From Burkholderiales bacterium (GTDB lineage: Bacteria > Pseudomonadota > Gammaproteobacteria > Burkholderiales > SHXO01): a stretch of DNA of 64,000 nucleotides. The notes below the pieces were generated by a model, which saw only the letters and a list, made by a program, of their open reading frames with translations, was not told the DNA's origin and ran no database searches. Made by a program: the position numbers and the translations under genes. Position 1 is the first letter of the stretch, and the number at the start of each line of letters is the position of its first letter. The stretch spans positions 1 to 64,000 of the forward strand of contig JADZGB010000043.1 in NCBI GenBank assembly GCA_020854105.1. The letters run 5' to 3'. Below, in pieces: positions 1 through 64,000 of this stretch.

Positions 1-943
1 TCAATGCGCCGCCGGCTGCAGTGTTCAGGGACATCGTGCCGCCCAGTTCCTGGCCGCCCGGTCCGTAGAACCTTCCGTTCATCTGTCCGTTCAGACCAAG
101 CGCATTGCTGCTGGCGGCGACGGTTCCCGAGAACGAATTCGTACCCGGGGCGTAGCTGAGGGTGGCCTGTGCGGGATTGAGGATGTCGAAGCGCACATCA
201 CCGAAAGGCGGCGGTGTGTCTCCCTGCCTGAGCAGGGCAGTACCCGATGTCGACAGGCCGATCTGGCGGGTGGCGAAATTGACATCTGCCTGGAGACTCG
301 CCCCCATGCCGAACTGGGTGCCGGCCGGCACACCGATGAAGTCGCCCGCGGCCGCGACGTAACGCCCGACCACCGAGCCGGTATAGGTCGCCGTGCCGGC
401 GACGGGCAGTGCGGCACCGGCAGTCGGTGCGCCGAACGACATGGCACTGATGGCCGAGCCGGCTCCCGAGGGAATGCTCCATGCGCCGAAGCTCTGATAG
501 CTCCATGCATTAGTGGCATGGTACGGATCGGAGATGGCGCCGATGACGGTCTGTCCGGAATTGGCCAGCGCACACAAGCCGCCGGCGCAACTCAGGCTGC
601 TGCCCGACGAGATGGTCCAGGAGGCCGAGGTGGCGGGTGTGGTGAACGTGAATCCGCGCAGGCCGCCGCTGGTGCGCGCGTTGTAGATCACGCCTGCGCG
701 GCTGGCCGCGGTATCGGTCGACACCGCGCCCCCGGAGGTGCGCGTCACTGACATGCCGTTGATGTTCACCGGGGTGCTGGCGGGCAGCGCGCCCCAGGAG
801 GTGAATGTCGTAGGCGTGACGGAGCCTCCGCCGCTGCTCCCTCCACCGCCCCCGCCGCAGGCGGCCAGCGCCAATGCCAGCGAGGCCGCGAGGATCCGGG
901 CCGAGAACATGGAAGTGCGTGAACTGCGCGCGGGATACGACAT
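1..943 (-). CDS. TbpB-like / Slam-type surface lipoprotein, partial (runs off window start)
   Basis: Reverse-strand ORF from ATG at 943 with signal peptide and lipobox (LALALAAC|GGGGGGSSGGG); C-terminal part reads GRFYGPGGQELGGTMSLNTAAGGAL, typical of TbpB-type beta-barrel repeats; no stop before window edge. Confidence 0.65.
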   Translation of the reverse strand, partial: MSYPARSSRTSMFSARILAASLALALAACGGGGGGSSGGGSVTPTTFTSWGALPASTPVNINGMSVTRTSGGAVSTDTAASRAGVIYNARTSGGLRGFTFTTPATSASWTISSGSSLSCAGGLCALANSGQTVIGAISDPYHATNAWSYQSFGAWSIPSGAGSAISAMSFGAPTAGAALPVAGTATYTGSVVGRYVAAAGDFIGVPAGTQFGMGASLQADVNFATRQIGLSTSGTALLRQGDTPPPFGDVRFDILNPAQATLSYAPGTNSFSGTVAASSNALGLNGQMNGRFYGPGGQELGGTMSLNTAAGGAL

Positions 944-1059
944 CGATGCTCCGTCAAATCATTGAAAATGCCCGGCGCGGAGTATGGCGACAAGCTTCCT
1001 GTTGCCGCAAGGAGCACCGGCCGCCGAAGCGGCACAGTGTCGCGTGATAGCATCAGCGC

Positions 1060-1884
1060 GTGAGCCATGCCCCGTGCCTGCCTGCCCTGCACAGCGAACT
1101 CGACGTCCAGCGCTGGGACGGCCGAAACCTGCTCCCTGCCCGGGAAACGGTCATCGAGGAAGTGCCGGTTGCATTCGTCTATAACGGCATGGCGCACGCA
1201 GTCATGATGGCTACGCCATCGGATCTCGAGGATTTCGCGCTCGGCTTCTCGCTGAGCGAGGGCATCGTCGAGGATGCCGCAGAACTGCACGCCGTGGAGG
1301 TGGTGCCGCTGGACGAAGGCGTGCTGCTGCGCCTGGCCGTGGACGCCCGGCGCGCGCAGGCGCTGGAAGCGCGCCGCCGCGGCATTGCCGGCCGCTCCTC
1401 CTGCGGCCTGTGCGGAGTCGAGAACATCGATCAGGTGATGCGGCATCCGCGGCCGGTGGCCGGCACACTGCGCGTGCCGCACGCGCACCTGCAGGCCGCA
1501 TTCGAGGCGCTGAACGGCCTGCAGGTGCTCAATGCCAGGACCGGGGCGGTACACGCCGCGGGATGGACCGATGCGACGGGCACGGTGCGCCTGGTACGCG
1601 AGGACGTGGGACGCCACAACGCCCTCGACAAGCTGGTCGGTGCGATCGTGCGCGCCGGCCTGCAGCCGCAGGCCGGCTTCGCGCTGATCACCAGCCGCGC
1701 CAGCTTCGAGATGGTGCAGAAGGCCGCGACGGTCGGCATTCCCATTCTGGCGGCGATATCGGCGCCCACCGCGCTGGCGGTGCGCGTGGCGCGCGAGAGC
1801 GGCATGACGCTCGCGGGTTTCGCGCGCGATGGCACGCACAACGTCTACACGGGCGCGCAGCGCCTGACCGATCGAACAGGCTGA
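1060..1884 (+). CDS. fdhD: formate dehydrogenase accessory sulfurtransferase FdhD
   Basis: 274 aa, SSCGLCGVENI (CxxC) motif, RLVREDVGRHNALDKLVG and ITSRASFEMVQKAATVGIPIL motifs of FdhD. Confidence 0.93.
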   Translation: MSHAPCLPALHSELDVQRWDGRNLLPARETVIEEVPVAFVYNGMAHAVMMATPSDLEDFALGFSLSEGIVEDAAELHAVEVVPLDEGVLLRLAVDARRAQALEARRRGIAGRSSCGLCGVENIDQVMRHPRPVAGTLRVPHAHLQAAFEALNGLQVLNARTGAVHAAGWTDATGTVRLVREDVGRHNALDKLVGAIVRAGLQPQAGFALITSRASFEMVQKAATVGIPILAAISAPTALAVRVARESGMTLAGFARDGTHNVYTGAQRLTDRTG

Positions 1885-1885
1885 A

Positions 1886-3298
1886 CTAGTGCGCCGGCAG
1901 GGCCGGACGATGCCCGGCCCACGGCCGCAGCTGTTCGAAGACGCGTGCCGCGCGCAGCACCCGTGCGTCCTGGAAGCGTCCGGCGACGATCTGGATGCCG
2001 GCAGGCAGTCCATCGGCATTGAAGCCGCAGGGGCAGGTGGCCGCCGGCAACCAGGTGAGGTTGAACGGATAGCTGAAACCGGCCCAGCGCAGCCAGTCCC
2101 ATTCGTGCTGCGCCCAGTGCGCCGGAATCAGCCGGTCCGCCGGAAATGCCGCCACCGACAGCGACGGCGTGAGCAGCAGGTCGTAGCGCTGGAAGAACGC
2201 GTGCACGCGCCCGTAGTAGTCCAAGCGCTCTCCCTGCGCGCGGCAATAGTCGGCTGCGCTGTAGCGCATGCCGTGGCGGATGATGGCCACCAGTCCGGGA
2301 TCCATCCTGTCCGCCCAGCGCTCGAGCAGCGGCCCCAGCGTGCCGGCATAGGACGAGGCGAACAGGCAATGTTCCATCTCGATCGGATCGCCCCAGCCGG
2401 GATTGACCTCGTCCACGCGGCAGCCGGCATCCTCGAAGGCCAGCGCCGCGTCGCGCACCAGGGCGGCGATGTCCGGGTCCACCTGCAGGTAGCCGAGATC
2501 CGGGCTGTAGGCGATGCGCAGCCCGTCAATGCCGTGCCCGAGCCGTGCCATGAAGTCCTCGGGCGGAGCCTCCAGGCTGGTCTGGTCGCGATCGTCCGGG
2601 CCCGCCAGGGCCTGCAGCATGAGCGCACTGTCGGCCACGGTGCGCGACAGGGGCCCGACGTGCGAGATGAAGCCGTTGTTTGGCATCGGGTGATAGGGAA
2701 TGCGCCCGAACGAGGGCTTCATGCCGAACACGCCGCAGAAGGCCGCCGGCATGCGCACCGACCCGGCGCCGTCCGAGCCCTGATGAACGGGGCCGAGGCC
2801 GGCGGCGGCACACACCGCGGCGCCCGCGCTCGAGCCGCCGGCATTCATGCCGGGCTTCCAGGGATTGTGTGTGATGCCGGTGAGGGGGCAGTCGCCGTTG
2901 CCCTTCCAGCCGAACTCTGACACCGTGGTCTTGCCGATGGAGATGGCGCCGGCCGCGCGCATGCGCTCGACATGGACGTGATCGAGTTCCGGCACACGCT
3001 CGCGGAACACGTGCGAGCCGCCCATGGTGCGCACGCCGCGGGTGAAGGCCAGATCCTTGACGGTGGTGGGAATGCCGTGCAGCGGACCGAGCGGTGCACC
3101 GCCCATCACCTGCCGCTCGGCCTCGCGCGCCTGGGCCAGTGCGCTGTCGTAGGTCGGCGTGCACAGCGCATTGAGCACGGGATCGAGCGCCTGCGCCCGC
3201 TCGATGACGGCCTGCACCAGTTCCACCGGCGACAGGTCGCGCGTACGGATGGCGTGCGCGAGCGCGCTCGCCGGGGTGAAGCAGAGCTCTTGGTCCAC
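1886..3298 (-). CDS. amidase (amidase signature family)
   Basis: GIPTTVKDL...GGSSAGAAVCAAAGLGPVHQGSDGAGSVRMPAAFCGVFGMKPSFGRIP; GTG start at 3298 preceded by AGGAG. Confidence 0.9.
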   Translation of the reverse strand: MDQELCFTPASALAHAIRTRDLSPVELVQAVIERAQALDPVLNALCTPTYDSALAQAREAERQVMGGAPLGPLHGIPTTVKDLAFTRGVRTMGGSHVFRERVPELDHVHVERMRAAGAISIGKTTVSEFGWKGNGDCPLTGITHNPWKPGMNAGGSSAGAAVCAAAGLGPVHQGSDGAGSVRMPAAFCGVFGMKPSFGRIPYHPMPNNGFISHVGPLSRTVADSALMLQALAGPDDRDQTSLEAPPEDFMARLGHGIDGLRIAYSPDLGYLQVDPDIAALVRDAALAFEDAGCRVDEVNPGWGDPIEMEHCLFASSYAGTLGPLLERWADRMDPGLVAIIRHGMRYSAADYCRAQGERLDYYGRVHAFFQRYDLLLTPSLSVAAFPADRLIPAHWAQHEWDWLRWAGFSYPFNLTWLPAATCPCGFNADGLPAGIQIVAGRFQDARVLRAARVFEQLRPWAGHRPALPAH

Positions 3299-3378
3299 CA
3301 GGAATCTCCTCGTCGCGCACCCGTCCTGCGCAGTAGGGTACCCTAGCCGCACACGACCGATCGTCCCGTCTTCCCTGC

Positions 3379-4629
3379 ATGCAATTCCCCCCGACCGACG
3401 CTCCGCCCGGACTCTGGGCGCGCTGGCTGGCGACGCCGCTGTACCTTCGCATCCTGGGCGCGCTGGTGCTCGGGCTGCTGACCGGCGTGGTGCTGGGAGA
3501 ACAGGCCGGCGCGCTGGCCATGCCGGCCAAGCTGATGCTGCGCATGCTCTCGGCCCTTGCACCGCCACTCATCCTGTTCGCCATCGTGCGCGCCCTGGTG
3601 ATGGCGGAACTGCCGGCGGGAACCGCGCCGCGCCTGGCGAAGCTGCTGCTGCTCAACACCACGGTGGCGATCGCCATCGGCCTGCTCGTGGCCAATCTGC
3701 TGCAGCCGGGAACGTGGCACGAGGTCGGCCCCACGCCGCCCGCTGCGGTGGCGAGGAACGCTCCCGGCCCGCTCGAGCAGTTCGTGGACAACATCCCGCG
3801 CAGCCTGCTGGGCCCGCTCACCGACAACGGCAGCGTGGTCTCGGTCATCATCCTGGCCATCGCCTTCGGCATCGCGCTGCGTCACCTGCGCGACCGGCCG
3901 CTGCGCACCGTGCGCGACGCGATCGACGTGGGCTTCGACGCGCTGATCGTCATCCTGCGATGGGTGATCGAGATCATTCCGTTCGGCATCTTCGGCATCA
4001 TTGCCAGCATCGTCGGCACCAAGGGTTTTGCCGCCTTCATCCCGCTCGGCGGATTCGTGGTCGCGGTGGTGCTGGCCCTGCTGCTGCAAGCGGGGTGGTA
4101 TCTCGTGCGCATCCGCTTCGGCTCCTGGGTGCGGCCGGGGCAGGTGCTGCGCGGCACGCGCGATGCGCTGGTGATGGCGTTCTCCACCGCCAGTTCCACC
4201 GCCACCATGCCGGTCACCTATGCCTGCCTGCGCGACAAGGTGGGATTGCGCGAGCGCTCAGCCAGCCTGGGCGCACTGGTCGGAGCCAACTTCAACAACG
4301 ACGGCACCGCGCTGTACGAGGCGATGGCCGCGCTGTTCATCGCCCAGGTGCTGGGAATGGAGCTGAGCCTGACCCAGCAGCTGCTGGTGGTGGTGACGAG
4401 CATGGCCGCGTCGGTGGGCGCGGCCGGCATTCCCGAGGCCGGACTGGTGACGATGACCATGGTGTTCATGGCGGTGGGGCTGCCGGTGGAATACATCGCG
4501 GTGCTGTTCTCGGTGGACTGGTTCCTCGACCGCTGTCGTACCACCATCAATGTAATGGGCGACATCAACGTGAGCGCGCTGCTCGACGGCAGGCAGCGCA
4601 GGGACGAACTGCTGGAGAAGGCGGGCTGA
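3379..4629 (+). CDS. dicarboxylate/amino acid:cation symporter (DAACS family)
   Basis: 416 aa; GANFNNDGTALYEAMAALFIAQ, STASSTATMPVT motifs and multiple TM segments. Confidence 0.88.
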   Translation: MQFPPTDAPPGLWARWLATPLYLRILGALVLGLLTGVVLGEQAGALAMPAKLMLRMLSALAPPLILFAIVRALVMAELPAGTAPRLAKLLLLNTTVAIAIGLLVANLLQPGTWHEVGPTPPAAVARNAPGPLEQFVDNIPRSLLGPLTDNGSVVSVIILAIAFGIALRHLRDRPLRTVRDAIDVGFDALIVILRWVIEIIPFGIFGIIASIVGTKGFAAFIPLGGFVVAVVLALLLQAGWYLVRIRFGSWVRPGQVLRGTRDALVMAFSTASSTATMPVTYACLRDKVGLRERSASLGALVGANFNNDGTALYEAMAALFIAQVLGMELSLTQQLLVVVTSMAASVGAAGIPEAGLVTMTMVFMAVGLPVEYIAVLFSVDWFLDRCRTTINVMGDINVSALLDGRQRRDELLEKAG

Positions 4630-4632
4630 GGG

Positions 4633-6271
4633 ATGCAGACACAGGCAGCCGGTGAAACGCCGTCCGCGGCCACGCGCGTGAGCGTGCGCGAAGCGGTGTT
4701 CGCGCTGCTGCGCGACTTCGACATGACGACGATCTTCGGCAATCCCGGTTCGACGGAGCTGCGTATGTTCCGCGACTGGTATGTTCCGCGACTGGCCGGC
4801 GGACTTCCACTACGCGCCGGGCCTGCAGGAAAGCGTGGTGGTGGCGATGGCCGACGGCTTCGCACAGGCACGGCGCGCACCGGCACTGGTCAATCTGCAC
4901 TCGGCGGGCGGGGTCGGCCATGCGCCGGGCAGCGTGTTCACAGCCTGGCGCAACCAGTCGCCGCTGGTCATCGTCGCCGGTCAGCAGACGCGCGCGATGC
5001 TGCCCACCGACCCCTTCCTGTGCGCGCGCTCGGCCGTGGATTTTCCCGAGCCGTACGTCAAGTGGAGCCACGAGCCGGCACGTGCGCAGGACGTGCCGCT
5101 GGCGCTGTCGCAGGCGATCCACACCGCCCTGCAGAAGCCGTGCGGGCCGGTGTTCCTGTCCGTTCCGGAGGACGACCGGGACGCGCTCACCGAGCCGGTC
5201 GTGCCGCGCACGGTGGCGACCCGCTTCGCACCCGACCCCGTGGCGCTGGAGGCGCTCGCGTGCGCACTGGAGTCGGCACAGCGGCCGGCGCTGGTGGTCG
5301 GCGCGGCGATCGACCAGGATGGAGCGTGGGACGACCTCATCGCGCTCGCCGAGCGGCTAAATGCCGTGGTCTGGCACAGTCCGATGGCCGGACGCCGCGC
5401 GTTTCCGCAGAGCCATCGGCTGTTCGCCGGCTTTCTGCCGCCGCTGCGCCAGCCGCTCGCGCACCGGCTCGCCGGGCACGACGTGGTGCTGGTGATCGGC
5501 GCACCGGTGTTCCTGTACCACGTGCATAGCGAAGGCGAGTATGTCGCCCCGGGCACGCGCCTGTTCCATCTCACCGACGACGCCGAGCAGGCCGCGCGCG
5601 CACCGGTCGGGAGCAGCCTGTTCGCCAGCATCGGCCTGGGCGTGGCGCAGCTGCTCGCGCGCGTGCAGGCCACGCAGCGGCCGGCGCCGCAGATCGCGCC
5701 GCGCCCGGTAGTGCCCACGGGCAAGGATCCCATCAGCGGCGAGTTCGCCATGCACACGCTGCGCGAGACGTTTCCGGCGAACGCGGTGCTGGTGGAGGAA
5801 GCACCCTCGCACCGCAACGCGCTGCACGATCACTTCCGCGTGGATCGCAGCGGCGGCTTCTACGCCTGCGCCAGCGGCGGCCTGGGCTTCGCCCTGCCTG
5901 CCGCGGTGGGGGTGGCGCTGGCGCAGCGCCCGCGCAAGGTGGTGGCAGTGGTCGGGGACGGCTCCAGCCTGTATACCATCCAGGCCCTGTGGACAGCGGC
6001 GCGGCTCGCCCTTCCCATCACCTTCGTCATCCTCGACAACAGCGGCTATGGTGCGGTGAAGGCGCTCGGCGCGCGCATGGGCATCGGGACCATCCCTGGC
6101 TGCGATGTGCAGGGCGTGGATTTCGTTTCCCTCGCACGCGGTTTCGGCTGCCGTGCGTCCTGCGTTCAGCGTGCCGAAGACCTCGCCGGGGCACTGGGCG
6201 AGGCCCATGCGGCCGATGGTCCGTGGCTGGTCGAGGTGCGGATGAATCCGAATGCCGACACGATCTACTGA
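4633..6271 (+). pseudogene. mdlC: ThDP-dependent decarboxylase (benzoylformate decarboxylase-like), frameshifted by a 16-bp tandem duplication
   Basis: N-terminus VREAVFALLRDFDMTTIFGNPGSTELRMFRDW in frame of 4633; remainder MFRDWPADFHYAPGLQESVVVAMADGFAQ... GDGSSLYTIQALWTAARLALPITFVILDN in frame of 4781. Exact duplication TATGTTCCGCGACTGG at 4764-4779 and 4780-4795; removing one copy restores a continuous frame. Confidence 0.85.
4764..4795. repeat. exact 16-bp tandem duplication inside the decarboxylase gene
   Basis: TATGTTCCGCGACTGG TATGTTCCGCGACTGG read directly. Confidence 0.97.
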
Positions 6272-7718
6272 TCCGAAACGCACGCGATCGCCGCGTCTTG
6301 CCTGCGCCTGCCTCGCGCTGACCCTGGCCGCGTGTGCGAACGCGCGGGAATTCGACCTCGTCATCGCCAACGGCCGGGTGATGGACCCGGCCAGCGGACT
6401 GGACGCCGTGCGTCACGTCGGCGTGCGCGGCGGCAGGGTCCAGGCATTGAGCGCGTCGCCGCTCGACGGGCATCGGACCATCGATGCCACCGGGCTGGTG
6501 GTCGCACCCGGTTTCATCAATCTGCACTGGCACGGCACGCAGCCGCGCAGCAACACCTTCGAGGCGATGGACGGGGTGACATCGACCTTCGAACTGGAGA
6601 TCGGCGTCGCCGACGTGGACCGATGGTACGACGAGCGTGCCGGGCGCATGCCGATCAACTACGGCGCCGCGGTCGGGCACGCGCCGGTGCGCATGCGCGT
6701 GATGGACGATCCGGGCGCATTCGTGCCGGCCGGCCCCGCGGCACGCCAGCCGGCGAATGACGCGCAGCGTGGACAGATCCTGGAGGGCATCGAGCGCGGA
6801 CTGCAGCGCGGTGCGGTGGGCGTGGGCTTCGGCCTGGCCTACACACCCGCCGCCTCCCGGCGCGAGATCCTCGACAGCTTCCGTGTGGCCGCACGGTACA
6901 AGGCCGCGGCCTACGTGCATATCCGCGGCGCCTCCAGCGCCGGCAGCGCCGACCGCGAGGAGGGTCTGCTGGAGGTCATCGCACACAGCGCCGTGAGCGG
7001 TGCGCCGGTGCATGTCGCCCACATCAACAGCAGCGCGCAGGAGGCCGTGGACCGGCTGATGGAGGTCATCGCGCAGGCACGCGGGAACGGCGTGGACGTG
7101 TCCACCGAGGCCTATCCCTACACGGCCGGCATGACGCGGATCGAATCCTTCCTGTTCGATACCTGGGGCGACAAGCCCGAATCCGAGTACGCCAAGCTAC
7201 AGTGGGTGGCGACCGGCGAGCGGCTCACGCGCGAGAGCTTCCATCGTTACCGCCGGCAGGGCGGCTTCGTGCTCATCCACGCCAACACCGAGGCGCGCGT
7301 GCGTCAGGCGATCGTGCATCCGCTCAGCATGATCGCGAGCGACGGCTTCGACACCGAACCGCCCAGCCATCCGCGCTCGGCCGGCACCTTCACGCGCACG
7401 CTCGCGCGCTACGTGCGCGAGGAGCAGGTGCTGACACTGATGGAGGCGCTGCGCAAGATGACGATCATGCCGGCGCAACGCCTGGAGACACGCGTGCCGG
7501 ACATGGCGCTGCGCGGCCGGCTGGCCCCCGGCGCGTTCGCCGACATCGTCGTATTCGATCCGGCGACGGTGCACGACACCGCCACCTACGAGCAACCGGC
7601 CCGTTACGCGGTTGGCATGCGTCACGTACTGGTCAACGGCCAGCCGGTGGTCCACGACGGTGCGCCGGTGCCGGATGCGCTGCCCGGGCTGCCGGTGCGC
7701 GCGCCGCTGCACCAGTAG
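6252..7718 (+). CDS. N-acyl-D-amino-acid deacylase / D-aminoacylase-like amidohydrolase with signal peptide
   Basis: DLVIANGRVMDPASGLDAVRHVGVRGGRVQAL, VVAPGFINLHWHG, C-term GRLAPGAFADIVVFDPATVHDTATYEQP; lipoprotein-like N-terminus (LALTLAACAN). Confidence 0.85.
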   Translation: MPTRSTDPKRTRSPRLACACLALTLAACANAREFDLVIANGRVMDPASGLDAVRHVGVRGGRVQALSASPLDGHRTIDATGLVVAPGFINLHWHGTQPRSNTFEAMDGVTSTFELEIGVADVDRWYDERAGRMPINYGAAVGHAPVRMRVMDDPGAFVPAGPAARQPANDAQRGQILEGIERGLQRGAVGVGFGLAYTPAASRREILDSFRVAARYKAAAYVHIRGASSAGSADREEGLLEVIAHSAVSGAPVHVAHINSSAQEAVDRLMEVIAQARGNGVDVSTEAYPYTAGMTRIESFLFDTWGDKPESEYAKLQWVATGERLTRESFHRYRRQGGFVLIHANTEARVRQAIVHPLSMIASDGFDTEPPSHPRSAGTFTRTLARYVREEQVLTLMEALRKMTIMPAQRLETRVPDMALRGRLAPGAFADIVVFDPATVHDTATYEQPARYAVGMRHVLVNGQPVVHDGAPVPDALPGLPVRAPLHQ

Positions 7719-7754
7719 CTGCTGAAGCGAGGCGTCGCGACAGGGCACGGTCCA

Positions 7755-7930
7755 CTGCTGGATCCCGGCCCCGGATCAAAGCATTCCGGGGCAGGCTTTC
7801 ACGCGCCGGGATGACGACACACCCGTCGCCCCGGCGAGATCCCCACACCCGTCGCCCCGGCAACCGCCGGGGTCCAGCATACAACGAAAGGTCAGTTCTA
7901 CTACGTGGATCCCGGCTTTCGCCGGGATGA
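7755..7930. repeat. REP-like palindromic elements (GGATCCCGGCTTTCGCCGGGATGACG family)
   Basis: Two or three inverted-repeat copies; related copies at 8042-8062, 56972-57006 and 61335-61430. Confidence 0.7.
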
Positions 7931-8008
7931 CGATGAGTTTGGGATGACGATGAGTTTGGGATGACGATGAGTTTGGGATGACGATGAGTATGGGATGACG
8001 ATGATGCT
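7924..8008. repeat. 17-bp tandem repeat array (GGGATGACGATGAGTTT x ~5, then a degenerate unit)
   Basis: Units at 7924-7940, 7941-7957, 7958-7974 identical; 7975-7991 and 7992-8008 diverged at the 3' end; partial sixth unit from 8009. Confidence 0.93.
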
Positions 8009-8076
8009 GGGATGACGAGGATATCGAGATGATGAAGGTCTGATCCCGGCGTTTGCCGGGCTGGCGACCGTCTTGC

Positions 8077-12516
<4,440 letters not shown>

Positions 12517-12707
12517 TGTGCCAGCGCCCAGGCTCGTCCGGTGAGCCAGTCTCCGGGCACGCGGCGTGCGGAGCGCAGCATGCTCCGCAGCCCAGGGCCG
12601 CGATCCGGAGGGAGAGCAGGATGCACCGGCATCCGCGATGATGTAGGCATATCACGGTGGGTAGGCAGCACAACCGATCAAGGCCGGAACACGAGGTCTG
12701 CCGGGGG

Positions 12708-13400
12708 ATGCGGGATCCGGACGAGGCCGAGGCCCTGTTCGAGCTCCTGCGCGAGCAGATGCTGGCGGAGATCGAGTCGCAGGCCGAGTCGCTTTCCGGG
12801 CCGTTGCACGGACGCGTACTCAGCGACCGGGTGATGGCCGCGGTGGCGCGCGTGCCGCGCCACGAGTTCGTCCCGCTCGACGTGCGGCCATTCGCCTATC
12901 TCAACCGCGCGCTGCCGATCGGCTTCGGCAAGACCGTGTCGCAGCCGTTCCTGGCTGCGCTGATGATCGATCTGCTCGAGGTCGATGACTCGCACCGGGT
13001 GCTCGAGATCGGCACCGGCAGCGGCTATCACGCCGCGCTGCTGGCCGAGCTCGGAGCCAGCGTGTACACGGTCGAGCTGATTCCGGAACTGGTGACCCAG
13101 GCCGCCAGCCGCCTCGGCTATCACAACATCGCGGTGCGCATGGGCAACGGGCGCCTGGGCTGGCCCGAGCACGCACCCTACGACCGCATCCTGGTGACCG
13201 CTGCGGCGGAGCTGATCCCGGGAGAGCTGCTGATGCGGCTCACCAGCGGGGGGCGGATCGTGCTTCCGGCCGGAATTCCCGGGCAGCAGCAGCTCCTCAG
13301 CGTGGAGCGCACCCGCGATGGACGATTGCACATGAATGCCGTGCTCGGCGTGCATTTCGCCGCGCTGGACGAGGACGAGAGCCTGCACGGCAGCGGCTGA
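12708..13400 (+). CDS. pcm: protein-L-isoaspartate O-methyltransferase
   Basis: VPRHEFVPLDVRPFAYLNRALPIGFGKTVSQPFLAALMIDLL, VLEIGTGSGYHAALLAEL, YDRILVTAAAELIP. Confidence 0.92.
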   Translation: MRDPDEAEALFELLREQMLAEIESQAESLSGPLHGRVLSDRVMAAVARVPRHEFVPLDVRPFAYLNRALPIGFGKTVSQPFLAALMIDLLEVDDSHRVLEIGTGSGYHAALLAELGASVYTVELIPELVTQAASRLGYHNIAVRMGNGRLGWPEHAPYDRILVTAAAELIPGELLMRLTSGGRIVLPAGIPGQQQLLSVERTRDGRLHMNAVLGVHFAALDEDESLHGSG

Positions 13401-13471
13401 GGGCCGGAGCCGGCGATGGCCGAAGGCGGACCTGCTCTGTTAATGTCCGGTCCAGTCGCTGGGGACAGGGC

Positions 13472-13909
13472 ATGGCGAGCAGATCACCCAAACGGTTCAG
13501 TGCCGGCGTGGTCGTGGTGCGGCACACGCGCGCCGGCTGGCGCTACCTGCTGCTGCGCGTCTATCGCACGTGGGACTTCCCCAAGGGCGGCGTGGAGGCC
13601 GGCGAGACGCCATTGCAGGCGGCCCGGCGCGAGGTCGCCGAGGAGACCGCCCTCACCGACCTGAGCTTCGACTGGGGCGAGCAGTTCGCGGAGACCGCGC
13701 CCTACAGCACCGGGAAGGTCGCGCGCTACTACGTGGCGGTGAGCAGCGAGCAGATCGCGTCGCTCCCGGTCAATGCCGTGCTGGGGCGCGCCGAGCACCA
13801 CGAATTCCGCTGGGTCGGGCAGGTCGAGGCCCGCCGTCTGCTGCCCGAGCGCCTTCAACCCGTGCTGGCCTGGGCCTGCGCGCTGGTCGAGCAGGTGCAC
13901 TCCCGCTGA
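13472..13909 (+). CDS. NUDIX hydrolase
   Basis: Nudix box GGVEAGETPLQAARREVAEETAL. Confidence 0.9.
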   Translation: MASRSPKRFSAGVVVVRHTRAGWRYLLLRVYRTWDFPKGGVEAGETPLQAARREVAEETALTDLSFDWGEQFAETAPYSTGKVARYYVAVSSEQIASLPVNAVLGRAEHHEFRWVGQVEARRLLPERLQPVLAWACALVEQVHSR

Positions 13910-13916
13910 GCCCGCC

Positions 13917-14414
13917 TCACTTGCGCTCGGAGCTGGACTTGTCGATCTTCCCGGTGGCCGCATTCACCATCACGTTGCCGACGCGGCCGTCGGGCAGGCT
14001 GAACGAGTAGCTGTAGTAGGGGTGGCCGCGCCAGCTCAGCTCGTACTTCATGCGGTTCAGCTCCGCGGCGCGGAACTCGGCACTGGCCAGCTCGCGTACC
14101 TCGGGCTCCTCCACGCGGTGGCGCGTGCTGAGCATCTCGTACTTCTTGTTGCCTGCCTTCTGCTCCGACTTGACGATCGCGCCGCCTTCGCAGCGCATGC
14201 GATAGACGCGGTTGTCCGGTGCGACCAGCTCGACGTCGAAGCCCAGTCCGTTCTGCCAGTCGAGCTCCCATTCCGTCACCTGGCCGACCTGTTGCTGGCG
14301 CGCCGCGTCCAGGCACGCGTTGACCGCCCGGTCCACCTCGGGACCGAACTCGGCAGCGAATGCCGCTCCAGAGGCCAGCAGACCGGCGCCGATGGCGATG
14401 AGGGAAAGTCGCAT
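13917..14414 (-). CDS. secreted hypothetical protein, possible PepSY-like domain
   Basis: Signal peptide MRLSLIAIGAGLLASGAAFAAE; C-term DGRVGNVMVNAATGKIDKS is PepSY-like. Confidence 0.65.
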   Translation of the reverse strand: MRLSLIAIGAGLLASGAAFAAEFGPEVDRAVNACLDAARQQQVGQVTEWELDWQNGLGFDVELVAPDNRVYRMRCEGGAIVKSEQKAGNKKYEMLSTRHRVEEPEVRELASAEFRAAELNRMKYELSWRGHPYYSYSFSLPDGRVGNVMVNAATGKIDKSSSERK

Positions 14415-14561
14415 GTGCTCCTCCTGTCGATGGCGAGCGCTGTCGCCGTTTGCCTACATGATCGCGAAGCCGTGCAATGGCAAGAATACACGCCCGCGCA
14501 CATCGTGCGTGGCGGGCTATGATTGCCCGCGCCTTCCTGCACCGAACCCGCGCGCCGCCGC

Positions 14562-15092
14562 ATGCCATTCGCCTACTTCGATCGACTCTCCGCTGCGCGC
14601 AAGGCGATCTACCTGCGCAGCGACGCCATCGAACGGGTCGACCTTCCGCCGGGCCCGGACCTGCGCTCGCTGCTCGACGAACTGGCGCTGGCGCTGCGCA
14701 CGGAGAACCGCGCCCAGTCAGAGCGCCACGCGCAGGCCCTGTGCGACGAGCTCACCGGTCGCCTGCGCGTGCCGCGCGTGCGCGTACGTGTGCTCTCGGT
14801 TCGCCCGAGCGGGAACTGGGGCGAGCTGCACGGGCTGTACGAGCCGTTCGACGACGGCCGGCCGCCCCTGCTGAGCGTGTGGATGCGCACGGTCGCGCGC
14901 AGGCAGGTGGTGGCGTTCAGGAGTTTCCTGCGCACCATCCTGCACGAGCTGTGTCACCACCTGGACTACGAACTGTACGCACTGCCCGAGACCTTTCACA
15001 CCGAAGGTTTCTACAAGCGCGAATCGAGCCTCTATTACCAGATCCGCGGCGAGACGCCACGGCATCGGGCAGAGCGCGCCGCCGCGGACTGA
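14562..15092 (+). CDS. putative zinc metalloprotease-like protein (HExxH motif)
   Basis: FLRTILHELCHHLDYELYALPETFHTEGFYKRESSLYYQI. Confidence 0.65.
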   Translation: MPFAYFDRLSAARKAIYLRSDAIERVDLPPGPDLRSLLDELALALRTENRAQSERHAQALCDELTGRLRVPRVRVRVLSVRPSGNWGELHGLYEPFDDGRPPLLSVWMRTVARRQVVAFRSFLRTILHELCHHLDYELYALPETFHTEGFYKRESSLYYQIRGETPRHRAERAAAD

Positions 15093-15099
15093 AGGGCAC

Positions 15100-15480
15100 T
15101 CAGGTCCAGGGAAACGGACGCTTGGTGAGCGCTACCGAGACGATGTAGGCGAAGCTCGCCAGTGCCGCAGCGAAGGCGAGGCGGCGCACCGCGGGCGTGC
15201 GCCCGCGCTTGAGCGCGATGCTGCCCAGCACGATGTAGACGAGCAGTCCGGCCACCTTGGCCGTGAGCCAGCCGTCACGCAACGGCGCCTGGCCGATGCG
15301 AAATGCCAGCCATACCGCGGAGGCGAGCAGGACGGTGTCGACCAGGTGCGGCAGCACCTTGACCCAGCGCTGCTGCAGCCACTGGCTCCCTGCCAGCATC
15401 CATGCGCCGCGGACCAGGAACAGGGTCAGGCTTAGCGTCACGGCGCCCACGTGCACTGCCTTGAGCACCGCGTAGTCCAT
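15100..15480 (-). CDS. SirB2-family membrane protein
   Basis: 126 aa, 4 TM; LKAVHVGAVTLSLTLFLVRGAWMLAGS, LPHLVDTVLLASAVWLAF, WLTAKVAGLLVYIVLGSIALKRG. Confidence 0.8.
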   Translation of the reverse strand: MDYAVLKAVHVGAVTLSLTLFLVRGAWMLAGSQWLQQRWVKVLPHLVDTVLLASAVWLAFRIGQAPLRDGWLTAKVAGLLVYIVLGSIALKRGRTPAVRRLAFAAALASFAYIVSVALTKRPFPWT

Positions 15481-15639
15481 CCCCGAAGGATATCAGGACG
15501 CGTGGCGGCTATTCCCGATACGGCGGATTTTCCCCTAGAATCGGAGCGCAGGGGTTGTGCATCGGCATACGCTCGGAAGCAGGCGCTGGCTCAGGGAGGC
15601 GGCCGTTCCGGTCGAATCCTGGACGAGAAGGAGTTGGCA

Positions 15640-16206
15640 GTGGCCCTGATTCTGGCGTTGGACTTGGCAGGCATGCCCAACCGCTGGCTGATCGTCGAGC
15701 AGGCGATCACCTACTACGCGCGCGACATGGTCGCCTGGTCGCTCGGAAAGACGGTGTGCACCTTCCATGGTGGCGTGTCGCGCATCACGGGCAGGCGCTC
15801 GGCGCTCTCGACCAAGAGCATCATCGCGATCCGGGGCGCCGCCGAGTTCGTTCGCGAGCAGCAGGCCGAGCCGCACCTCACCAATGCCGCCCTGTACCGG
15901 CGCGACCGCCACGTTTGCGGGTACTGCGGTGGCCGCTTCAAGGAGTTCAGCCTGTCGCGGGACCACGTCGTGCCCCTGCATCAGGGCGGCAGGGACCGCT
16001 GGATGAACGTGGTCACCGCCTGCCGCTCCTGCAACACGATCAAGGGAGGCCGTACGCCAGAGGCGGCGCGCATGCCCCTGCTGTACGCGCCCTACGTGCC
16101 GAACCGTCACGAGCATCTGATCCTGCAGAACCGGCGCATCCTGCAGGATCAGATGGAGTACCTCATGGCGCGCGTGCCGCGCCATAGCCGCCTGCATCAG
16201 GCCTGA
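15640..16206 (+). CDS. HNH endonuclease
   Basis: YRRDRHVCGYCGGRFKEFSLSRDHVVPLHQGGRDRWMNVVTACRSCNTIKGGRTPEAA; GTG start preceded by AAGGAG. Confidence 0.88.
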   Translation: MALILALDLAGMPNRWLIVEQAITYYARDMVAWSLGKTVCTFHGGVSRITGRRSALSTKSIIAIRGAAEFVREQQAEPHLTNAALYRRDRHVCGYCGGRFKEFSLSRDHVVPLHQGGRDRWMNVVTACRSCNTIKGGRTPEAARMPLLYAPYVPNRHEHLILQNRRILQDQMEYLMARVPRHSRLHQA

Positions 16207-16298
16207 GCCGGGCGACTCCGGGACTCTCACTTCCGCCAGCGGCGGGCGCCGGCCGCCGTGTGCGCATCGAGGCGGCCGGCCACTTGCTGTGAGCACGC

Positions 16299-17255
16299 AT
16301 GAAATACAAGGACTACTACCAGACCCTCGGCGTCGAGCGTGATGCCTCGGAAGACGCGATCAAGAAGGCGTACCGCAAGCTCGCGCGCAAGTACCACCCG
16401 GACGTCTCCAAGGAGAAGAACGCCGAGGAGAAGTTCAAGGAGGTGGGCGAGGCGTACGAGGTCCTGCAGGATCCGGAGAAGCGGGCTGCCTACGATCAGA
16501 TGGGCGCCTACCAGCCGGGGCAGGACTTCCGGCCGCCGCCCGGCTGGGGTGAGCGTTTCGGCGCCTCGGATGGCTTCGGCGCTCAGGGCGGATTCGAGGA
16601 TCTCAACGACCTGGACCTGTTCGACATCCTCGCCGGACTTGGCGGGCGGGGCGCATTTCGCGGTTCCCGCGCCCAGGCCGGCGCGACCCCGGGCCGGGAC
16701 GCCGAAGTCGCCGTCACCGTTGGCGTGGAAGACCTGCTGCACGGCGCCGAGATCGAGATTCCCCTGAACTTCACCCAGATCCAGCCCGACGGACGCCTGC
16801 AGCGCGTGACACGCACGACCAAGGTGCGCATTCCGAAGGGGGCGAGCGACGGGCAGCGCCTGCGCGTGCCGGGCAAGGGTGCGCCCGGGCAGGGCGGCCC
16901 GGCCGGTGATCTGTACATCGACATCCGCCTGCGCCCGCACGAGCTGTTCAAGGTGACCGGGCACGACCTCTACCTGGAGGTGCCGGTCGCCCCGTGGGAG
17001 GCCGCGCTTGGCGCCAGCGTGGACATCCCGACGTTGACCGGCAAGGTCGCGCTCAAGGTTCCGCCCGGCTCGAGAGCCGGCCAGAAGCTGCGCGTGCGCG
17101 GCCGCGGCCTGCCCCGACCCAAGAGCGAGGAGCGCGGCGATCTGTATGCCGTGCTGCAGGTGGTGACGCCCTCGTCGATGAGCGAGCAGGAGAAGGACTT
17201 GTACCGGGAACTGGCGCGCGTCTCGTCGTTCAACCCGCGCGGGCATTTCGGATAG
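16299..17255 (+). CDS. cbpA: DnaJ-family co-chaperone CbpA
   Basis: J-domain [36 protein letters not shown] and DnaJ C-terminal substrate-binding domain. Confidence 0.92.
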
Positions 17256-17262
17256 GCCGATC

Positions 17263-17574
17263 ATGACAGCAGATATCGCGGCCCTGCTCGGCGAGCACCT
17301 CCAGGTCGACGTGGAGGAGCTCGCACGCGCCACGGGCCTCAGCGGCGCCGAGGTCATCGAACTGACCGAGTACGGCGTGTTCGAGCCACTGTCGGGCGGC
17401 ACGGGGCATTGGTGCTATGCGGCGCGCTGCATCGCCGTTGGCCGCCGTGCGTCGCGCCTGCGCACCGATTTCGGTCTGGACCTGCACGGACTGGCGCTGG
17501 TGTCGGCGCTGCTCGAGCGCATCGACGACCTGGAGGACGAGTGCGCGCGCCTGCGCGCACAGTCGCTCGAATGA
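17263..17574 (+). CDS. cbpM: chaperone modulator CbpM
   Basis: Small MerR-like protein directly downstream of cbpA; DFGLDLHGLALVSALLERIDDLEDECARLRAQ. Confidence 0.8.
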   Translation: MTADIAALLGEHLQVDVEELARATGLSGAEVIELTEYGVFEPLSGGTGHWCYAARCIAVGRRASRLRTDFGLDLHGLALVSALLERIDDLEDECARLRAQSLE

Positions 17575-18032
17575 ATGCGCGGGCGCGGCGCGGCGTGATC
17601 GCCGCCACGCTCGCCGCCTGGCTGGCGTTTCCGGCGCCGGCGCCGGGTCAGACCGGAGCGCCCCAGCCCGTGCCGGTCACGGCGCAGGGGCTGAAGGCGG
17701 CAGAGCGCCTGTTCGATGTTCCCGCCTACCGGCAGCTCGCAACGCGGCAGTTGTACCGCGCGCTGGCATCCCTGCCCGAGGACCGGTACACCTCGTCGGT
17801 GGAGGCACTGAAGGATCCCGAGGTCATCCGCATCCTGCGCGGGGTGATCGCGCGCAGCATGGCGCAGACGTACAGCCTCGCGGAGCTGGAGTTCCTGGCG
17901 CGCATGCTGTCCACCGACGAGGGGCGGTCCATCGCCGCGAAGGACGATCTGCTGCAGGACATGCTCACGCGCGAACTGATCGCCGCGGCCCTCACCAATC
18001 CGGAACTCGCGCGCCTCCTCGGCCAGCCCTGA
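17571..18032 (+). CDS. secreted hypothetical protein (DUF2059-like)
   Basis: ATG overlaps the cbpM stop; signal peptide; SLAELEFLARMLSTDEGRSIAAKDDLLQDMLTREL. Confidence 0.5.
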   Translation: MNARARRGVIAATLAAWLAFPAPAPGQTGAPQPVPVTAQGLKAAERLFDVPAYRQLATRQLYRALASLPEDRYTSSVEALKDPEVIRILRGVIARSMAQTYSLAELEFLARMLSTDEGRSIAAKDDLLQDMLTRELIAAALTNPELARLLGQP

Positions 18033-18094
18033 CCCCGACGCGCCATCCTGCTGCCCACCGGCACGGCCGCGGCAGCCACCGGCTCTAGCCGGAT

Positions 18095-18183
18095 CAGGTC
18101 CGCGCGCGGGCGCGGACGATGCGGCAATTCTTCGAATTCGCCTGTTCCCGGTGAGCAGGTCCGCGCGCGGGCGCGGACGATGC
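18095..18183. repeat. two 28-bp direct repeats, each a GC-rich palindrome, 61 bp apart
   Basis: CAGGTCCGCGCGCGGGCGCGGACGATGC at 18095-18122 and 18156-18183; each contains GTCCGCGC...GCGCGGAC; a small dyad AATTCTTCGAATT lies between them. Confidence 0.93.
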
Positions 18184-18303
18184 CCCTGTGCCACTCGTGC
18201 GTCATGGCCCCGCGGCAGGCGTGCGGGCCTGCACTGCGGGACAGGCTATCATTGCGCGCTGCATGCCATCGCGTGACCTACAAGAATTCGCAGAGGAGAT
18301 CCC

Positions 18304-19506
18304 ATGCACAGGCACATGATCCGGCTGGCGCTGACACTCACGTTCCCCCTGGCGCTCACACTGGCGCTGGCGTTGCCGGGCGCGGCGCGGGTGCACGCCG
18401 CTGAACGCATCAGGATCGGCTTCCTGAGCACGCTGTCCGGGCCGTCGGCGGCCCTGGGCCTGGACATTCGCGACGGGTTCGCGCTGGCGATGCAGCAGAA
18501 CGGCGGCAAGCTCGGCGGGCTTCCCGCAGAGCTGGTCCTGGGCGACGATCAGCAGAACGCCGACACCGGCAAGCAATTGGTGGAGCGGCTTCTCAAGAAG
18601 GAGCGCGTGGATCTGGTCACCGGCATCGTGTTCACCAACGTCATGCTGGCGGTGGCGCCGGCAGTGTTCGAGGCGCAGACCTTCCTGATCAGCGCGAACT
18701 CCACCCCGCTGCAATATTCGGGCGAGGGCTGCAACCCGTTCTTCTTCAGCACCTCGTGGCAGAACGACGCCGTGCACGAGGCGGCCGGCAGGTTCGCCTC
18801 CGACAAGGGCTATGACCGCCTCGTGCTGATCGCGCCGAACTACCCCGCGGGCAAGGATGCGATGAACGGCTTCAAGCGCTTCTTCAAGGGGGCGGTGATC
18901 GACGAGATCTACACCCGGCTGGGCCAGCTCGACTACGCGGCGGAACTGGCCCAGGTGCGCGCAGCGAAGCCGAAGGCGGTGTACATCTTCCTGCCGGGCG
19001 GCATGGGCGTGAACTTCATCAAGCAGTATCACGCCGCGGGCCTGAATCGCAGCACCGTGCTGGTGGGTCCCGGCTTCTCGGCCGACGAGGACGTGATCAA
19101 GGCAGTGGGCGAACCGATGATCGGCATGTTCAACACGGCCCAGTGGGCGCACGATCTGGACAACGCGCAGAACCGTCGTTTCGTTGCCGACTTCCGCAGG
19201 CAGTACGGCCGCACGCCGACCATGTACGCGTCGCAGGGCTACGACGCGGCCCTCCTGATCGATGGCGCGGTTCGCGAGGTGAAGGGCAGGATCGAGGACA
19301 AGGCCGCGCTGCGCAGGGCGCTCGAGGCGGCGAACTTCGAGTCGGTACGCGGCGAATTCAGGTTCAATGTCAATCACGTTCCGATCCAGCACTACTATCT
19401 GCGCCAGGTGGTCAAGGGCGCGGACGGAACGCTCACCAACAGGCTGGTATCCACGGTCCTCGCCGCGCACGGGGATGCATACGCGACGGCGTGCAGGATG
19501 AGATAG
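18304..19506 (+). CDS. branched-chain amino acid-type ABC transporter substrate-binding protein
   Basis: Signal peptide then ERIRIGFLSTLSGPSAALGLDIRDGFALAMQQNGGKLGGLPAELVLGDDQ; first gene of a liv-like operon. Confidence 0.9.
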   Translation: MHRHMIRLALTLTFPLALTLALALPGAARVHAAERIRIGFLSTLSGPSAALGLDIRDGFALAMQQNGGKLGGLPAELVLGDDQQNADTGKQLVERLLKKERVDLVTGIVFTNVMLAVAPAVFEAQTFLISANSTPLQYSGEGCNPFFFSTSWQNDAVHEAAGRFASDKGYDRLVLIAPNYPAGKDAMNGFKRFFKGAVIDEIYTRLGQLDYAAELAQVRAAKPKAVYIFLPGGMGVNFIKQYHAAGLNRSTVLVGPGFSADEDVIKAVGEPMIGMFNTAQWAHDLDNAQNRRFVADFRRQYGRTPTMYASQGYDAALLIDGAVREVKGRIEDKAALRRALEAANFESVRGEFRFNVNHVPIQHYYLRQVVKGADGTLTNRLVSTVLAAHGDAYATACRMR

Positions 19507-19571
19507 GCGCCAGGACTTCGGGCCGGGATCGGAACTCGACGGCACACGGCCCGGTCCCGGCGCGCCGGAAC

Positions 19572-20492
19572 ATGGACATGATCCTCTTCCTCGAGCAGGG
19601 CCTGAACGGCCTGCAGTTCGGGCTGATGCTGTTCCTGCTTGCCGCCGGGCTGACGCTCGTGTTCGGGATCATGGACATGATCAACCTGGCACATGGCTCC
19701 CTGTACATGATCGGTGCCTACCTGGCCGCGCTGATCCTGGGCAGCACCGGATCTTTCCTGCTCGCGGTCGCGGGCTCGCTCGCAGGCACGGCAGTGCTCG
19801 GCATGCTGCTCGAGATCAGCGTGCTGCGCCGGCTGTATTCGCGCGATCACCTGTCGCAGGTGCTGGCTACCTTCGCGCTCCTGCTCATCGCCAACGAATC
19901 GATGCGCATCCTGTTCGGATCCCAGGCGCTCACGCTCAATCCACCGGCGGTGCTGTCCGGCCCGGTCGAGCTTGCGCCGGGGTTCTTCTATCCGGCCTAC
20001 CGGCTGCTGATCATCGGCGTCGGCCTGGCCGTAGCGCTGCTGCTCTATCTGCTCGTGTCGAGGACGCGCATCGGCATGCTGGTGCGTGCCGGTGCCTCCA
20101 ACCGCGAGATGGCCCTGGCCATGGGGGTGAACGTCCGGGCCTTGTTCACCGCGGTGTTCGGTTTCGGTGCGGCGCTGTGTGCGCTCGCCGGCGCCATGCT
20201 CGGTCCCCTGCTCGCGGTCGAGGTGGGCATGGGCGAGGGCATCCTCATCCTGGCCTTCGTGGTCATCGTCATCGGCGGCATCGGCTCGATCCGCGGGGCC
20301 CTGGCCGGGGCCGTGATCGTCGGCGTGGTGGACACGCTCGGACGCACCCTGCTGCCGATGTCACTGCGCACGGTACTGCCTCCCACGGTGGCGGGCAACC
20401 TCGGGCCCTCGCTGGCCTCGATCCTGATCTACGTGCTCATGGCGGCCGTGCTGTTCTGGCGGCCGCAGGGCCTGTTTCCCGCGCGCGGCTGA
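19572..20492 (+). CDS. livH: branched-chain amino acid ABC transporter permease (LivH-like)
   Basis: GLQFGLMLFLLAAGLTLVFGIMDMINLAHGSLYMIGAY... VVIVIGGIGSIRGALAGAVIVGVVDTLGR. Confidence 0.88.
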   Translation: MDMILFLEQGLNGLQFGLMLFLLAAGLTLVFGIMDMINLAHGSLYMIGAYLAALILGSTGSFLLAVAGSLAGTAVLGMLLEISVLRRLYSRDHLSQVLATFALLLIANESMRILFGSQALTLNPPAVLSGPVELAPGFFYPAYRLLIIGVGLAVALLLYLLVSRTRIGMLVRAGASNREMALAMGVNVRALFTAVFGFGAALCALAGAMLGPLLAVEVGMGEGILILAFVVIVIGGIGSIRGALAGAVIVGVVDTLGRTLLPMSLRTVLPPTVAGNLGPSLASILIYVLMAAVLFWRPQGLFPARG

Positions 20493-21457
20493 TGGGCGTG
20501 CAGCTCGATCATCCGCTGCATGCCGCGGTGGCGCTGCCGCTGCTGGCTGCGCTGATCGTGTTCCCCTTCGTCGTGCTCGCCATCGACGAACCGTTCTACG
20601 TGGTGCTCGCGAGCCGCATCCTCATCTTCGCGCTGGTCGCCACCAGCCTGAACCTGCTGGTGGGCTTCGGCGGCATGGTGAGCTTCGGTCACGCCGCCTT
20701 CCTCGGCGCGGGCGCCTACGTGGTCGCGATCCTGATGCAGCACGGTGTGGCCTCGGCGTGGATCGCCTGGCCGGCGGCCGTGGCCGTCGCCGCGCTGGCG
20801 GCCCTGGCGATCGGAGCCGTGTGCCTGCGCACGCGCGGGGTGTACTTCATCATGATCACGCTGGCGTTCGCGCAGATGGTGTACTTCGTCTTCGTCTCCC
20901 TGAAGGCCTACGGCGGCGACGACGGCCTGTCGCTCGCGTCGCGTTCCGTCGTCGCGCCCGGCATCGACCTGAACTCGGACACGCTGTTCTACTACGTGGT
21001 GCTGGCCTTCGCGTCCACCGGCTTCTTCCTGTTCGCGCGCCTGGTCAATTCGCGCTTCGGGCGGGTGCTGCAGGGCATTCGCGAGAACGAGACACGCATG
21101 GAGGCTCTCGGCTACGCGGTCCATCGCTACAAGCTGGGTGCATTCGTGCTCGCGGGGGCGACGGCGGGACTGGGCGGCGCACTGCTGGTGAACCAGAACG
21201 AACTGGCAAGCCCGGGCACGCTGAGCTGGACGCAGTCGGGGATGCTGCTCACCATGGTCATCCTCGGCGGAGTCGGATACCTGTGGGGAGGCGTGATGGG
21301 CGCGGCCGCCCTGCTGCTGATGGAGGAGTTGCTCGCGGCGTACACCATCCACTGGCAGCTCGGCCTCGGCCTGGTGCTGCTCGCGGTGGTGCTGTTCGCT
21401 CCCAACGGGCTGGCAACGCTGGCGCGCGCGGCCGGACCAGGCGGGCGCGATGGCTGA
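20492..21457 (+). CDS. livM: branched-chain amino acid ABC transporter permease (LivM-like)
   Basis: FALVATSLNLLVGFGGMVSFGHAAFLGAGAY; ATG overlaps livH stop. Confidence 0.88.
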   Translation: MGVQLDHPLHAAVALPLLAALIVFPFVVLAIDEPFYVVLASRILIFALVATSLNLLVGFGGMVSFGHAAFLGAGAYVVAILMQHGVASAWIAWPAAVAVAALAALAIGAVCLRTRGVYFIMITLAFAQMVYFVFVSLKAYGGDDGLSLASRSVVAPGIDLNSDTLFYYVVLAFASTGFFLFARLVNSRFGRVLQGIRENETRMEALGYAVHRYKLGAFVLAGATAGLGGALLVNQNELASPGTLSWTQSGMLLTMVILGGVGYLWGGVMGAAALLLMEELLAAYTIHWQLGLGLVLLAVVLFAPNGLATLARAAGPGGRDG

Positions 21458-22208
21458 GCTGCTGCGTCTGCGCGGCCTGATCAAGCGCTTCGGCGGCCTG
21501 GTCGCGACCGATGGCGTCGACCTGACAGTGCAGGAGGGCGAGGTGCACGCCCTGATCGGCCCCAACGGCGCGGGCAAGACCACGCTGGTGCACCTGATCT
21601 CGGGTGCGCTGCGCGGCAATGCCGGCTCGGTGTTCTTCGCCGGCGAGGAGCTCACGCACGCGCCGGTGCACGAGCGCGTGCGACGCGGCCTGGTGCGCTC
21701 CTATCAGGTGACCAGCATCTTCACGCGCCTGAGCGCGCTCGACAATGCGTTGCTCGCGGTGCAGGCGGCCGCCGGCTCGAGCATGCGCTTCTGGACTCCG
21801 GTGCGGACCGAACGCGCGTTCACACGCGATGCGCGCGCGCTGCTGATGCGCGTGGGACTGCTCGATCGCGCCGAGGTGGTCGCGGGCACCCTCGCGCACG
21901 GCGAGCAGCGCAAGCTAGAGGTGGCGCTTGCGCTTGCCGCGCGCCCGCGCCTGCTGCTGCTCGACGAGCCGTTGGCGGGTTTGGGGCCGGAAGAGTCGCT
22001 GCACATGGTGGAACTGATCGGGGGCCTGGCCGGAGAGGTCACCATCGTCCTGGTCGAGCACGACATGGATGCGGTGTTCAAGCTCGCGCACCGCATCTCG
22101 GTGCTGGTGTCGGGACGCATCGTCGCTACCGGCGCGCCCGACGAGATCCGCAGCGACGCGCGCGTGCGCCAGGCCTACCTGGGAGACGAGCTTGGCAGCG
22201 CTGCTTGA
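21450..22208 (+). CDS. livG: branched-chain amino acid ABC transporter ATP-binding protein (LivG-like)
   Basis: Walker A GPNGAGKTTL, Walker B LLLLDEPLAGLGPEES. Confidence 0.9.
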   Translation: MAELLRLRGLIKRFGGLVATDGVDLTVQEGEVHALIGPNGAGKTTLVHLISGALRGNAGSVFFAGEELTHAPVHERVRRGLVRSYQVTSIFTRLSALDNALLAVQAAAGSSMRFWTPVRTERAFTRDARALLMRVGLLDRAEVVAGTLAHGEQRKLEVALALAARPRLLLLDEPLAGLGPEESLHMVELIGGLAGEVTIVLVEHDMDAVFKLAHRISVLVSGRIVATGAPDEIRSDARVRQAYLGDELGSAA

Positions 22209-22902
22209 GATCCGCGACCTGGACGCCGGCTACGGAGCGAGCCAGGTCCTGTTCGGCCTGCAGCTGTCGATCGAGGCAGGCGAAGCCGCGACCCTGCTCG
22301 GGCGCAACGGCATGGGCAAGACCACCACGGTGCGCAGCATCCTTGGCCTGGTGGGGTCGAGCGCCGGCAGCATCCGCTTCCGCGGCGAGCGCATCGACGG
22401 ATGGAGCGCGGACCGCATCGCCCGCGCCGGCATCGCCGTGGTCCCCGAGGGACGGCAGATCTTCCCCAACCTCTCGGTGGAGGAGAACCTCGTCGCCTTC
22501 GGCGCCAATCGAAATGCCTCGTCGAGCCCCTGGGACCGGCAGCGCGTCTACGACATGTTCCCGCGCCTGCGCGAGCGGCGCACCAGCATGGGCGAACGGC
22601 TCTCCGGCGGCGAGCAGCAGATGCTCGCCATCGGCCGCGCCCTGATGACCAATCCGCATCTGCTGATCCTCGACGAGGCCACCGAGGGTCTGGCGCCGCT
22701 GGTGCGCGAGGAGATCTGGCGCTGCCTGCATCGCCTGCGCGGCGATGGCCAGACCATCCTGGTGATCGACAAGTACGTCGAACGCCTGATCGCGCTCGCG
22801 CAGCATCACACCGTTGTCGAGCGCGGGCGGGTCGCGTGGCACGGCACTTCCGCGGCACTGGAGCGGGATCACGCGATCTGGCAGCGCTATCTGGGCGTCT
22901 GA
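22192..22902 (+). CDS. livF: branched-chain amino acid ABC transporter ATP-binding protein (LivF-like), TTG start
   Basis: GRNGMGKTTTVRSILGL, VPEGRQIFPNLSVEENL, LSGGEQQMLAIGRALMTNPHLLILDEATEGLAP. Confidence 0.9.
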   Translation: MAALLEIRDLDAGYGASQVLFGLQLSIEAGEAATLLGRNGMGKTTTVRSILGLVGSSAGSIRFRGERIDGWSADRIARAGIAVVPEGRQIFPNLSVEENLVAFGANRNASSSPWDRQRVYDMFPRLRERRTSMGERLSGGEQQMLAIGRALMTNPHLLILDEATEGLAPLVREEIWRCLHRLRGDGQTILVIDKYVERLIALAQHHTVVERGRVAWHGTSAALERDHAIWQRYLGV

Positions 22903-22966
22903 TTCTCGCGGGCTGGTGTGCACGGGGGTGCAGATTCGCGGGAACAGCCGTTGCCTGGATCCCGGG

Positions 22967-22994
22967 ATTGAAAATGCCCGGGTGAGCCGCATAT
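22967..22994 (+). promoter_or_regulatory. candidate sigma-32-type heat-shock promoter upstream of hsp20-lon
   Basis: TTGAAA (22968-22973) - 13 bp - CCGCATAT (22987-22994), close to TTGAAA-N13-CCCCATnT. Confidence 0.45.
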
Positions 22995-23047
22995 CGCCGA
23001 AAGACACCATAATCGCCGGAAAGCAACCATATCGCCGGCAAGACATG
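22990..23047. repeat. three imperfect ~20-bp repeats in the hsp20 upstream region
   Basis: CATATCGCCGAAAGACAC / CATAATCGCCGGAAAGCAAC / CATATCGCCGGCAAGACATG. Confidence 0.75.
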
Positions 23048-23072
23048 TTGGGCCGGCACAGGGCATACACGC

Positions 23073-23474
23073 ATGAGATCCCGCTATCCGACCAGTTCCA
23101 TGTGGGCGCACGCCCTGGAGATGCTGGAGCAGGCCGACCGCCTGCACCGCCAGTTCTTCCAGCCGGGCCCTGCCGCGATATCGGCCTGGGAGCCGCCGGT
23201 GGACATCGTCGAGCACGACGATGCCTATCACGTCATCGTCGCGCTGCCGGGGGTGGACCCCTCGCGCATCCGCGTCTGGTTCGACGGTGCGGCGCTGGTG
23301 GTGACCGGCGAGCGGCCGCTGCCGGCCAGCTGCCAGGGCGGAGCGATCCGGCGGCTGGAGATTCCCTACGGACGCTTTCAGCGGCGCATCCCGATTCCCG
23401 CGGGGCAGTTCGAGCTGTTCGGGCAACAGGTCGAGAACGGCTGCCTGATCATCGGGCTGCGGCCGTTGTCGTGA
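23073..23474 (+). CDS. Hsp20/alpha-crystallin family small heat shock protein
   Basis: WEPPVDIVEHDDAYHVIVALPGVDPSRIRVWFDGAALVVTGER. Confidence 0.9.
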   Translation: MRSRYPTSSMWAHALEMLEQADRLHRQFFQPGPAAISAWEPPVDIVEHDDAYHVIVALPGVDPSRIRVWFDGAALVVTGERPLPASCQGGAIRRLEIPYGRFQRRIPIPAGQFELFGQQVENGCLIIGLRPLS

Positions 23475-23484
23475 GGACGCTGAC

Positions 23485-25938
<2,454 letters not shown>

Positions 25939-25956
25939 GGGCGGGCGAGCGCGAGG

Positions 25957-25984
25957 AACGGGCCACCAGGGTGGCCCGTTTTAC
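25957..25984 (+). terminator. rho-independent terminator after lon
   Basis: AACGGGCCAC-cagg-GTGGCCCGTT followed by TTAC. Confidence 0.8.
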
Positions 25985-26065
25985 TTGGAGTGCATACATT
26001 GACGCTGCTATTTCCAGACGCCCTCGGGTGTACCATCTGAACCGAGTCGACTCCGCAGGCAGCCC

Positions 26066-26662
26066 ATGTCCGTTCAACCCCGATCCCGCTGCACCGTGCC
26101 GGATTACCTTGCGCTGGAGCGTTCGACGGAGATTCGGCATGAATACCTCGATGGTGAGGTATTCGCGATGGGAGGTGCGAGCCACCTTCACAATATGGTT
26201 GTGAGCAATTTGGTGGGAGAGCTTCGTAATCAGTTGCGAGTCGGGCCATGCCGCGTCGTTGCTGCCGACCAGCGTGTCAAAGCGGGCTTTTCTGGCCTAT
26301 ACACCTATCCCGACGTGCTGGTGGTCTGTGGAACGCCACAACTCGAACAGCCAGGCGACACCTTGCTCAATCCGAAGGTCATCATCGAAGTCCTGAGCGA
26401 TTCGACGGAAGCCTACGATCGCGGCAAGAAGTTCGAGCATTACCGGGCGATCGAGACCCTGACCGATTATCTGCTGGTGTCGCAAGACCGCTATCAGATC
26501 GAGCGCTTCTCCCGCGAGGCCGGTGGCCGCTGGATCTACAGCGCGGAAGCCGGCAGCGATCGGTCGATGCAGATCGAATCGATCGACTGCGTGCTGGCGC
26601 TGCGCGAGGTGTTCGCCAAGGTCGACGGCGTGTCCGAACCCTTGGCAGCGCCGTATCGCTGA
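26066..26662 (+). CDS. Uma2 family (DUF820) restriction-endonuclease-like protein
   Basis: DYLALERSTEIRHEYLDGEVFAMGGASHLHNMVVSNL, YPDVLVVCG, PKVIIEVLSDSTEAYDRGKKFEHYRAI. Confidence 0.9.
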   Translation: MSVQPRSRCTVPDYLALERSTEIRHEYLDGEVFAMGGASHLHNMVVSNLVGELRNQLRVGPCRVVAADQRVKAGFSGLYTYPDVLVVCGTPQLEQPGDTLLNPKVIIEVLSDSTEAYDRGKKFEHYRAIETLTDYLLVSQDRYQIERFSREAGGRWIYSAEAGSDRSMQIESIDCVLALREVFAKVDGVSEPLAAPYR

Positions 26663-26788
26663 GGCAGATTTGTTTCACGGCATCGGCGCCTTCGAGTGGA
26701 GCTGCGTCACCGACTGGTCACTTTCCGCGATGCCCGGACCGGCCTGTGGGCGCGCTGCGATCCGGGGCCGTCGCACGGAGGAATCGTC

Positions 26789-27334
26789 ATGATTCGCGTT
26801 CTGGGTGTGTTCCTGTTCGGTCTGATCTCGCTCGCCGCCGCGCCGAGCGCCAGCGCGGCATCCTGTCCGGCGCTGCTGGATCAGAAGCTGCGCACCTTCG
26901 ACGGGCGCGAGCTGAATCCGTGCGACTACGCAGATCGTGCGCTGCTGGTGGTCAACACCGCGAGCCGCTGCGGCTTCACGCCGCAGTTCGGCAAGCTCCA
27001 GTCGCTGTACACGCGGTACAAGGACAAGGGGCTGATGGTGATCGGCTTCCCGTCCAACGATTTCCGCCAGGAACTGGCGACCAGCAAGGAAGCCGGGGAG
27101 TTCTGCCTGGCCAACTACGGCGTGACGTTCCCGATGATGGAGCTTTCCTCGGTCAAGGGGGCGGCCGCCCATCCGTTGTTCCGGCAGCTGGCCAAGGCGA
27201 CCGGCGAGGAGCCCGGCTGGAACTTCCACAAGTACCTCATCGCGCCAGGAGGGAAGAGCGTGTACAGCTTTTCCACCCGCACGGAGCCCGATTCCGCTGC
27301 GATCCTGGGCAAGCTCGAGCCGATGCTGAAGTAG
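26789..27334 (+). CDS. glutathione peroxidase family protein with signal peptide
   Basis: LLVVNTASRCGFTPQFGKLQSLYTRYKDKGLMVIGFPSNDF, WNFHKYLI. Confidence 0.9.
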   Translation: MIRVLGVFLFGLISLAAAPSASAASCPALLDQKLRTFDGRELNPCDYADRALLVVNTASRCGFTPQFGKLQSLYTRYKDKGLMVIGFPSNDFRQELATSKEAGEFCLANYGVTFPMMELSSVKGAAAHPLFRQLAKATGEEPGWNFHKYLIAPGGKSVYSFSTRTEPDSAAILGKLEPMLK

Positions 27335-27514
27335 TTCAGGGCAAGCAGTCAGCCTGCGCTGAGCCGCTTGAGCTCCGGACGAAGGCCGTTCCGATCACGA
27401 TGAAGGCCATACCGATCACGAGAGGTAGCAGGCAGTAGGGTCGGCCTGTCGTGCGGCGATCGGCGCACGACGGGCGTATTGCACATTGCCGGTCTCGTCC
27501 CTAGAGTAGCGTCG

Positions 27515-28497
27515 ATGGGACGAAACGCGGTGTTTCTCTGCCGTCTGGTTGTCGTGTCGCTGGCCTGCGCGTGCCAACCCGGGCACGCGCGGGATTACCC
27601 GGCCCGGCCGATTCGGCTGATCGTCGCCTTCACACCTGCCGGCGCCACCGACGTGCTCGCCCGCATGATCGCCGAAGGCCTGGGCAGGCGCTTGGGTCAG
27701 CCGGTGACCATCGAGAACCGGCCCGGCGCGGGAGGCAACATCGGTGCCGCGCTGGCGGCGCGCGCGCGGCCGGACGGCTACACCCTGCTGATGGCACCGA
27801 CCTCGATCATGGCCATCGCCATGACGCTGTACAGGACGCCAGGGTACGATCTCACCCAGGATTTCGTCCCGGTATCGACCATCGCCAATGTGCCGCACGT
27901 GCTGGTGGCCGATCCCGGTCTGACCGTGACCACGCTGGGAGAGCTGCTCGCGCGCGCGCGGGCACGGCCAGGCTCCATCGCCTTTGCCTCGCAGGGCATC
28001 GGCACCGTCTCGCACCTCGAACTGGCGATGCTGGAGCAGTTGACCGGCACGCGCTTCGTGCACGTTCCCTACAAGGGCAGTGCGCCGGCGCTGCTCGATC
28101 TGCTCGGCGGACGGGTGGTGGCGATGTTCGACAGCATCGCCTCCGCGCTTCCGCAGATCCAGGCGGGGCGGCTGCTGCCGCTGGCGCGGTGGCACCGCCG
28201 GTGCGTGCGGCTGCGCTGCCGCGCGTGCCGACCGTGGCGGAGCAGGGCATCCCGGGCTATCGCGCGGAGTCGTGGCTGGGTATCCTGCTGCCGGCGCGCG
28301 CACCCGAGCCGGTGATACGGCGTCTGAACCGTGAACTGGTCTCCATGCTGGCCGATCCCGGCCTGCGCGCGGCGCTGGTCGAGCGCGGCTTCGAACCCCA
28401 GTCGTCCACGCCGGAAGAATACGCGGTGCGCATTCGGGCCGACGTCGCGCGCTGGGGCGAAATCGTGCGCCAAGCAGAAGTGGAACTGGAGGACTAG
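27515..28497 (+). pseudogene. tripartite tricarboxylate transporter (Bug) substrate-binding protein, single-base frameshift
   Basis: DYPARPIRLIVAFTPAGATDVLARMIAEGLGRRLGQPVTIENRPGAGGNIG... QIQAGRLLPLA in frame of 27479, then PPVRAAALPRVPTVAEQGIPGYRAESWLGILLPA...VELED in frame of 27571; consistent with a -1 at ~28185-28189 (GCG[G]CGGTGGC). Confidence 0.8.
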
Positions 28498-28561
28498 GTG
28501 TGACGAGCAGCGCAAGCAGGGATCCGCACATGCCTCGCGGCTCGTTCCGCGCCGCCGCAGC

Positions 28562-29773
28562 GTGAGCGGCGCTCTGGCGGGAATCCGCGTCCTCGACCTG
28601 AGCCGCATCCTCGCCGGGCCGATGGCGACGCAGACGCTGGCCGATCTGGGTGCCGAGGTGATCAAGATCGAGCGGCCCGGCCGCGGGGACGATACGCGCG
28701 CCTGGGGTCCGCCCTTCGTCACGGATGCTCAGGGGCGGCCGGGCACGGACAGCGCCTATTTCGTCTGCTGCAATCGGGGCAAGCAGTCAGTGACCGTCGA
28801 CCTGTCCCATCCGGAAGGGCAGGCCATCGTGCGCGCGCTCGCGCGGCAATGCGACGTGCTGGTGGAGAACTACAAGGTCGGCGATCTGGCACGCTTCGGT
28901 CTGGCATACGAGGACTTGCGCGCACTCGACCCGCGCCTGGTGTACTGCTCCATCACGGGGTTCGGACAGACCGGCCCGTACAGCGAGCGTCCCGGATACG
29001 ATCCGGTGGCCCAGGCACTGGGCGGGATGATGAGCATCACCGGCACTAGCGAAGGTCCGCCGCAGCGCGTGGGGGTCGCGGTGGTGGACGTGCTGACCTC
29101 GACCTGGTCGGTGATCGCGATCCTGGCCGCATTGCGTCACCGGGACATCAGCGGAGAGGGCCAGTACATCGACATGTCGCTGCTCGACGTGCAGGTCTCG
29201 ACCCTGGTCAACGTCGCGCAGAACTATCTGAGCGCCGGATTGGTGTCCGAGCGCAACGGCGGGGAGCATCCGAACGTGATGCCCTCGCAGAGTTTCGCCT
29301 GCGCCGACGGGCGCGTCATGCTGGCGGCGGCGAACGATCTGCAGTTCACCCGGTTGTGCCAGACACTGGGCATCGAGGCCGTCGCAGCCGATGCGCGTTT
29401 CGCGACCAACAGTGCGCGGGTGCACAACCGGGCCGAACTGGCGCACCTGCTGGAGCAGCGGCTGCTGACCGGCAACATGGTGGAGTGGGAGAGCCGACTG
29501 AACGCGGCTGGCGTGCCCTGCGGCCGCATCAACGACATCGCACAGGTATTCGCGGATCCGCAGGTCCGGCACCGGGGCATGCGGATCGGGATGGAACATC
29601 CGGTCGCGGGCGTTCTGCCGCTGGTCGGGAATCCGATCGACCTGTCCGCCACGCCGGTCGAGTACCGGTGCGCTCCGCCTCTGCTGGGGCAGCACACGGA
29701 GGAAGTGCTCGGGCGCCTGCTCGACCTCACGCCGCAGCGCATCGAGGCGCTGCGCGCCGCCGGAGCGATCTGA
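28562..29773 (+). CDS. CaiB/BaiF (class III) CoA-transferase family protein
   Basis: GIRVLDLSRILAGPMATQTLADLGAEVIKIERPGRGDDTRAWGPPF; GTG start proposed. Confidence 0.9.
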   Translation: MSGALAGIRVLDLSRILAGPMATQTLADLGAEVIKIERPGRGDDTRAWGPPFVTDAQGRPGTDSAYFVCCNRGKQSVTVDLSHPEGQAIVRALARQCDVLVENYKVGDLARFGLAYEDLRALDPRLVYCSITGFGQTGPYSERPGYDPVAQALGGMMSITGTSEGPPQRVGVAVVDVLTSTWSVIAILAALRHRDISGEGQYIDMSLLDVQVSTLVNVAQNYLSAGLVSERNGGEHPNVMPSQSFACADGRVMLAAANDLQFTRLCQTLGIEAVAADARFATNSARVHNRAELAHLLEQRLLTGNMVEWESRLNAAGVPCGRINDIAQVFADPQVRHRGMRIGMEHPVAGVLPLVGNPIDLSATPVEYRCAPPLLGQHTEEVLGRLLDLTPQRIEALRAAGAI

Positions 29774-29783
29774 GCCGCAATCC

Positions 29784-29905
29784 GACCGGGACTGCCGCCG
29801 GGGTTGCTCCTGTGTCGGGGCCCCTGTGCCGGGACTTCTGCTTGGCCGGGACTGCTGCTGTGCCGGGACTGCTGCTGCATCGGCACTGCTGCCGCGCCGG
29901 GACTG
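29784..29905. repeat. degenerate ~17-20 bp tandem repeats (GCCGGGACTGCTGCTGT-like)
   Basis: GCCGGGACTTCTGCTTG, GCCGGGACTGCTGCTGT, GCCGGGACTGCTGCTGCAT, CGGCACTGCTGCCGC, GCCGGGACTGCTACTGCTGC between convergent genes. Confidence 0.75.
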
Positions 29906-30307
29906 CTACTGCTGCGTCGGCGGGGTGTCGCGGCGGCTGTTGCGGATGATGGCCTGGGTGCTCGCCAGGCGCTCGCGCGCCTGACTCACATGCGTGTCGC
30001 AATCCACGTCACTGAGGGAGCGCAGCTGCGCGACTTCGCGGCGCATGACGTCGTTGAACTTGGCGCTGCCCATCTGGATCGTGTGGGCGGGATAGCCGGC
30101 GACCACCAGCAGCATCATGGTCGTGCTCTTCAGCTGTTCGGAGGTCGGTTCGTCCTCGCAGATGCGTGCGAAGGCGGCAGAACTCGCATTCGCCTCGAGC
30201 AGCGCATTGGCGTGGGCGTTCTTCGCCGCGTCGGTGTCGGCGCTGGCGGGAGACGTGAGCGCGCCCAGCATGGCAACGGCGAGCAGCGAAGTCAGGGTGT
30301 GATTCAT
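29906..30307 (-). CDS. small secreted hypothetical protein
   Basis: Signal peptide MNHTLTSLLAVAMLGALTSPASA; 133 aa ORF in the gap between a convergent gene and the upstream rraA-like gene. Confidence 0.6.
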   Translation of the reverse strand: MNHTLTSLLAVAMLGALTSPASADTDAAKNAHANALLEANASSAAFARICEDEPTSEQLKSTTMMLLVVAGYPAHTIQMGSAKFNDVMRREVAQLRSLSDVDCDTHVSQARERLASTQAIIRNSRRDTPPTQQ

Positions 30308-30340
30308 CGTGGTCTCGAAGGAATGCGGGGATGTGCTGCG

Positions 30341-31003
30341 TCAGTCCTTGCCGGGTGCACGACGCTGCAGGGCATGATATCCGGCGGCGCGGCGCGCGTC
30401 CTCCAGGCGCATGCCGGCGGCCACCGCTTCGCGGATCTGGTTCTCGCGCGCTTCGATCTGCAATGCGATCTCCAGCACCTCGCGCTGGCGTGTCTTCGGC
30501 ACAGCCACCACGCCGTCGGCATCGCCGAAGAGCAGGTCGCCCGGTTCGATGCGCACCTCGCCCAGGGACACGGGCACGTTGCAGGCTTCCACCTGCACCC
30601 GGTCCTTGCCGGTACGCATGGTGGCACCACGGCTGAAGATCGGATAGCCGAGTTGCAGGCTGCGCGCGACGTCCCGGCACGCGCCGTGGATGACGGTGCC
30701 GGCAATCCCGCGCCGGTGGGCAACTTCGGTGAGGATGTCGCCCCAGACTGTCGCGTCCAGGCGACCCCCGTTGTCCAGCACCACCACCTCACCCGCCTGG
30801 ACCTCGTCGATGTAGTCTCCGACGGTTCCCGCCTCGGACCCGCAGGGGGCGTAGCGGACCGTGACCGCGTTGCCAAGCAGGCGGAAACCGGCGCTGAGCG
30901 GGCGGATGCCCAGGCATTGGCCGGTGATGCCACGGCGATCCAGTGCGTCGCTGACGGCAGCGACCGAGAGGCTGTTCCAGGAGTCGCGGGTGGCGGAATC
31001 CAT
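30341..31003 (-). CDS. RraA-like family protein (RraA / HMG aldolase superfamily)
   Basis: AAVSDALDRRGITGQCLGIRPL, GEVVVLDNGGRLDATVWGDILTEVAHRRGIAGTVIHGACRDVA, PGDLLFGDADGVVAVP. Confidence 0.88.
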   Translation of the reverse strand: MDSATRDSWNSLSVAAVSDALDRRGITGQCLGIRPLSAGFRLLGNAVTVRYAPCGSEAGTVGDYIDEVQAGEVVVLDNGGRLDATVWGDILTEVAHRRGIAGTVIHGACRDVARSLQLGYPIFSRGATMRTGKDRVQVEACNVPVSLGEVRIEPGDLLFGDADGVVAVPKTRQREVLEIALQIEARENQIREAVAAGMRLEDARRAAGYHALQRRAPGKD

Positions 31004-31206
31004 GGCGGGGAGTAGGAAGTCTGCGGCCAGATTATAGATGGCGCCGCATCTCCGGTACGCAGCACCGGTTCTGGCTGCCTGGGAAATCCCTGATGTCGGT
31101 ACCGCCCGACAGATGAAAATTCGTCGCTCGAGTGTCGTCAATTTCGCACGTTGAACAGGACGCCGGGGGTGTGCCACACTCGGCTCCGTTCCGTAGGAGG
31201 CGAAAC

Positions 31207-31563
31207 TTGCCAGATAACTGTTCAAACATTCAGGCCCGGCACTCCTGGCGGCAGATTCTGCGCACCGGCTCCAGCCTGCTGGCTGCGCTGGCCGTGATGT
31301 CCACCACATCGGCCGCGCTCGCCGCGTCCGACACGCTGTACTACTTCGTGGACGATCGCGGCATTCCGCATTTCAGCAACGTGCCGGTCGACAAGCGCTA
31401 TCGGCCGTTCGCGCGCGTCGAGGTCACGCAGCAACCGACAGGGCAGCCGATCGACGATGACGGACAGCCGGTCCCCTATGCGGATCAGCCGCTGCCTTCG
31501 GAGGAAGTCGTGCAAGTCGAAATGTCGCAGGAGCATTTTCCGGTCGAGGTGCAGGAGCACTGA
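31207..31563 (+). CDS. DUF4124 domain-containing secreted protein
   Basis: TLYYFVDDRGIPHFSNVPVDKRYRPF after a hydrophobic N-terminus; exact start uncertain. Confidence 0.7.
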   Translation: MPDNCSNIQARHSWRQILRTGSSLLAALAVMSTTSAALAASDTLYYFVDDRGIPHFSNVPVDKRYRPFARVEVTQQPTGQPIDDDGQPVPYADQPLPSEEVVQVEMSQEHFPVEVQEH

Positions 31564-31815
31564 CCGGGGCGTGCGGCGCCCGGTTCTCAGGGCTGCACCT
31601 CATCGCGGGAGTGCTCCAGCGTCCCGCGCCAATCTTCGTTTCCGCCAGGGCCAGCGCACGCACGCCCGGCAGCCAGCGCCTTCCTTGACGCTTCCTCCGG
31701 GCCGGTGTTACAAGCAGTCGCAACGCAGCATCCCAGCAACATGGAGCATTCATGCTTCGTCTGCCGCGCACGCCCCGCGCGGGCCGGGCGAGGCATCAGC
31801 GGGAGGAGAACCGAG

Positions 31816-32262
31816 ATGAATCGTGGCGTGCGCCGCCCGAACCGGGGCGGCGAGACGGGCTTCACCCTTCTGGAGTTGCTGGTGGTGATCGTCATCATCG
31901 GCCTCCTTGCCGGATACGTCGCGCCCCGGTATTTCGCGCAGGAAGGAAAGTCCAGGATCCAGGTGACGCGCGCCCAGATCGATGCATTCGAGAAGGCGCT
32001 CGACCAGTACCGGCTCGACACCGGACGCTATCCCAGCACCGAGCAGGGCCTGAACGCGCTGATGCTCAAGCCCGGTGAGGAGTCCAGGTGGGCCGGCCCC
32101 TACCTGCGCAAGGACGTGCCCAGGGATCCGTGGGATCGGCCGTACGTCTACCGGCAACCGGGTGAGCGTGGCGAATACGATTTGTTGTCCTACGGCAAGG
32201 ACGGGCAGCCCGGCGGACAGGGCGAGGACGCCGACATCGGCACCGGCGCGGCGGCCAACTGA
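31816..32262 (+). CDS. gspG: type II secretion major pseudopilin GspG
   Basis: G|FTLLELLVVIVIIGLLAGYVAPRYF prepilin motif and GYPS-type GspG C-terminus (RYPSTEQGLNALM...DPWDRPYVYRQPGERGEYDLLSYGKDGQPGG). Confidence 0.93.
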   Translation: MNRGVRRPNRGGETGFTLLELLVVIVIIGLLAGYVAPRYFAQEGKSRIQVTRAQIDAFEKALDQYRLDTGRYPSTEQGLNALMLKPGEESRWAGPYLRKDVPRDPWDRPYVYRQPGERGEYDLLSYGKDGQPGGQGEDADIGTGAAAN

Positions 32263-32288
32263 CGTTTCGAACCTGGATCGACGGAGAA

Positions 32289-33479
32289 ATGCGCTATCGG
32301 GTCAAGGCCGTCAAGTCGGGCGGGGCAGTCGTTTCCCTGGTCCTGGACGCTCGCGACGATCGGGACGCCAACCAGCAGGCCCAGGCCCAGGGCTACGTCG
32401 TGCTCGCGGTGCGCCGGGCGGGTGGGCTGGGCACGTTCGGCACGCTGGGTGGCGCGCGCTTCCCGCTGGTGCTGTTCACCCAGGAGCTGCTCGCCCTGCT
32501 GCGCTCGGGGATCAGCCTGGTCGAGGCGATCGAGACGCTGAACGAGAAGGAATCACGTGTCGCGACCGTGCAGGTGCTGAGCGGGCTGCTCGCCCGCCTG
32601 CGCGAAGGGCAATCGCTGTCGAGCGCCCTGCAGACCTTCCCCGACGCGTTCCCTGGCCTGTACGTCGCGACCGTGCGTGCCTCCGAGCGCACCGGCAGCC
32701 TGCCCGAGGCGCTGGCGCGCTACATCGCCTACCAGACCCAGTTGGACGCAGTGAAGAAGCACCTGGTGAGCGCCTCCATCTATCCCGCCATCCTGGTCGG
32801 TGTCGGGGGCGTCGTGACGCTCTTCCTTCTCGGCTACGTGGTGCCGCGCTTCTCCCACATCTACGCCGACATCGGAGGCGACCTGCCCTGGCTCACTCGG
32901 ATGCTGATGGCATGGGGCGGGTTCGTCGAGGCGCGCGGCGGTATGATCCTGGCCGCGATCGCGGCGGCCATCGCGGGCGCGGTGCTGTGGTTGCGCCAGC
33001 CCGGTGCCCGTCAGCGCCTGGCGCGCCTGTTCATGCGCTTTCCCGCGATCGGCGAGCGGGCGAGGGTGTACCAGCTCACCCGCTTCTATCGCACGGTCGG
33101 GATGCTGCTCACCGGCGGGACGCCGATCGTGCAGGCGTTAGGCATGGTCTCGGGTCTGCTCGACCAGGCGCTGCGCGGCAATCTCGACGTGGCCGTGCGG
33201 CATATCCGCGAGGGCCGGCCGATCTCCGCCGCCCTCGACGGGCAGGGGCTGACCACGCCGGTGGCGCTGCGCATGCTGCGCGTGGGCGAGCGCACGGGAA
33301 TGATGGGAGACATGATGGAGCGCACCGCGGCATTCCACGAGGAGGAACTGTCGCGCTGGGTCGAGCGCTTCACGCGCACCTTCGAGCCGCTGCTGATGGT
33401 CGTGATCGGCGTGGTGATCGGCGGCATCGTCCTGCTCATGTACTTTCCGATCTTCGAACTGGCGGGGAGCATCCATTGA
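32289..33479 (+). CDS. gspF: type II secretion inner membrane protein GspF
   Basis: ALLRSGISLVEAIETL, RASERTGSLPEALARYIAYQ, MLRVGERTGMMGDMMERTAAFHEEELSRWVERFTRTFEPLLMVVIGVVIGGIVLLMYFPIFELAG. Confidence 0.93.
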   Translation: MRYRVKAVKSGGAVVSLVLDARDDRDANQQAQAQGYVVLAVRRAGGLGTFGTLGGARFPLVLFTQELLALLRSGISLVEAIETLNEKESRVATVQVLSGLLARLREGQSLSSALQTFPDAFPGLYVATVRASERTGSLPEALARYIAYQTQLDAVKKHLVSASIYPAILVGVGGVVTLFLLGYVVPRFSHIYADIGGDLPWLTRMLMAWGGFVEARGGMILAAIAAAIAGAVLWLRQPGARQRLARLFMRFPAIGERARVYQLTRFYRTVGMLLTGGTPIVQALGMVSGLLDQALRGNLDVAVRHIREGRPISAALDGQGLTTPVALRMLRVGERTGMMGDMMERTAAFHEEELSRWVERFTRTFEPLLMVVIGVVIGGIVLLMYFPIFELAGSIH

Positions 33480-35164
33480 ATCCGCGCGATCTGGGAATGA
33501 CGCCGCTCGGCGCTGCCGATGTGGAACGGGCACAGCGTGCCGCGCATGCCAGCGGCAGGTCGGTCCTGGAAGTCCTGGAGGAGCAGTCGGGCCTCACGCC
33601 CGAGGCGTTCGTGCACAGCCTGGCGGGTGCACTGCGCTTCGAGGCGATCGACATGGCGCGCATGAACGAGCTGGCGCCGGCGTTCGACCTGCTGCCCTAC
33701 ACCGAGGCCCTGGCGCGCGGCTGCGTCCTGTTCCGGGCACCCGGCCAGGGGCTGGTGCTGGTGTTCGCCGATCCGTTCAATCCGGCGCTGCGTCCGTGGG
33801 CGGAGGAGCGCGTCGCGCACACGCTGCGCTGGGCGCTCGCGCACGCGAGCGAGGTGTCGGCCTATCTCGCGCGCCACGGCGAGACCATGCGTGCGATGGA
33901 CTCGGTGCTGGACGACACGGTGCGCGCCGACGTGGCGAGCGGGCGGCTGGAGGAACTGTCCCTGCGCTCGATCAGCGAGCACGACAGTCCCGTCGTGCGC
34001 CTGGTGCACTCCACCCTGTACGACGCGCTCAAGGCCGGGGCGAGCGACATCCACCTCGAGACATCGGCGATGCAGCTGGTCATCAAGTACCGGCTCGATG
34101 GCGTGCTGAGCATGATCGGTACCGCCAGCGGCCTGGAGATGGCCGAGCAGGTGATCTCGCGCATCAAGGTCATGGCCGAACTGGACATCGCGGAGCGGCG
34201 CGTGCCGCAGGATGGCCGCTTCAAGGTGCTGGCGCAGGGCCGCGAGATCGATTTCCGCGTCTCGATCATGCCCAGCATCTTCGGCGAGGACGCGGTCCTG
34301 CGCATTCTCGACAAGCAGAGCCTCACCGATCACGTCAAGGGCCTGAACCTCGAGGCGCTGGGCTTCGACGACGAAGCCCGCGCGACGCTGCGCCGCCTGT
34401 CGGCCGAACCCTACGGGATGCTCCTGGTGACCGGTCCCACCGGCAGCGGCAAGACCACCACCCTCTATGCGGCGATCTCCGAGATCAACCACGGCTTCGA
34501 CAAGCTCATCACGATCGAGGATCCGGTCGAGTACCAGCTCCCCGGCGTGCTGCAGATCCCGGTGAACGAGAAGAAGGGGCTCACCTTCGCGCGCGGGCTG
34601 CGTTCGGTCCTGCGGCACGATCCGGACAAGATCATGGTGGGCGAGATCCGCGACCCCGAGACGGCGCAGATCGCGGTGCAGGCGGCGCTCACCGGCCACC
34701 TCGTGTTCACTACCGTGCACGCGAACAACGTATTCGACGTGATCGGACGCTTCATGCACATGGGCGTGGATCCGTACAGCTTCGTCTCCGCGCTCAACGG
34801 CATCGCCGCGCAGCGTCTGCTGCGCGTGAACTGCGGCCATTGCGCGCAGGACCTGCCGCCCGAGGAGCGCCTGCTGCGCGAGTCCGGCCTGGCGCCGGAG
34901 GCGGTGCGCGGCTGGCGGCTGCGCGCTGGCGGCGGTTGCGGGCATTGCCGCGGTACCGGCTTCCGCGGGCGCAAGGCGATTGCCGAGATCATGGTGCTCA
35001 ACGACGAGATCCGCGAACTGATCGTCGCGCGCGAACCCATCCGCAAGGTCAAGGATGCCGCCCGCCGCGCAGGCACGCACTTCCTGCGCGAGGCAGCGCT
35101 CGATCTGGTGCGTGACGGCGAGACCAGCCTGCAGGAGATCAACCGTGTCACCCTGGTGGGCTGA
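33476..35164 (+). CDS. gspE: type II secretion ATPase GspE (TTG start overlapping gspF stop)
   Basis: ASDIHLE, LLVTGPTGSGKTTTLYAAISEIN, TIEDPVEYQLPGVLQIPVNEKKGLTFARGLRSVLRHDPDKIMVGEIRDPETAQIAVQAALTGHLVFTTVHANN. Confidence 0.94.
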   Translation: MNPRDLGMTPLGAADVERAQRAAHASGRSVLEVLEEQSGLTPEAFVHSLAGALRFEAIDMARMNELAPAFDLLPYTEALARGCVLFRAPGQGLVLVFADPFNPALRPWAEERVAHTLRWALAHASEVSAYLARHGETMRAMDSVLDDTVRADVASGRLEELSLRSISEHDSPVVRLVHSTLYDALKAGASDIHLETSAMQLVIKYRLDGVLSMIGTASGLEMAEQVISRIKVMAELDIAERRVPQDGRFKVLAQGREIDFRVSIMPSIFGEDAVLRILDKQSLTDHVKGLNLEALGFDDEARATLRRLSAEPYGMLLVTGPTGSGKTTTLYAAISEINHGFDKLITIEDPVEYQLPGVLQIPVNEKKGLTFARGLRSVLRHDPDKIMVGEIRDPETAQIAVQAALTGHLVFTTVHANNVFDVIGRFMHMGVDPYSFVSALNGIAAQRLLRVNCGHCAQDLPPEERLLRESGLAPEAVRGWRLRAGGGCGHCRGTGFRGRKAIAEIMVLNDEIRELIVAREPIRKVKDAARRAGTHFLREAALDLVRDGETSLQEINRVTLVG

Positions 35165-35173
35165 GGCGCGCGC

Positions 35174-35989
35174 ATGAGCTGGAGCGAACGCTTGGAGGTG
35201 CATCTGCATCCCTCGTCGCTGTCGATCCGGCGCACGCGGCCGTGGTCGAACGGCGGCACGGTCCGGGCCGTGCCGCTGGCGGTGCGCGGCACGGACGCTG
35301 CGGAGGTCTGGCGCGAGCCGCTGCAGGCGCTCGCGCACCTTTTCCAGGAGTCGCGCGAGCGCGGCAGCGTGCTGCGCGTGATCCTGTCCGACCACTTCGC
35401 GCGCTATGCCGTGGTGCCGTGGAGCGCCGATCTGGTGAGCGATGCGGAGCGCGTCGCGTTCGCCCGCCTGACGTTCGCGCAGATCTTCGGTGCGGCGAGC
35501 GAGGGCTGGGAGATCGCGCTCGACGACGCGCTCAGGGTTCAGCCGGCGATCGCGGCGGCAATCGATCGCGGCCTGCTGGCGGCGCTGCGCGAACTGTGTG
35601 GCGCGCGGCGCATGCGCCTGGCATCCGTGGTTCCGGCCCTCGTGCGCGACGTGAACCGGCATCGCGCGACGCTGCGCGAGGGCGACTTCTGGTTCGCCCG
35701 CATCGAACCCGGCCGCCTCGTGCTCGCCCTGCGCCGCAGTGCGGCGTGGTCGACCGTGCGCTCGCGTCGCCTCGATGCCGGCGGGAGCGAGGCGCTGGCC
35801 GCCGCGCTGCGCCAGGAAGCGATGGCCTGCGGCGCGGCACCGCACGGGATGCTCTATCTCGTAGATCCGGGCGCTTCGGTGCAGTCCGTGCCTGGCTGGC
35901 AGGTCGCCCGGCTGGACGCGGCGACCGCCGCTGCCGCCGCGGCGGCGCCGCGCGCGGCGGCGGCACGATGGAAGGCATTCCGGCCATGA
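35174..35989 (+). CDS. PilM/GspL-N-like cytoplasmic assembly component
   Basis: No TM; VILSDHFARYAVVPW...ERVAFARLTFAQIFG; position between gspE and a PilN-like gene. Confidence 0.55.
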   Translation: MSWSERLEVHLHPSSLSIRRTRPWSNGGTVRAVPLAVRGTDAAEVWREPLQALAHLFQESRERGSVLRVILSDHFARYAVVPWSADLVSDAERVAFARLTFAQIFGAASEGWEIALDDALRVQPAIAAAIDRGLLAALRELCGARRMRLASVVPALVRDVNRHRATLREGDFWFARIEPGRLVLALRRSAAWSTVRSRRLDAGGSEALAAALRQEAMACGAAPHGMLYLVDPGASVQSVPGWQVARLDAATAAAAAAAPRAAAARWKAFRP

Positions 35990-36531
35990 CCAGGATTCCC
36001 GCCATCGCGCTCGATTTCGCCCGCCCGGCAGCGGCGCTCGGCCGGGCCGGGCTCGTCCTGCTCGTGCTGGGGGCCGCCGGGCTGGCAGCGGCCGGGCTGC
36101 ATTACCGCGCCGTGGCACAGGAGGCGCGCGTGCGCGAGGCGCGCGTGACGCAGTTGCGTGAAATGGCACAGCGCACGCTGCCGGCGCTGGAGAGCGGGGC
36201 TGACGCATCGCCCGAGGCGCGCGAGCAGGTACGCAGGGCAAACGAGGTGCTGGGACAGATCAACGTGCCGTGGAGCGAGCTGTTCGCGGCCATCGAGAGC
36301 GCGCAGCACGAGGACATCGCGCTGCTCGCAGTGCAGCCGGATGCGCGCGCACGCAGCGTATCGATCAGCGGCCAGGCGCAGGACATGACCGGCGTGCTCG
36401 CCTACATGGGCCGGCTGGAGGCAGGCGGCAGGCTGCGCGAGGTGATGCTGATCGAGCACGAAATCAAGGTGAAGGAGCCAGCGCAGCCGACCAGATTCAC
36501 CTTGAACGCACGCTGGATGGAGTCGCAGTGA
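35986..36531 (+). CDS. PilN-like inner membrane assembly protein
   Basis: One TM then coiled-coil; INVPWSELFAAIESAQHEDIALLAVQPDARARSVSISGQAQDMTGVLAYMGRLE is PilN-like. Confidence 0.65.
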   Translation: MTRIPAIALDFARPAAALGRAGLVLLVLGAAGLAAAGLHYRAVAQEARVREARVTQLREMAQRTLPALESGADASPEAREQVRRANEVLGQINVPWSELFAAIESAQHEDIALLAVQPDARARSVSISGQAQDMTGVLAYMGRLEAGGRLREVMLIEHEIKVKEPAQPTRFTLNARWMESQ

Positions 36532-37088
36532 ACGCCGCGCATGGGGCCCGGCTGGGCTGGATCGCGAGGCGCGCGCTGCTCGGGCTGCGCTGGCCCGGGA
36601 TGGCCGGTGTGGTCATGGCCGCGGCGGCGCTGGTCATCGCGCTGGGCGCGGGCCGGCCGATGCTCGAGCGGCTGCAGTCGCTGGAACGCGAGGCACGCAC
36701 ACTGGGTGCGCGCAGCGCATCGACCGGTGCAGAGGCATCGCCCAGGACGCCGCACGGGCAGTTGTCGAACTTCTACGCCTTCTTCCCGCCGCCTTCGGCG
36801 CTTCCGGACCTGCTCTCGCGCATGCAGCGCGCGGCACGCGACAACGGACTGACGCTGCCCCGCGGCGAGTATCGGCTGGTGCGCGATCCGGCGTTCGCGC
36901 TGGCGCGCTACCAGATCACGTATCCGGTGCAGGGCGCCTACGCGCAGGTGCGCGGCTTCGTCAACGACGTGCTGGACGGCGTGCCGGCCGCGGCGCTGGA
37001 GGAGATGACACTCGAGCGCGATGACGTTTCGCAAGGCGTGCTGGAGGCGCGTGTGCGCTTTAGCCTGTACCTGGGGACGCAGCCATGA
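36528..37088 (+). CDS. PilO/GspM-like inner membrane assembly protein (GTG start)
   Basis: One TM followed by coiled-coil; SNFYAFFPPPSALPDLLSRMQRAARDNGLTLPRGEYRL...YPVQGAYAQVRGFVNDVL. Confidence 0.65.
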   Translation: MNAAHGARLGWIARRALLGLRWPGMAGVVMAAAALVIALGAGRPMLERLQSLEREARTLGARSASTGAEASPRTPHGQLSNFYAFFPPPSALPDLLSRMQRAARDNGLTLPRGEYRLVRDPAFALARYQITYPVQGAYAQVRGFVNDVLDGVPAAALEEMTLERDDVSQGVLEARVRFSLYLGTQP

Positions 37089-37648
37089 GTCGGAAACCGG
37101 GCGCGCGCCGCACGCTGATCCTGGTGGCACTGGCCGTCACCCTGGGCGCGGTGTACTGGGCGGAGAACCTCGAGGGCGAGGCGCCGGTCGAGGACGGGGT
37201 CGTGCCGGCCCTGCCGGCGCGCGAACCGACGGGCGCGCGAATGCAGCCGATGGCGCCCTCGTCCGTAGACGCGAAGGGCTCGCTCGATCTGGCGCGCCTG
37301 CATCGGGCGCCGGCGGCTGAACCGGGCGGTGAGCTGTTCGGGGAGCCTCCCGCGTCGATCGCACCGCCGCCTGCGCTGCCGGCGCGAGGCCGGCAGGCGG
37401 CGGTGCAGCCGGAACCGCCGCCACCGCCGCCCGAGCCGCCCCCGCTGCCGTTCAGATATCTCGGCCAGTTGCTGGAGGGCGAGCGCAGGATGGTGTTCCT
37501 CGTCGCCGGAGAGCGCAATCTGGTGGTCGGCGCCGGGGACGTGATCGACAACGTCTACCGCGTCGACGAGATCGGCGAGGACGCACTGAGACTGACCTAT
37601 CTGCCCATGAACGTACAACAGACCCTACCCACCGGAGCCGCGCAATGA
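37085..37648 (+). CDS. PilP/GspC-like secretion component with Pro-rich linker
   Basis: N-term TM, PPPPPPEPPPLPFRYLGQLLEGERRMVFLVAGERNLVVGAGDVIDNVYRVDEIGEDALRLTYLPM. Confidence 0.6.
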   Translation: MSRKPGARRTLILVALAVTLGAVYWAENLEGEAPVEDGVVPALPAREPTGARMQPMAPSSVDAKGSLDLARLHRAPAAEPGGELFGEPPASIAPPPALPARGRQAAVQPEPPPPPPEPPPLPFRYLGQLLEGERRMVFLVAGERNLVVGAGDVIDNVYRVDEIGEDALRLTYLPMNVQQTLPTGAAQ

Positions 37649-39909
37649 CCGTCCGTCGCCGTGCCGCGATCGCGGCGGTGCTGTGCATGGTGCTGGCCGG
37701 CTGCGGCTCCATGTCGCAGGAGCAGCGCATCCGCCAGGAGATGCTGCGCGGTGATCCGGAGCAGGCGCTGGTGCAGCTCGAGCAGGCAATGCGCGCGAAC
37801 CCGGGGAACGCGCGCTATCGCCAGACCTACGAGCGCGAGCGTGCGCTGCTGGTCAACCGCTTCGTTGCCGATGGCGACCTGCAGCGCAGCGCCCAGCGCC
37901 ACGAGACCGCGCGCTCGCTCTACGCGCGCGCGCTCAAGTACGACCCGGGCAACGAGCGTGCGAAGGCCGGGATCGCGGCCCTCGAACTGATCGACCAGCA
38001 GAACGCCATCCTGAAGCAGGCGCGCGAGGACATCGCCGCCGACCGCCTCGAGGCGGCCGAGAAGCCGCTGCGCGAACTGCTCGCGCGCAACCCCGGCCAG
38101 CGCGAGGCGCGCGAGCTGCTCAATCGCATCGCCGATCGCCAGGCAGACCTGCAGATGCAGCCGGCGCCCTCGCCCGCGCTGAAGGGCGCCTTCGCCCAGC
38201 CGATCACGCTCGAGTTCCGCGACGCCAGCCTGAAGTCGGTGTTCGAGGTGATCTCGCGCTCGGCTGGCATCAATTTCGTGTTCGACCGGGACGTGCGCTC
38301 GGACACGCGCATCAACATCTTCGTGCGCGACACCTCGCTCGACGACGTGGTGAAGCTCATCCTGATGACCAACCAGCTCGAGCGCAAGCTGCTCAACGAG
38401 AAGACGGTCCTGATCTATCCCAACACGCCGGCCAAGCAGAAGGAATACAGGGAGCTGGTCGTGCGCAGCTTCTACCTCGCCAATGCCGACGTGAAGCAGG
38501 CGCTGAATCTGGTGAAGGGGATGGTGAAGACGCCAGACGTGTTCATCGACGAGAAGCTCAACCTGATGGTGGTCAAGGACACGCCCGATGCGGTGCGGCT
38601 GATCGCCAGCCTGATCCGCTCCATGGACCTGGCAGAACCGGAGGTGATGCTGGAGGTGGAGGTGCTGGAGATCGCCAGCACGCGCCTGCAGGAGCTGGGC
38701 GTCAGGTACCCCGAGGCCATCGCGCTGGGCAATCCCGCGAGCGACGCGGCCAGCTTCGTGCTGGGCGAGGATCGGCTCGAGGCGTTCACGGTCAATCCGA
38801 TCGCGGTGATCGACCTGAAGGCCCGCGACGGCGACGTGCGACTGCTCGCCAATCCGCGCATCCGCGTCAAGAACCGCGAGAAGGCGAAGGTGCACATCGG
38901 CGACCGCGTGCCGGTGGTCACCACCACTTCCACCGCGAACGTGGGCGTGTCCTCGTCGGTGAGTTACCTCGACGTGGGCCTGAAGCTCGACGTCGAGCCC
39001 AACATCTATCTGCGCGACGAGGTGGCGATCAAGGTCGGGCTGGAAGTGAGCAACATCACCGACACCCTCGATCTCGAAGGCGGTACCCGCGCCTACGAGC
39101 TGGGCACGCGCAACACCGCCACCACGCTGCAGCTGCGCGATGGCGAGACGCAGATCCTGGCCGGTCTGATCAGCGACGAGGACCGGCGCACCGCGCGCAA
39201 GGTGCCTGGACTGGGTGACTTCCCCGTGCTGGGGCGCCTGTTCCGCAGCGAGCTGGACGACCGCCGCAAGACCGAGATCGTGCTGCTCATCACGCCGCGT
39301 ATCGTGCGCAGCCTCGAGTATCCGCAGACGGCGGTGAGCGCGACGCCGGTGGGTACGGATGCCGCGATCGGCACCGTGCCGGTGCGCATCGGGCCGAGCA
39401 ACGGCGGTCAAGTCGCAATCGCCCCGAGCGGCTCGAGCATCACGTCTGCCGGTCCGATCCCGCGTCCGCTGCCGCCGCCGGCGGTCGGTACGCCGCCGCC
39501 CACACCGGACGGGGCGGATGCCGTGGATCGGGGCGAGGCAGCAGGCGCGGACGACGTGGTGGCGCGTGCGGCTGCAGGCGGTCCATCCGCATTGATGATC
39601 GCCGCGCCGCCCAGCGCACGCGGCGGCAGCGATATCGTCGTGTCCCTGTCGCTTCCGCCGGGTGGCGCGGCGCAGCACGCGAGCGCTGAACTGGTGTACG
39701 ACCCGCTGCAGCTGGAAGTGGTGGGAGGCAGCGGCGCCGCGCCTGGGCGCGTGCCGGTGCGTATCGACGGTTCCGCCGCGGTGCGCTTCCGCGTACTGCT
39801 CGCCGGCGGGCGCGCACAGCTGCGGGCCGAGAACGTGTCAGCGACCGATGCCGGCGGCAATCCCGTGGCGGTGTCGGCTCCCGGCCCGATCGAGATCACG
39901 GTGCAATAG
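37645..39909 (+). CDS. gspD: secretin (GspD/MshL-like) with N-terminal TPR-like region and C-terminal cohesin-like domain
   Basis: Lipobox VLAGC|GS; ITLEFRDASLKSVFEVISRSAGINFVFDRDV; secretin core VPVVTTTSTANVGVSSSVSYLDVGLKLDVEP...VPGLGDFPVLGRLFRS..RKTEIVLLITPRIVR; ~200 aa extension after the core ending in DIVVSLSLPPGGAAQHASAELVYDPLQLEVVGGS... . Confidence 0.88.
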   Translation: MTVRRRAAIAAVLCMVLAGCGSMSQEQRIRQEMLRGDPEQALVQLEQAMRANPGNARYRQTYERERALLVNRFVADGDLQRSAQRHETARSLYARALKYDPGNERAKAGIAALELIDQQNAILKQAREDIAADRLEAAEKPLRELLARNPGQREARELLNRIADRQADLQMQPAPSPALKGAFAQPITLEFRDASLKSVFEVISRSAGINFVFDRDVRSDTRINIFVRDTSLDDVVKLILMTNQLERKLLNEKTVLIYPNTPAKQKEYRELVVRSFYLANADVKQALNLVKGMVKTPDVFIDEKLNLMVVKDTPDAVRLIASLIRSMDLAEPEVMLEVEVLEIASTRLQELGVRYPEAIALGNPASDAASFVLGEDRLEAFTVNPIAVIDLKARDGDVRLLANPRIRVKNREKAKVHIGDRVPVVTTTSTANVGVSSSVSYLDVGLKLDVEPNIYLRDEVAIKVGLEVSNITDTLDLEGGTRAYELGTRNTATTLQLRDGETQILAGLISDEDRRTARKVPGLGDFPVLGRLFRSELDDRRKTEIVLLITPRIVRSLEYPQTAVSATPVGTDAAIGTVPVRIGPSNGGQVAIAPSGSSITSAGPIPRPLPPPAVGTPPPTPDGADAVDRGEAAGADDVVARAAAGGPSALMIAAPPSARGGSDIVVSLSLPPGGAAQHASAELVYDPLQLEVVGGSGAAPGRVPVRIDGSAAVRFRVLLAGGRAQLRAENVSATDAGGNPVAVSAPGPIEITVQ

Positions 39910-39918
39910 GGTCCGCGC

Positions 39919-40401
39919 ATGGCACGTCGGGCCGCGGTTCGCGGCTTCACCCTCATCGAGCTGATCGTGGCAGTCGCCATCCTGGGCATCCTGGCCACGG
40001 GACTGCTGCCTCTTGCCCAGCTCGCGGCCCAGCGCGGCAAGGAGCAGGAGTTGCGCATCGCACTGCGCGAATTGCGCGGAGCGATCGACGCCTACAAGAA
40101 GGCCGCCGACGAAGGCCGCATCGAGAAGAAGGTCGACCAGTCGGGATACCCGTCCGAGCTGGCCGTGCTGGTCGAGGGCGTGAGGGATGCCAGGTCGACC
40201 GAGGACAAGGCAGTTTATTTCCTGCGGCGCATTCCGCGCGATCCCTTCTTCGACGATGTCACCATCCCTGCGGAGAAGACCTGGGCATTGCGCAGCTACG
40301 ACAGCCCGCCGGACGATCCGCGCGCGGGCGACGACGTGTTCGACGTGTTCTCGCAGTCGCGGAAGGTCGGTCTGAACGGCGTACCCTACCGGCAATGGTG
40401 A
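39919..40401 (+). CDS. type II secretion pseudopilin-like protein
   Basis: RG|FTLIELIVAVAILGILATGLLPLAQ prepilin motif. Confidence 0.85.
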   Translation: MARRAAVRGFTLIELIVAVAILGILATGLLPLAQLAAQRGKEQELRIALRELRGAIDAYKKAADEGRIEKKVDQSGYPSELAVLVEGVRDARSTEDKAVYFLRRIPRDPFFDDVTIPAEKTWALRSYDSPPDDPRAGDDVFDVFSQSRKVGLNGVPYRQW

Positions 40402-40790
40402 GGCGCCGGCACCGCGGGCAGCGCGGCTTCACCCTGATCGAGCTGATCGTGGTGTTCGCCATCCTCGCTCTGCTGATCTCCCTGGCGGTGCCGCGCTACT
40501 TCGCGCACATCGATCGTGCGAAGGAGGCCACGCTCAGGCAGGACCTGCACGTGATGCGCGACGCGATCGACAAGTTTCATGGGGACAAGGGCCGCTATCC
40601 GGCCTCGCTCGAGGAACTGGTATCCGAGCGCTACCTGCGCTCGGTGCCGGTGGACCCGCTGACCGAGAGTGCGGCCACGTGGCGAAGCGTGTCCCCGCCC
40701 GCGGATGCGGACGCCGGGGGTGAACTCTACGACGTCAGGAGCGGAGCGCAGGGCAATGCCAGGGACGGGCGTGCGTATGCGGAGTGGTGA
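40395..40790 (+). CDS. type II secretion pseudopilin-like protein (GspG-type)
   Basis: RG|FTLIELIVVFAILALLISLAVPRYFAHIDRAKEATLRQDLHVMRDAIDKFHGDKGRYPASLEELV. Confidence 0.88.
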   Translation: MVRRRHRGQRGFTLIELIVVFAILALLISLAVPRYFAHIDRAKEATLRQDLHVMRDAIDKFHGDKGRYPASLEELVSERYLRSVPVDPLTESAATWRSVSPPADADAGGELYDVRSGAQGNARDGRAYAEW

Positions 40791-41343
40791 GCACGCCGAT
40801 GCGCAGACGGGCTTCGCATTGATCGCGCTGCTGCTGGTGGTCGCGGTGAGCGGACTCGCGCTGGCAGCGGCGGCCCAGGTGTGGTCCACCACGAGCCGGC
40901 GCGACAAGGAGGAGGAGCTGCTGCGCATCGGATCGGAGTTCCGCCAGGCGATCCGCGGCTATGCGGCCAGCTCGCCGGCCGTGGAACAGTACCCGCTGCG
41001 CCTCGAGGATCTGCTGCTCGATCCGCGCTTTCCCTTCGTCAAGCGTCATCTGCGACGCATCTATGCCGATCCGCTCACCGGCAAGTCCGAGTGGGGTCTG
41101 GTCAAGATGGGCGAGGCGATCATCGGCGTGTACAGCCTCGCCGAAGGAAAGCCGCTGAAGAGCGCACTCGATCCTACGCTCGGCATTGCGGATCAGGCAC
41201 AGAGCTATCGCGACTGGGTCTTCGTCTATCGCCCGGGCGATGCCGGCGCCGGCAACCCGGAAGACCCGGATCATCCTCGTCCCGGCGGCAAGGCGCCGCT
41301 TCCCGCCGAACGAGAAGGCGACGGCCCTGCGCCCGTGCACTGA
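40777..41343 (+). CDS. type II secretion pseudopilin-like protein lacking the conserved Glu+5
   Basis: TG|FALIALLLVVAVSGLALAAAAQVWSTTSRRDKEEELLRIGSEFRQAIRGY; start between 40771 and 40777. Confidence 0.75.
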   Translation: MRSGEHADAQTGFALIALLLVVAVSGLALAAAAQVWSTTSRRDKEEELLRIGSEFRQAIRGYAASSPAVEQYPLRLEDLLLDPRFPFVKRHLRRIYADPLTGKSEWGLVKMGEAIIGVYSLAEGKPLKSALDPTLGIADQAQSYRDWVFVYRPGDAGAGNPEDPDHPRPGGKAPLPAEREGDGPAPVH

Positions 41344-41489
41344 AGCGTGTCTCCCGAAAGCCGCGCCGGACGCGGCTCTTCGCGAGGCACTCCCGAGATC
41401 CGCTGCACGCCTGCGTCTTCGCGCGTTTGACCGCTAACCTTCGCCCTCGATAATCTTCGCGGCGATCGCTGACGTCAAAGGAGGACGAC

Positions 41490-41777
41490 ATGGATGCACT
41501 GCACGCTGCACTGCGCAAGATCCATGATCATCCGGGTCTGCCGGCGTCACTCACCCTGCAGTCGCTGATCGAGAGCCTGGATATGGGCGGCCCATTCGAT
41601 CTGTCCCGCCTGTACCAGCTGAACTACTCCGAATTCGAGTTGGCACTCGAACTGATGAAGCAGTGGCGCCTGGATACCTATCGGTACGAGCGTGGCTGGG
41701 CGGCGCAAGCGGCGCGAGGCGGGGTCGGCGCTGCACCTGCCAGCCAGGCCGAGCGTTATGCACAGTTGCACCAGTGA
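41490..41777 (+). CDS. small hypothetical protein
   Basis: AAGGAGGACGAC SD directly before ATG; 95 aa. Confidence 0.6.
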   Translation: MDALHAALRKIHDHPGLPASLTLQSLIESLDMGGPFDLSRLYQLNYSEFELALELMKQWRLDTYRYERGWAAQAARGGVGAAPASQAERYAQLHQ

Positions 41778-41957
41778 TTTCCGGATTTGTCAACTGAAAT
41801 GTCGAAGTGCGGGGATTAACGCATAACCAACTGATTTGTTTATCAGAAACAGAGCCGCTGAGTGCGGTCGGGCGCGCGCGCGAAGTGCACTCGCAGGGCC
41901 TGCGGCCATCGCGCGTGCGCGTTGTGCACAGCGTTATCCACACCCTCCCGCCCAGAA

Positions 41958-42005
41958 GACAGCAAGGAGGGCAGCAAGGAAGGCAGCAAAGAAAACAGCA
42001 CAGAA
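41958..42005. repeat. 12-bp tandem repeat (GRCAGCAAGGAR) x4
   Basis: gacagcaaggag / ggcagcaaggaa / ggcagcaaagaa / aacagcacagaa, contiguous. Confidence 0.85.
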
Positions 42006-42080
42006 AACAGGGCCCCGCAGGGTCCTGTTTCACTCCGGGGCCTCGCAGGGCCCTGCGCCGGTCCGTTGCGGTTGCTCGCG

Positions 42081-42962
42081 TCAATCGTGCTGGCGCGCCA
42101 GCGCGAGTCTGTCCGGTCCGGCTTCCCGCAGCAGCGCCACCGGGTGTGTCGGACGCGGCGACCTGTCCTCGTAGAGGGGCATCATCTTGGGCACGAGAGC
42201 CGTCAGCGACTCGATGCGCCGCTCACCGGCCGGATGCGTGCTCAGCCAGTCCGATTTGCCCTTCTGTCCGGTCGCTGCAACCATCTTCTTCCACAGCGCA
42301 GGAGCTGCGTTCGGATCGTAGCCCGCGCGCGCGGCGAGCTCGATGCCGATGCGATCGGCTTCCGATTCCTGCTGGCGGCTGTTGGGCAGCTGTACGCCGA
42401 CCGTCGTCGCGATCGCCGCAGCCTGCAGTGCCATCTGGCTGGTCATGGAGCCGGTGCCGAGAAATGCGCTCGCCAGCTGCAGCCCGATCTGCTGCGCCGC
42501 GGCGACGGACATGCGTTCAGACGTGTGCTTGGCCAGCGCATGCGCGATCTCGTGGCCCATGATCTGGGCGATCTCGTCGTCGCTGAGCTGCAGCTTCTGA
42601 ATGATGCCGGTGTAGATCGCCATCTTTCCCCCGGCCATGGCCCAGGCATTGAGCGTCTCCGGCTCGTCGATGACGACCACCTCCCATTTCCACTGCGCGG
42701 TTTCAGGACGGAACTTGACGGCCTGTGCGACCAGTTTTCCGGTGATCGTTTCGACCCGGCGCTCCAAGCTCGATCCCTGTTCGATCTTGCCGGATTCCTT
42801 CTTCAGGACTTCGGAGTAGGCCTGGGTCGATGCGCTGATGGCATCGCCCTCGGATACGAGCATGAACTGGTTGCGGCCGGTGACCGGCGCATTGGCGCAT
42901 GCAGACAGTGCGGCCGCGACCAGTACACCCGCGGCCAGGCGTTGCACGATCATGGATGTCAT
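42081..42962 (-). CDS. M48 family metalloprotease (lipoprotein)
   Basis: AAALSACANAP lipobox; QIMGHEIAHALAKHTSERMS (HExxH), QESEADRIGIELAARAGYDP. Confidence 0.9.
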   Translation of the reverse strand: MTSMIVQRLAAGVLVAAALSACANAPVTGRNQFMLVSEGDAISASTQAYSEVLKKESGKIEQGSSLERRVETITGKLVAQAVKFRPETAQWKWEVVVIDEPETLNAWAMAGGKMAIYTGIIQKLQLSDDEIAQIMGHEIAHALAKHTSERMSVAAAQQIGLQLASAFLGTGSMTSQMALQAAAIATTVGVQLPNSRQQESEADRIGIELAARAGYDPNAAPALWKKMVAATGQKGKSDWLSTHPAGERRIESLTALVPKMMPLYEDRSPRPTHPVALLREAGPDRLALARQHD

Positions 42963-43158
42963 CTCCAAGTGCTGGCGTTTGTCATGGCGCACAGTATAGC
43001 GAGAGCGACAGGCGACATTCGCGCAGCATGCCGGGCTGGCAAATGCGCCATGCACGAATCTAGAGGTGACGGTGCACGCGCCTTGCGGGGATCCCTTGCC
43101 AGCCTTCAGCAGCAGTCGTGCCGACCGGTGGTGCGCAGGGGCCACTGATACACTCGAC

Positions 43159-43560
43159 ATGGTGCCTTCGAGGATTCTCCCCATGCAGTTGCGACGTCGA
43201 AATTCCCTCGCACCCGCGCTGCTGCGCTTGGCGGTGCCCATGCGACAAGGTCTGCTCCGGCTGCGGGTGCCAGGGCGCAGCCGGAGGCAGCTGGCCTTGT
43301 TCGTGGCCGGCGTGGGCAGCGCAGTGCTCGCATGGGGAGGCGATCCCGCCCCGGCGGGGCCGGAACCACAGCGCAGGCCCGACGCAGCCCAGGAAGTGCA
43401 GGAGGGCGATGTGCAGCTGTGGCTGCAGTACTACCAGCGTGAGCGCGGGCAGGACTGGGAACGTGCGCGGACGGGGACGCAGCGCACACCGGTCGAGGCT
43501 GATACCCCGCAACCTGCTCCGCAGGTCGATGCGCCGGGCCGCCGCGCAGCGGAGGACTGA
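43159..43560 (+). CDS. hypothetical protein
   Basis: ORF with possible TM; fills gap between divergent M48 gene and convergent VOC gene. Confidence 0.35.
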   Translation: MVPSRILPMQLRRRNSLAPALLRLAVPMRQGLLRLRVPGRSRRQLALFVAGVGSAVLAWGGDPAPAGPEPQRRPDAAQEVQEGDVQLWLQYYQRERGQDWERARTGTQRTPVEADTPQPAPQVDAPGRRAAED

Positions 43561-43566
43561 TCCGGA

Positions 43567-43953
43567 TCAGTCCGCGGGCGCAGGCTCCGCGGCGTCGAAG
43601 TCGATCTCCACCCGTGCGCCGCTGGGGTCGAAGCAGAACATCTGCCACTGCGCACCGTCCGGCGACTTGCGCAGATCATAGGCCACCCCCGCCTTCTTCA
43701 GCGTTGCCGCCGTACGCGCTAGATCCCGGCCGGTGAAGGCGACGTGGTCGAGCGTCCCGCGCGCGTCCTCGGGCAATGGCCGGCCGGCGATCACGTGCAG
43801 CACCGCGACATCTGCGCAGTAGAGCCACACGCCGGGGAACGTGAACGGCGGCCGATAGCCCTCCTTCAGTCCGAGCAGCCCGATGTAGAAGCCCTTGCAC
43901 GCCTCGAGATCGTGCGTGAGCACGGTGAAGTGGTTCAGCCCGACGATCGCCAT
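43567..43953 (-). CDS. VOC (glyoxalase/bleomycin resistance) family protein
   Basis: GLNHFTVLTHDLEACKGFYIGLLGLKEGYRPPFTFPGVWLYCADVAVLHVIAG...DHVAFTGRDL. Confidence 0.9.
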   Translation of the reverse strand: MAIVGLNHFTVLTHDLEACKGFYIGLLGLKEGYRPPFTFPGVWLYCADVAVLHVIAGRPLPEDARGTLDHVAFTGRDLARTAATLKKAGVAYDLRKSPDGAQWQMFCFDPSGARVEIDFDAAEPAPAD

Positions 43954-43976
43954 GGCCGGCTCCTGGTGTCGCAGTG

Positions 43977-45149
43977 TCAGCGCGCGACAGACGCCGCGCG
44001 ATACACCGCACGTTCGGCGTCCTGCTCGTCGAGCACGTTGCGGCGCCTGTCCAGCCACCATCCGTATTGCACGGGCCACTGTTCGAATCCGCCTTCGGCG
44101 TGCAGTGCCGCGGCGGCGTGCAGGGTCCAGTGCGGATCGAACAGCGCCTGCCGCCCGATCGCGACCAGATCGGCCTGACACGACTGCAGGATTCGCTCGG
44201 CCTGCTCGCCATCGAGGATGAGGCCGACCGCCATGGTCCGGATGTCCGCCTCGCGCCGCACGCGCTCCGCGAACGGCACCTGAAAGCCCGGCGTGCGCTT
44301 GATCCGTGCTGCCGTGGCCGAGCCGGCGATGCCGCCGGAGGAGCAGTCGATGACATCGATGCCCACGCCGCGGAGCGCTCGCGCCAGTTCCACCGTCTCG
44401 TCCGCGGTCCATCCGCCTTCGATGCCGTCGCTGGAGGAGACGCGGAAGAACACGGGCCGGTCCGCCGGCCACTCGGCACGTACGATCGCCGAGATCTCCA
44501 GGGCAAGGCGGATCCTTCCGGCGAAGTCGCCGCCGTAGGCATCCGTGCGCTTGTTGCTCAGAGGCGAGAGAAACGCGTGGATGAGGTAGCCATGCGCGCC
44601 ATGCACCTCGGCGACCTCGAAGCCGGCGGCGATGGCGCGCCGGGCACCCGCGCGCCACTGCACTTTCAGCTGCTCGATTTCGGCGAGCGTCAGTTCGTGC
44701 GGAACTAGCCAGCCCTCGCCGACCGGAACCGCGCTCGGCGCCACCACCTGCCATGGCTGCTCGCCGCGCGCGCGATCCGAGTCGTCCATCGGCCCGTTGC
44801 CATGCCACGGCCGCTGCATGCTCGCCTTGCGGCCCGCATGTGCGAGCTGGATCGCCGGCACACACCCCTGCGATTTGACGAAGTCGGTGATGCGGCGCAA
44901 GGGCGCGATCTGCTCGTCGGACCACACACCGAGATCTCCATGGGTGATGCGGCCGGCGCGGTCGACGGCAGCCGCCTCGGTGAAGATCAGGCCGGTGCGG
45001 CCGATCGCGAACTGAGCCAGATGGGCGAAGTGCCAGTCATTGGCGATGCCGTCCCGCGCGGAGTACTGGCACATGGGAGAGACGACGACGCGGTTCGGCA
45101 GAGTCAGGCCGCGCAGGGTGGTGGGCGACAGAAGCAGGGGTGTGGGCAT
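43977..45149 (-). CDS. NADH:flavin oxidoreductase (OYE / YqjM-like)
   Basis: LTLPNRVVVSPMCQYSARDGIANDWHFAHLAQFA, QLAHAGRKAS, FEVAEVHGAHGYLIHAFLSPLSNKRTDAYGGDFAGRIRLALEI. Confidence 0.92.
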   Translation of the reverse strand: MPTPLLLSPTTLRGLTLPNRVVVSPMCQYSARDGIANDWHFAHLAQFAIGRTGLIFTEAAAVDRAGRITHGDLGVWSDEQIAPLRRITDFVKSQGCVPAIQLAHAGRKASMQRPWHGNGPMDDSDRARGEQPWQVVAPSAVPVGEGWLVPHELTLAEIEQLKVQWRAGARRAIAAGFEVAEVHGAHGYLIHAFLSPLSNKRTDAYGGDFAGRIRLALEISAIVRAEWPADRPVFFRVSSSDGIEGGWTADETVELARALRGVGIDVIDCSSGGIAGSATAARIKRTPGFQVPFAERVRREADIRTMAVGLILDGEQAERILQSCQADLVAIGRQALFDPHWTLHAAAALHAEGGFEQWPVQYGWWLDRRRNVLDEQDAERAVYRAASVAR

Positions 45150-45164
45150 GGGGTGACAGTCGGT

Positions 45165-45638
45165 TCAGTTCTTGGTGCTGCTGTGCGGATGTGGCTGCGC
45201 GTGCTCGTGATGAAGCTGACGGTCGTGGTGGTCATGCATCTCCACCGGAACCAGGTTCAGTCGGCCGTGGCGTACCTGCGACTCGGCCATCAGCATGTTG
45301 GCGAAAGCCGTCACCTCGCGTGTGGCGCCGCGCAGCATCAGCGTTTCGAGGCAATCGCTGTGGTCGAGGTGCACGTGCATCGATGACAGCACCAGATGGT
45401 GATGCTCGTGCTGCAGGCTGGTCAGGCGCTCGGCCAGATCACGCGCGTGATGGTTGTAGACGTAGCTCAGGGCGGCGACGCAGTACGGCGCCTCGTTGCG
45501 CTGCAGGCGCTCGCTGCTCAGCAGATCGCGCAGGATGTCGCGCACCGCTTCCGAGCGGTTCTGGTAGCCCTTCTTGCGGATGAGTTCGTCGAACTCGTCC
45601 GCCAGGGTGCTGCTCAGGGAGATGGTGAATCGTTCCAT
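45165..45638 (-). CDS. nikR: nickel-responsive transcriptional regulator NikR
   Basis: MERFTISLSSTLADEFDELIRKKGYQNRSEAVRDILRD (RHH) plus ACT-like domain with VYNHHARDLAERLTSLQHEHHHLVLSSMHVHLDHSDCLETLMLRG. Confidence 0.93.
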   Translation of the reverse strand: MERFTISLSSTLADEFDELIRKKGYQNRSEAVRDILRDLLSSERLQRNEAPYCVAALSYVYNHHARDLAERLTSLQHEHHHLVLSSMHVHLDHSDCLETLMLRGATREVTAFANMLMAESQVRHGRLNLVPVEMHDHHDRQLHHEHAQPHPHSSTKN

Positions 45639-45821
45639 GTTCCGGATCACGTCCAAGGCGCCGATGGTAGCGCAAACGCGTGGCGCGCGAGAAATGCCGA
45701 CCGCCTGCTGCCGACCGCCTGGGCTTGCTAACCGCGATGCAGGAACGTAGTATCAGCGCGTAAGAAGAATTAATTTTTGATAAGAAGTGCCGTTGACAAG
45801 AAGACAAATGGGGGAGACGCC

Positions 45822-47912
45822 ATGATGCCTAGTCGCCTGATCGGGGCAGTCGCGTTACTCGTGCTGCCGCATCAGGAAGTGTTCGGCGCCGAGGTGGAAG
45901 CACCGGAAGTCGAGGTGATCGGACACTACGAGACCGGTATCGGCACCTCGGATGCCGCGAGTGAAGGCAGCGTCACCCACAAGCGCATCGAAACGCGTCC
46001 GCTGCTGCGACCGGGCGAGCTGGTCGAGCTGGTGCCGGGCATGATCGTCACCCAGCACAGCGGCGGCGGCAAGGCCAACCAGTACTTCCTGCGCGGCTAC
46101 AACCTGGACCACGGCACCGACTTCGCGCTCACCGTCGATGGCATGCCGGTGAACATGCCCACCCATGGCCATGGTCAAGGTTACGCTGACATCAACTTCC
46201 TGATTCCCGAATTGGTGTCGGGTGTGGACTTCAGGAAGGGGCCGTACTTCGCCTCCGAGGGCGATTTCTCCACGGCCGGAGCGGCCCACATCCATCTGTT
46301 CGAGGAGATGCCGCGCTCGCTCGGCATGCTTACTGCCGGCACCGACGGCTACGGACGCATCGTGGCCGCCGCTTCGCCCAAGGCCGGCGCCGGACGCCTT
46401 CTTCTGGGCTTCGAGGCGCTCACCTACGACGGGCCGTGGGTGAACGAGGAAGACCTGCGCAAGTTCAACGGGGTGCTGCGCTACAGCCAGGGCGATGCCG
46501 CGAACGGCTTCAACGTCACCCTCATGGGATACGACTCCGACTGGACTGCCACCGACCAGATCCCCGAGCGCGCGGTGGCGAGCGGGGAGATCGACCGGTT
46601 CGGCACGCTGGATCCGAGCGACGGCGGCGAGACCTCCCGCTTCAGCCTGTCGGGCAATGTGCGGCACGCACTGGGCAACGGCCAGGCGCAATTGGATGCG
46701 TACATCATCCGCTATGCGCTCGACCTGTGGTCGAACTTCACCTATGCACTGGATGATCCATTGGCGGGTGCACCCAACGGCGATCAGTTCAAGCAGGCCG
46801 ACCGGCGCACCGTGTATGGCCTGCATCCGCGCTATGCGTGGAGCGGGAAGCTCGGGAGTGCGGAGGCCACCAATACAGTGGGTGCACAGGTTCGCTACGA
46901 CGACATCCGGCGCGTGGGCCTGTACTCGACCACGGACCGGAACCTCCTGTCCACCACGCGCGAGGACGGCGTGAATCAGCTCAGCGGCGGCATCTACTTC
47001 GAGAACGCGACGCAATGGACGCCGTGGCTGCGCTCGATCGCCGGCCTGCGCGCCGACTGGTTCCGCTTCGACGTCGACAGCAGCATCGCCGCCAATTCCG
47101 GGAAGGAGTCGGACAGCATCGTCTCTCCCAAGCTCGGGCTGGTGTTCGGTCCATGGGCAAGGACCGAGTATTTCGTCAACGCCGGCTATGGCTTCCACAG
47201 CAACGACGCGCGCGGTACGACCATCGCGGTCGATCCCAAGACACTGGACCCTGCCGATCCAGTCGATCCGCTGGTGCGAACCAAGGGTGCGGAGTTCGGT
47301 GTGCGCACCCAGCTCGTACCGAAGCTGCAGAGTTCGCTGTCTCTATGGTATCTCGAGCAGGAGTCCGAGCTGCTGTTCGTGGGTGATGCCGGTACGACCG
47401 AGGCGAGCCGCCCGAGCAGGCGGGGAGGTGTCGAGTGGATCAACTACTACCGGCCGCTGCCCTGGCTGCTGGTGGACGCCGAACTGGCGGTGGCCCGCGC
47501 ACGGTTCCGCGATGACGATCCCGCCGGCAAGCGCATTCCAGGGGCGCTCGAGCGCATGGCGCAGATCGGTATCACCGTGGAGGACCTCGGCCGCTGGTTC
47601 GGCAGCGTGCAGATGCGCTACCTGGGATCGCGCCCGCTCATCGAGGACAACAGCGTGCGCTCGGATTCGACCACGATCACCAATGCGCGGGTGGGTTACA
47701 GGCTCACGAAGAGCCTGCGCCTCCAGCTCGACGTGCTGAATCTGTTCGGCTCGAAGGATCAGGACATCGCCTACTTCTACGCCTCGTGTCTGCCCAGCGA
47801 GCTGGGCAGCGCGCCATGCCCCGCAGCAGCGCCGCGTGACGGAGTGGAGGACGTGCATTTCCACCCGGTAGAACCGCGCCAGTTCCGGCTGACGCTGGTG
47901 GGGACGTTCTAA
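45822..47912 (+). CDS. TonB-dependent outer membrane receptor (putative nickel receptor)
   Basis: Signal peptide, plug MIVTQHSGGGKANQYFLRGYNLDHGTDFALTVDGMPVNMPTHGHGQGYADINFLIPEL, C-terminal ..RQFRLTLVGTF; divergent from nikR; SD GGGGGAGA. Confidence 0.88.
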   Translation: MMPSRLIGAVALLVLPHQEVFGAEVEAPEVEVIGHYETGIGTSDAASEGSVTHKRIETRPLLRPGELVELVPGMIVTQHSGGGKANQYFLRGYNLDHGTDFALTVDGMPVNMPTHGHGQGYADINFLIPELVSGVDFRKGPYFASEGDFSTAGAAHIHLFEEMPRSLGMLTAGTDGYGRIVAAASPKAGAGRLLLGFEALTYDGPWVNEEDLRKFNGVLRYSQGDAANGFNVTLMGYDSDWTATDQIPERAVASGEIDRFGTLDPSDGGETSRFSLSGNVRHALGNGQAQLDAYIIRYALDLWSNFTYALDDPLAGAPNGDQFKQADRRTVYGLHPRYAWSGKLGSAEATNTVGAQVRYDDIRRVGLYSTTDRNLLSTTREDGVNQLSGGIYFENATQWTPWLRSIAGLRADWFRFDVDSSIAANSGKESDSIVSPKLGLVFGPWARTEYFVNAGYGFHSNDARGTTIAVDPKTLDPADPVDPLVRTKGAEFGVRTQLVPKLQSSLSLWYLEQESELLFVGDAGTTEASRPSRRGGVEWINYYRPLPWLLVDAELAVARARFRDDDPAGKRIPGALERMAQIGITVEDLGRWFGSVQMRYLGSRPLIEDNSVRSDSTTITNARVGYRLTKSLRLQLDVLNLFGSKDQDIAYFYASCLPSELGSAPCPAAAPRDGVEDVHFHPVEPRQFRLTLVGTF

Positions 47913-48098
47913 GACTCCTCATTCCACCGTGATTCCGATGCAAGCCAAGATGGAAGTGTGGAGAAAGACCCATTCGTTGGCGCTGGGCCCCGGCCTCCGC
48001 CGGGGCGACGGGAAAGTGGGATTCGACGGTGGCCGATTACTCGGGTATCCAACGCAGCGTGCCCCAGCACTGCGGCCGTGCAGATGCGTGCGGGTGCC

Positions 48099-49244
48099 TC
48101 AGCGGTGCACGGCGGTGCGGATGCGTGCAAGTGCCTCGCGCAGGAGCGGGCGGGGGCAGGCGAAATTGAGCCTCAGGAAACCCGGTGCGCCGAATTGCGC
48201 GCCGTCATAGAGCCCGACACCGGCGGCTTCGAAATGCGCGACCGGATCGGGTAGCTCCAGCTCGCGCGCATCGATCCAGGCGAGATAGGTCGCCTCGACA
48301 TGCCATGTCTTCAGGCCGGGCAGGGCGGCGATGCCGGCTTCGACCAGATCGCGATTTCCCCGCAGGTACTCGACGAGGGCGCGCTGCCAGGACTGTCCCT
48401 CCCGATATGCGGCCAGCGTCGCGGTGTATCCGAGTCCGCCGACGTGGTGCACGATCCCGGCCATCGCACGCCGGATGCGCGTACGCATCGCCGCGTCCGA
48501 GGCGATGGCGAAGGCGCATCCGAGGGTGGGCAGATTGAACGTCTTGCTGGCCGACATCAGCGTGACGGTGCGGGCAGTGACATCGGCGTCGAGGCTGGCG
48601 AACGGGACGTGCGTCCGTCCGGGCTCGAGAAGCAATCCACAGTGGATCTCGTCCGAGGCGACCAGCAGGCCATGACGGTTCGCGAAGCCGGCGAGGCGTT
48701 CCAGTTCATCGCGCGTCCAGGCGCGGCCCGTCGGGTTGTGCGGATGGCACAGCAGCAGCAGTCTCGTGCGTGGCGTGACCGCCCGCTCGAGCGCGTCCCA
48801 GTCCCATTCCCAGCGTCGTCCGTCGGCAGACTGCACCAGATCGACCGTGCGCAGCAGGCGCTGCGCATTGCGGGGCGCGGACAGGAAGGGCGGATAGATC
48901 GGCAGTGCCGTCAGCACCTCTTCGTCCGCATCGGCCAGTGCACGTGATACGACATTGAGGCCGACCACCAGGCTGGGCAGCCAGACGATCCACTCCGGAT
49001 CCGCGGTCCAGCCGTAATCGCGCACCAGTGCCTCGCACACGGCAGGAGCGAGTTCCGCTGGCGGGTCCGTGTAGCCGAAGATGCCGTGCTCCACGCGCCT
49101 GCGCAGGGCATCCACGATCGCGGGCGCGCAACGGAAATCCATGTCGGCCACCCACATCGGGATCACGTCGCGGCCGGCATGGCGGTTCCACTTCGTGCTG
49201 CTGGTGGGGCGGCGGTCCGGGAAGGTGTCGAAGTCGAAGTTCAC
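48099..49244 (-). CDS. patB: MalY/PatB family PLP-dependent aminotransferase / cystathionine beta-lyase
   Basis: TSSTKWNRHAGRDVIPMWVADMDFRCAPAIVDALRRRVEHGIFGYT, LLLLCHPHNPTGRAWTRDEL, SASKTFNLPTLGCAFAI. Confidence 0.9.
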   Translation of the reverse strand: MNFDFDTFPDRRPTSSTKWNRHAGRDVIPMWVADMDFRCAPAIVDALRRRVEHGIFGYTDPPAELAPAVCEALVRDYGWTADPEWIVWLPSLVVGLNVVSRALADADEEVLTALPIYPPFLSAPRNAQRLLRTVDLVQSADGRRWEWDWDALERAVTPRTRLLLLCHPHNPTGRAWTRDELERLAGFANRHGLLVASDEIHCGLLLEPGRTHVPFASLDADVTARTVTLMSASKTFNLPTLGCAFAIASDAAMRTRIRRAMAGIVHHVGGLGYTATLAAYREGQSWQRALVEYLRGNRDLVEAGIAALPGLKTWHVEATYLAWIDARELELPDPVAHFEAAGVGLYDGAQFGAPGFLRLNFACPRPLLREALARIRTAVHR

Positions 49245-49320
49245 GCGATGGCCGCAACAGTGGGGATGGAGCCAGTGTAGCGAGTTTCGCGTGTATTCCC
49301 TGCTTCCCCGAGGCTAGAAG

Positions 49321-49345
49321 AAACGGGCACCGAAGGTGCCCGTTT
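49321..49345. terminator. bidirectional-type rho-independent terminator
   Basis: Perfect stem AAACGGGCACC-gaa-GGTGCCCGTTT. Confidence 0.75.
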
Positions 49346-49465
49346 CACGGTGCGGCAGGCGTGCGGTGCCGGTCAGGCCCTGCGGCGGCGGCGCATGATG
49401 CTCGCTGTAAAGACAGTCGACATGGATTCGTCAAAGACCCGTGTCATGTCGCATCCCGCATGACA

Positions 49466-52400
49466 TCAGTGAAAGTCGCGCGAGCGCGCCTGCAGGCTGC
49501 CCAGCAGATGGGACAGATCGACCAGGCGCCCGGCGATCAGGTGTACGACCTCGCCGTCGCGCTCCAGCACGCCGTGCACGGCCATCAGGCGCGCACCGAG
49601 CAGCACGCGCCGCTGCGCCTCCGCCACCGCGCGCCACACCACCACGTTGACCATGCCGCTTTCATCCTCGAGCGTGAGGAAGATCACGCCGCTCGCGGTG
49701 TCCGGGCGCTGGCGCCCGATCACCAGTCCGGCGGCACGCACCAGCCGTCCGTGCGGCTGCGCACGCAGTTGCGCCGCGGTGAGAGCACGCGCACGCTGCA
49801 GGCGCGGGCGCAGCAGCGTGAGCGGATGGCGTCCCAGCGTCAGGCCGAGGCTGGCGTAGTCGGCTGCGATGTCCTCTCCTTCGCCAGGCGCCTGCAGCGC
49901 AGGCGTGCGATCGGCGATCGGCGCGTGGGCCAGCAGCGGCGGACGCGCCTCGATGCCGGCGATGCGCCACAGCGCGCACCGGCGGTGTCCCTCCACGCCG
50001 TTCAGCGTGCCGGCCGCGGCGAGCGCCTGGGTGTCGCGGCGGGTGAGCCGCGCCGCCAGTGCGAGCGCTTCGAAGTCGTGTGCGCCGGATGCACTCCAGT
50101 CCAGCGCACGGCGTGCGGCGACCAGGCGTGAAGCGGCATCCTGCGACAGGCCCTTGACCATGCGCAGGCCCAGGCGCAGCGCCGGTGCAGTCTGGCCGTC
50201 ACAGGCCTCCAGCACGCAATCCCACCCGCTCACGCGCACGTCCGGCGGCAGCACGCGCACCCCGTGGCGCTGCGCGTCCTGCACCAGTTGCGCGGGCGCG
50301 CAGAAGCCCATCGGCTGGCTGTTGAGCAGCGCGCAGGTGAAGGCTGCCGGTTCGTGGCACTTGAGCCAGCACGACACGTACACCAGCAGCGCGAAGCTGG
50401 CCGAGTGCGACTCCGGAAAGCCATACTCGCCGAAGCCGAGGATCTGCTGGTAGATCTGCTGCGCGAACTGCTCCGGATAGCCGCGCGCGCGCATGCCATC
50501 CTTCAACCGCTGCTCGAACGGTTCCAGCCCGCCGCGCCGCTTCCACGCCGCCATCGCCCGGCGCAGCTTGTCCGCCTCGTCCGGCGTGAAGCCGGCGGCG
50601 ACCACGGCCAGCTGCATCACCTGCTCCTGGAAGATCGGCACGCCCAGCGTGCGTTCGAGCACGCCGCGCACGTCCTCGGACGGGTAGGTGACCGGCTCCA
50701 GCCCCCGGCGCCGGCGCAGGTAGGGATGGATCATGCCGCCCTGGATCGGCCCCGGGCGCACGATGGCGACCTCGATGACGAGGTCGTAGAAGCACGCCGG
50801 TCGCATGCGCGGCAGCATCGCCTGCTGCGCGCGCGATTCGATCTGGAACACGCCCACCGTGTCGGCGCGGCCGATCATCTCGTACACCGCCGGATCCTCG
50901 GCCGGCACGTCGGCGATGGCGACAGGCCGGCCGTGCCATGCGCTCATCAGATCGAGTGCCCGGCGGATGGCGGTCAACATGCCCAGCGCCAGCACGTCCA
51001 CCTTGAGCAGGCCGAGTGCGTCGATGTCATCCTTGTCCCACTGAATGATGGAACGCTCCGGCATCGCCGCGTTCTCGATCGGCACCAGGCGCGAGAGCGG
51101 GCCGCGCGCGATGACGAAGCCGCCCACGTGCTGCGACAGGTGACGCGGGAAGTCGACGACAGCGTGCACTAGTTCCAGCAGCCGGCGGATCGCCGGGCTG
51201 TCCGGATCGAAGCCGCACTCGCGCAGGCGCTCGGGGCGCACCTGGCGCACGTCACCCCAGGCGAGGTTCTTCGCCAGGCGATCGACCTGGGCGAGATCGA
51301 AGCCGAGCGCCTTGCCGAGGTCGCGCACCGCGCTCCTGGTCCGATAGCGGATGACGGTGGCGGTGAGTGCGGCGCGCGTGCGACCGTACTTGCGATAGAT
51401 GTGCTGGATCACCTCCTCACGCCGCTCGTGCTCGAAATCGACGTCGATGTCCGGCGGCTCGTTGCGCTCCTTCGAGATGAAGCGCTCGAACAGCATCTCC
51501 ATGCGCGCGGGATCGACCTCGGTGATGCCCAGGCAGTAGCACACGGCGGAATTGGCGGCCGAGCCGCGTCCCTGGCACAGGATGCCCTGCTCGCGGGCGA
51601 AGCGGACGATGTCGTGCACGGTGAGGAAGTAGGCCTCGTAGCGCAGCTGCGCGATCAGCCGCAGCTCGTGCTCGACCATGCGCCGCGCCTTGGCCAGATC
51701 GAAGGGCTGGCGGCCGGTGAAGTGGCCGCCCCAGCCGGCGCGCTTCTGCGCGGCGGCACCGGGCGAGGGCACAGCATCCGGTGCGAGCGGCGCGCCGAAG
51801 CGCCACGCGAATCCAGACTCGGTCAGTTCGCGCAGCCACTGCGCGGGCGTACGCCCCGGCGGGACGATCTCCTCCGGGTATTCGTAGCACAGTTCGTCGA
51901 GCGAGAAGCGGCAGCGCTGCGCGACGTTGATGGTCTCGAACAGCAGTTCCGGCGGATACAGGCGGGCGAGCCGCTCGCGGCTGCGCAGGTGGCGCTCGCC
52001 GTTGGAAAACAGCGCCTGGCCGCACTGCGACAGCGACCGCCCCACGCGCACGGCAGTGAGCGCGTCCTGCAGCGCACGCCGCCCGCGCACGTGCATGTGC
52101 ACGTCGCCGGCGGCCACCAGCGGCACGCCGCCCTCGCGCGCGAGCTTCTCCAGTTGCGCCAGTCGCAGTGCGTCGTTCCCGTCCAGGAGCAGTTCGACGG
52201 TGACCCAGCAGCGCCCCGGAAAGCGCGTGCGCAGCCAGGCGATGTCCGCTTCCGGCTGCTCGCCCGGCAGCAGCAGCGCCAGGCAGCCGGGCAGGCCGTC
52301 GTCGAGGTCCGCGCGCGTGCAGCGGTACTCCCCCTTGTCGGCGCGGCGCCGGGCGCGGGTGATCAGGTCGGAGAGATTGCCGTAGCCGTCGCGATCGGTC

Positions 52401-52642
52401 GCCAGCAGCACCAGCCGCAAGCCGTTATCGAACCGCAGTTGCGTCCCGACGATGAGCGGCAGGCCGGCGTCCTTCGCCGCGACGTGGGCGCGCACCACGC
52501 CCGCCAGCGAGCACTCGTCGGTGATCGCCAGGGCCGAGTAGCCCAGCCGCACCGCGCGCTCCACCAGCTCCTCCGGATGCGAGGCCCCGCGCAGGAAGCT
52601 GAAGTTGCTGAGGCAGTGCAGTTCGGCGTAGGAGGGGGACAT
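49466..52642 (-). CDS. dnaE2: error-prone DNA polymerase DnaE2 (ImuC)
   Basis: YAELHCLSNFSFLRGASHPEELVERAVRLGYSALAITDE; RGSAANSAVCYCLGITEVDP; PDIDVDFEHERREEVIQHIYRKYGR. Confidence 0.95.
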   Translation of the reverse strand: MSPSYAELHCLSNFSFLRGASHPEELVERAVRLGYSALAITDECSLAGVVRAHVAAKDAGLPLIVGTQLRFDNGLRLVLLATDRDGYGNLSDLITRARRRADKGEYRCTRADLDDGLPGCLALLLPGEQPEADIAWLRTRFPGRCWVTVELLLDGNDALRLAQLEKLAREGGVPLVAAGDVHMHVRGRRALQDALTAVRVGRSLSQCGQALFSNGERHLRSRERLARLYPPELLFETINVAQRCRFSLDELCYEYPEEIVPPGRTPAQWLRELTESGFAWRFGAPLAPDAVPSPGAAAQKRAGWGGHFTGRQPFDLAKARRMVEHELRLIAQLRYEAYFLTVHDIVRFAREQGILCQGRGSAANSAVCYCLGITEVDPARMEMLFERFISKERNEPPDIDVDFEHERREEVIQHIYRKYGRTRAALTATVIRYRTRSAVRDLGKALGFDLAQVDRLAKNLAWGDVRQVRPERLRECGFDPDSPAIRRLLELVHAVVDFPRHLSQHVGGFVIARGPLSRLVPIENAAMPERSIIQWDKDDIDALGLLKVDVLALGMLTAIRRALDLMSAWHGRPVAIADVPAEDPAVYEMIGRADTVGVFQIESRAQQAMLPRMRPACFYDLVIEVAIVRPGPIQGGMIHPYLRRRRGLEPVTYPSEDVRGVLERTLGVPIFQEQVMQLAVVAAGFTPDEADKLRRAMAAWKRRGGLEPFEQRLKDGMRARGYPEQFAQQIYQQILGFGEYGFPESHSASFALLVYVSCWLKCHEPAAFTCALLNSQPMGFCAPAQLVQDAQRHGVRVLPPDVRVSGWDCVLEACDGQTAPALRLGLRMVKGLSQDAASRLVAARRALDWSASGAHDFEALALAARLTRRDTQALAAAGTLNGVEGHRRCALWRIAGIEARPPLLAHAPIADRTPALQAPGEGEDIAADYASLGLTLGRHPLTLLRPRLQRARALTAAQLRAQPHGRLVRAAGLVIGRQRPDTASGVIFLTLEDESGMVNVVVWRAVAEAQRRVLLGARLMAVHGVLERDGEVVHLIAGRLVDLSHLLGSLQARSRDFH

Positions 52643-52654
52643 GGCGAATCCGCT

Positions 52655-52674
52655 GACTGGTAAAATATACAGCA
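52655..52674 (-). promoter_or_regulatory. candidate LexA (SOS) box upstream of dnaE2
   Basis: A-CTGG-taaaatat-ACAG-C, one mismatch from CTGT-N8-ACAG; ~15 bp upstream of dnaE2 start. Confidence 0.55.
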
Positions 52675-53017
52675 AGCGGATCCGCGTCGTCGCCCTGGCG
52701 AATACCGAGATCCACGTATACCACCAGAGGGGAGTTCCACGGCTGGATTTTGGCTGTCGCCCAAATGACGGTTGTCAGCACCCAACAGGCTTCACGCAGC
52801 CCGGAATTCTACAAGCCCAAATGTCGTGCCGACATCGAACATCTGCGTCTGTAGCGCTCTTTAAGACCCGGTGCCGAACGCGACCCTGCAATCCAGAACA
52901 ACGAGGTTCGACCGCAACAGAAACCGGATAAGCATCGCTTAAGGCGGCGGGTTCAGGCTGTCCCCATCGACGCTGCAGCAAGACGCAGCGTTCCATCCAC
53001 TGTTGCAGGAGGATTAC

Positions 53018-53419
53018 ATGAACGTCCGCATCATCGCCGCTGCCGCACTCGCCGCCGCCTGCCTCCCCGTGTTCGCCGAGACATCCGCGAACTCCGACTC
53101 GGTCAGCGCCAGTTTTGCGCGCATGCTCGAGCATCGACCCCATGCTGGACAGACCGGCGTCGGCAACTCGGTCGACGAGCGCGATCCGCTCGAAGCACTG
53201 GTTTACGCCGCGCTCCGGGGAGAGCATCCGGCTCCGGCTGTCGCTGCCGATCCCTACGCCGTCCAGATCGCCGCGAGCTTCGAGCGCATGCTCGCTGATC
53301 AACCGTACACGGGCCCGTTAATGCTCGGCTACCTCCCAGGCGGAATCGATCCGCTGGAAGCGGCGATCCGAACGCTGCTACTCGAACCAGGCAAGGCGAT
53401 GCTCGCCGGGTGGCGCTGA
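53018..53419 (+). CDS. small secreted protein with two ~55-aa internal repeats
   Basis: AGGAGGATTAC SD; signal peptide; ASFARMLEHRPHAGQTGVG...DPLEALVYAAL and ASFERMLADQPYTGPLMLG...DPLEAAIRTLL. Confidence 0.7.
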   Translation: MNVRIIAAAALAAACLPVFAETSANSDSVSASFARMLEHRPHAGQTGVGNSVDERDPLEALVYAALRGEHPAPAVAADPYAVQIAASFERMLADQPYTGPLMLGYLPGGIDPLEAAIRTLLLEPGKAMLAGWR

Positions 53420-53739
53420 GATCGTTCAGGGAGTTACGCACGCGTTGATCGAGATGTACGGGCCGACGCCTGAGAGCATCGCCCTGCTACCTGATGCGTT
53501 CGGCGCCAGCCCGCTCCGTGCTCCAAAGAAGTACCGCGAGCGCGAGGCCTGGGACGCGGAGGGCTGGTACCGCAATATCGTGGCCGACTCGTTCGCTTGA
53601 GCGCACAGTACAGACGCATTCGCGTCAGGCGCGCTCGTGTCTGGTGAATCAGGTTCTCCCCGTGTGTGAAGCTTGCGAGGATCACGCCGGCGATGAGCAG
53701 AAAACCGGCGCGAGAGTCAGGTTGGCGAACACCTCGTGG

Positions 53740-53965
53740 GCTTCCACCAAAGGCTTCGCTGCGGCCGATTCCGGCGGGTTCGCGACAACGTTGTTTACGC
53801 GCGGCACGGAGAAGGTGCTGGCGATCCGCGGGGTCGAGTTCGAAGATGGATTTCTTCCGGGATCTCGTCGGCGCCTCGCTGGGCCAGATCGGCATTCTCG
53901 GCATGGCGCTCACGCAGACCGTCTGCACTCCGGCAATCGTGCCGTATTCGCTCGGTGGGGTGTGA
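53740..53965 (+). pseudogene. degraded gene fragment (possible lipase/RTX-type protein), frame-shifted
   Basis: GGFATTLFTRGTEKVLAIRGVEFEDG in one frame continues as FFRDLVGASLGQIGILGMALTQTV in another; no valid start/stop context. Confidence 0.4.
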
Positions 53966-54032
53966 TCCCGGAACCAGGTAGGTCTTGCAACGGTCTGTGT
54001 GAATGTGTAGATTGATGTGTAAGGAGCTACGC

Positions 54033-54230
54033 ATGGCCACTAATTTGTCTATCGACCCTGAGCTTATCGACCGCGCGCTCGAAGTAAGCGGTGAGCGCAC
54101 GAAGAAAGCTGCAGTGACGCTTGCGCTGCAGGAATTCATTGCGCGACGATCACAGGGACGCCTGCTCGAGCTGATGGGAAAGCTCGAATGGGATGAGTCG
54201 TTCGACTACAAGGTCGAACGCTCGCGGTGA
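54033..54230 (+). CDS. vapB: type II TA antitoxin, VapB family
   Basis: MATNLSIDPELIDRALEVSGERTKKAAVTLALQEFIARRSQGRLLELMGKLEWDESFDYK; overlaps PIN gene by 4 bp. Confidence 0.85.
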   Translation: MATNLSIDPELIDRALEVSGERTKKAAVTLALQEFIARRSQGRLLELMGKLEWDESFDYKVERSR

Positions 54231-54631
54231 CGCTGCTGATCGATACGAGCGTCTGGTCGCTCGCGTTGCGGCGGGATACCGTCTCGGATGTCCCTGAAGT
54301 TTCCACATTGCAGCACGCCTTGTCTGGTGGTGATGTGGTCATCACCACCGGTCTCATCTTGCAGGAATTGCTGCAGGGGTTCGTCGGCGCCCGTGCCCAT
54401 GAGCAGATCGTAGATCACTTTGCTGCACTGCCGATGCTCAGTCCGTCGCGACAGGACCACATCGAAGCCGCAGAACTCAGAAATCGATGTCGTCGTGCAG
54501 GGGTGCAGGTGGGCACCATCGATGCATTGATTGCTCAGCTGTGCGTTCGACATCAACTCACGTTGCTGACCACCGACCGCGACTTCGACTACGTCGCCAG
54601 GCACTGCGCTTTGAAGCTTTGGCGCGCGTAG
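54227..54631 (+). CDS. vapC: PIN domain toxin, VapC family (GTG start)
   Basis: LLIDTSVWSLALRRD, QELLQGF, GTIDALIAQLCVRHQLTLLTTDRDFDYVA. Confidence 0.9.
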   Translation: MTLLIDTSVWSLALRRDTVSDVPEVSTLQHALSGGDVVITTGLILQELLQGFVGARAHEQIVDHFAALPMLSPSRQDHIEAAELRNRCRRAGVQVGTIDALIAQLCVRHQLTLLTTDRDFDYVARHCALKLWRA

Positions 54632-54730
54632 CGCGGCGGTGACTTCGTCAGGGATCTTCTCGGCGAGGCCCTCCGCCGGATCGGCAGCCCGTGAGCGCAC
54701 CAGCCTTCCGCTGACACGACGCCGACGCGA

Positions 54731-56164
54731 TCACCCGAATACCCCTTGCAGATACCACCCCCGCTGGCCCTGGCGCTCGCGGTAGATCCACAGCTGCCGC
54801 CCTTGCGCGTCGCTGGCGACGAAGTAGTCGCGGGCGACGTCGCCGCCGTCCCACCAGCCGCCTTCGATGCGCTCCGGTCCGCCGTGCAGGACGAGCGGTC
54901 CCTCCAGTTGCGGGGAGTCGTCGCGCTCGCGCAGCCGGCGCGGCGGATCGAGCAGCCACAACGGCCGGCGCGCCCGTGTCGCGGCCGGCTGCGCGGCGCC
55001 GGGTTCGCACGCGCGCCAGGCCTGCTCCGGCCGATGGTCGTCGCGGCATGCGATGCCGTGCACCGCGTCCTCGCCCAGGCGCGCGCGCAGGTGATCGACG
55101 ATCGACGAGCGTTCCTCGTCGGGCAGCATCTCCTCCGGGAACAGCGACAGGTTGCGCGAGGCAAGCGGGCGCGTTTCCTCGCTGTCGAACTGGATCGCCT
55201 CGACCCGTTCGGGCAGTTCGACGCGGGCGAGGCGCTCGCGCAGCAGACGCGCGATGCGTTGCGGATCGCGCGTGGGACTGGAGAAGCCGATCTGCACGAT
55301 CGTCGGCGCGCGTTCCTCGTGCTGCAGGATAAGCTTCAGGCGCGTCAGGCCACTGCCCCTGGCGCGCAGGTGACCGCTCAGTTCCACGATCAGGCGCTGG
55401 GCGGCGAACAGCAGTGGCCCGGTCTCGTGCACCGGCGCCGGCAGGGGCAGGCGGGCGCGATAGTGCGCAGGCGGACAGTAGGGCGTGCGCGGATCGGGCA
55501 GGCGTCCGAGCGCGCGGTCGAGTTCGTCGAGCAGCCCCTGGCCGAAGCGCCGGGCCACGCCCTCGCGCGGCAGATCGAGGCAGGCGCCGACGCTGCGCAC
55601 GCCCATCAGGGCGAGGGCGCGCAGCGTGTCCTCTGGCTGCGCCAGCAGCGTGAGGGGGAGATCGTGCAGTACATCGGGCAGTTGCGCCGACTTGGTCACC
55701 GCGCGACTAATGCCGGCGCGCGCGAGCAGGCGTGCCGCGCCGGGCGTGGGCGCAGTGGCGATGGCAGCGGCATATCCCAGTTCGGCCAGATCCTGGCTCA
55801 GGCGCAGCTGCATGGCGGGCAGGCCGCCGAACAGGGCCAGGCTGCCTTCGATCTCCAGCAGCACGGCGTCCGGGGCATCGATGCTCACCACGGGGGTGAA
55901 CTGCCCGGCCCAGCCGGCGATGCGTCCCAGCGCGCGGTGCTCGGCCCCGGCATCGCGTGGCCGGGCCTGCAGGTCGGGACACAGGGCGATGGCGGCCGAC
56001 AGGCTCATGCCGGCGGCGATGCCGGTGCTGCGCGCGGACGGATTGCAGGACAGAATCTGCGGGCGGTTGCCGCCGCCGTGGACGACGAGGGCCTGGTCAG
56101 CCGGTGATGCGCGCAGAAGTAACTGCAGCGACAGATCCGGGAAGTGCAGGCAGGACCACAGCAT
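54731..56164 (-). CDS. imuB: Y-family DNA polymerase-like protein ImuB
   Basis: MLWSCLHFPDLSLQLLLR...; LSAAIALCPDL; DAVLLEIEGSLALFGGL; GVRSVGACLDLPREGVARRFGQGLLDELDRALGRLPDPR. Confidence 0.92.
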   Translation of the reverse strand: MLWSCLHFPDLSLQLLLRASPADQALVVHGGGNRPQILSCNPSARSTGIAAGMSLSAAIALCPDLQARPRDAGAEHRALGRIAGWAGQFTPVVSIDAPDAVLLEIEGSLALFGGLPAMQLRLSQDLAELGYAAAIATAPTPGAARLLARAGISRAVTKSAQLPDVLHDLPLTLLAQPEDTLRALALMGVRSVGACLDLPREGVARRFGQGLLDELDRALGRLPDPRTPYCPPAHYRARLPLPAPVHETGPLLFAAQRLIVELSGHLRARGSGLTRLKLILQHEERAPTIVQIGFSSPTRDPQRIARLLRERLARVELPERVEAIQFDSEETRPLASRNLSLFPEEMLPDEERSSIVDHLRARLGEDAVHGIACRDDHRPEQAWRACEPGAAQPAATRARRPLWLLDPPRRLRERDDSPQLEGPLVLHGGPERIEGGWWDGGDVARDYFVASDAQGRQLWIYRERQGQRGWYLQGVFG

Positions 56165-56190
56165 GGCGATGTATCGTCACGGCAACAGGC

Positions 56191-56931
56191 CTAGGCGATG
56201 CCCTGGCGGATCCGGCGCGAACGCGCGGGCGCCGCGGAGATCCGTTGTACCGTGATGTTTCTCTGCGTGATGTTCTCCTGCGTGATGTCCGTCTGCGTGG
56301 CGGTCAGGGGCTGCCCGAACCCGACATCGAGCGTGAGCGGCGCGGCCCAGCCGCCGCCTCGGCGCTTGAGGATGTGCAGCGTGAGCCGGCTGCGTCCGCA
56401 GGCCAGCTGGATGCGCAGCGGTGCCGGCGAGGGCTGCGCCGCACAGCGCAGGGGAGAGAACAGCACGCCCAGGCTCTTGCCCTGCTCGGCAGCCGATTGC
56501 AGGCGGCGCAGCGCGCGCTCCGCCACCGCACCGGGCCAGGCGATCACGGCGGAGCAGGCACCCGAGCGCAGGCAGCGCTCGGCAGCCCAGAGCGTCTGTG
56601 CGTCGGACCGGGACTCCACCACGATGAGACGAGACAGATCGATGCCCAGGGCGTCGAAGGCGGGGGCGTAGGGCAGATAGGGCGGTGCAACCAGCGCCAG
56701 CCACTTTTCCTGTCGGGACATCCGCGCCAGAGCCGGCGCGAGCAGGCGCAGTTCGCCGATGCCCGACTGGGCGATCAGAAGTTCGGTCAGCGCGGCGCGG
56801 GGCCAGCCGCCACCGGGGAGCAGACCGTCGAGTTCGGCGAAACCGGTGGGTACGCTCTCGACGGTGACCTTCGCATACTGGCTGCCCCGCCATACGGCGG
56901 GGTGCTGAAGGACGTGATCGAGGGCGGACAT
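56191..56931 (-). CDS. imuA: translesion synthesis-associated protein ImuA
   Basis: MSALDHVLQHPAVWRGSQYAKVTVESVPTGFAELDGLLPGGGWPRAALTELLIAQSGIGELRLLAPALARMSRQEKWLALVAPPYLPYAPAF. Confidence 0.92.
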   Translation of the reverse strand: MSALDHVLQHPAVWRGSQYAKVTVESVPTGFAELDGLLPGGGWPRAALTELLIAQSGIGELRLLAPALARMSRQEKWLALVAPPYLPYAPAFDALGIDLSRLIVVESRSDAQTLWAAERCLRSGACSAVIAWPGAVAERALRRLQSAAEQGKSLGVLFSPLRCAAQPSPAPLRIQLACGRSRLTLHILKRRGGGWAAPLTLDVGFGQPLTATQTDITQENITQRNITVQRISAAPARSRRIRQGIA

Positions 56932-57022
56932 GGCTGGATGCTGATCACCAAGAAGATTCCATTACTGGACATTCCACTGCTGGATCCCGACTTTCGCCGG
57001 GATGACGGTAGTCGCATTCGTA

Positions 57023-57643
57023 TCACGAGGCCTTGCCGTTGCGGATCACGCCGACCGCGATGCCTTCGATGGCGAAGGGATCGGTCTTCAGATCGACCAG
57101 GATGGGCGGAAAGTCCGCGTTCTCGGCGATCAGCTGCACCTGATTGCCCTGCCGCCTGAAGCGCTTGACGGTGACCTCGTCACGCAGGCGCGCCACCACG
57201 ACCTGTCCCGAGCGCGCCTCGTGCGTGCCGTGCACGGCGAGTAGGTCGCCGTCCAGGATGCCGATGTCACGCATGCTGGTGCCCTTCACCTTCAACAGGT
57301 AATCCGCGCGCGGCTTGAACAGCGACGGGTCGATCTGATAGCGGTGCTGGACGTGCTGCTCGGACAGGATCGGATGCCCGGCCGCGACCCGGCCGATGAC
57401 GGGAAGCCCCACGTTGAAGCTGTTGCGCAGCCGGATGCCGCGGGAAGCGCCGGGCAGCATCTCGATGTAGCCCTTGCGCTCGAGGGCGCGCAGATGCTCC
57501 TCGGAAGCATTGGCCGAGCGGAATCCGAGCTGCTGCGCGATCTCGGCTCGGGTAGGGGGAAATCCCGTTGATTGCAGGAAGTCGACGATCAACTGGAGCA
57601 CTTCGGCTTGACGTGGCGTGAGTTCTTCCATGGTTTTTCTCAT
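57023..57643 (-). CDS. lexA: SOS transcriptional repressor LexA
   Basis: [74 protein letters not shown] cleavage site; [18 protein letters not shown]. Confidence 0.95.
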
Positions 57644-57657
57644 CTTTGTTCTTTCTA

Positions 57658-57677
57658 TACTGTCAGTATATACATGC
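57658..57677 (-). promoter_or_regulatory. LexA (SOS) box upstream of lexA
   Basis: TACTGTCAGTATATACATGC: CTGT-N8-ACAT, one mismatch from CTGT-N8-ACAG, ~15 bp upstream of the lexA start. Confidence 0.75.
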
Positions 57678-58028
57678 AAGGCGCAAATGCAAGCGATGAT
57701 CGGCTTGCGCATGACATCCTGGCCGGCTCTCGACCGTCGCCCCGGACCGGACAGCGCCGGCACCAGCCCAGTGGGCTCGCACTGTTGCGGTGCGTGCAGA
57801 CGCATCCTCCCCTCGGCCCGAACCCTCGCCCGACATCGGATTGACATGCGTAAGTGGATGACCCCAAAAGCATATGAGCAGATGACGACGACGCACCATG
57901 CGAGCGGCACGCTTCCTGCGATCGAGCTGCGCGTGCCGCGTTGCAGTACGAACAGCGCACGCGGGCCGCACATGGACTGTTGCGGCTCGAACAAGTCCGT
58001 TCATGCGCTCATCTACAGGGGTAGACCG

Positions 58029-58538
58029 ATGCAAAGACGCGATTTCCTCAAGTTGTCCGCCGCGATGGCAGGTGCCGCCACATTGCCCATGTCTCTCGAG
58101 GCTTTCGGTGCGAAGGACCCGGTCAGGGTCGGGGTTCTGCACTCGCTGTCGGGCACCATGGCGATCAGCGAGACCGCGCTGAAGAACACGGCACTCATGA
58201 CCTTCGAGCAGATCAATGCCGCGGGTGGCGTGCTGGGCCGTCCCATCGAGCCGGTGGTGGTCGACCTCGCCTCCAACTGGCCGCTGTTCGCCGAGAAGGC
58301 GCGCCAGCTCATCACCCAGGACAAGGTGGCGGCGGTGTTCGGCTGCTGGACCTCGGTGTCGCGCAAGTCGATCCTGCCGGTGTTCGAGGAACTCGACCAT
58401 CACCTGCACGAGCCGGTCATGATCGGCGAGGTCAAGGCGGACGGGCAGTTCGACGTCGTGTGGAAGACCAAGGGTCCGGTACGCGCCCAGCCATGGAGCC
58501 CGTTCATCGCGGGCAACGAGCCGAAGCAGGACCGCTAG
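58029..58538 (+). pseudogene. urtA: urea ABC transporter substrate-binding protein, internally deleted
   Basis: N-terminus ([11 protein letters not shown]... [21 protein letters not shown]) joined directly to C-terminus ([43 protein letters not shown]); 169 aa versus about 400 aa expected. Confidence 0.85.
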
Positions 58539-58668
58539 GCGCGAGTGGCTCCGGTGCCCGGCTCGGGTACCGGGATGATGGCAGGTCGGGCCGCGCGCCC
58601 GCCCGGTTCGGCGACGTGCCGACGCGGCAACACGCACTCACGGGGACGGATACACCTTGGCTTCCATC

Positions 58669-59427
58669 ATGCGGATCGCACGGCACCTGCTGTCGATTCT
58701 CGCCGTGCTGTCCGCGCTCGCGCCTGGACGCTCGGCGCTGGCGGTCGATGCAGCGCTGATCAGCCGGCTCGCCAACGACGATGTCGCCGGCAAGGTCGAG
58801 GCGATCGGCATTCTGGTCGCATCCGGCGACCCGGCTGCGCTGCCGCTGCTGCGCGCGCTGCAGGACGGCAATCTGGCGCGGACGCCGACCGGCCAGATCA
58901 TCATCGCCGAGCCAGAAGCGGCGGCGAAGGATGCAGTCACCATGCTTACCCTCGATCCGGCGCCGGAAGCGGTCCAGTCCGTCGGCATCAACAATCGCGT
59001 GCGTGGCGCGCTGGCATCGGCCTTGTCGGCCTTCCGACTGTTCTCGCATGAGCGCGACGAACGCCTGCAAGCGGCGAGGCAGCTCGCGAACTCGGCCCCT
59101 GCCTCGATTGGACCGATCCTGTCGAAGGTGCTGCAGACCGAGTCCGATCCCCAGATCAGGGAACTGCTCGCGCAGGTCGGCAATGTCGGCCCGGACCTCG
59201 GTCAGAGCTACATCATCGACTCGTTCATGGTGGTGGTGCTCGGCGGCGTGGGCCAGCTGGCGGGCACGGTGTACGCCGCGCTCGGCCTGGGCGTGGCGAT
59301 GAAGTTCATGGAGCCCTACATCGGCGCGGTCCCCACCAAGATCCTGATCCTGGTGCTGATCATCGCCTTCATCCAGAAGCGTCCGCAGGGGCTGTTCGCC
59401 CTGAAGGGCCGCGCAGTGGAGGCCTGA
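58669..59427 (+). pseudogene. urtB: urea ABC transporter permease, internally deleted
   Basis: N-terminal non-TM domain (DPAALPLLRALQDGNL...RELLAQ) joined to the last part of the permease (VGNVGPDLGQSYIIDSFMVVVLGGVGQLAGTVYAALGLG...KRPQGLFALKGRAVEA); most TM helices missing. Confidence 0.85.
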
Positions 59428-59429
59428 GC

Positions 59430-60488
59430 ATGGATGCCGCCCTCACGCTTGCCGGCAGCGCACGCGCACTGGCAACGCAGTACGGGCAGTGGCCGCCGCT
59501 GTTCGGTGCACGCGGCTGGGCCCACTGCTCGCCTTGGTGCTGACGGTCACGATCCTGGTGCCGGTGCTGTTCCTCGCAGTGCCGCAGAGCAGTCCGTTCC
59601 ATCTGTCCGCCTACTTCGTCACGCTCGCAGGCAAGATCATGTGCTACTGCGTGGTGGCGCTGGCGATGAACCTCGTCTGGGGCTACACCGGCATCCTGAG
59701 CCTCGGCCACGGGGTGTTCTTCGCGCTCGGCGGCTACGCGTTCGGCATGTACCTGATGCGCATGATCGGTCGCGAGGGCCAGTACCAGAGCGACCTGCCG
59801 GACTTCCATGGTGTTCCTCGACTGGAGGGCCTATCCGTGGTACTGGTCCTTCACCGACCAGTTTTGGTATGCCTGCCTGCTGGTCGTGCTGGTGCCGGGG
59901 CTGCTCGCGTTCATGTTGTTGTTCTTCCGCAACGACACGGGTTTCGGCGGCAACAACGGCTTCACCGACTTCAAGCGCATTCTCGGCCTGCGCATCGCCG
60001 ATCCCGTCACGCGCGCTACGCTGTTCACGCTGACAGGCGTGTACCTGGCCGCCGTGCTGGTCCTCTCGCGCGCCATCCTGCGCTCGAAGGTCGGCCGCGT
60101 GCTGACCGCGATCCGGGATTCGGAGAGCCGGCTGATGTTCTCCGGCTACAACCCCTTGGGGTACAAGCTGTTCATTTGGACCCTGTCGGCGGTACTGTGC
60201 GGAATCGCGGGGGCGCTGTACGTGCCGCAGGTCGGCATCATCAACCCGAGCGAGATGTCGCCGGCGAACTCGATCGAGATCGCCATCTGGGTGGCGGTCG
60301 GCGGGCGCGGCACGCTGCTGGGCCCGGTGCTGGGCGCCGCGCTGGTCAACGGCGCGAAGAGCTTCTTCACCCAGTCCTTCCCCGAGTACTGGCTGTACTT
60401 TCTGGGCCTGCTGTTCGTTTTCGTGACCCTGTTCCTGCCCAGGGGCGTGATCGCCATCCCCGGCATGCTGCGAGGGAGGAAGGCATGA
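59430..60488 (+). pseudogene. urtC: urea ABC transporter permease with two frameshifts (about 59517-59520 and about 59806)
   Basis: MDAALTLAGSARALATQYGQWPPLFGARGW (frame 0) -> GPLLALVLTVTILVPVLF...QYQSDLPDF (frame 2) -> MVFLDWRAYPWYWSFTDQFW...RGVIAIPGMLRGRKA (frame 0). Confidence 0.8.
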
Positions 60489-61299
60489 GCGCAGTGACCA
60501 TGAGCATCAGCGGGAGCGCCAGTACCGCCATCGGGCGAGTGGTGGGCGAGGGCGTCGACGTTTCGCACGAGGCCATCCTCTATCTGGAGGACATCACCGT
60601 CAGCTTCGACGGGTTCCACGCACTGAACAGGCTCACGCTCACGGTAGACAAGGGGGAACTGCGCTGTGTCATCGGTCCCAATGGTGCCGGCAAGACCACG
60701 ATGATGGACGTGATCACCGGCAAGACGCGACCGGGTGCGGGCAGTGCCTTCTTCGGCCAGACCATCGACCTGACACGCCTGACCGAGGCCCGGATTGCGC
60801 ACGCGGGCATCGGCCGCAAGTTCCAGAAGCCGACCGTGTTCGAGCAGCACACGGTATTCGAAAACCTGGAACTGGCGATGAAGGCCGACAAGCGCGTGCC
60901 TGCCTGCGCGCACGCGTGGATTCGAGTCAGTTCGACCGCATCGCCCAGACACTCGCACTGATTCGTCTGACGGCAGAAGCCGGCAAGTTCGCCGGCCTGC
61001 TCTCGCACGGGCAGAAGCAGTGGCTCGAGATCGGCATGCTGCTCATACAGGAGCCGCAACTGCTGCTGCTCGACGAACCGGTGGCCGGCATGACCGACGA
61101 GGAGACCGAGCGCACGGCGGAGCTGTTCAGGACGCTCGCGGGAGAGCACACGGTGATCGTGGTCGAGCACGACATGGAGTTCATCGCCAGCATCGCGAAC
61201 GTGATCACCGTCCTGCACGAAGGCAGCGTGCTGGCGGAGGGCTCGCTGGACAGGATCAGGAACGACGAGCGCGTGATCGAAGTGTACCTGGGAAGGTGA
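60485..61299 (+). pseudogene. urtD: urea ABC transporter ATP-binding protein with frameshift near 60890
   Basis: CVIGPNGAGKTTMMDVITGKTRPGAG...NLELAMKADKR (frame of 60485) then ACLRARVDSSQFDRIAQTLALIRLTAEAGKFAGLLSHGQKQWLEIGMLLIQEPQLLLLDEPVAGMTDEETERTAELFRTLAGEHTVIVVEHDMEFI in frame of 60916. Confidence 0.85.
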
Positions 61300-61334
61300 G
61301 TGATCGATCCAGCGGACAGTTCGCTGGTCGGGCG

Positions 61335-61430
61335 CATCGTCGCCCCGGCGAAAGCCGGGATGACGTGGTATTGGATCCCGGCTTGCGCCGGAATGACGGC
61401 GTGTTGCGTTCGCCGGCATGACGGAGGTGT
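61335..61430. repeat. REP-like elements between urtD and urtE
   Basis: GTCGCCCCGGCGAAAGCCGGGATGACG, TGGATCCCGGCTTGCGCCGGAATGACG, GTTCGCCGGCATGACG. Confidence 0.7.
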
Positions 61431-61484
61431 CATCTCCTGAGCCCGGCAGCGGAGATGACGGGAACGTTTGCGGATGACCCAAGC

Positions 61485-61856
61485 ATGCTGAGCATTTCGA
61501 ATCTCGACCAGTACTACGGTTCCAGCCACACGCTGCGCGGCATCCGCTTCGATGTGCCGGCAGGCAAGGTCACGGCAATTCTGGGCCGCAACGGCGTGGG
61601 CAAGACGACGCTGCTCAAGTGCCTGATGGGCGTGCTGCCGGTGCGCCGGGGCCGGGTTCACCTCCTGGGAGAGGACATCACCGCGGTGTCGCCGCACCTG
61701 CGCGTGCGCCGGGGCCTGGGCTACGTCCCCCAGGGTCGCGAGATCTTTCCGCGGCTGACGGTCGAGGAGAACCTGCTGATGGGCATGGCCAGCCTCCCCG
61801 GGGGTGTCCGCGACGAGATGGACGCGCACGCCCCGCGCAGCCTCCTCGCGGTCTGA
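61485..61856 (+). pseudogene. urtE: urea ABC transporter ATP-binding protein, 3' truncated
   Basis: MLSISNLDQYYGSSHTLRGIRFDVPAGKVTAILGRNGVGKTTLLKCLMG...GREIFPRLTVEENLLMGMASLPGGVRDEMD then stops; signature motif and Walker B absent (~110 codons lost). Confidence 0.85.
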
Positions 61857-61940
61857 CCAGCGCATCGCGTGCACGGTCGCGTCGCGCAGGTTTTTTTCTT
61901 CCGCTCGGCACTCGCACGCCAGGTACCGGTCGAACCTGGC

Positions 61941-62456
61941 ATGCGCTTCCCCCCTGGACGTTCCCATCGATTCGTTGCATGCCTGGTCGCGCTGGGCTGC
62001 GCCGGTGTGTCCGCCGCGGCCGATCGGCCCGTGCAGGACGACATCGAGCGCAACCTCCAGGATCGGCGTGCGCGCGCATTCGAACTGCAGATGGACCTGG
62101 AGCCCGGAGCAGCTCCGGCGCCGCTGCCGGAGACGCAGGTACGACGCTCCGTGGTCGTGCCGGCCCCGGGGACGGGTCTCGTGAACGACTACGACCTGCT
62201 CGATGTACTGCCCCGCGTTCCACCTGCTGGCGAGCCGGGAACCGTACAGGGTCCGCGCGACAGCGTGGCCGTTCCCGCTCTGGTGGACAGCCAGCGCCGG
62301 CGACAGCAGGGGCTGCAGGCGCAGACACGCGACATGCCGGAAGCACAGCGGCGCCAGGCGCTGGAGGCACAACGGCTACAATTCGAACGTGAATTGCAGT
62401 CCGAGCGGTTGCGCTCGGAGATAATCCGCAACTCGGACCGGGCCCTGCGTCGCTAG
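61941..62456 (+). CDS. secreted hypothetical protein
   Basis: Signal peptide FVACLVALGCAGVSAAADRP; charged coiled-coil C-terminus. Confidence 0.5.
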   Translation: MRFPPGRSHRFVACLVALGCAGVSAAADRPVQDDIERNLQDRRARAFELQMDLEPGAAPAPLPETQVRRSVVVPAPGTGLVNDYDLLDVLPRVPPAGEPGTVQGPRDSVAVPALVDSQRRRQQGLQAQTRDMPEAQRRQALEAQRLQFERELQSERLRSEIIRNSDRALRR

Positions 62457-62514
62457 CGTACGCCGGTGTGCCAGCGGGCGGGTCCGGCCCTTCCGATCCA
62501 ACAAAGGAGATCCG

Positions 62515-63339
62515 ATGTCGAAGTCGATATTTCGCGCACTGACGGCGGCCTGCGCGACCGCCCTGGCCCTGACTACCGCTGCCCCCGTCCTTGCCGATGC
62601 GAAACTGGAACAGGCGCTGGCCGGCAAGCATCGCGACGCGAAGAATGTGGCCCGCGACCCGTACCGCCACCCCAGGGAGACGCTCGAGTTCTTCGGCATC
62701 AAGCCGGACATGACGGTGGTGGAGATCTGGCCCAGCGCCGGTTGGTGGACCGAGATCCTGGCCCCGTATCTGAAGGATCAGGGCAAGTACTACGCGGCCT
62801 GGTACGCGACCGGGTCCAAGAACACGCCCGAACCTCTGAAGGCACGGGAGAAGATGTTCGATGCAATGGTCGCGTCCCGGCCCGATGTCTACGGCAAGTT
62901 GATCAAGACCAGCCTGCTTCCGCCCGATTTCGTGGAGATCGCGCCCAAGGGCTCGGCGGACATGGTGCTCACTTTCCGCAGCGTGCACAACTGGGCCAGG
63001 CGAGGCAGCACGGACATGATGTTCAAGGCCTTCTACGATGCGCTCAAGCCGGGGGGCATTCTGGGGGTCAAGGACCATCGGGCAAAGCCGGGGACGCCGT
63101 TCCAGCAGCAGATCGACAGCGGCTACATGACCGAGGCCTACGTGATCGAGGCGGCCGAGCTGGCGGGCTTCCGCCTCGTCGGCTCGTCCGAGGTGAATGC
63201 CAATCCGAAGGACACGAAGGATCACGAGGCGGGCGTGTGGACGCTGCCGCCGACACTGATTCTGGGCGACAAGGATCGCGAGAAGTATCTCGCCATCGGT
63301 GAGAGCGATCGCATGACGCTGAAGTTCGTCAAGCCGTAG
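62515..63339 (+). CDS. exported class I SAM-dependent methyltransferase-like protein
   Basis: Signal peptide ...TTAAPVLADAK; RHPRETLEFFGIKPDMTVVEIWPSAGWWTEILAPYL; FYDALKPGGILGVKDHR. Confidence 0.8.
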   Translation: MSKSIFRALTAACATALALTTAAPVLADAKLEQALAGKHRDAKNVARDPYRHPRETLEFFGIKPDMTVVEIWPSAGWWTEILAPYLKDQGKYYAAWYATGSKNTPEPLKAREKMFDAMVASRPDVYGKLIKTSLLPPDFVEIAPKGSADMVLTFRSVHNWARRGSTDMMFKAFYDALKPGGILGVKDHRAKPGTPFQQQIDSGYMTEAYVIEAAELAGFRLVGSSEVNANPKDTKDHEAGVWTLPPTLILGDKDREKYLAIGESDRMTLKFVKP

Positions 63340-63359
63340 GCGCGGGCAGGGAGAGCGGC

Positions 63360-64000
63360 ATGGCATCGTCGATATCGGACGAGGTGGCTGCGCGCGCGCG
63401 CGAGCTGGAGCAGGCGGTGATCGCCTGGCGACGTGACCTGCACCAGCATCCTGAGCTGTCGAATCGGGAAACGCGCACGGCTGCGGTGGTCGCGACCCAT
63501 CTGGCGCGGCTGGGGCTGAAGCCGCGGACGCAGGTGGCCTACACCGGCGTGGTCGCCGTCCTCGACACCGGTCGCCCCGGGCCGGTGGTCGCGTTGCGGG
63601 CGGACATGGACGCGCTGCCGGTGGCCGAAGAGGTCGATCTGCCCTTCGCATCGAAGGAGCGGACCAGCTTCAACGGTCAGGACGTGGGCGTGATGCACGC
63701 CTGCGGCCACGATTGCCACGTGGCGATCCTCATGGGCGCTGCCGAACTGCTGGTCGGGATGCGCGACCGGTTGCACGGTGCGATCAAGTTCATCTTTCAG
63801 CCCGCAGAGGAAGGCCCGCCGCCAGGCGAGGAGGGCGGAGCGGCCCTGATGATCAAGCAGGGCGTGCTGGACAATCCCAGGCCGGATGCCATCTTCGGCC
63901 TGCACGTGTTCGCCGGCATCGATGCCGGCAAGATCGCCTATCGCCCCGGCCCCGCGCTGGCGAGCGCGGACCGCATCCGCATCCTGGTGCGCGGCGCGCA
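63360..64000 (+). CDS. M20 family amidohydrolase (hippurate hydrolase-like), partial at window end
   Basis: IAWRRDLHQHPELSNRETRTAAVVATHLARLGL, LRADMDALPVAE, MHACGHDCHVAILMGAAELL, FIFQPAEEGPPPGEEGG. Confidence 0.9.
   Translation, partial: MASSISDEVAARARELEQAVIAWRRDLHQHPELSNRETRTAAVVATHLARLGLKPRTQVAYTGVVAVLDTGRPGPVVALRADMDALPVAEEVDLPFASKERTSFNGQDVGVMHACGHDCHVAILMGAAELLVGMRDRLHGAIKFIFQPAEEGPPPGEEGGAALMIKQGVLDNPRPDAIFGLHVFAGIDAGKIAYRPGPALASADRIRILVRGA

Follow-up and report, generated by a model that had tools for sequence, protein, structure and literature searches.

A 16-bp tandem duplication breaks the reading frame of a putative benzoylformate decarboxylase gene in an environmental betaproteobacterium

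Spontaneous tandem duplications within the pneumococcal genes cap3A, cap8E and tts are reversible and lead to phase variation, according to the work of Waite et al. (2001, 2003) as it is cited in PMC4022640, and a duplication in a pneumococcal capsule gene is also described as reversible elsewhere (PMC4243769). For the benzoylformate decarboxylase (BFD) of Pseudomonas putida, the substrate and cofactor pocket is known to be lined by Asn23, Pro24, Ser26 and Glu28, of which Ser26 can be replaced with modest loss (PMC6028569). Here we describe a putative BFD gene whose frame is interrupted by an exact duplication of this type. It lies in a 64-kb stretch of DNA (64,000 nucleotides), the whole of which is termed the window, and the features of the locus are listed in the Table.

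Table. Features of the BFD locus and its surroundings, in window coordinates.
Feature	Position	Strand	Remarks
fdhD, upstream cluster member	1060..1884	+	adjoins the symporter in the relative G001
Amidase between fdhD and symporter, opposite strand	1886..3568	-	at this place in the window, not in G001 (L055)
Intact SDF-family (sodium:dicarboxylate-type) symporter, immediately upstream of BFD	3379..4629	+	partner conserved in the same genus
ORF opened by the native start, 298 aa	4633..5529	+	family resemblance ends near residue 49; TAG 5527-5529 closes the out-of-frame remainder
5' part of the putative BFD gene, through the first copy	4633..4778	+	holds VREAVFALLRDFDMTTIFGNPGSTELRMFRDW
Exact tandem duplication, unit GTATGTTCCGCGACTG (16 bp) x2 + G	4763..4795	+	adds 16 nt = +1 frame
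3' part of the putative BFD gene, +1 frame, 496 codons	4781..6271	+	TPP_enzyme_N partial, _M, _C; NF005485 profile 30-519
Intact amidohydrolase (PRK09061 type), overlaps the BFD 3' end	6252..7718	+	partner conserved in the same genus

An exact scan and Tandem Repeats Finder agreed on a gap-free array of 33 bp at 4763-4795, with a period of 16 and 100% identity. The sequence TATGTTCCGCGACTGG occupies 4764-4779 and recurs in direct contact at 4780-4795, and, with 1 bp of extra homology, the boundaries of the unit can be shifted by one base. Judged by base composition, a period-16 run of at least 17 is expected ~2e-5 times in the 64-kb window, and an exact tandem duplication ~0.001 times when all periods of 14-60 are counted; exact duplications with a period of at least 14 were absent from all 20 Markov-shuffled 64-kb sequences. 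As 16 is not a multiple of three, a change in repeat length shifts the frame, a property sought in contingency loci. Throughout the 4.07-Mb genome the 16-mer was found at this site alone, in its two copies, with up to one mismatch allowed, and a search within two mismatches returned no single-copy version of the junction elsewhere in it. Across 384 kb of the contig, this is the only exact tandem duplication of at least 10 bp that has a length other than a multiple of three and sits well inside a gene, as judged by inspecting the extents of ORFs and coding frames. Because the other duplications sit at gene edges or between genes, a family of such switches is absent from the 384 kb examined.

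The two halves of the gene are read in different frames. Codon-usage decoding, which was trained without homology, located the switch at 4775/4776; this decoding is noisy, since translation revealed most of the other switches it flagged as shadow frames of GC-rich DNA, and it served for the frame of this gene and not for a genome-wide frameshift rate. The two frames that resemble the family have GC3 values of 0.84 and 0.88, versus 0.49 for the read-on frame. A single-copy reading gives one protein of 540 residues. With a frame-disrupting lesion, an otherwise recognisable gene and intact relatives, the locus has the features of a simple frameshift pseudogene.

Profile searches revealed that the downstream 496 residues alone reach 660.3 bits with NF005485 (PRK07092), the NCBIfam equivalog for benzoylformate decarboxylase, whose curated cut-off is 493 bits. 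They contain a partial TPP_enzyme_N domain followed by TPP_enzyme_M and TPP_enzyme_C, and match the solved benzoylformate decarboxylases (PDB 1BFD family). By alignment, the equivalents of Glu47, His70 and His281 (P. putida numbering) fall in this part, within the motifs LQE, NLHS and APVFLYH, whereas the equivalent of Ser26, in the NPGS motif, is encoded before the frameshift, in a different frame. The gene is accordingly named for the family that it matches, from which the conversion of benzoylformate to benzaldehyde is predicted. An uninterrupted ORF for this enzyme is missing, as the best match covers profile positions 30-519 and the frame is broken at 4763-4795. Another TPP-enzyme match of the same genome (C2:92691-94100) has a single TAG in frame within its aligned part, and is a possible pseudogene or an alignment overrun.

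Comparison with relatives indicated which state came first. The one-copy protein aligns without gaps across the site to homologues from another family (G032/L031/L032; 60%) as well as to the same-genus homologue (G001/L055; 54.6% of amino acids, ~55%), where ..GNPGSTELRMFRDWPADFHYAPGLQES.. of the one-copy form is matched by ..GNPGSTEMRFFRDWPADFRYVLGLQES.. and ..GNPGSTELKMFREWPKDFRYVLGLNES.. of the relatives; the one-copy form is therefore ancestral and the duplication derived. The closest among the named genomes scanned are two MAGs at 60%. Of 300 genomes of the same order, 16 carry a BFD above the cut-off, and 15 of these BFDs begin at profile position 1-2; the match of the window gene alone starts at position 30, because its N-terminus sits in another frame. 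One internal TGA is reported in five of the 15 other matches and may be their own stop codon, since the four listed with full coverage extend to position 520 or 522 of the 523 in the profile. No comparable array or duplication was found in the BFD genes of relatives, in a between-species comparison covering the aligned relatives and the 15 other BFDs. The initial annotation had described an exact 16-bp duplication in direct contact at 4764-4795, with the second copy imposing a +1 shift on a benzoylformate-decarboxylase-like gene and one copy fitting the family. All of this agrees with the present analysis, in which the full array is one base longer (4763-4795), the two successive frames are those of 298 and 496 residues, the equivalog cut-off and the 1BFD family support the identity, and removal of one copy restores the gap-free alignment.

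Altogether, these data very probably reflect a recent 16-bp tandem duplication in a formerly intact BFD gene, which produced a +1 frameshift loss-of-function allele, likely under relaxed selection, and not an evolved switch. We propose that replication slippage or template switching at a 1-bp microhomology generated the duplication and placed it in codon 49 of the intact gene. Hairpin-driven slippage was considered as the origin and rejected, as both strands at the site fold ordinarily (z -0.13 and 0.75). By the sequence, translation from 4633 leaves the family frame inside the repeat and ends at TAG 5527-5529, and the enzyme function would be lost. Because translation would now stop ~720 nt before the overlapping amidohydrolase, a polar effect on that gene is possible. 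With the remaining 492 codons still intact, either little time has passed since the event or further decay has simply not set in. The two-copy state is read from one genome assembly. The event is of a kind already known, a short tandem duplication that inactivates an ORF and is physically revertible, and the locus is a clear-cut natural case of a gene lost in this way, with intact relatives in the same genus and in another family.

The genes around BFD bear on the selection acting on it. The same-genus relative G001 carries, in order, paaA, paaC, a PaaE-like reductase (named from reading its sequence), paaK (confirmed by search), fdhD, the SDF symporter, BFD and the amidohydrolase, all of which are intact. 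The window retains the last four of these genes, with the amidase inserted on the other strand. The amino acid identity between the window and G001 is 67.5% for the symporter, 66.4% for the amidohydrolase and 52.0% for fdhD, so BFD is less conserved than its direct neighbours and similar to fdhD. In G032, paa genes lie within ~6 kb of BFD. PaaA and PaaC gave no match in the window's genome, an absence that is not absolute, as some short contigs read N at their start; nor was a phenylacetate-CoA ligase over the cut-off found there, an enzyme encoded beside BFD in both G001 and G032. PaaA/PaaC occur in 12 of the 15 BFD genomes versus 37 of the 284 others (Fisher p 3e-8), a p value that is too strong because phylogeny is ignored and eight of the 15 BFD genomes belong to one genus. 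Since the phenylacetate genes that usually accompany BFD were not found in this genome, relaxed selection on BFD is plausible rather than proven, and the missing partner pathway may be a reason for the loss of the enzyme. Losing the paa pathway need not release BFD, because three genomes (G094, G130 and G223) keep an intact BFD without PaaA/PaaC.

Directly upstream of fdhD, a glycine-rich, lipoprotein-like ORF with the signal ..LAACGGGGGGSSGGGS.. runs off the contig start on the minus strand (943..2). A position of the paa genes just beyond the contig start was considered and rejected, as this ORF is, on reading its sequence, unlike paaK. The synteny of G001 does not continue at the contig start, and paa genes may possibly lie in gaps elsewhere. 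On the other side of the locus, a 17-bp repeat array of ~6 copies (GGGATGACGATGAGTTT), also read as period 34, occupies 7924-8032. It exceeds the BFD repeat in size and is intergenic, flanked by the amidohydrolase and by a convergent gene ending at 8077. Further exact tandem arrays on contig C43, at 158534-158590 (19 bp x3.0), 314230-314292 (14 bp x4.5) and 360087-360156 (28 bp x2.5), are apparently located at gene edges or between genes.

An assembly or sequencing artefact, in which the real genome has one copy, is improbable. Exact 127-nt contig overlaps are a signature of de Bruijn assembly at k=127, and an exact 16-bp insertion is not a typical short-read error. In this assembly the end of contig C33 equals the start of C17 over exactly 127 bases, overlaps of exactly this length occur in three more contig pairs, and a 127-mer is common to several contig ends. 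Because k is 127, single k-mers span the 33-bp repeat with ample room, and collapse or expansion by the assembler is therefore unlikely, as is a repeat artefact in general. The contig itself consists of 437 kb of otherwise coherent genes. We infer that the genome is a metagenome bin, which it resembles in its 49 contigs, the shortest seen being ~2.7 kb; strain variants could mix in such a bin, and since the short contigs point to one, the two-copy sequence may represent the majority variant. The junction of C33 and C17 also splits a second, more distant BFD-like gene between the end of L058 and the start of L057, where exactly 127 nt are shared; C33 and C17 are probably adjacent in the genome, and the paralogue is probably intact.

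Set against the frameshift allele proposed above, a phase-variable switch of the contingency type, with the duplication repeatedly gained and lost so that the decarboxylase is OFF or ON in part of the population, is very unlikely, and the ON/OFF role suggested by the initial annotation found no support. A perfect 16/17-bp tandem repeat can indeed revert by slippage, the rest of the BFD gene is undamaged, and the intra-ORF duplications in the pneumococcal capsule genes are reversible causes of phase variation. Yet the array has just two copies, the gene of no relative holds a repeat array or comparable duplication, and the target is a metabolic gene, its product being a catabolic enzyme of the cytoplasm instead of a surface structure, whose usual partner pathway is missing from this genome. 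Moreover, the microhomology present before the event amounts to just 1 bp and the hairpins at the site are ordinary, so a single copy has no predisposition to be duplicated. Like every perfect short tandem repeat, this one could in physical terms lose a copy by slippage, which would in principle restore the enzyme; the literature gave no directly usable number for slippage rates at such repeats. Strong doubt is also due to the reading that aromatic 2-oxo-acid catabolism is reversibly switched in this environmental betaproteobacterium, ON cells with one copy living beside OFF cells with two. If such a mixed population were real, phase variation based on duplication would be known for a catabolic gene as well.

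It is most improbable that the two-copy gene remains functional through an internal start at 4781 yielding a shortened enzyme of 496 residues. This ATG opens the downstream frame without a stop, being the first ATG, GTG or TTG in a frame that becomes available after TGA 4724, with only an ATC between, and the product would retain TPP_enzyme_M, TPP_enzyme_C and most of TPP_enzyme_N. However, it would lack residues 1-44 and hence the conserved GNPGSTE segment, which corresponds to the pocket residues of the P. putida enzyme (PMC6028569). Because Ser26 alone tolerates substitution, the argument relies on the loss of the whole segment. All other BFDs in the 300 genomes begin at profile position 1-2. 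The bases preceding ATG 4781 (CTGCGTATGTTCCGCGACTGGT) contain no Shine-Dalgarno-like motif; the nearest such sequence, GGAG at 4755-4758, is ~22 nt from 4781 and correctly spaced for ATG 4765, the ATG of the first copy, which opens the out-of-frame reading. The duplication thus displaced the productive ATG from GGAG. The initial annotation had proposed a 496-residue protein lacking ~45 N-terminal residues: the ORF exists from the first start in its frame and the missing residues number 44 by count, but a useful product is not supported, given the lost GNPGSTE segment and the absent Shine-Dalgarno sequence. An automatic annotator might call a late-start enzyme of 496 residues here; we suggest recording the locus as a frameshifted, probably inactive BFD instead. 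Programmed +1 ribosomal frameshifting was rejected, as no relative needs such a shift and the exact duplication creates it.

The frameshifted BFD gene can be placed among described systems by its product and by its lesion. Like P. putida MdlC (PDB 1BFD; NF005485), it scores above the equivalog cut-off, although the scored part lacks the N-terminus (660 vs 493 bits), and has the equivalents of Glu47, His70 and His281 in its downstream part; it differs from MdlC in the frame broken at codon 49 and in its neighbours, which are fdhD, the SDF symporter and the amidohydrolase with no visible mandelate-pathway genes. The silencing of genes by frameshift indels in Mycobacterium tuberculosis, known from its 'frameshift scars' (PMC8339072), and the silencing of antibiotic resistance by mutation in Staphylococcus aureus (PMC6819657) resemble the present case in that an indel silences a gene and a second event can reverse it. 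Those reports mostly concern small or homopolymer indels tracked across many isolates, whereas BFD carries a single 16-bp tandem duplication seen in a single genome. The closest known precedent is the pneumococcal set of cap3A, cap8E and tts (Waite et al. 2001, 2003, as cited in the later literature). There, reversion and phenotype were seen experimentally and the genes build the surface capsule, whereas the BFD case is one genome's sequence and concerns a catabolic enzyme; in both, an exact short direct duplication inactivates an ORF, and losing one copy restores the gene or, for BFD, would be expected to do so.
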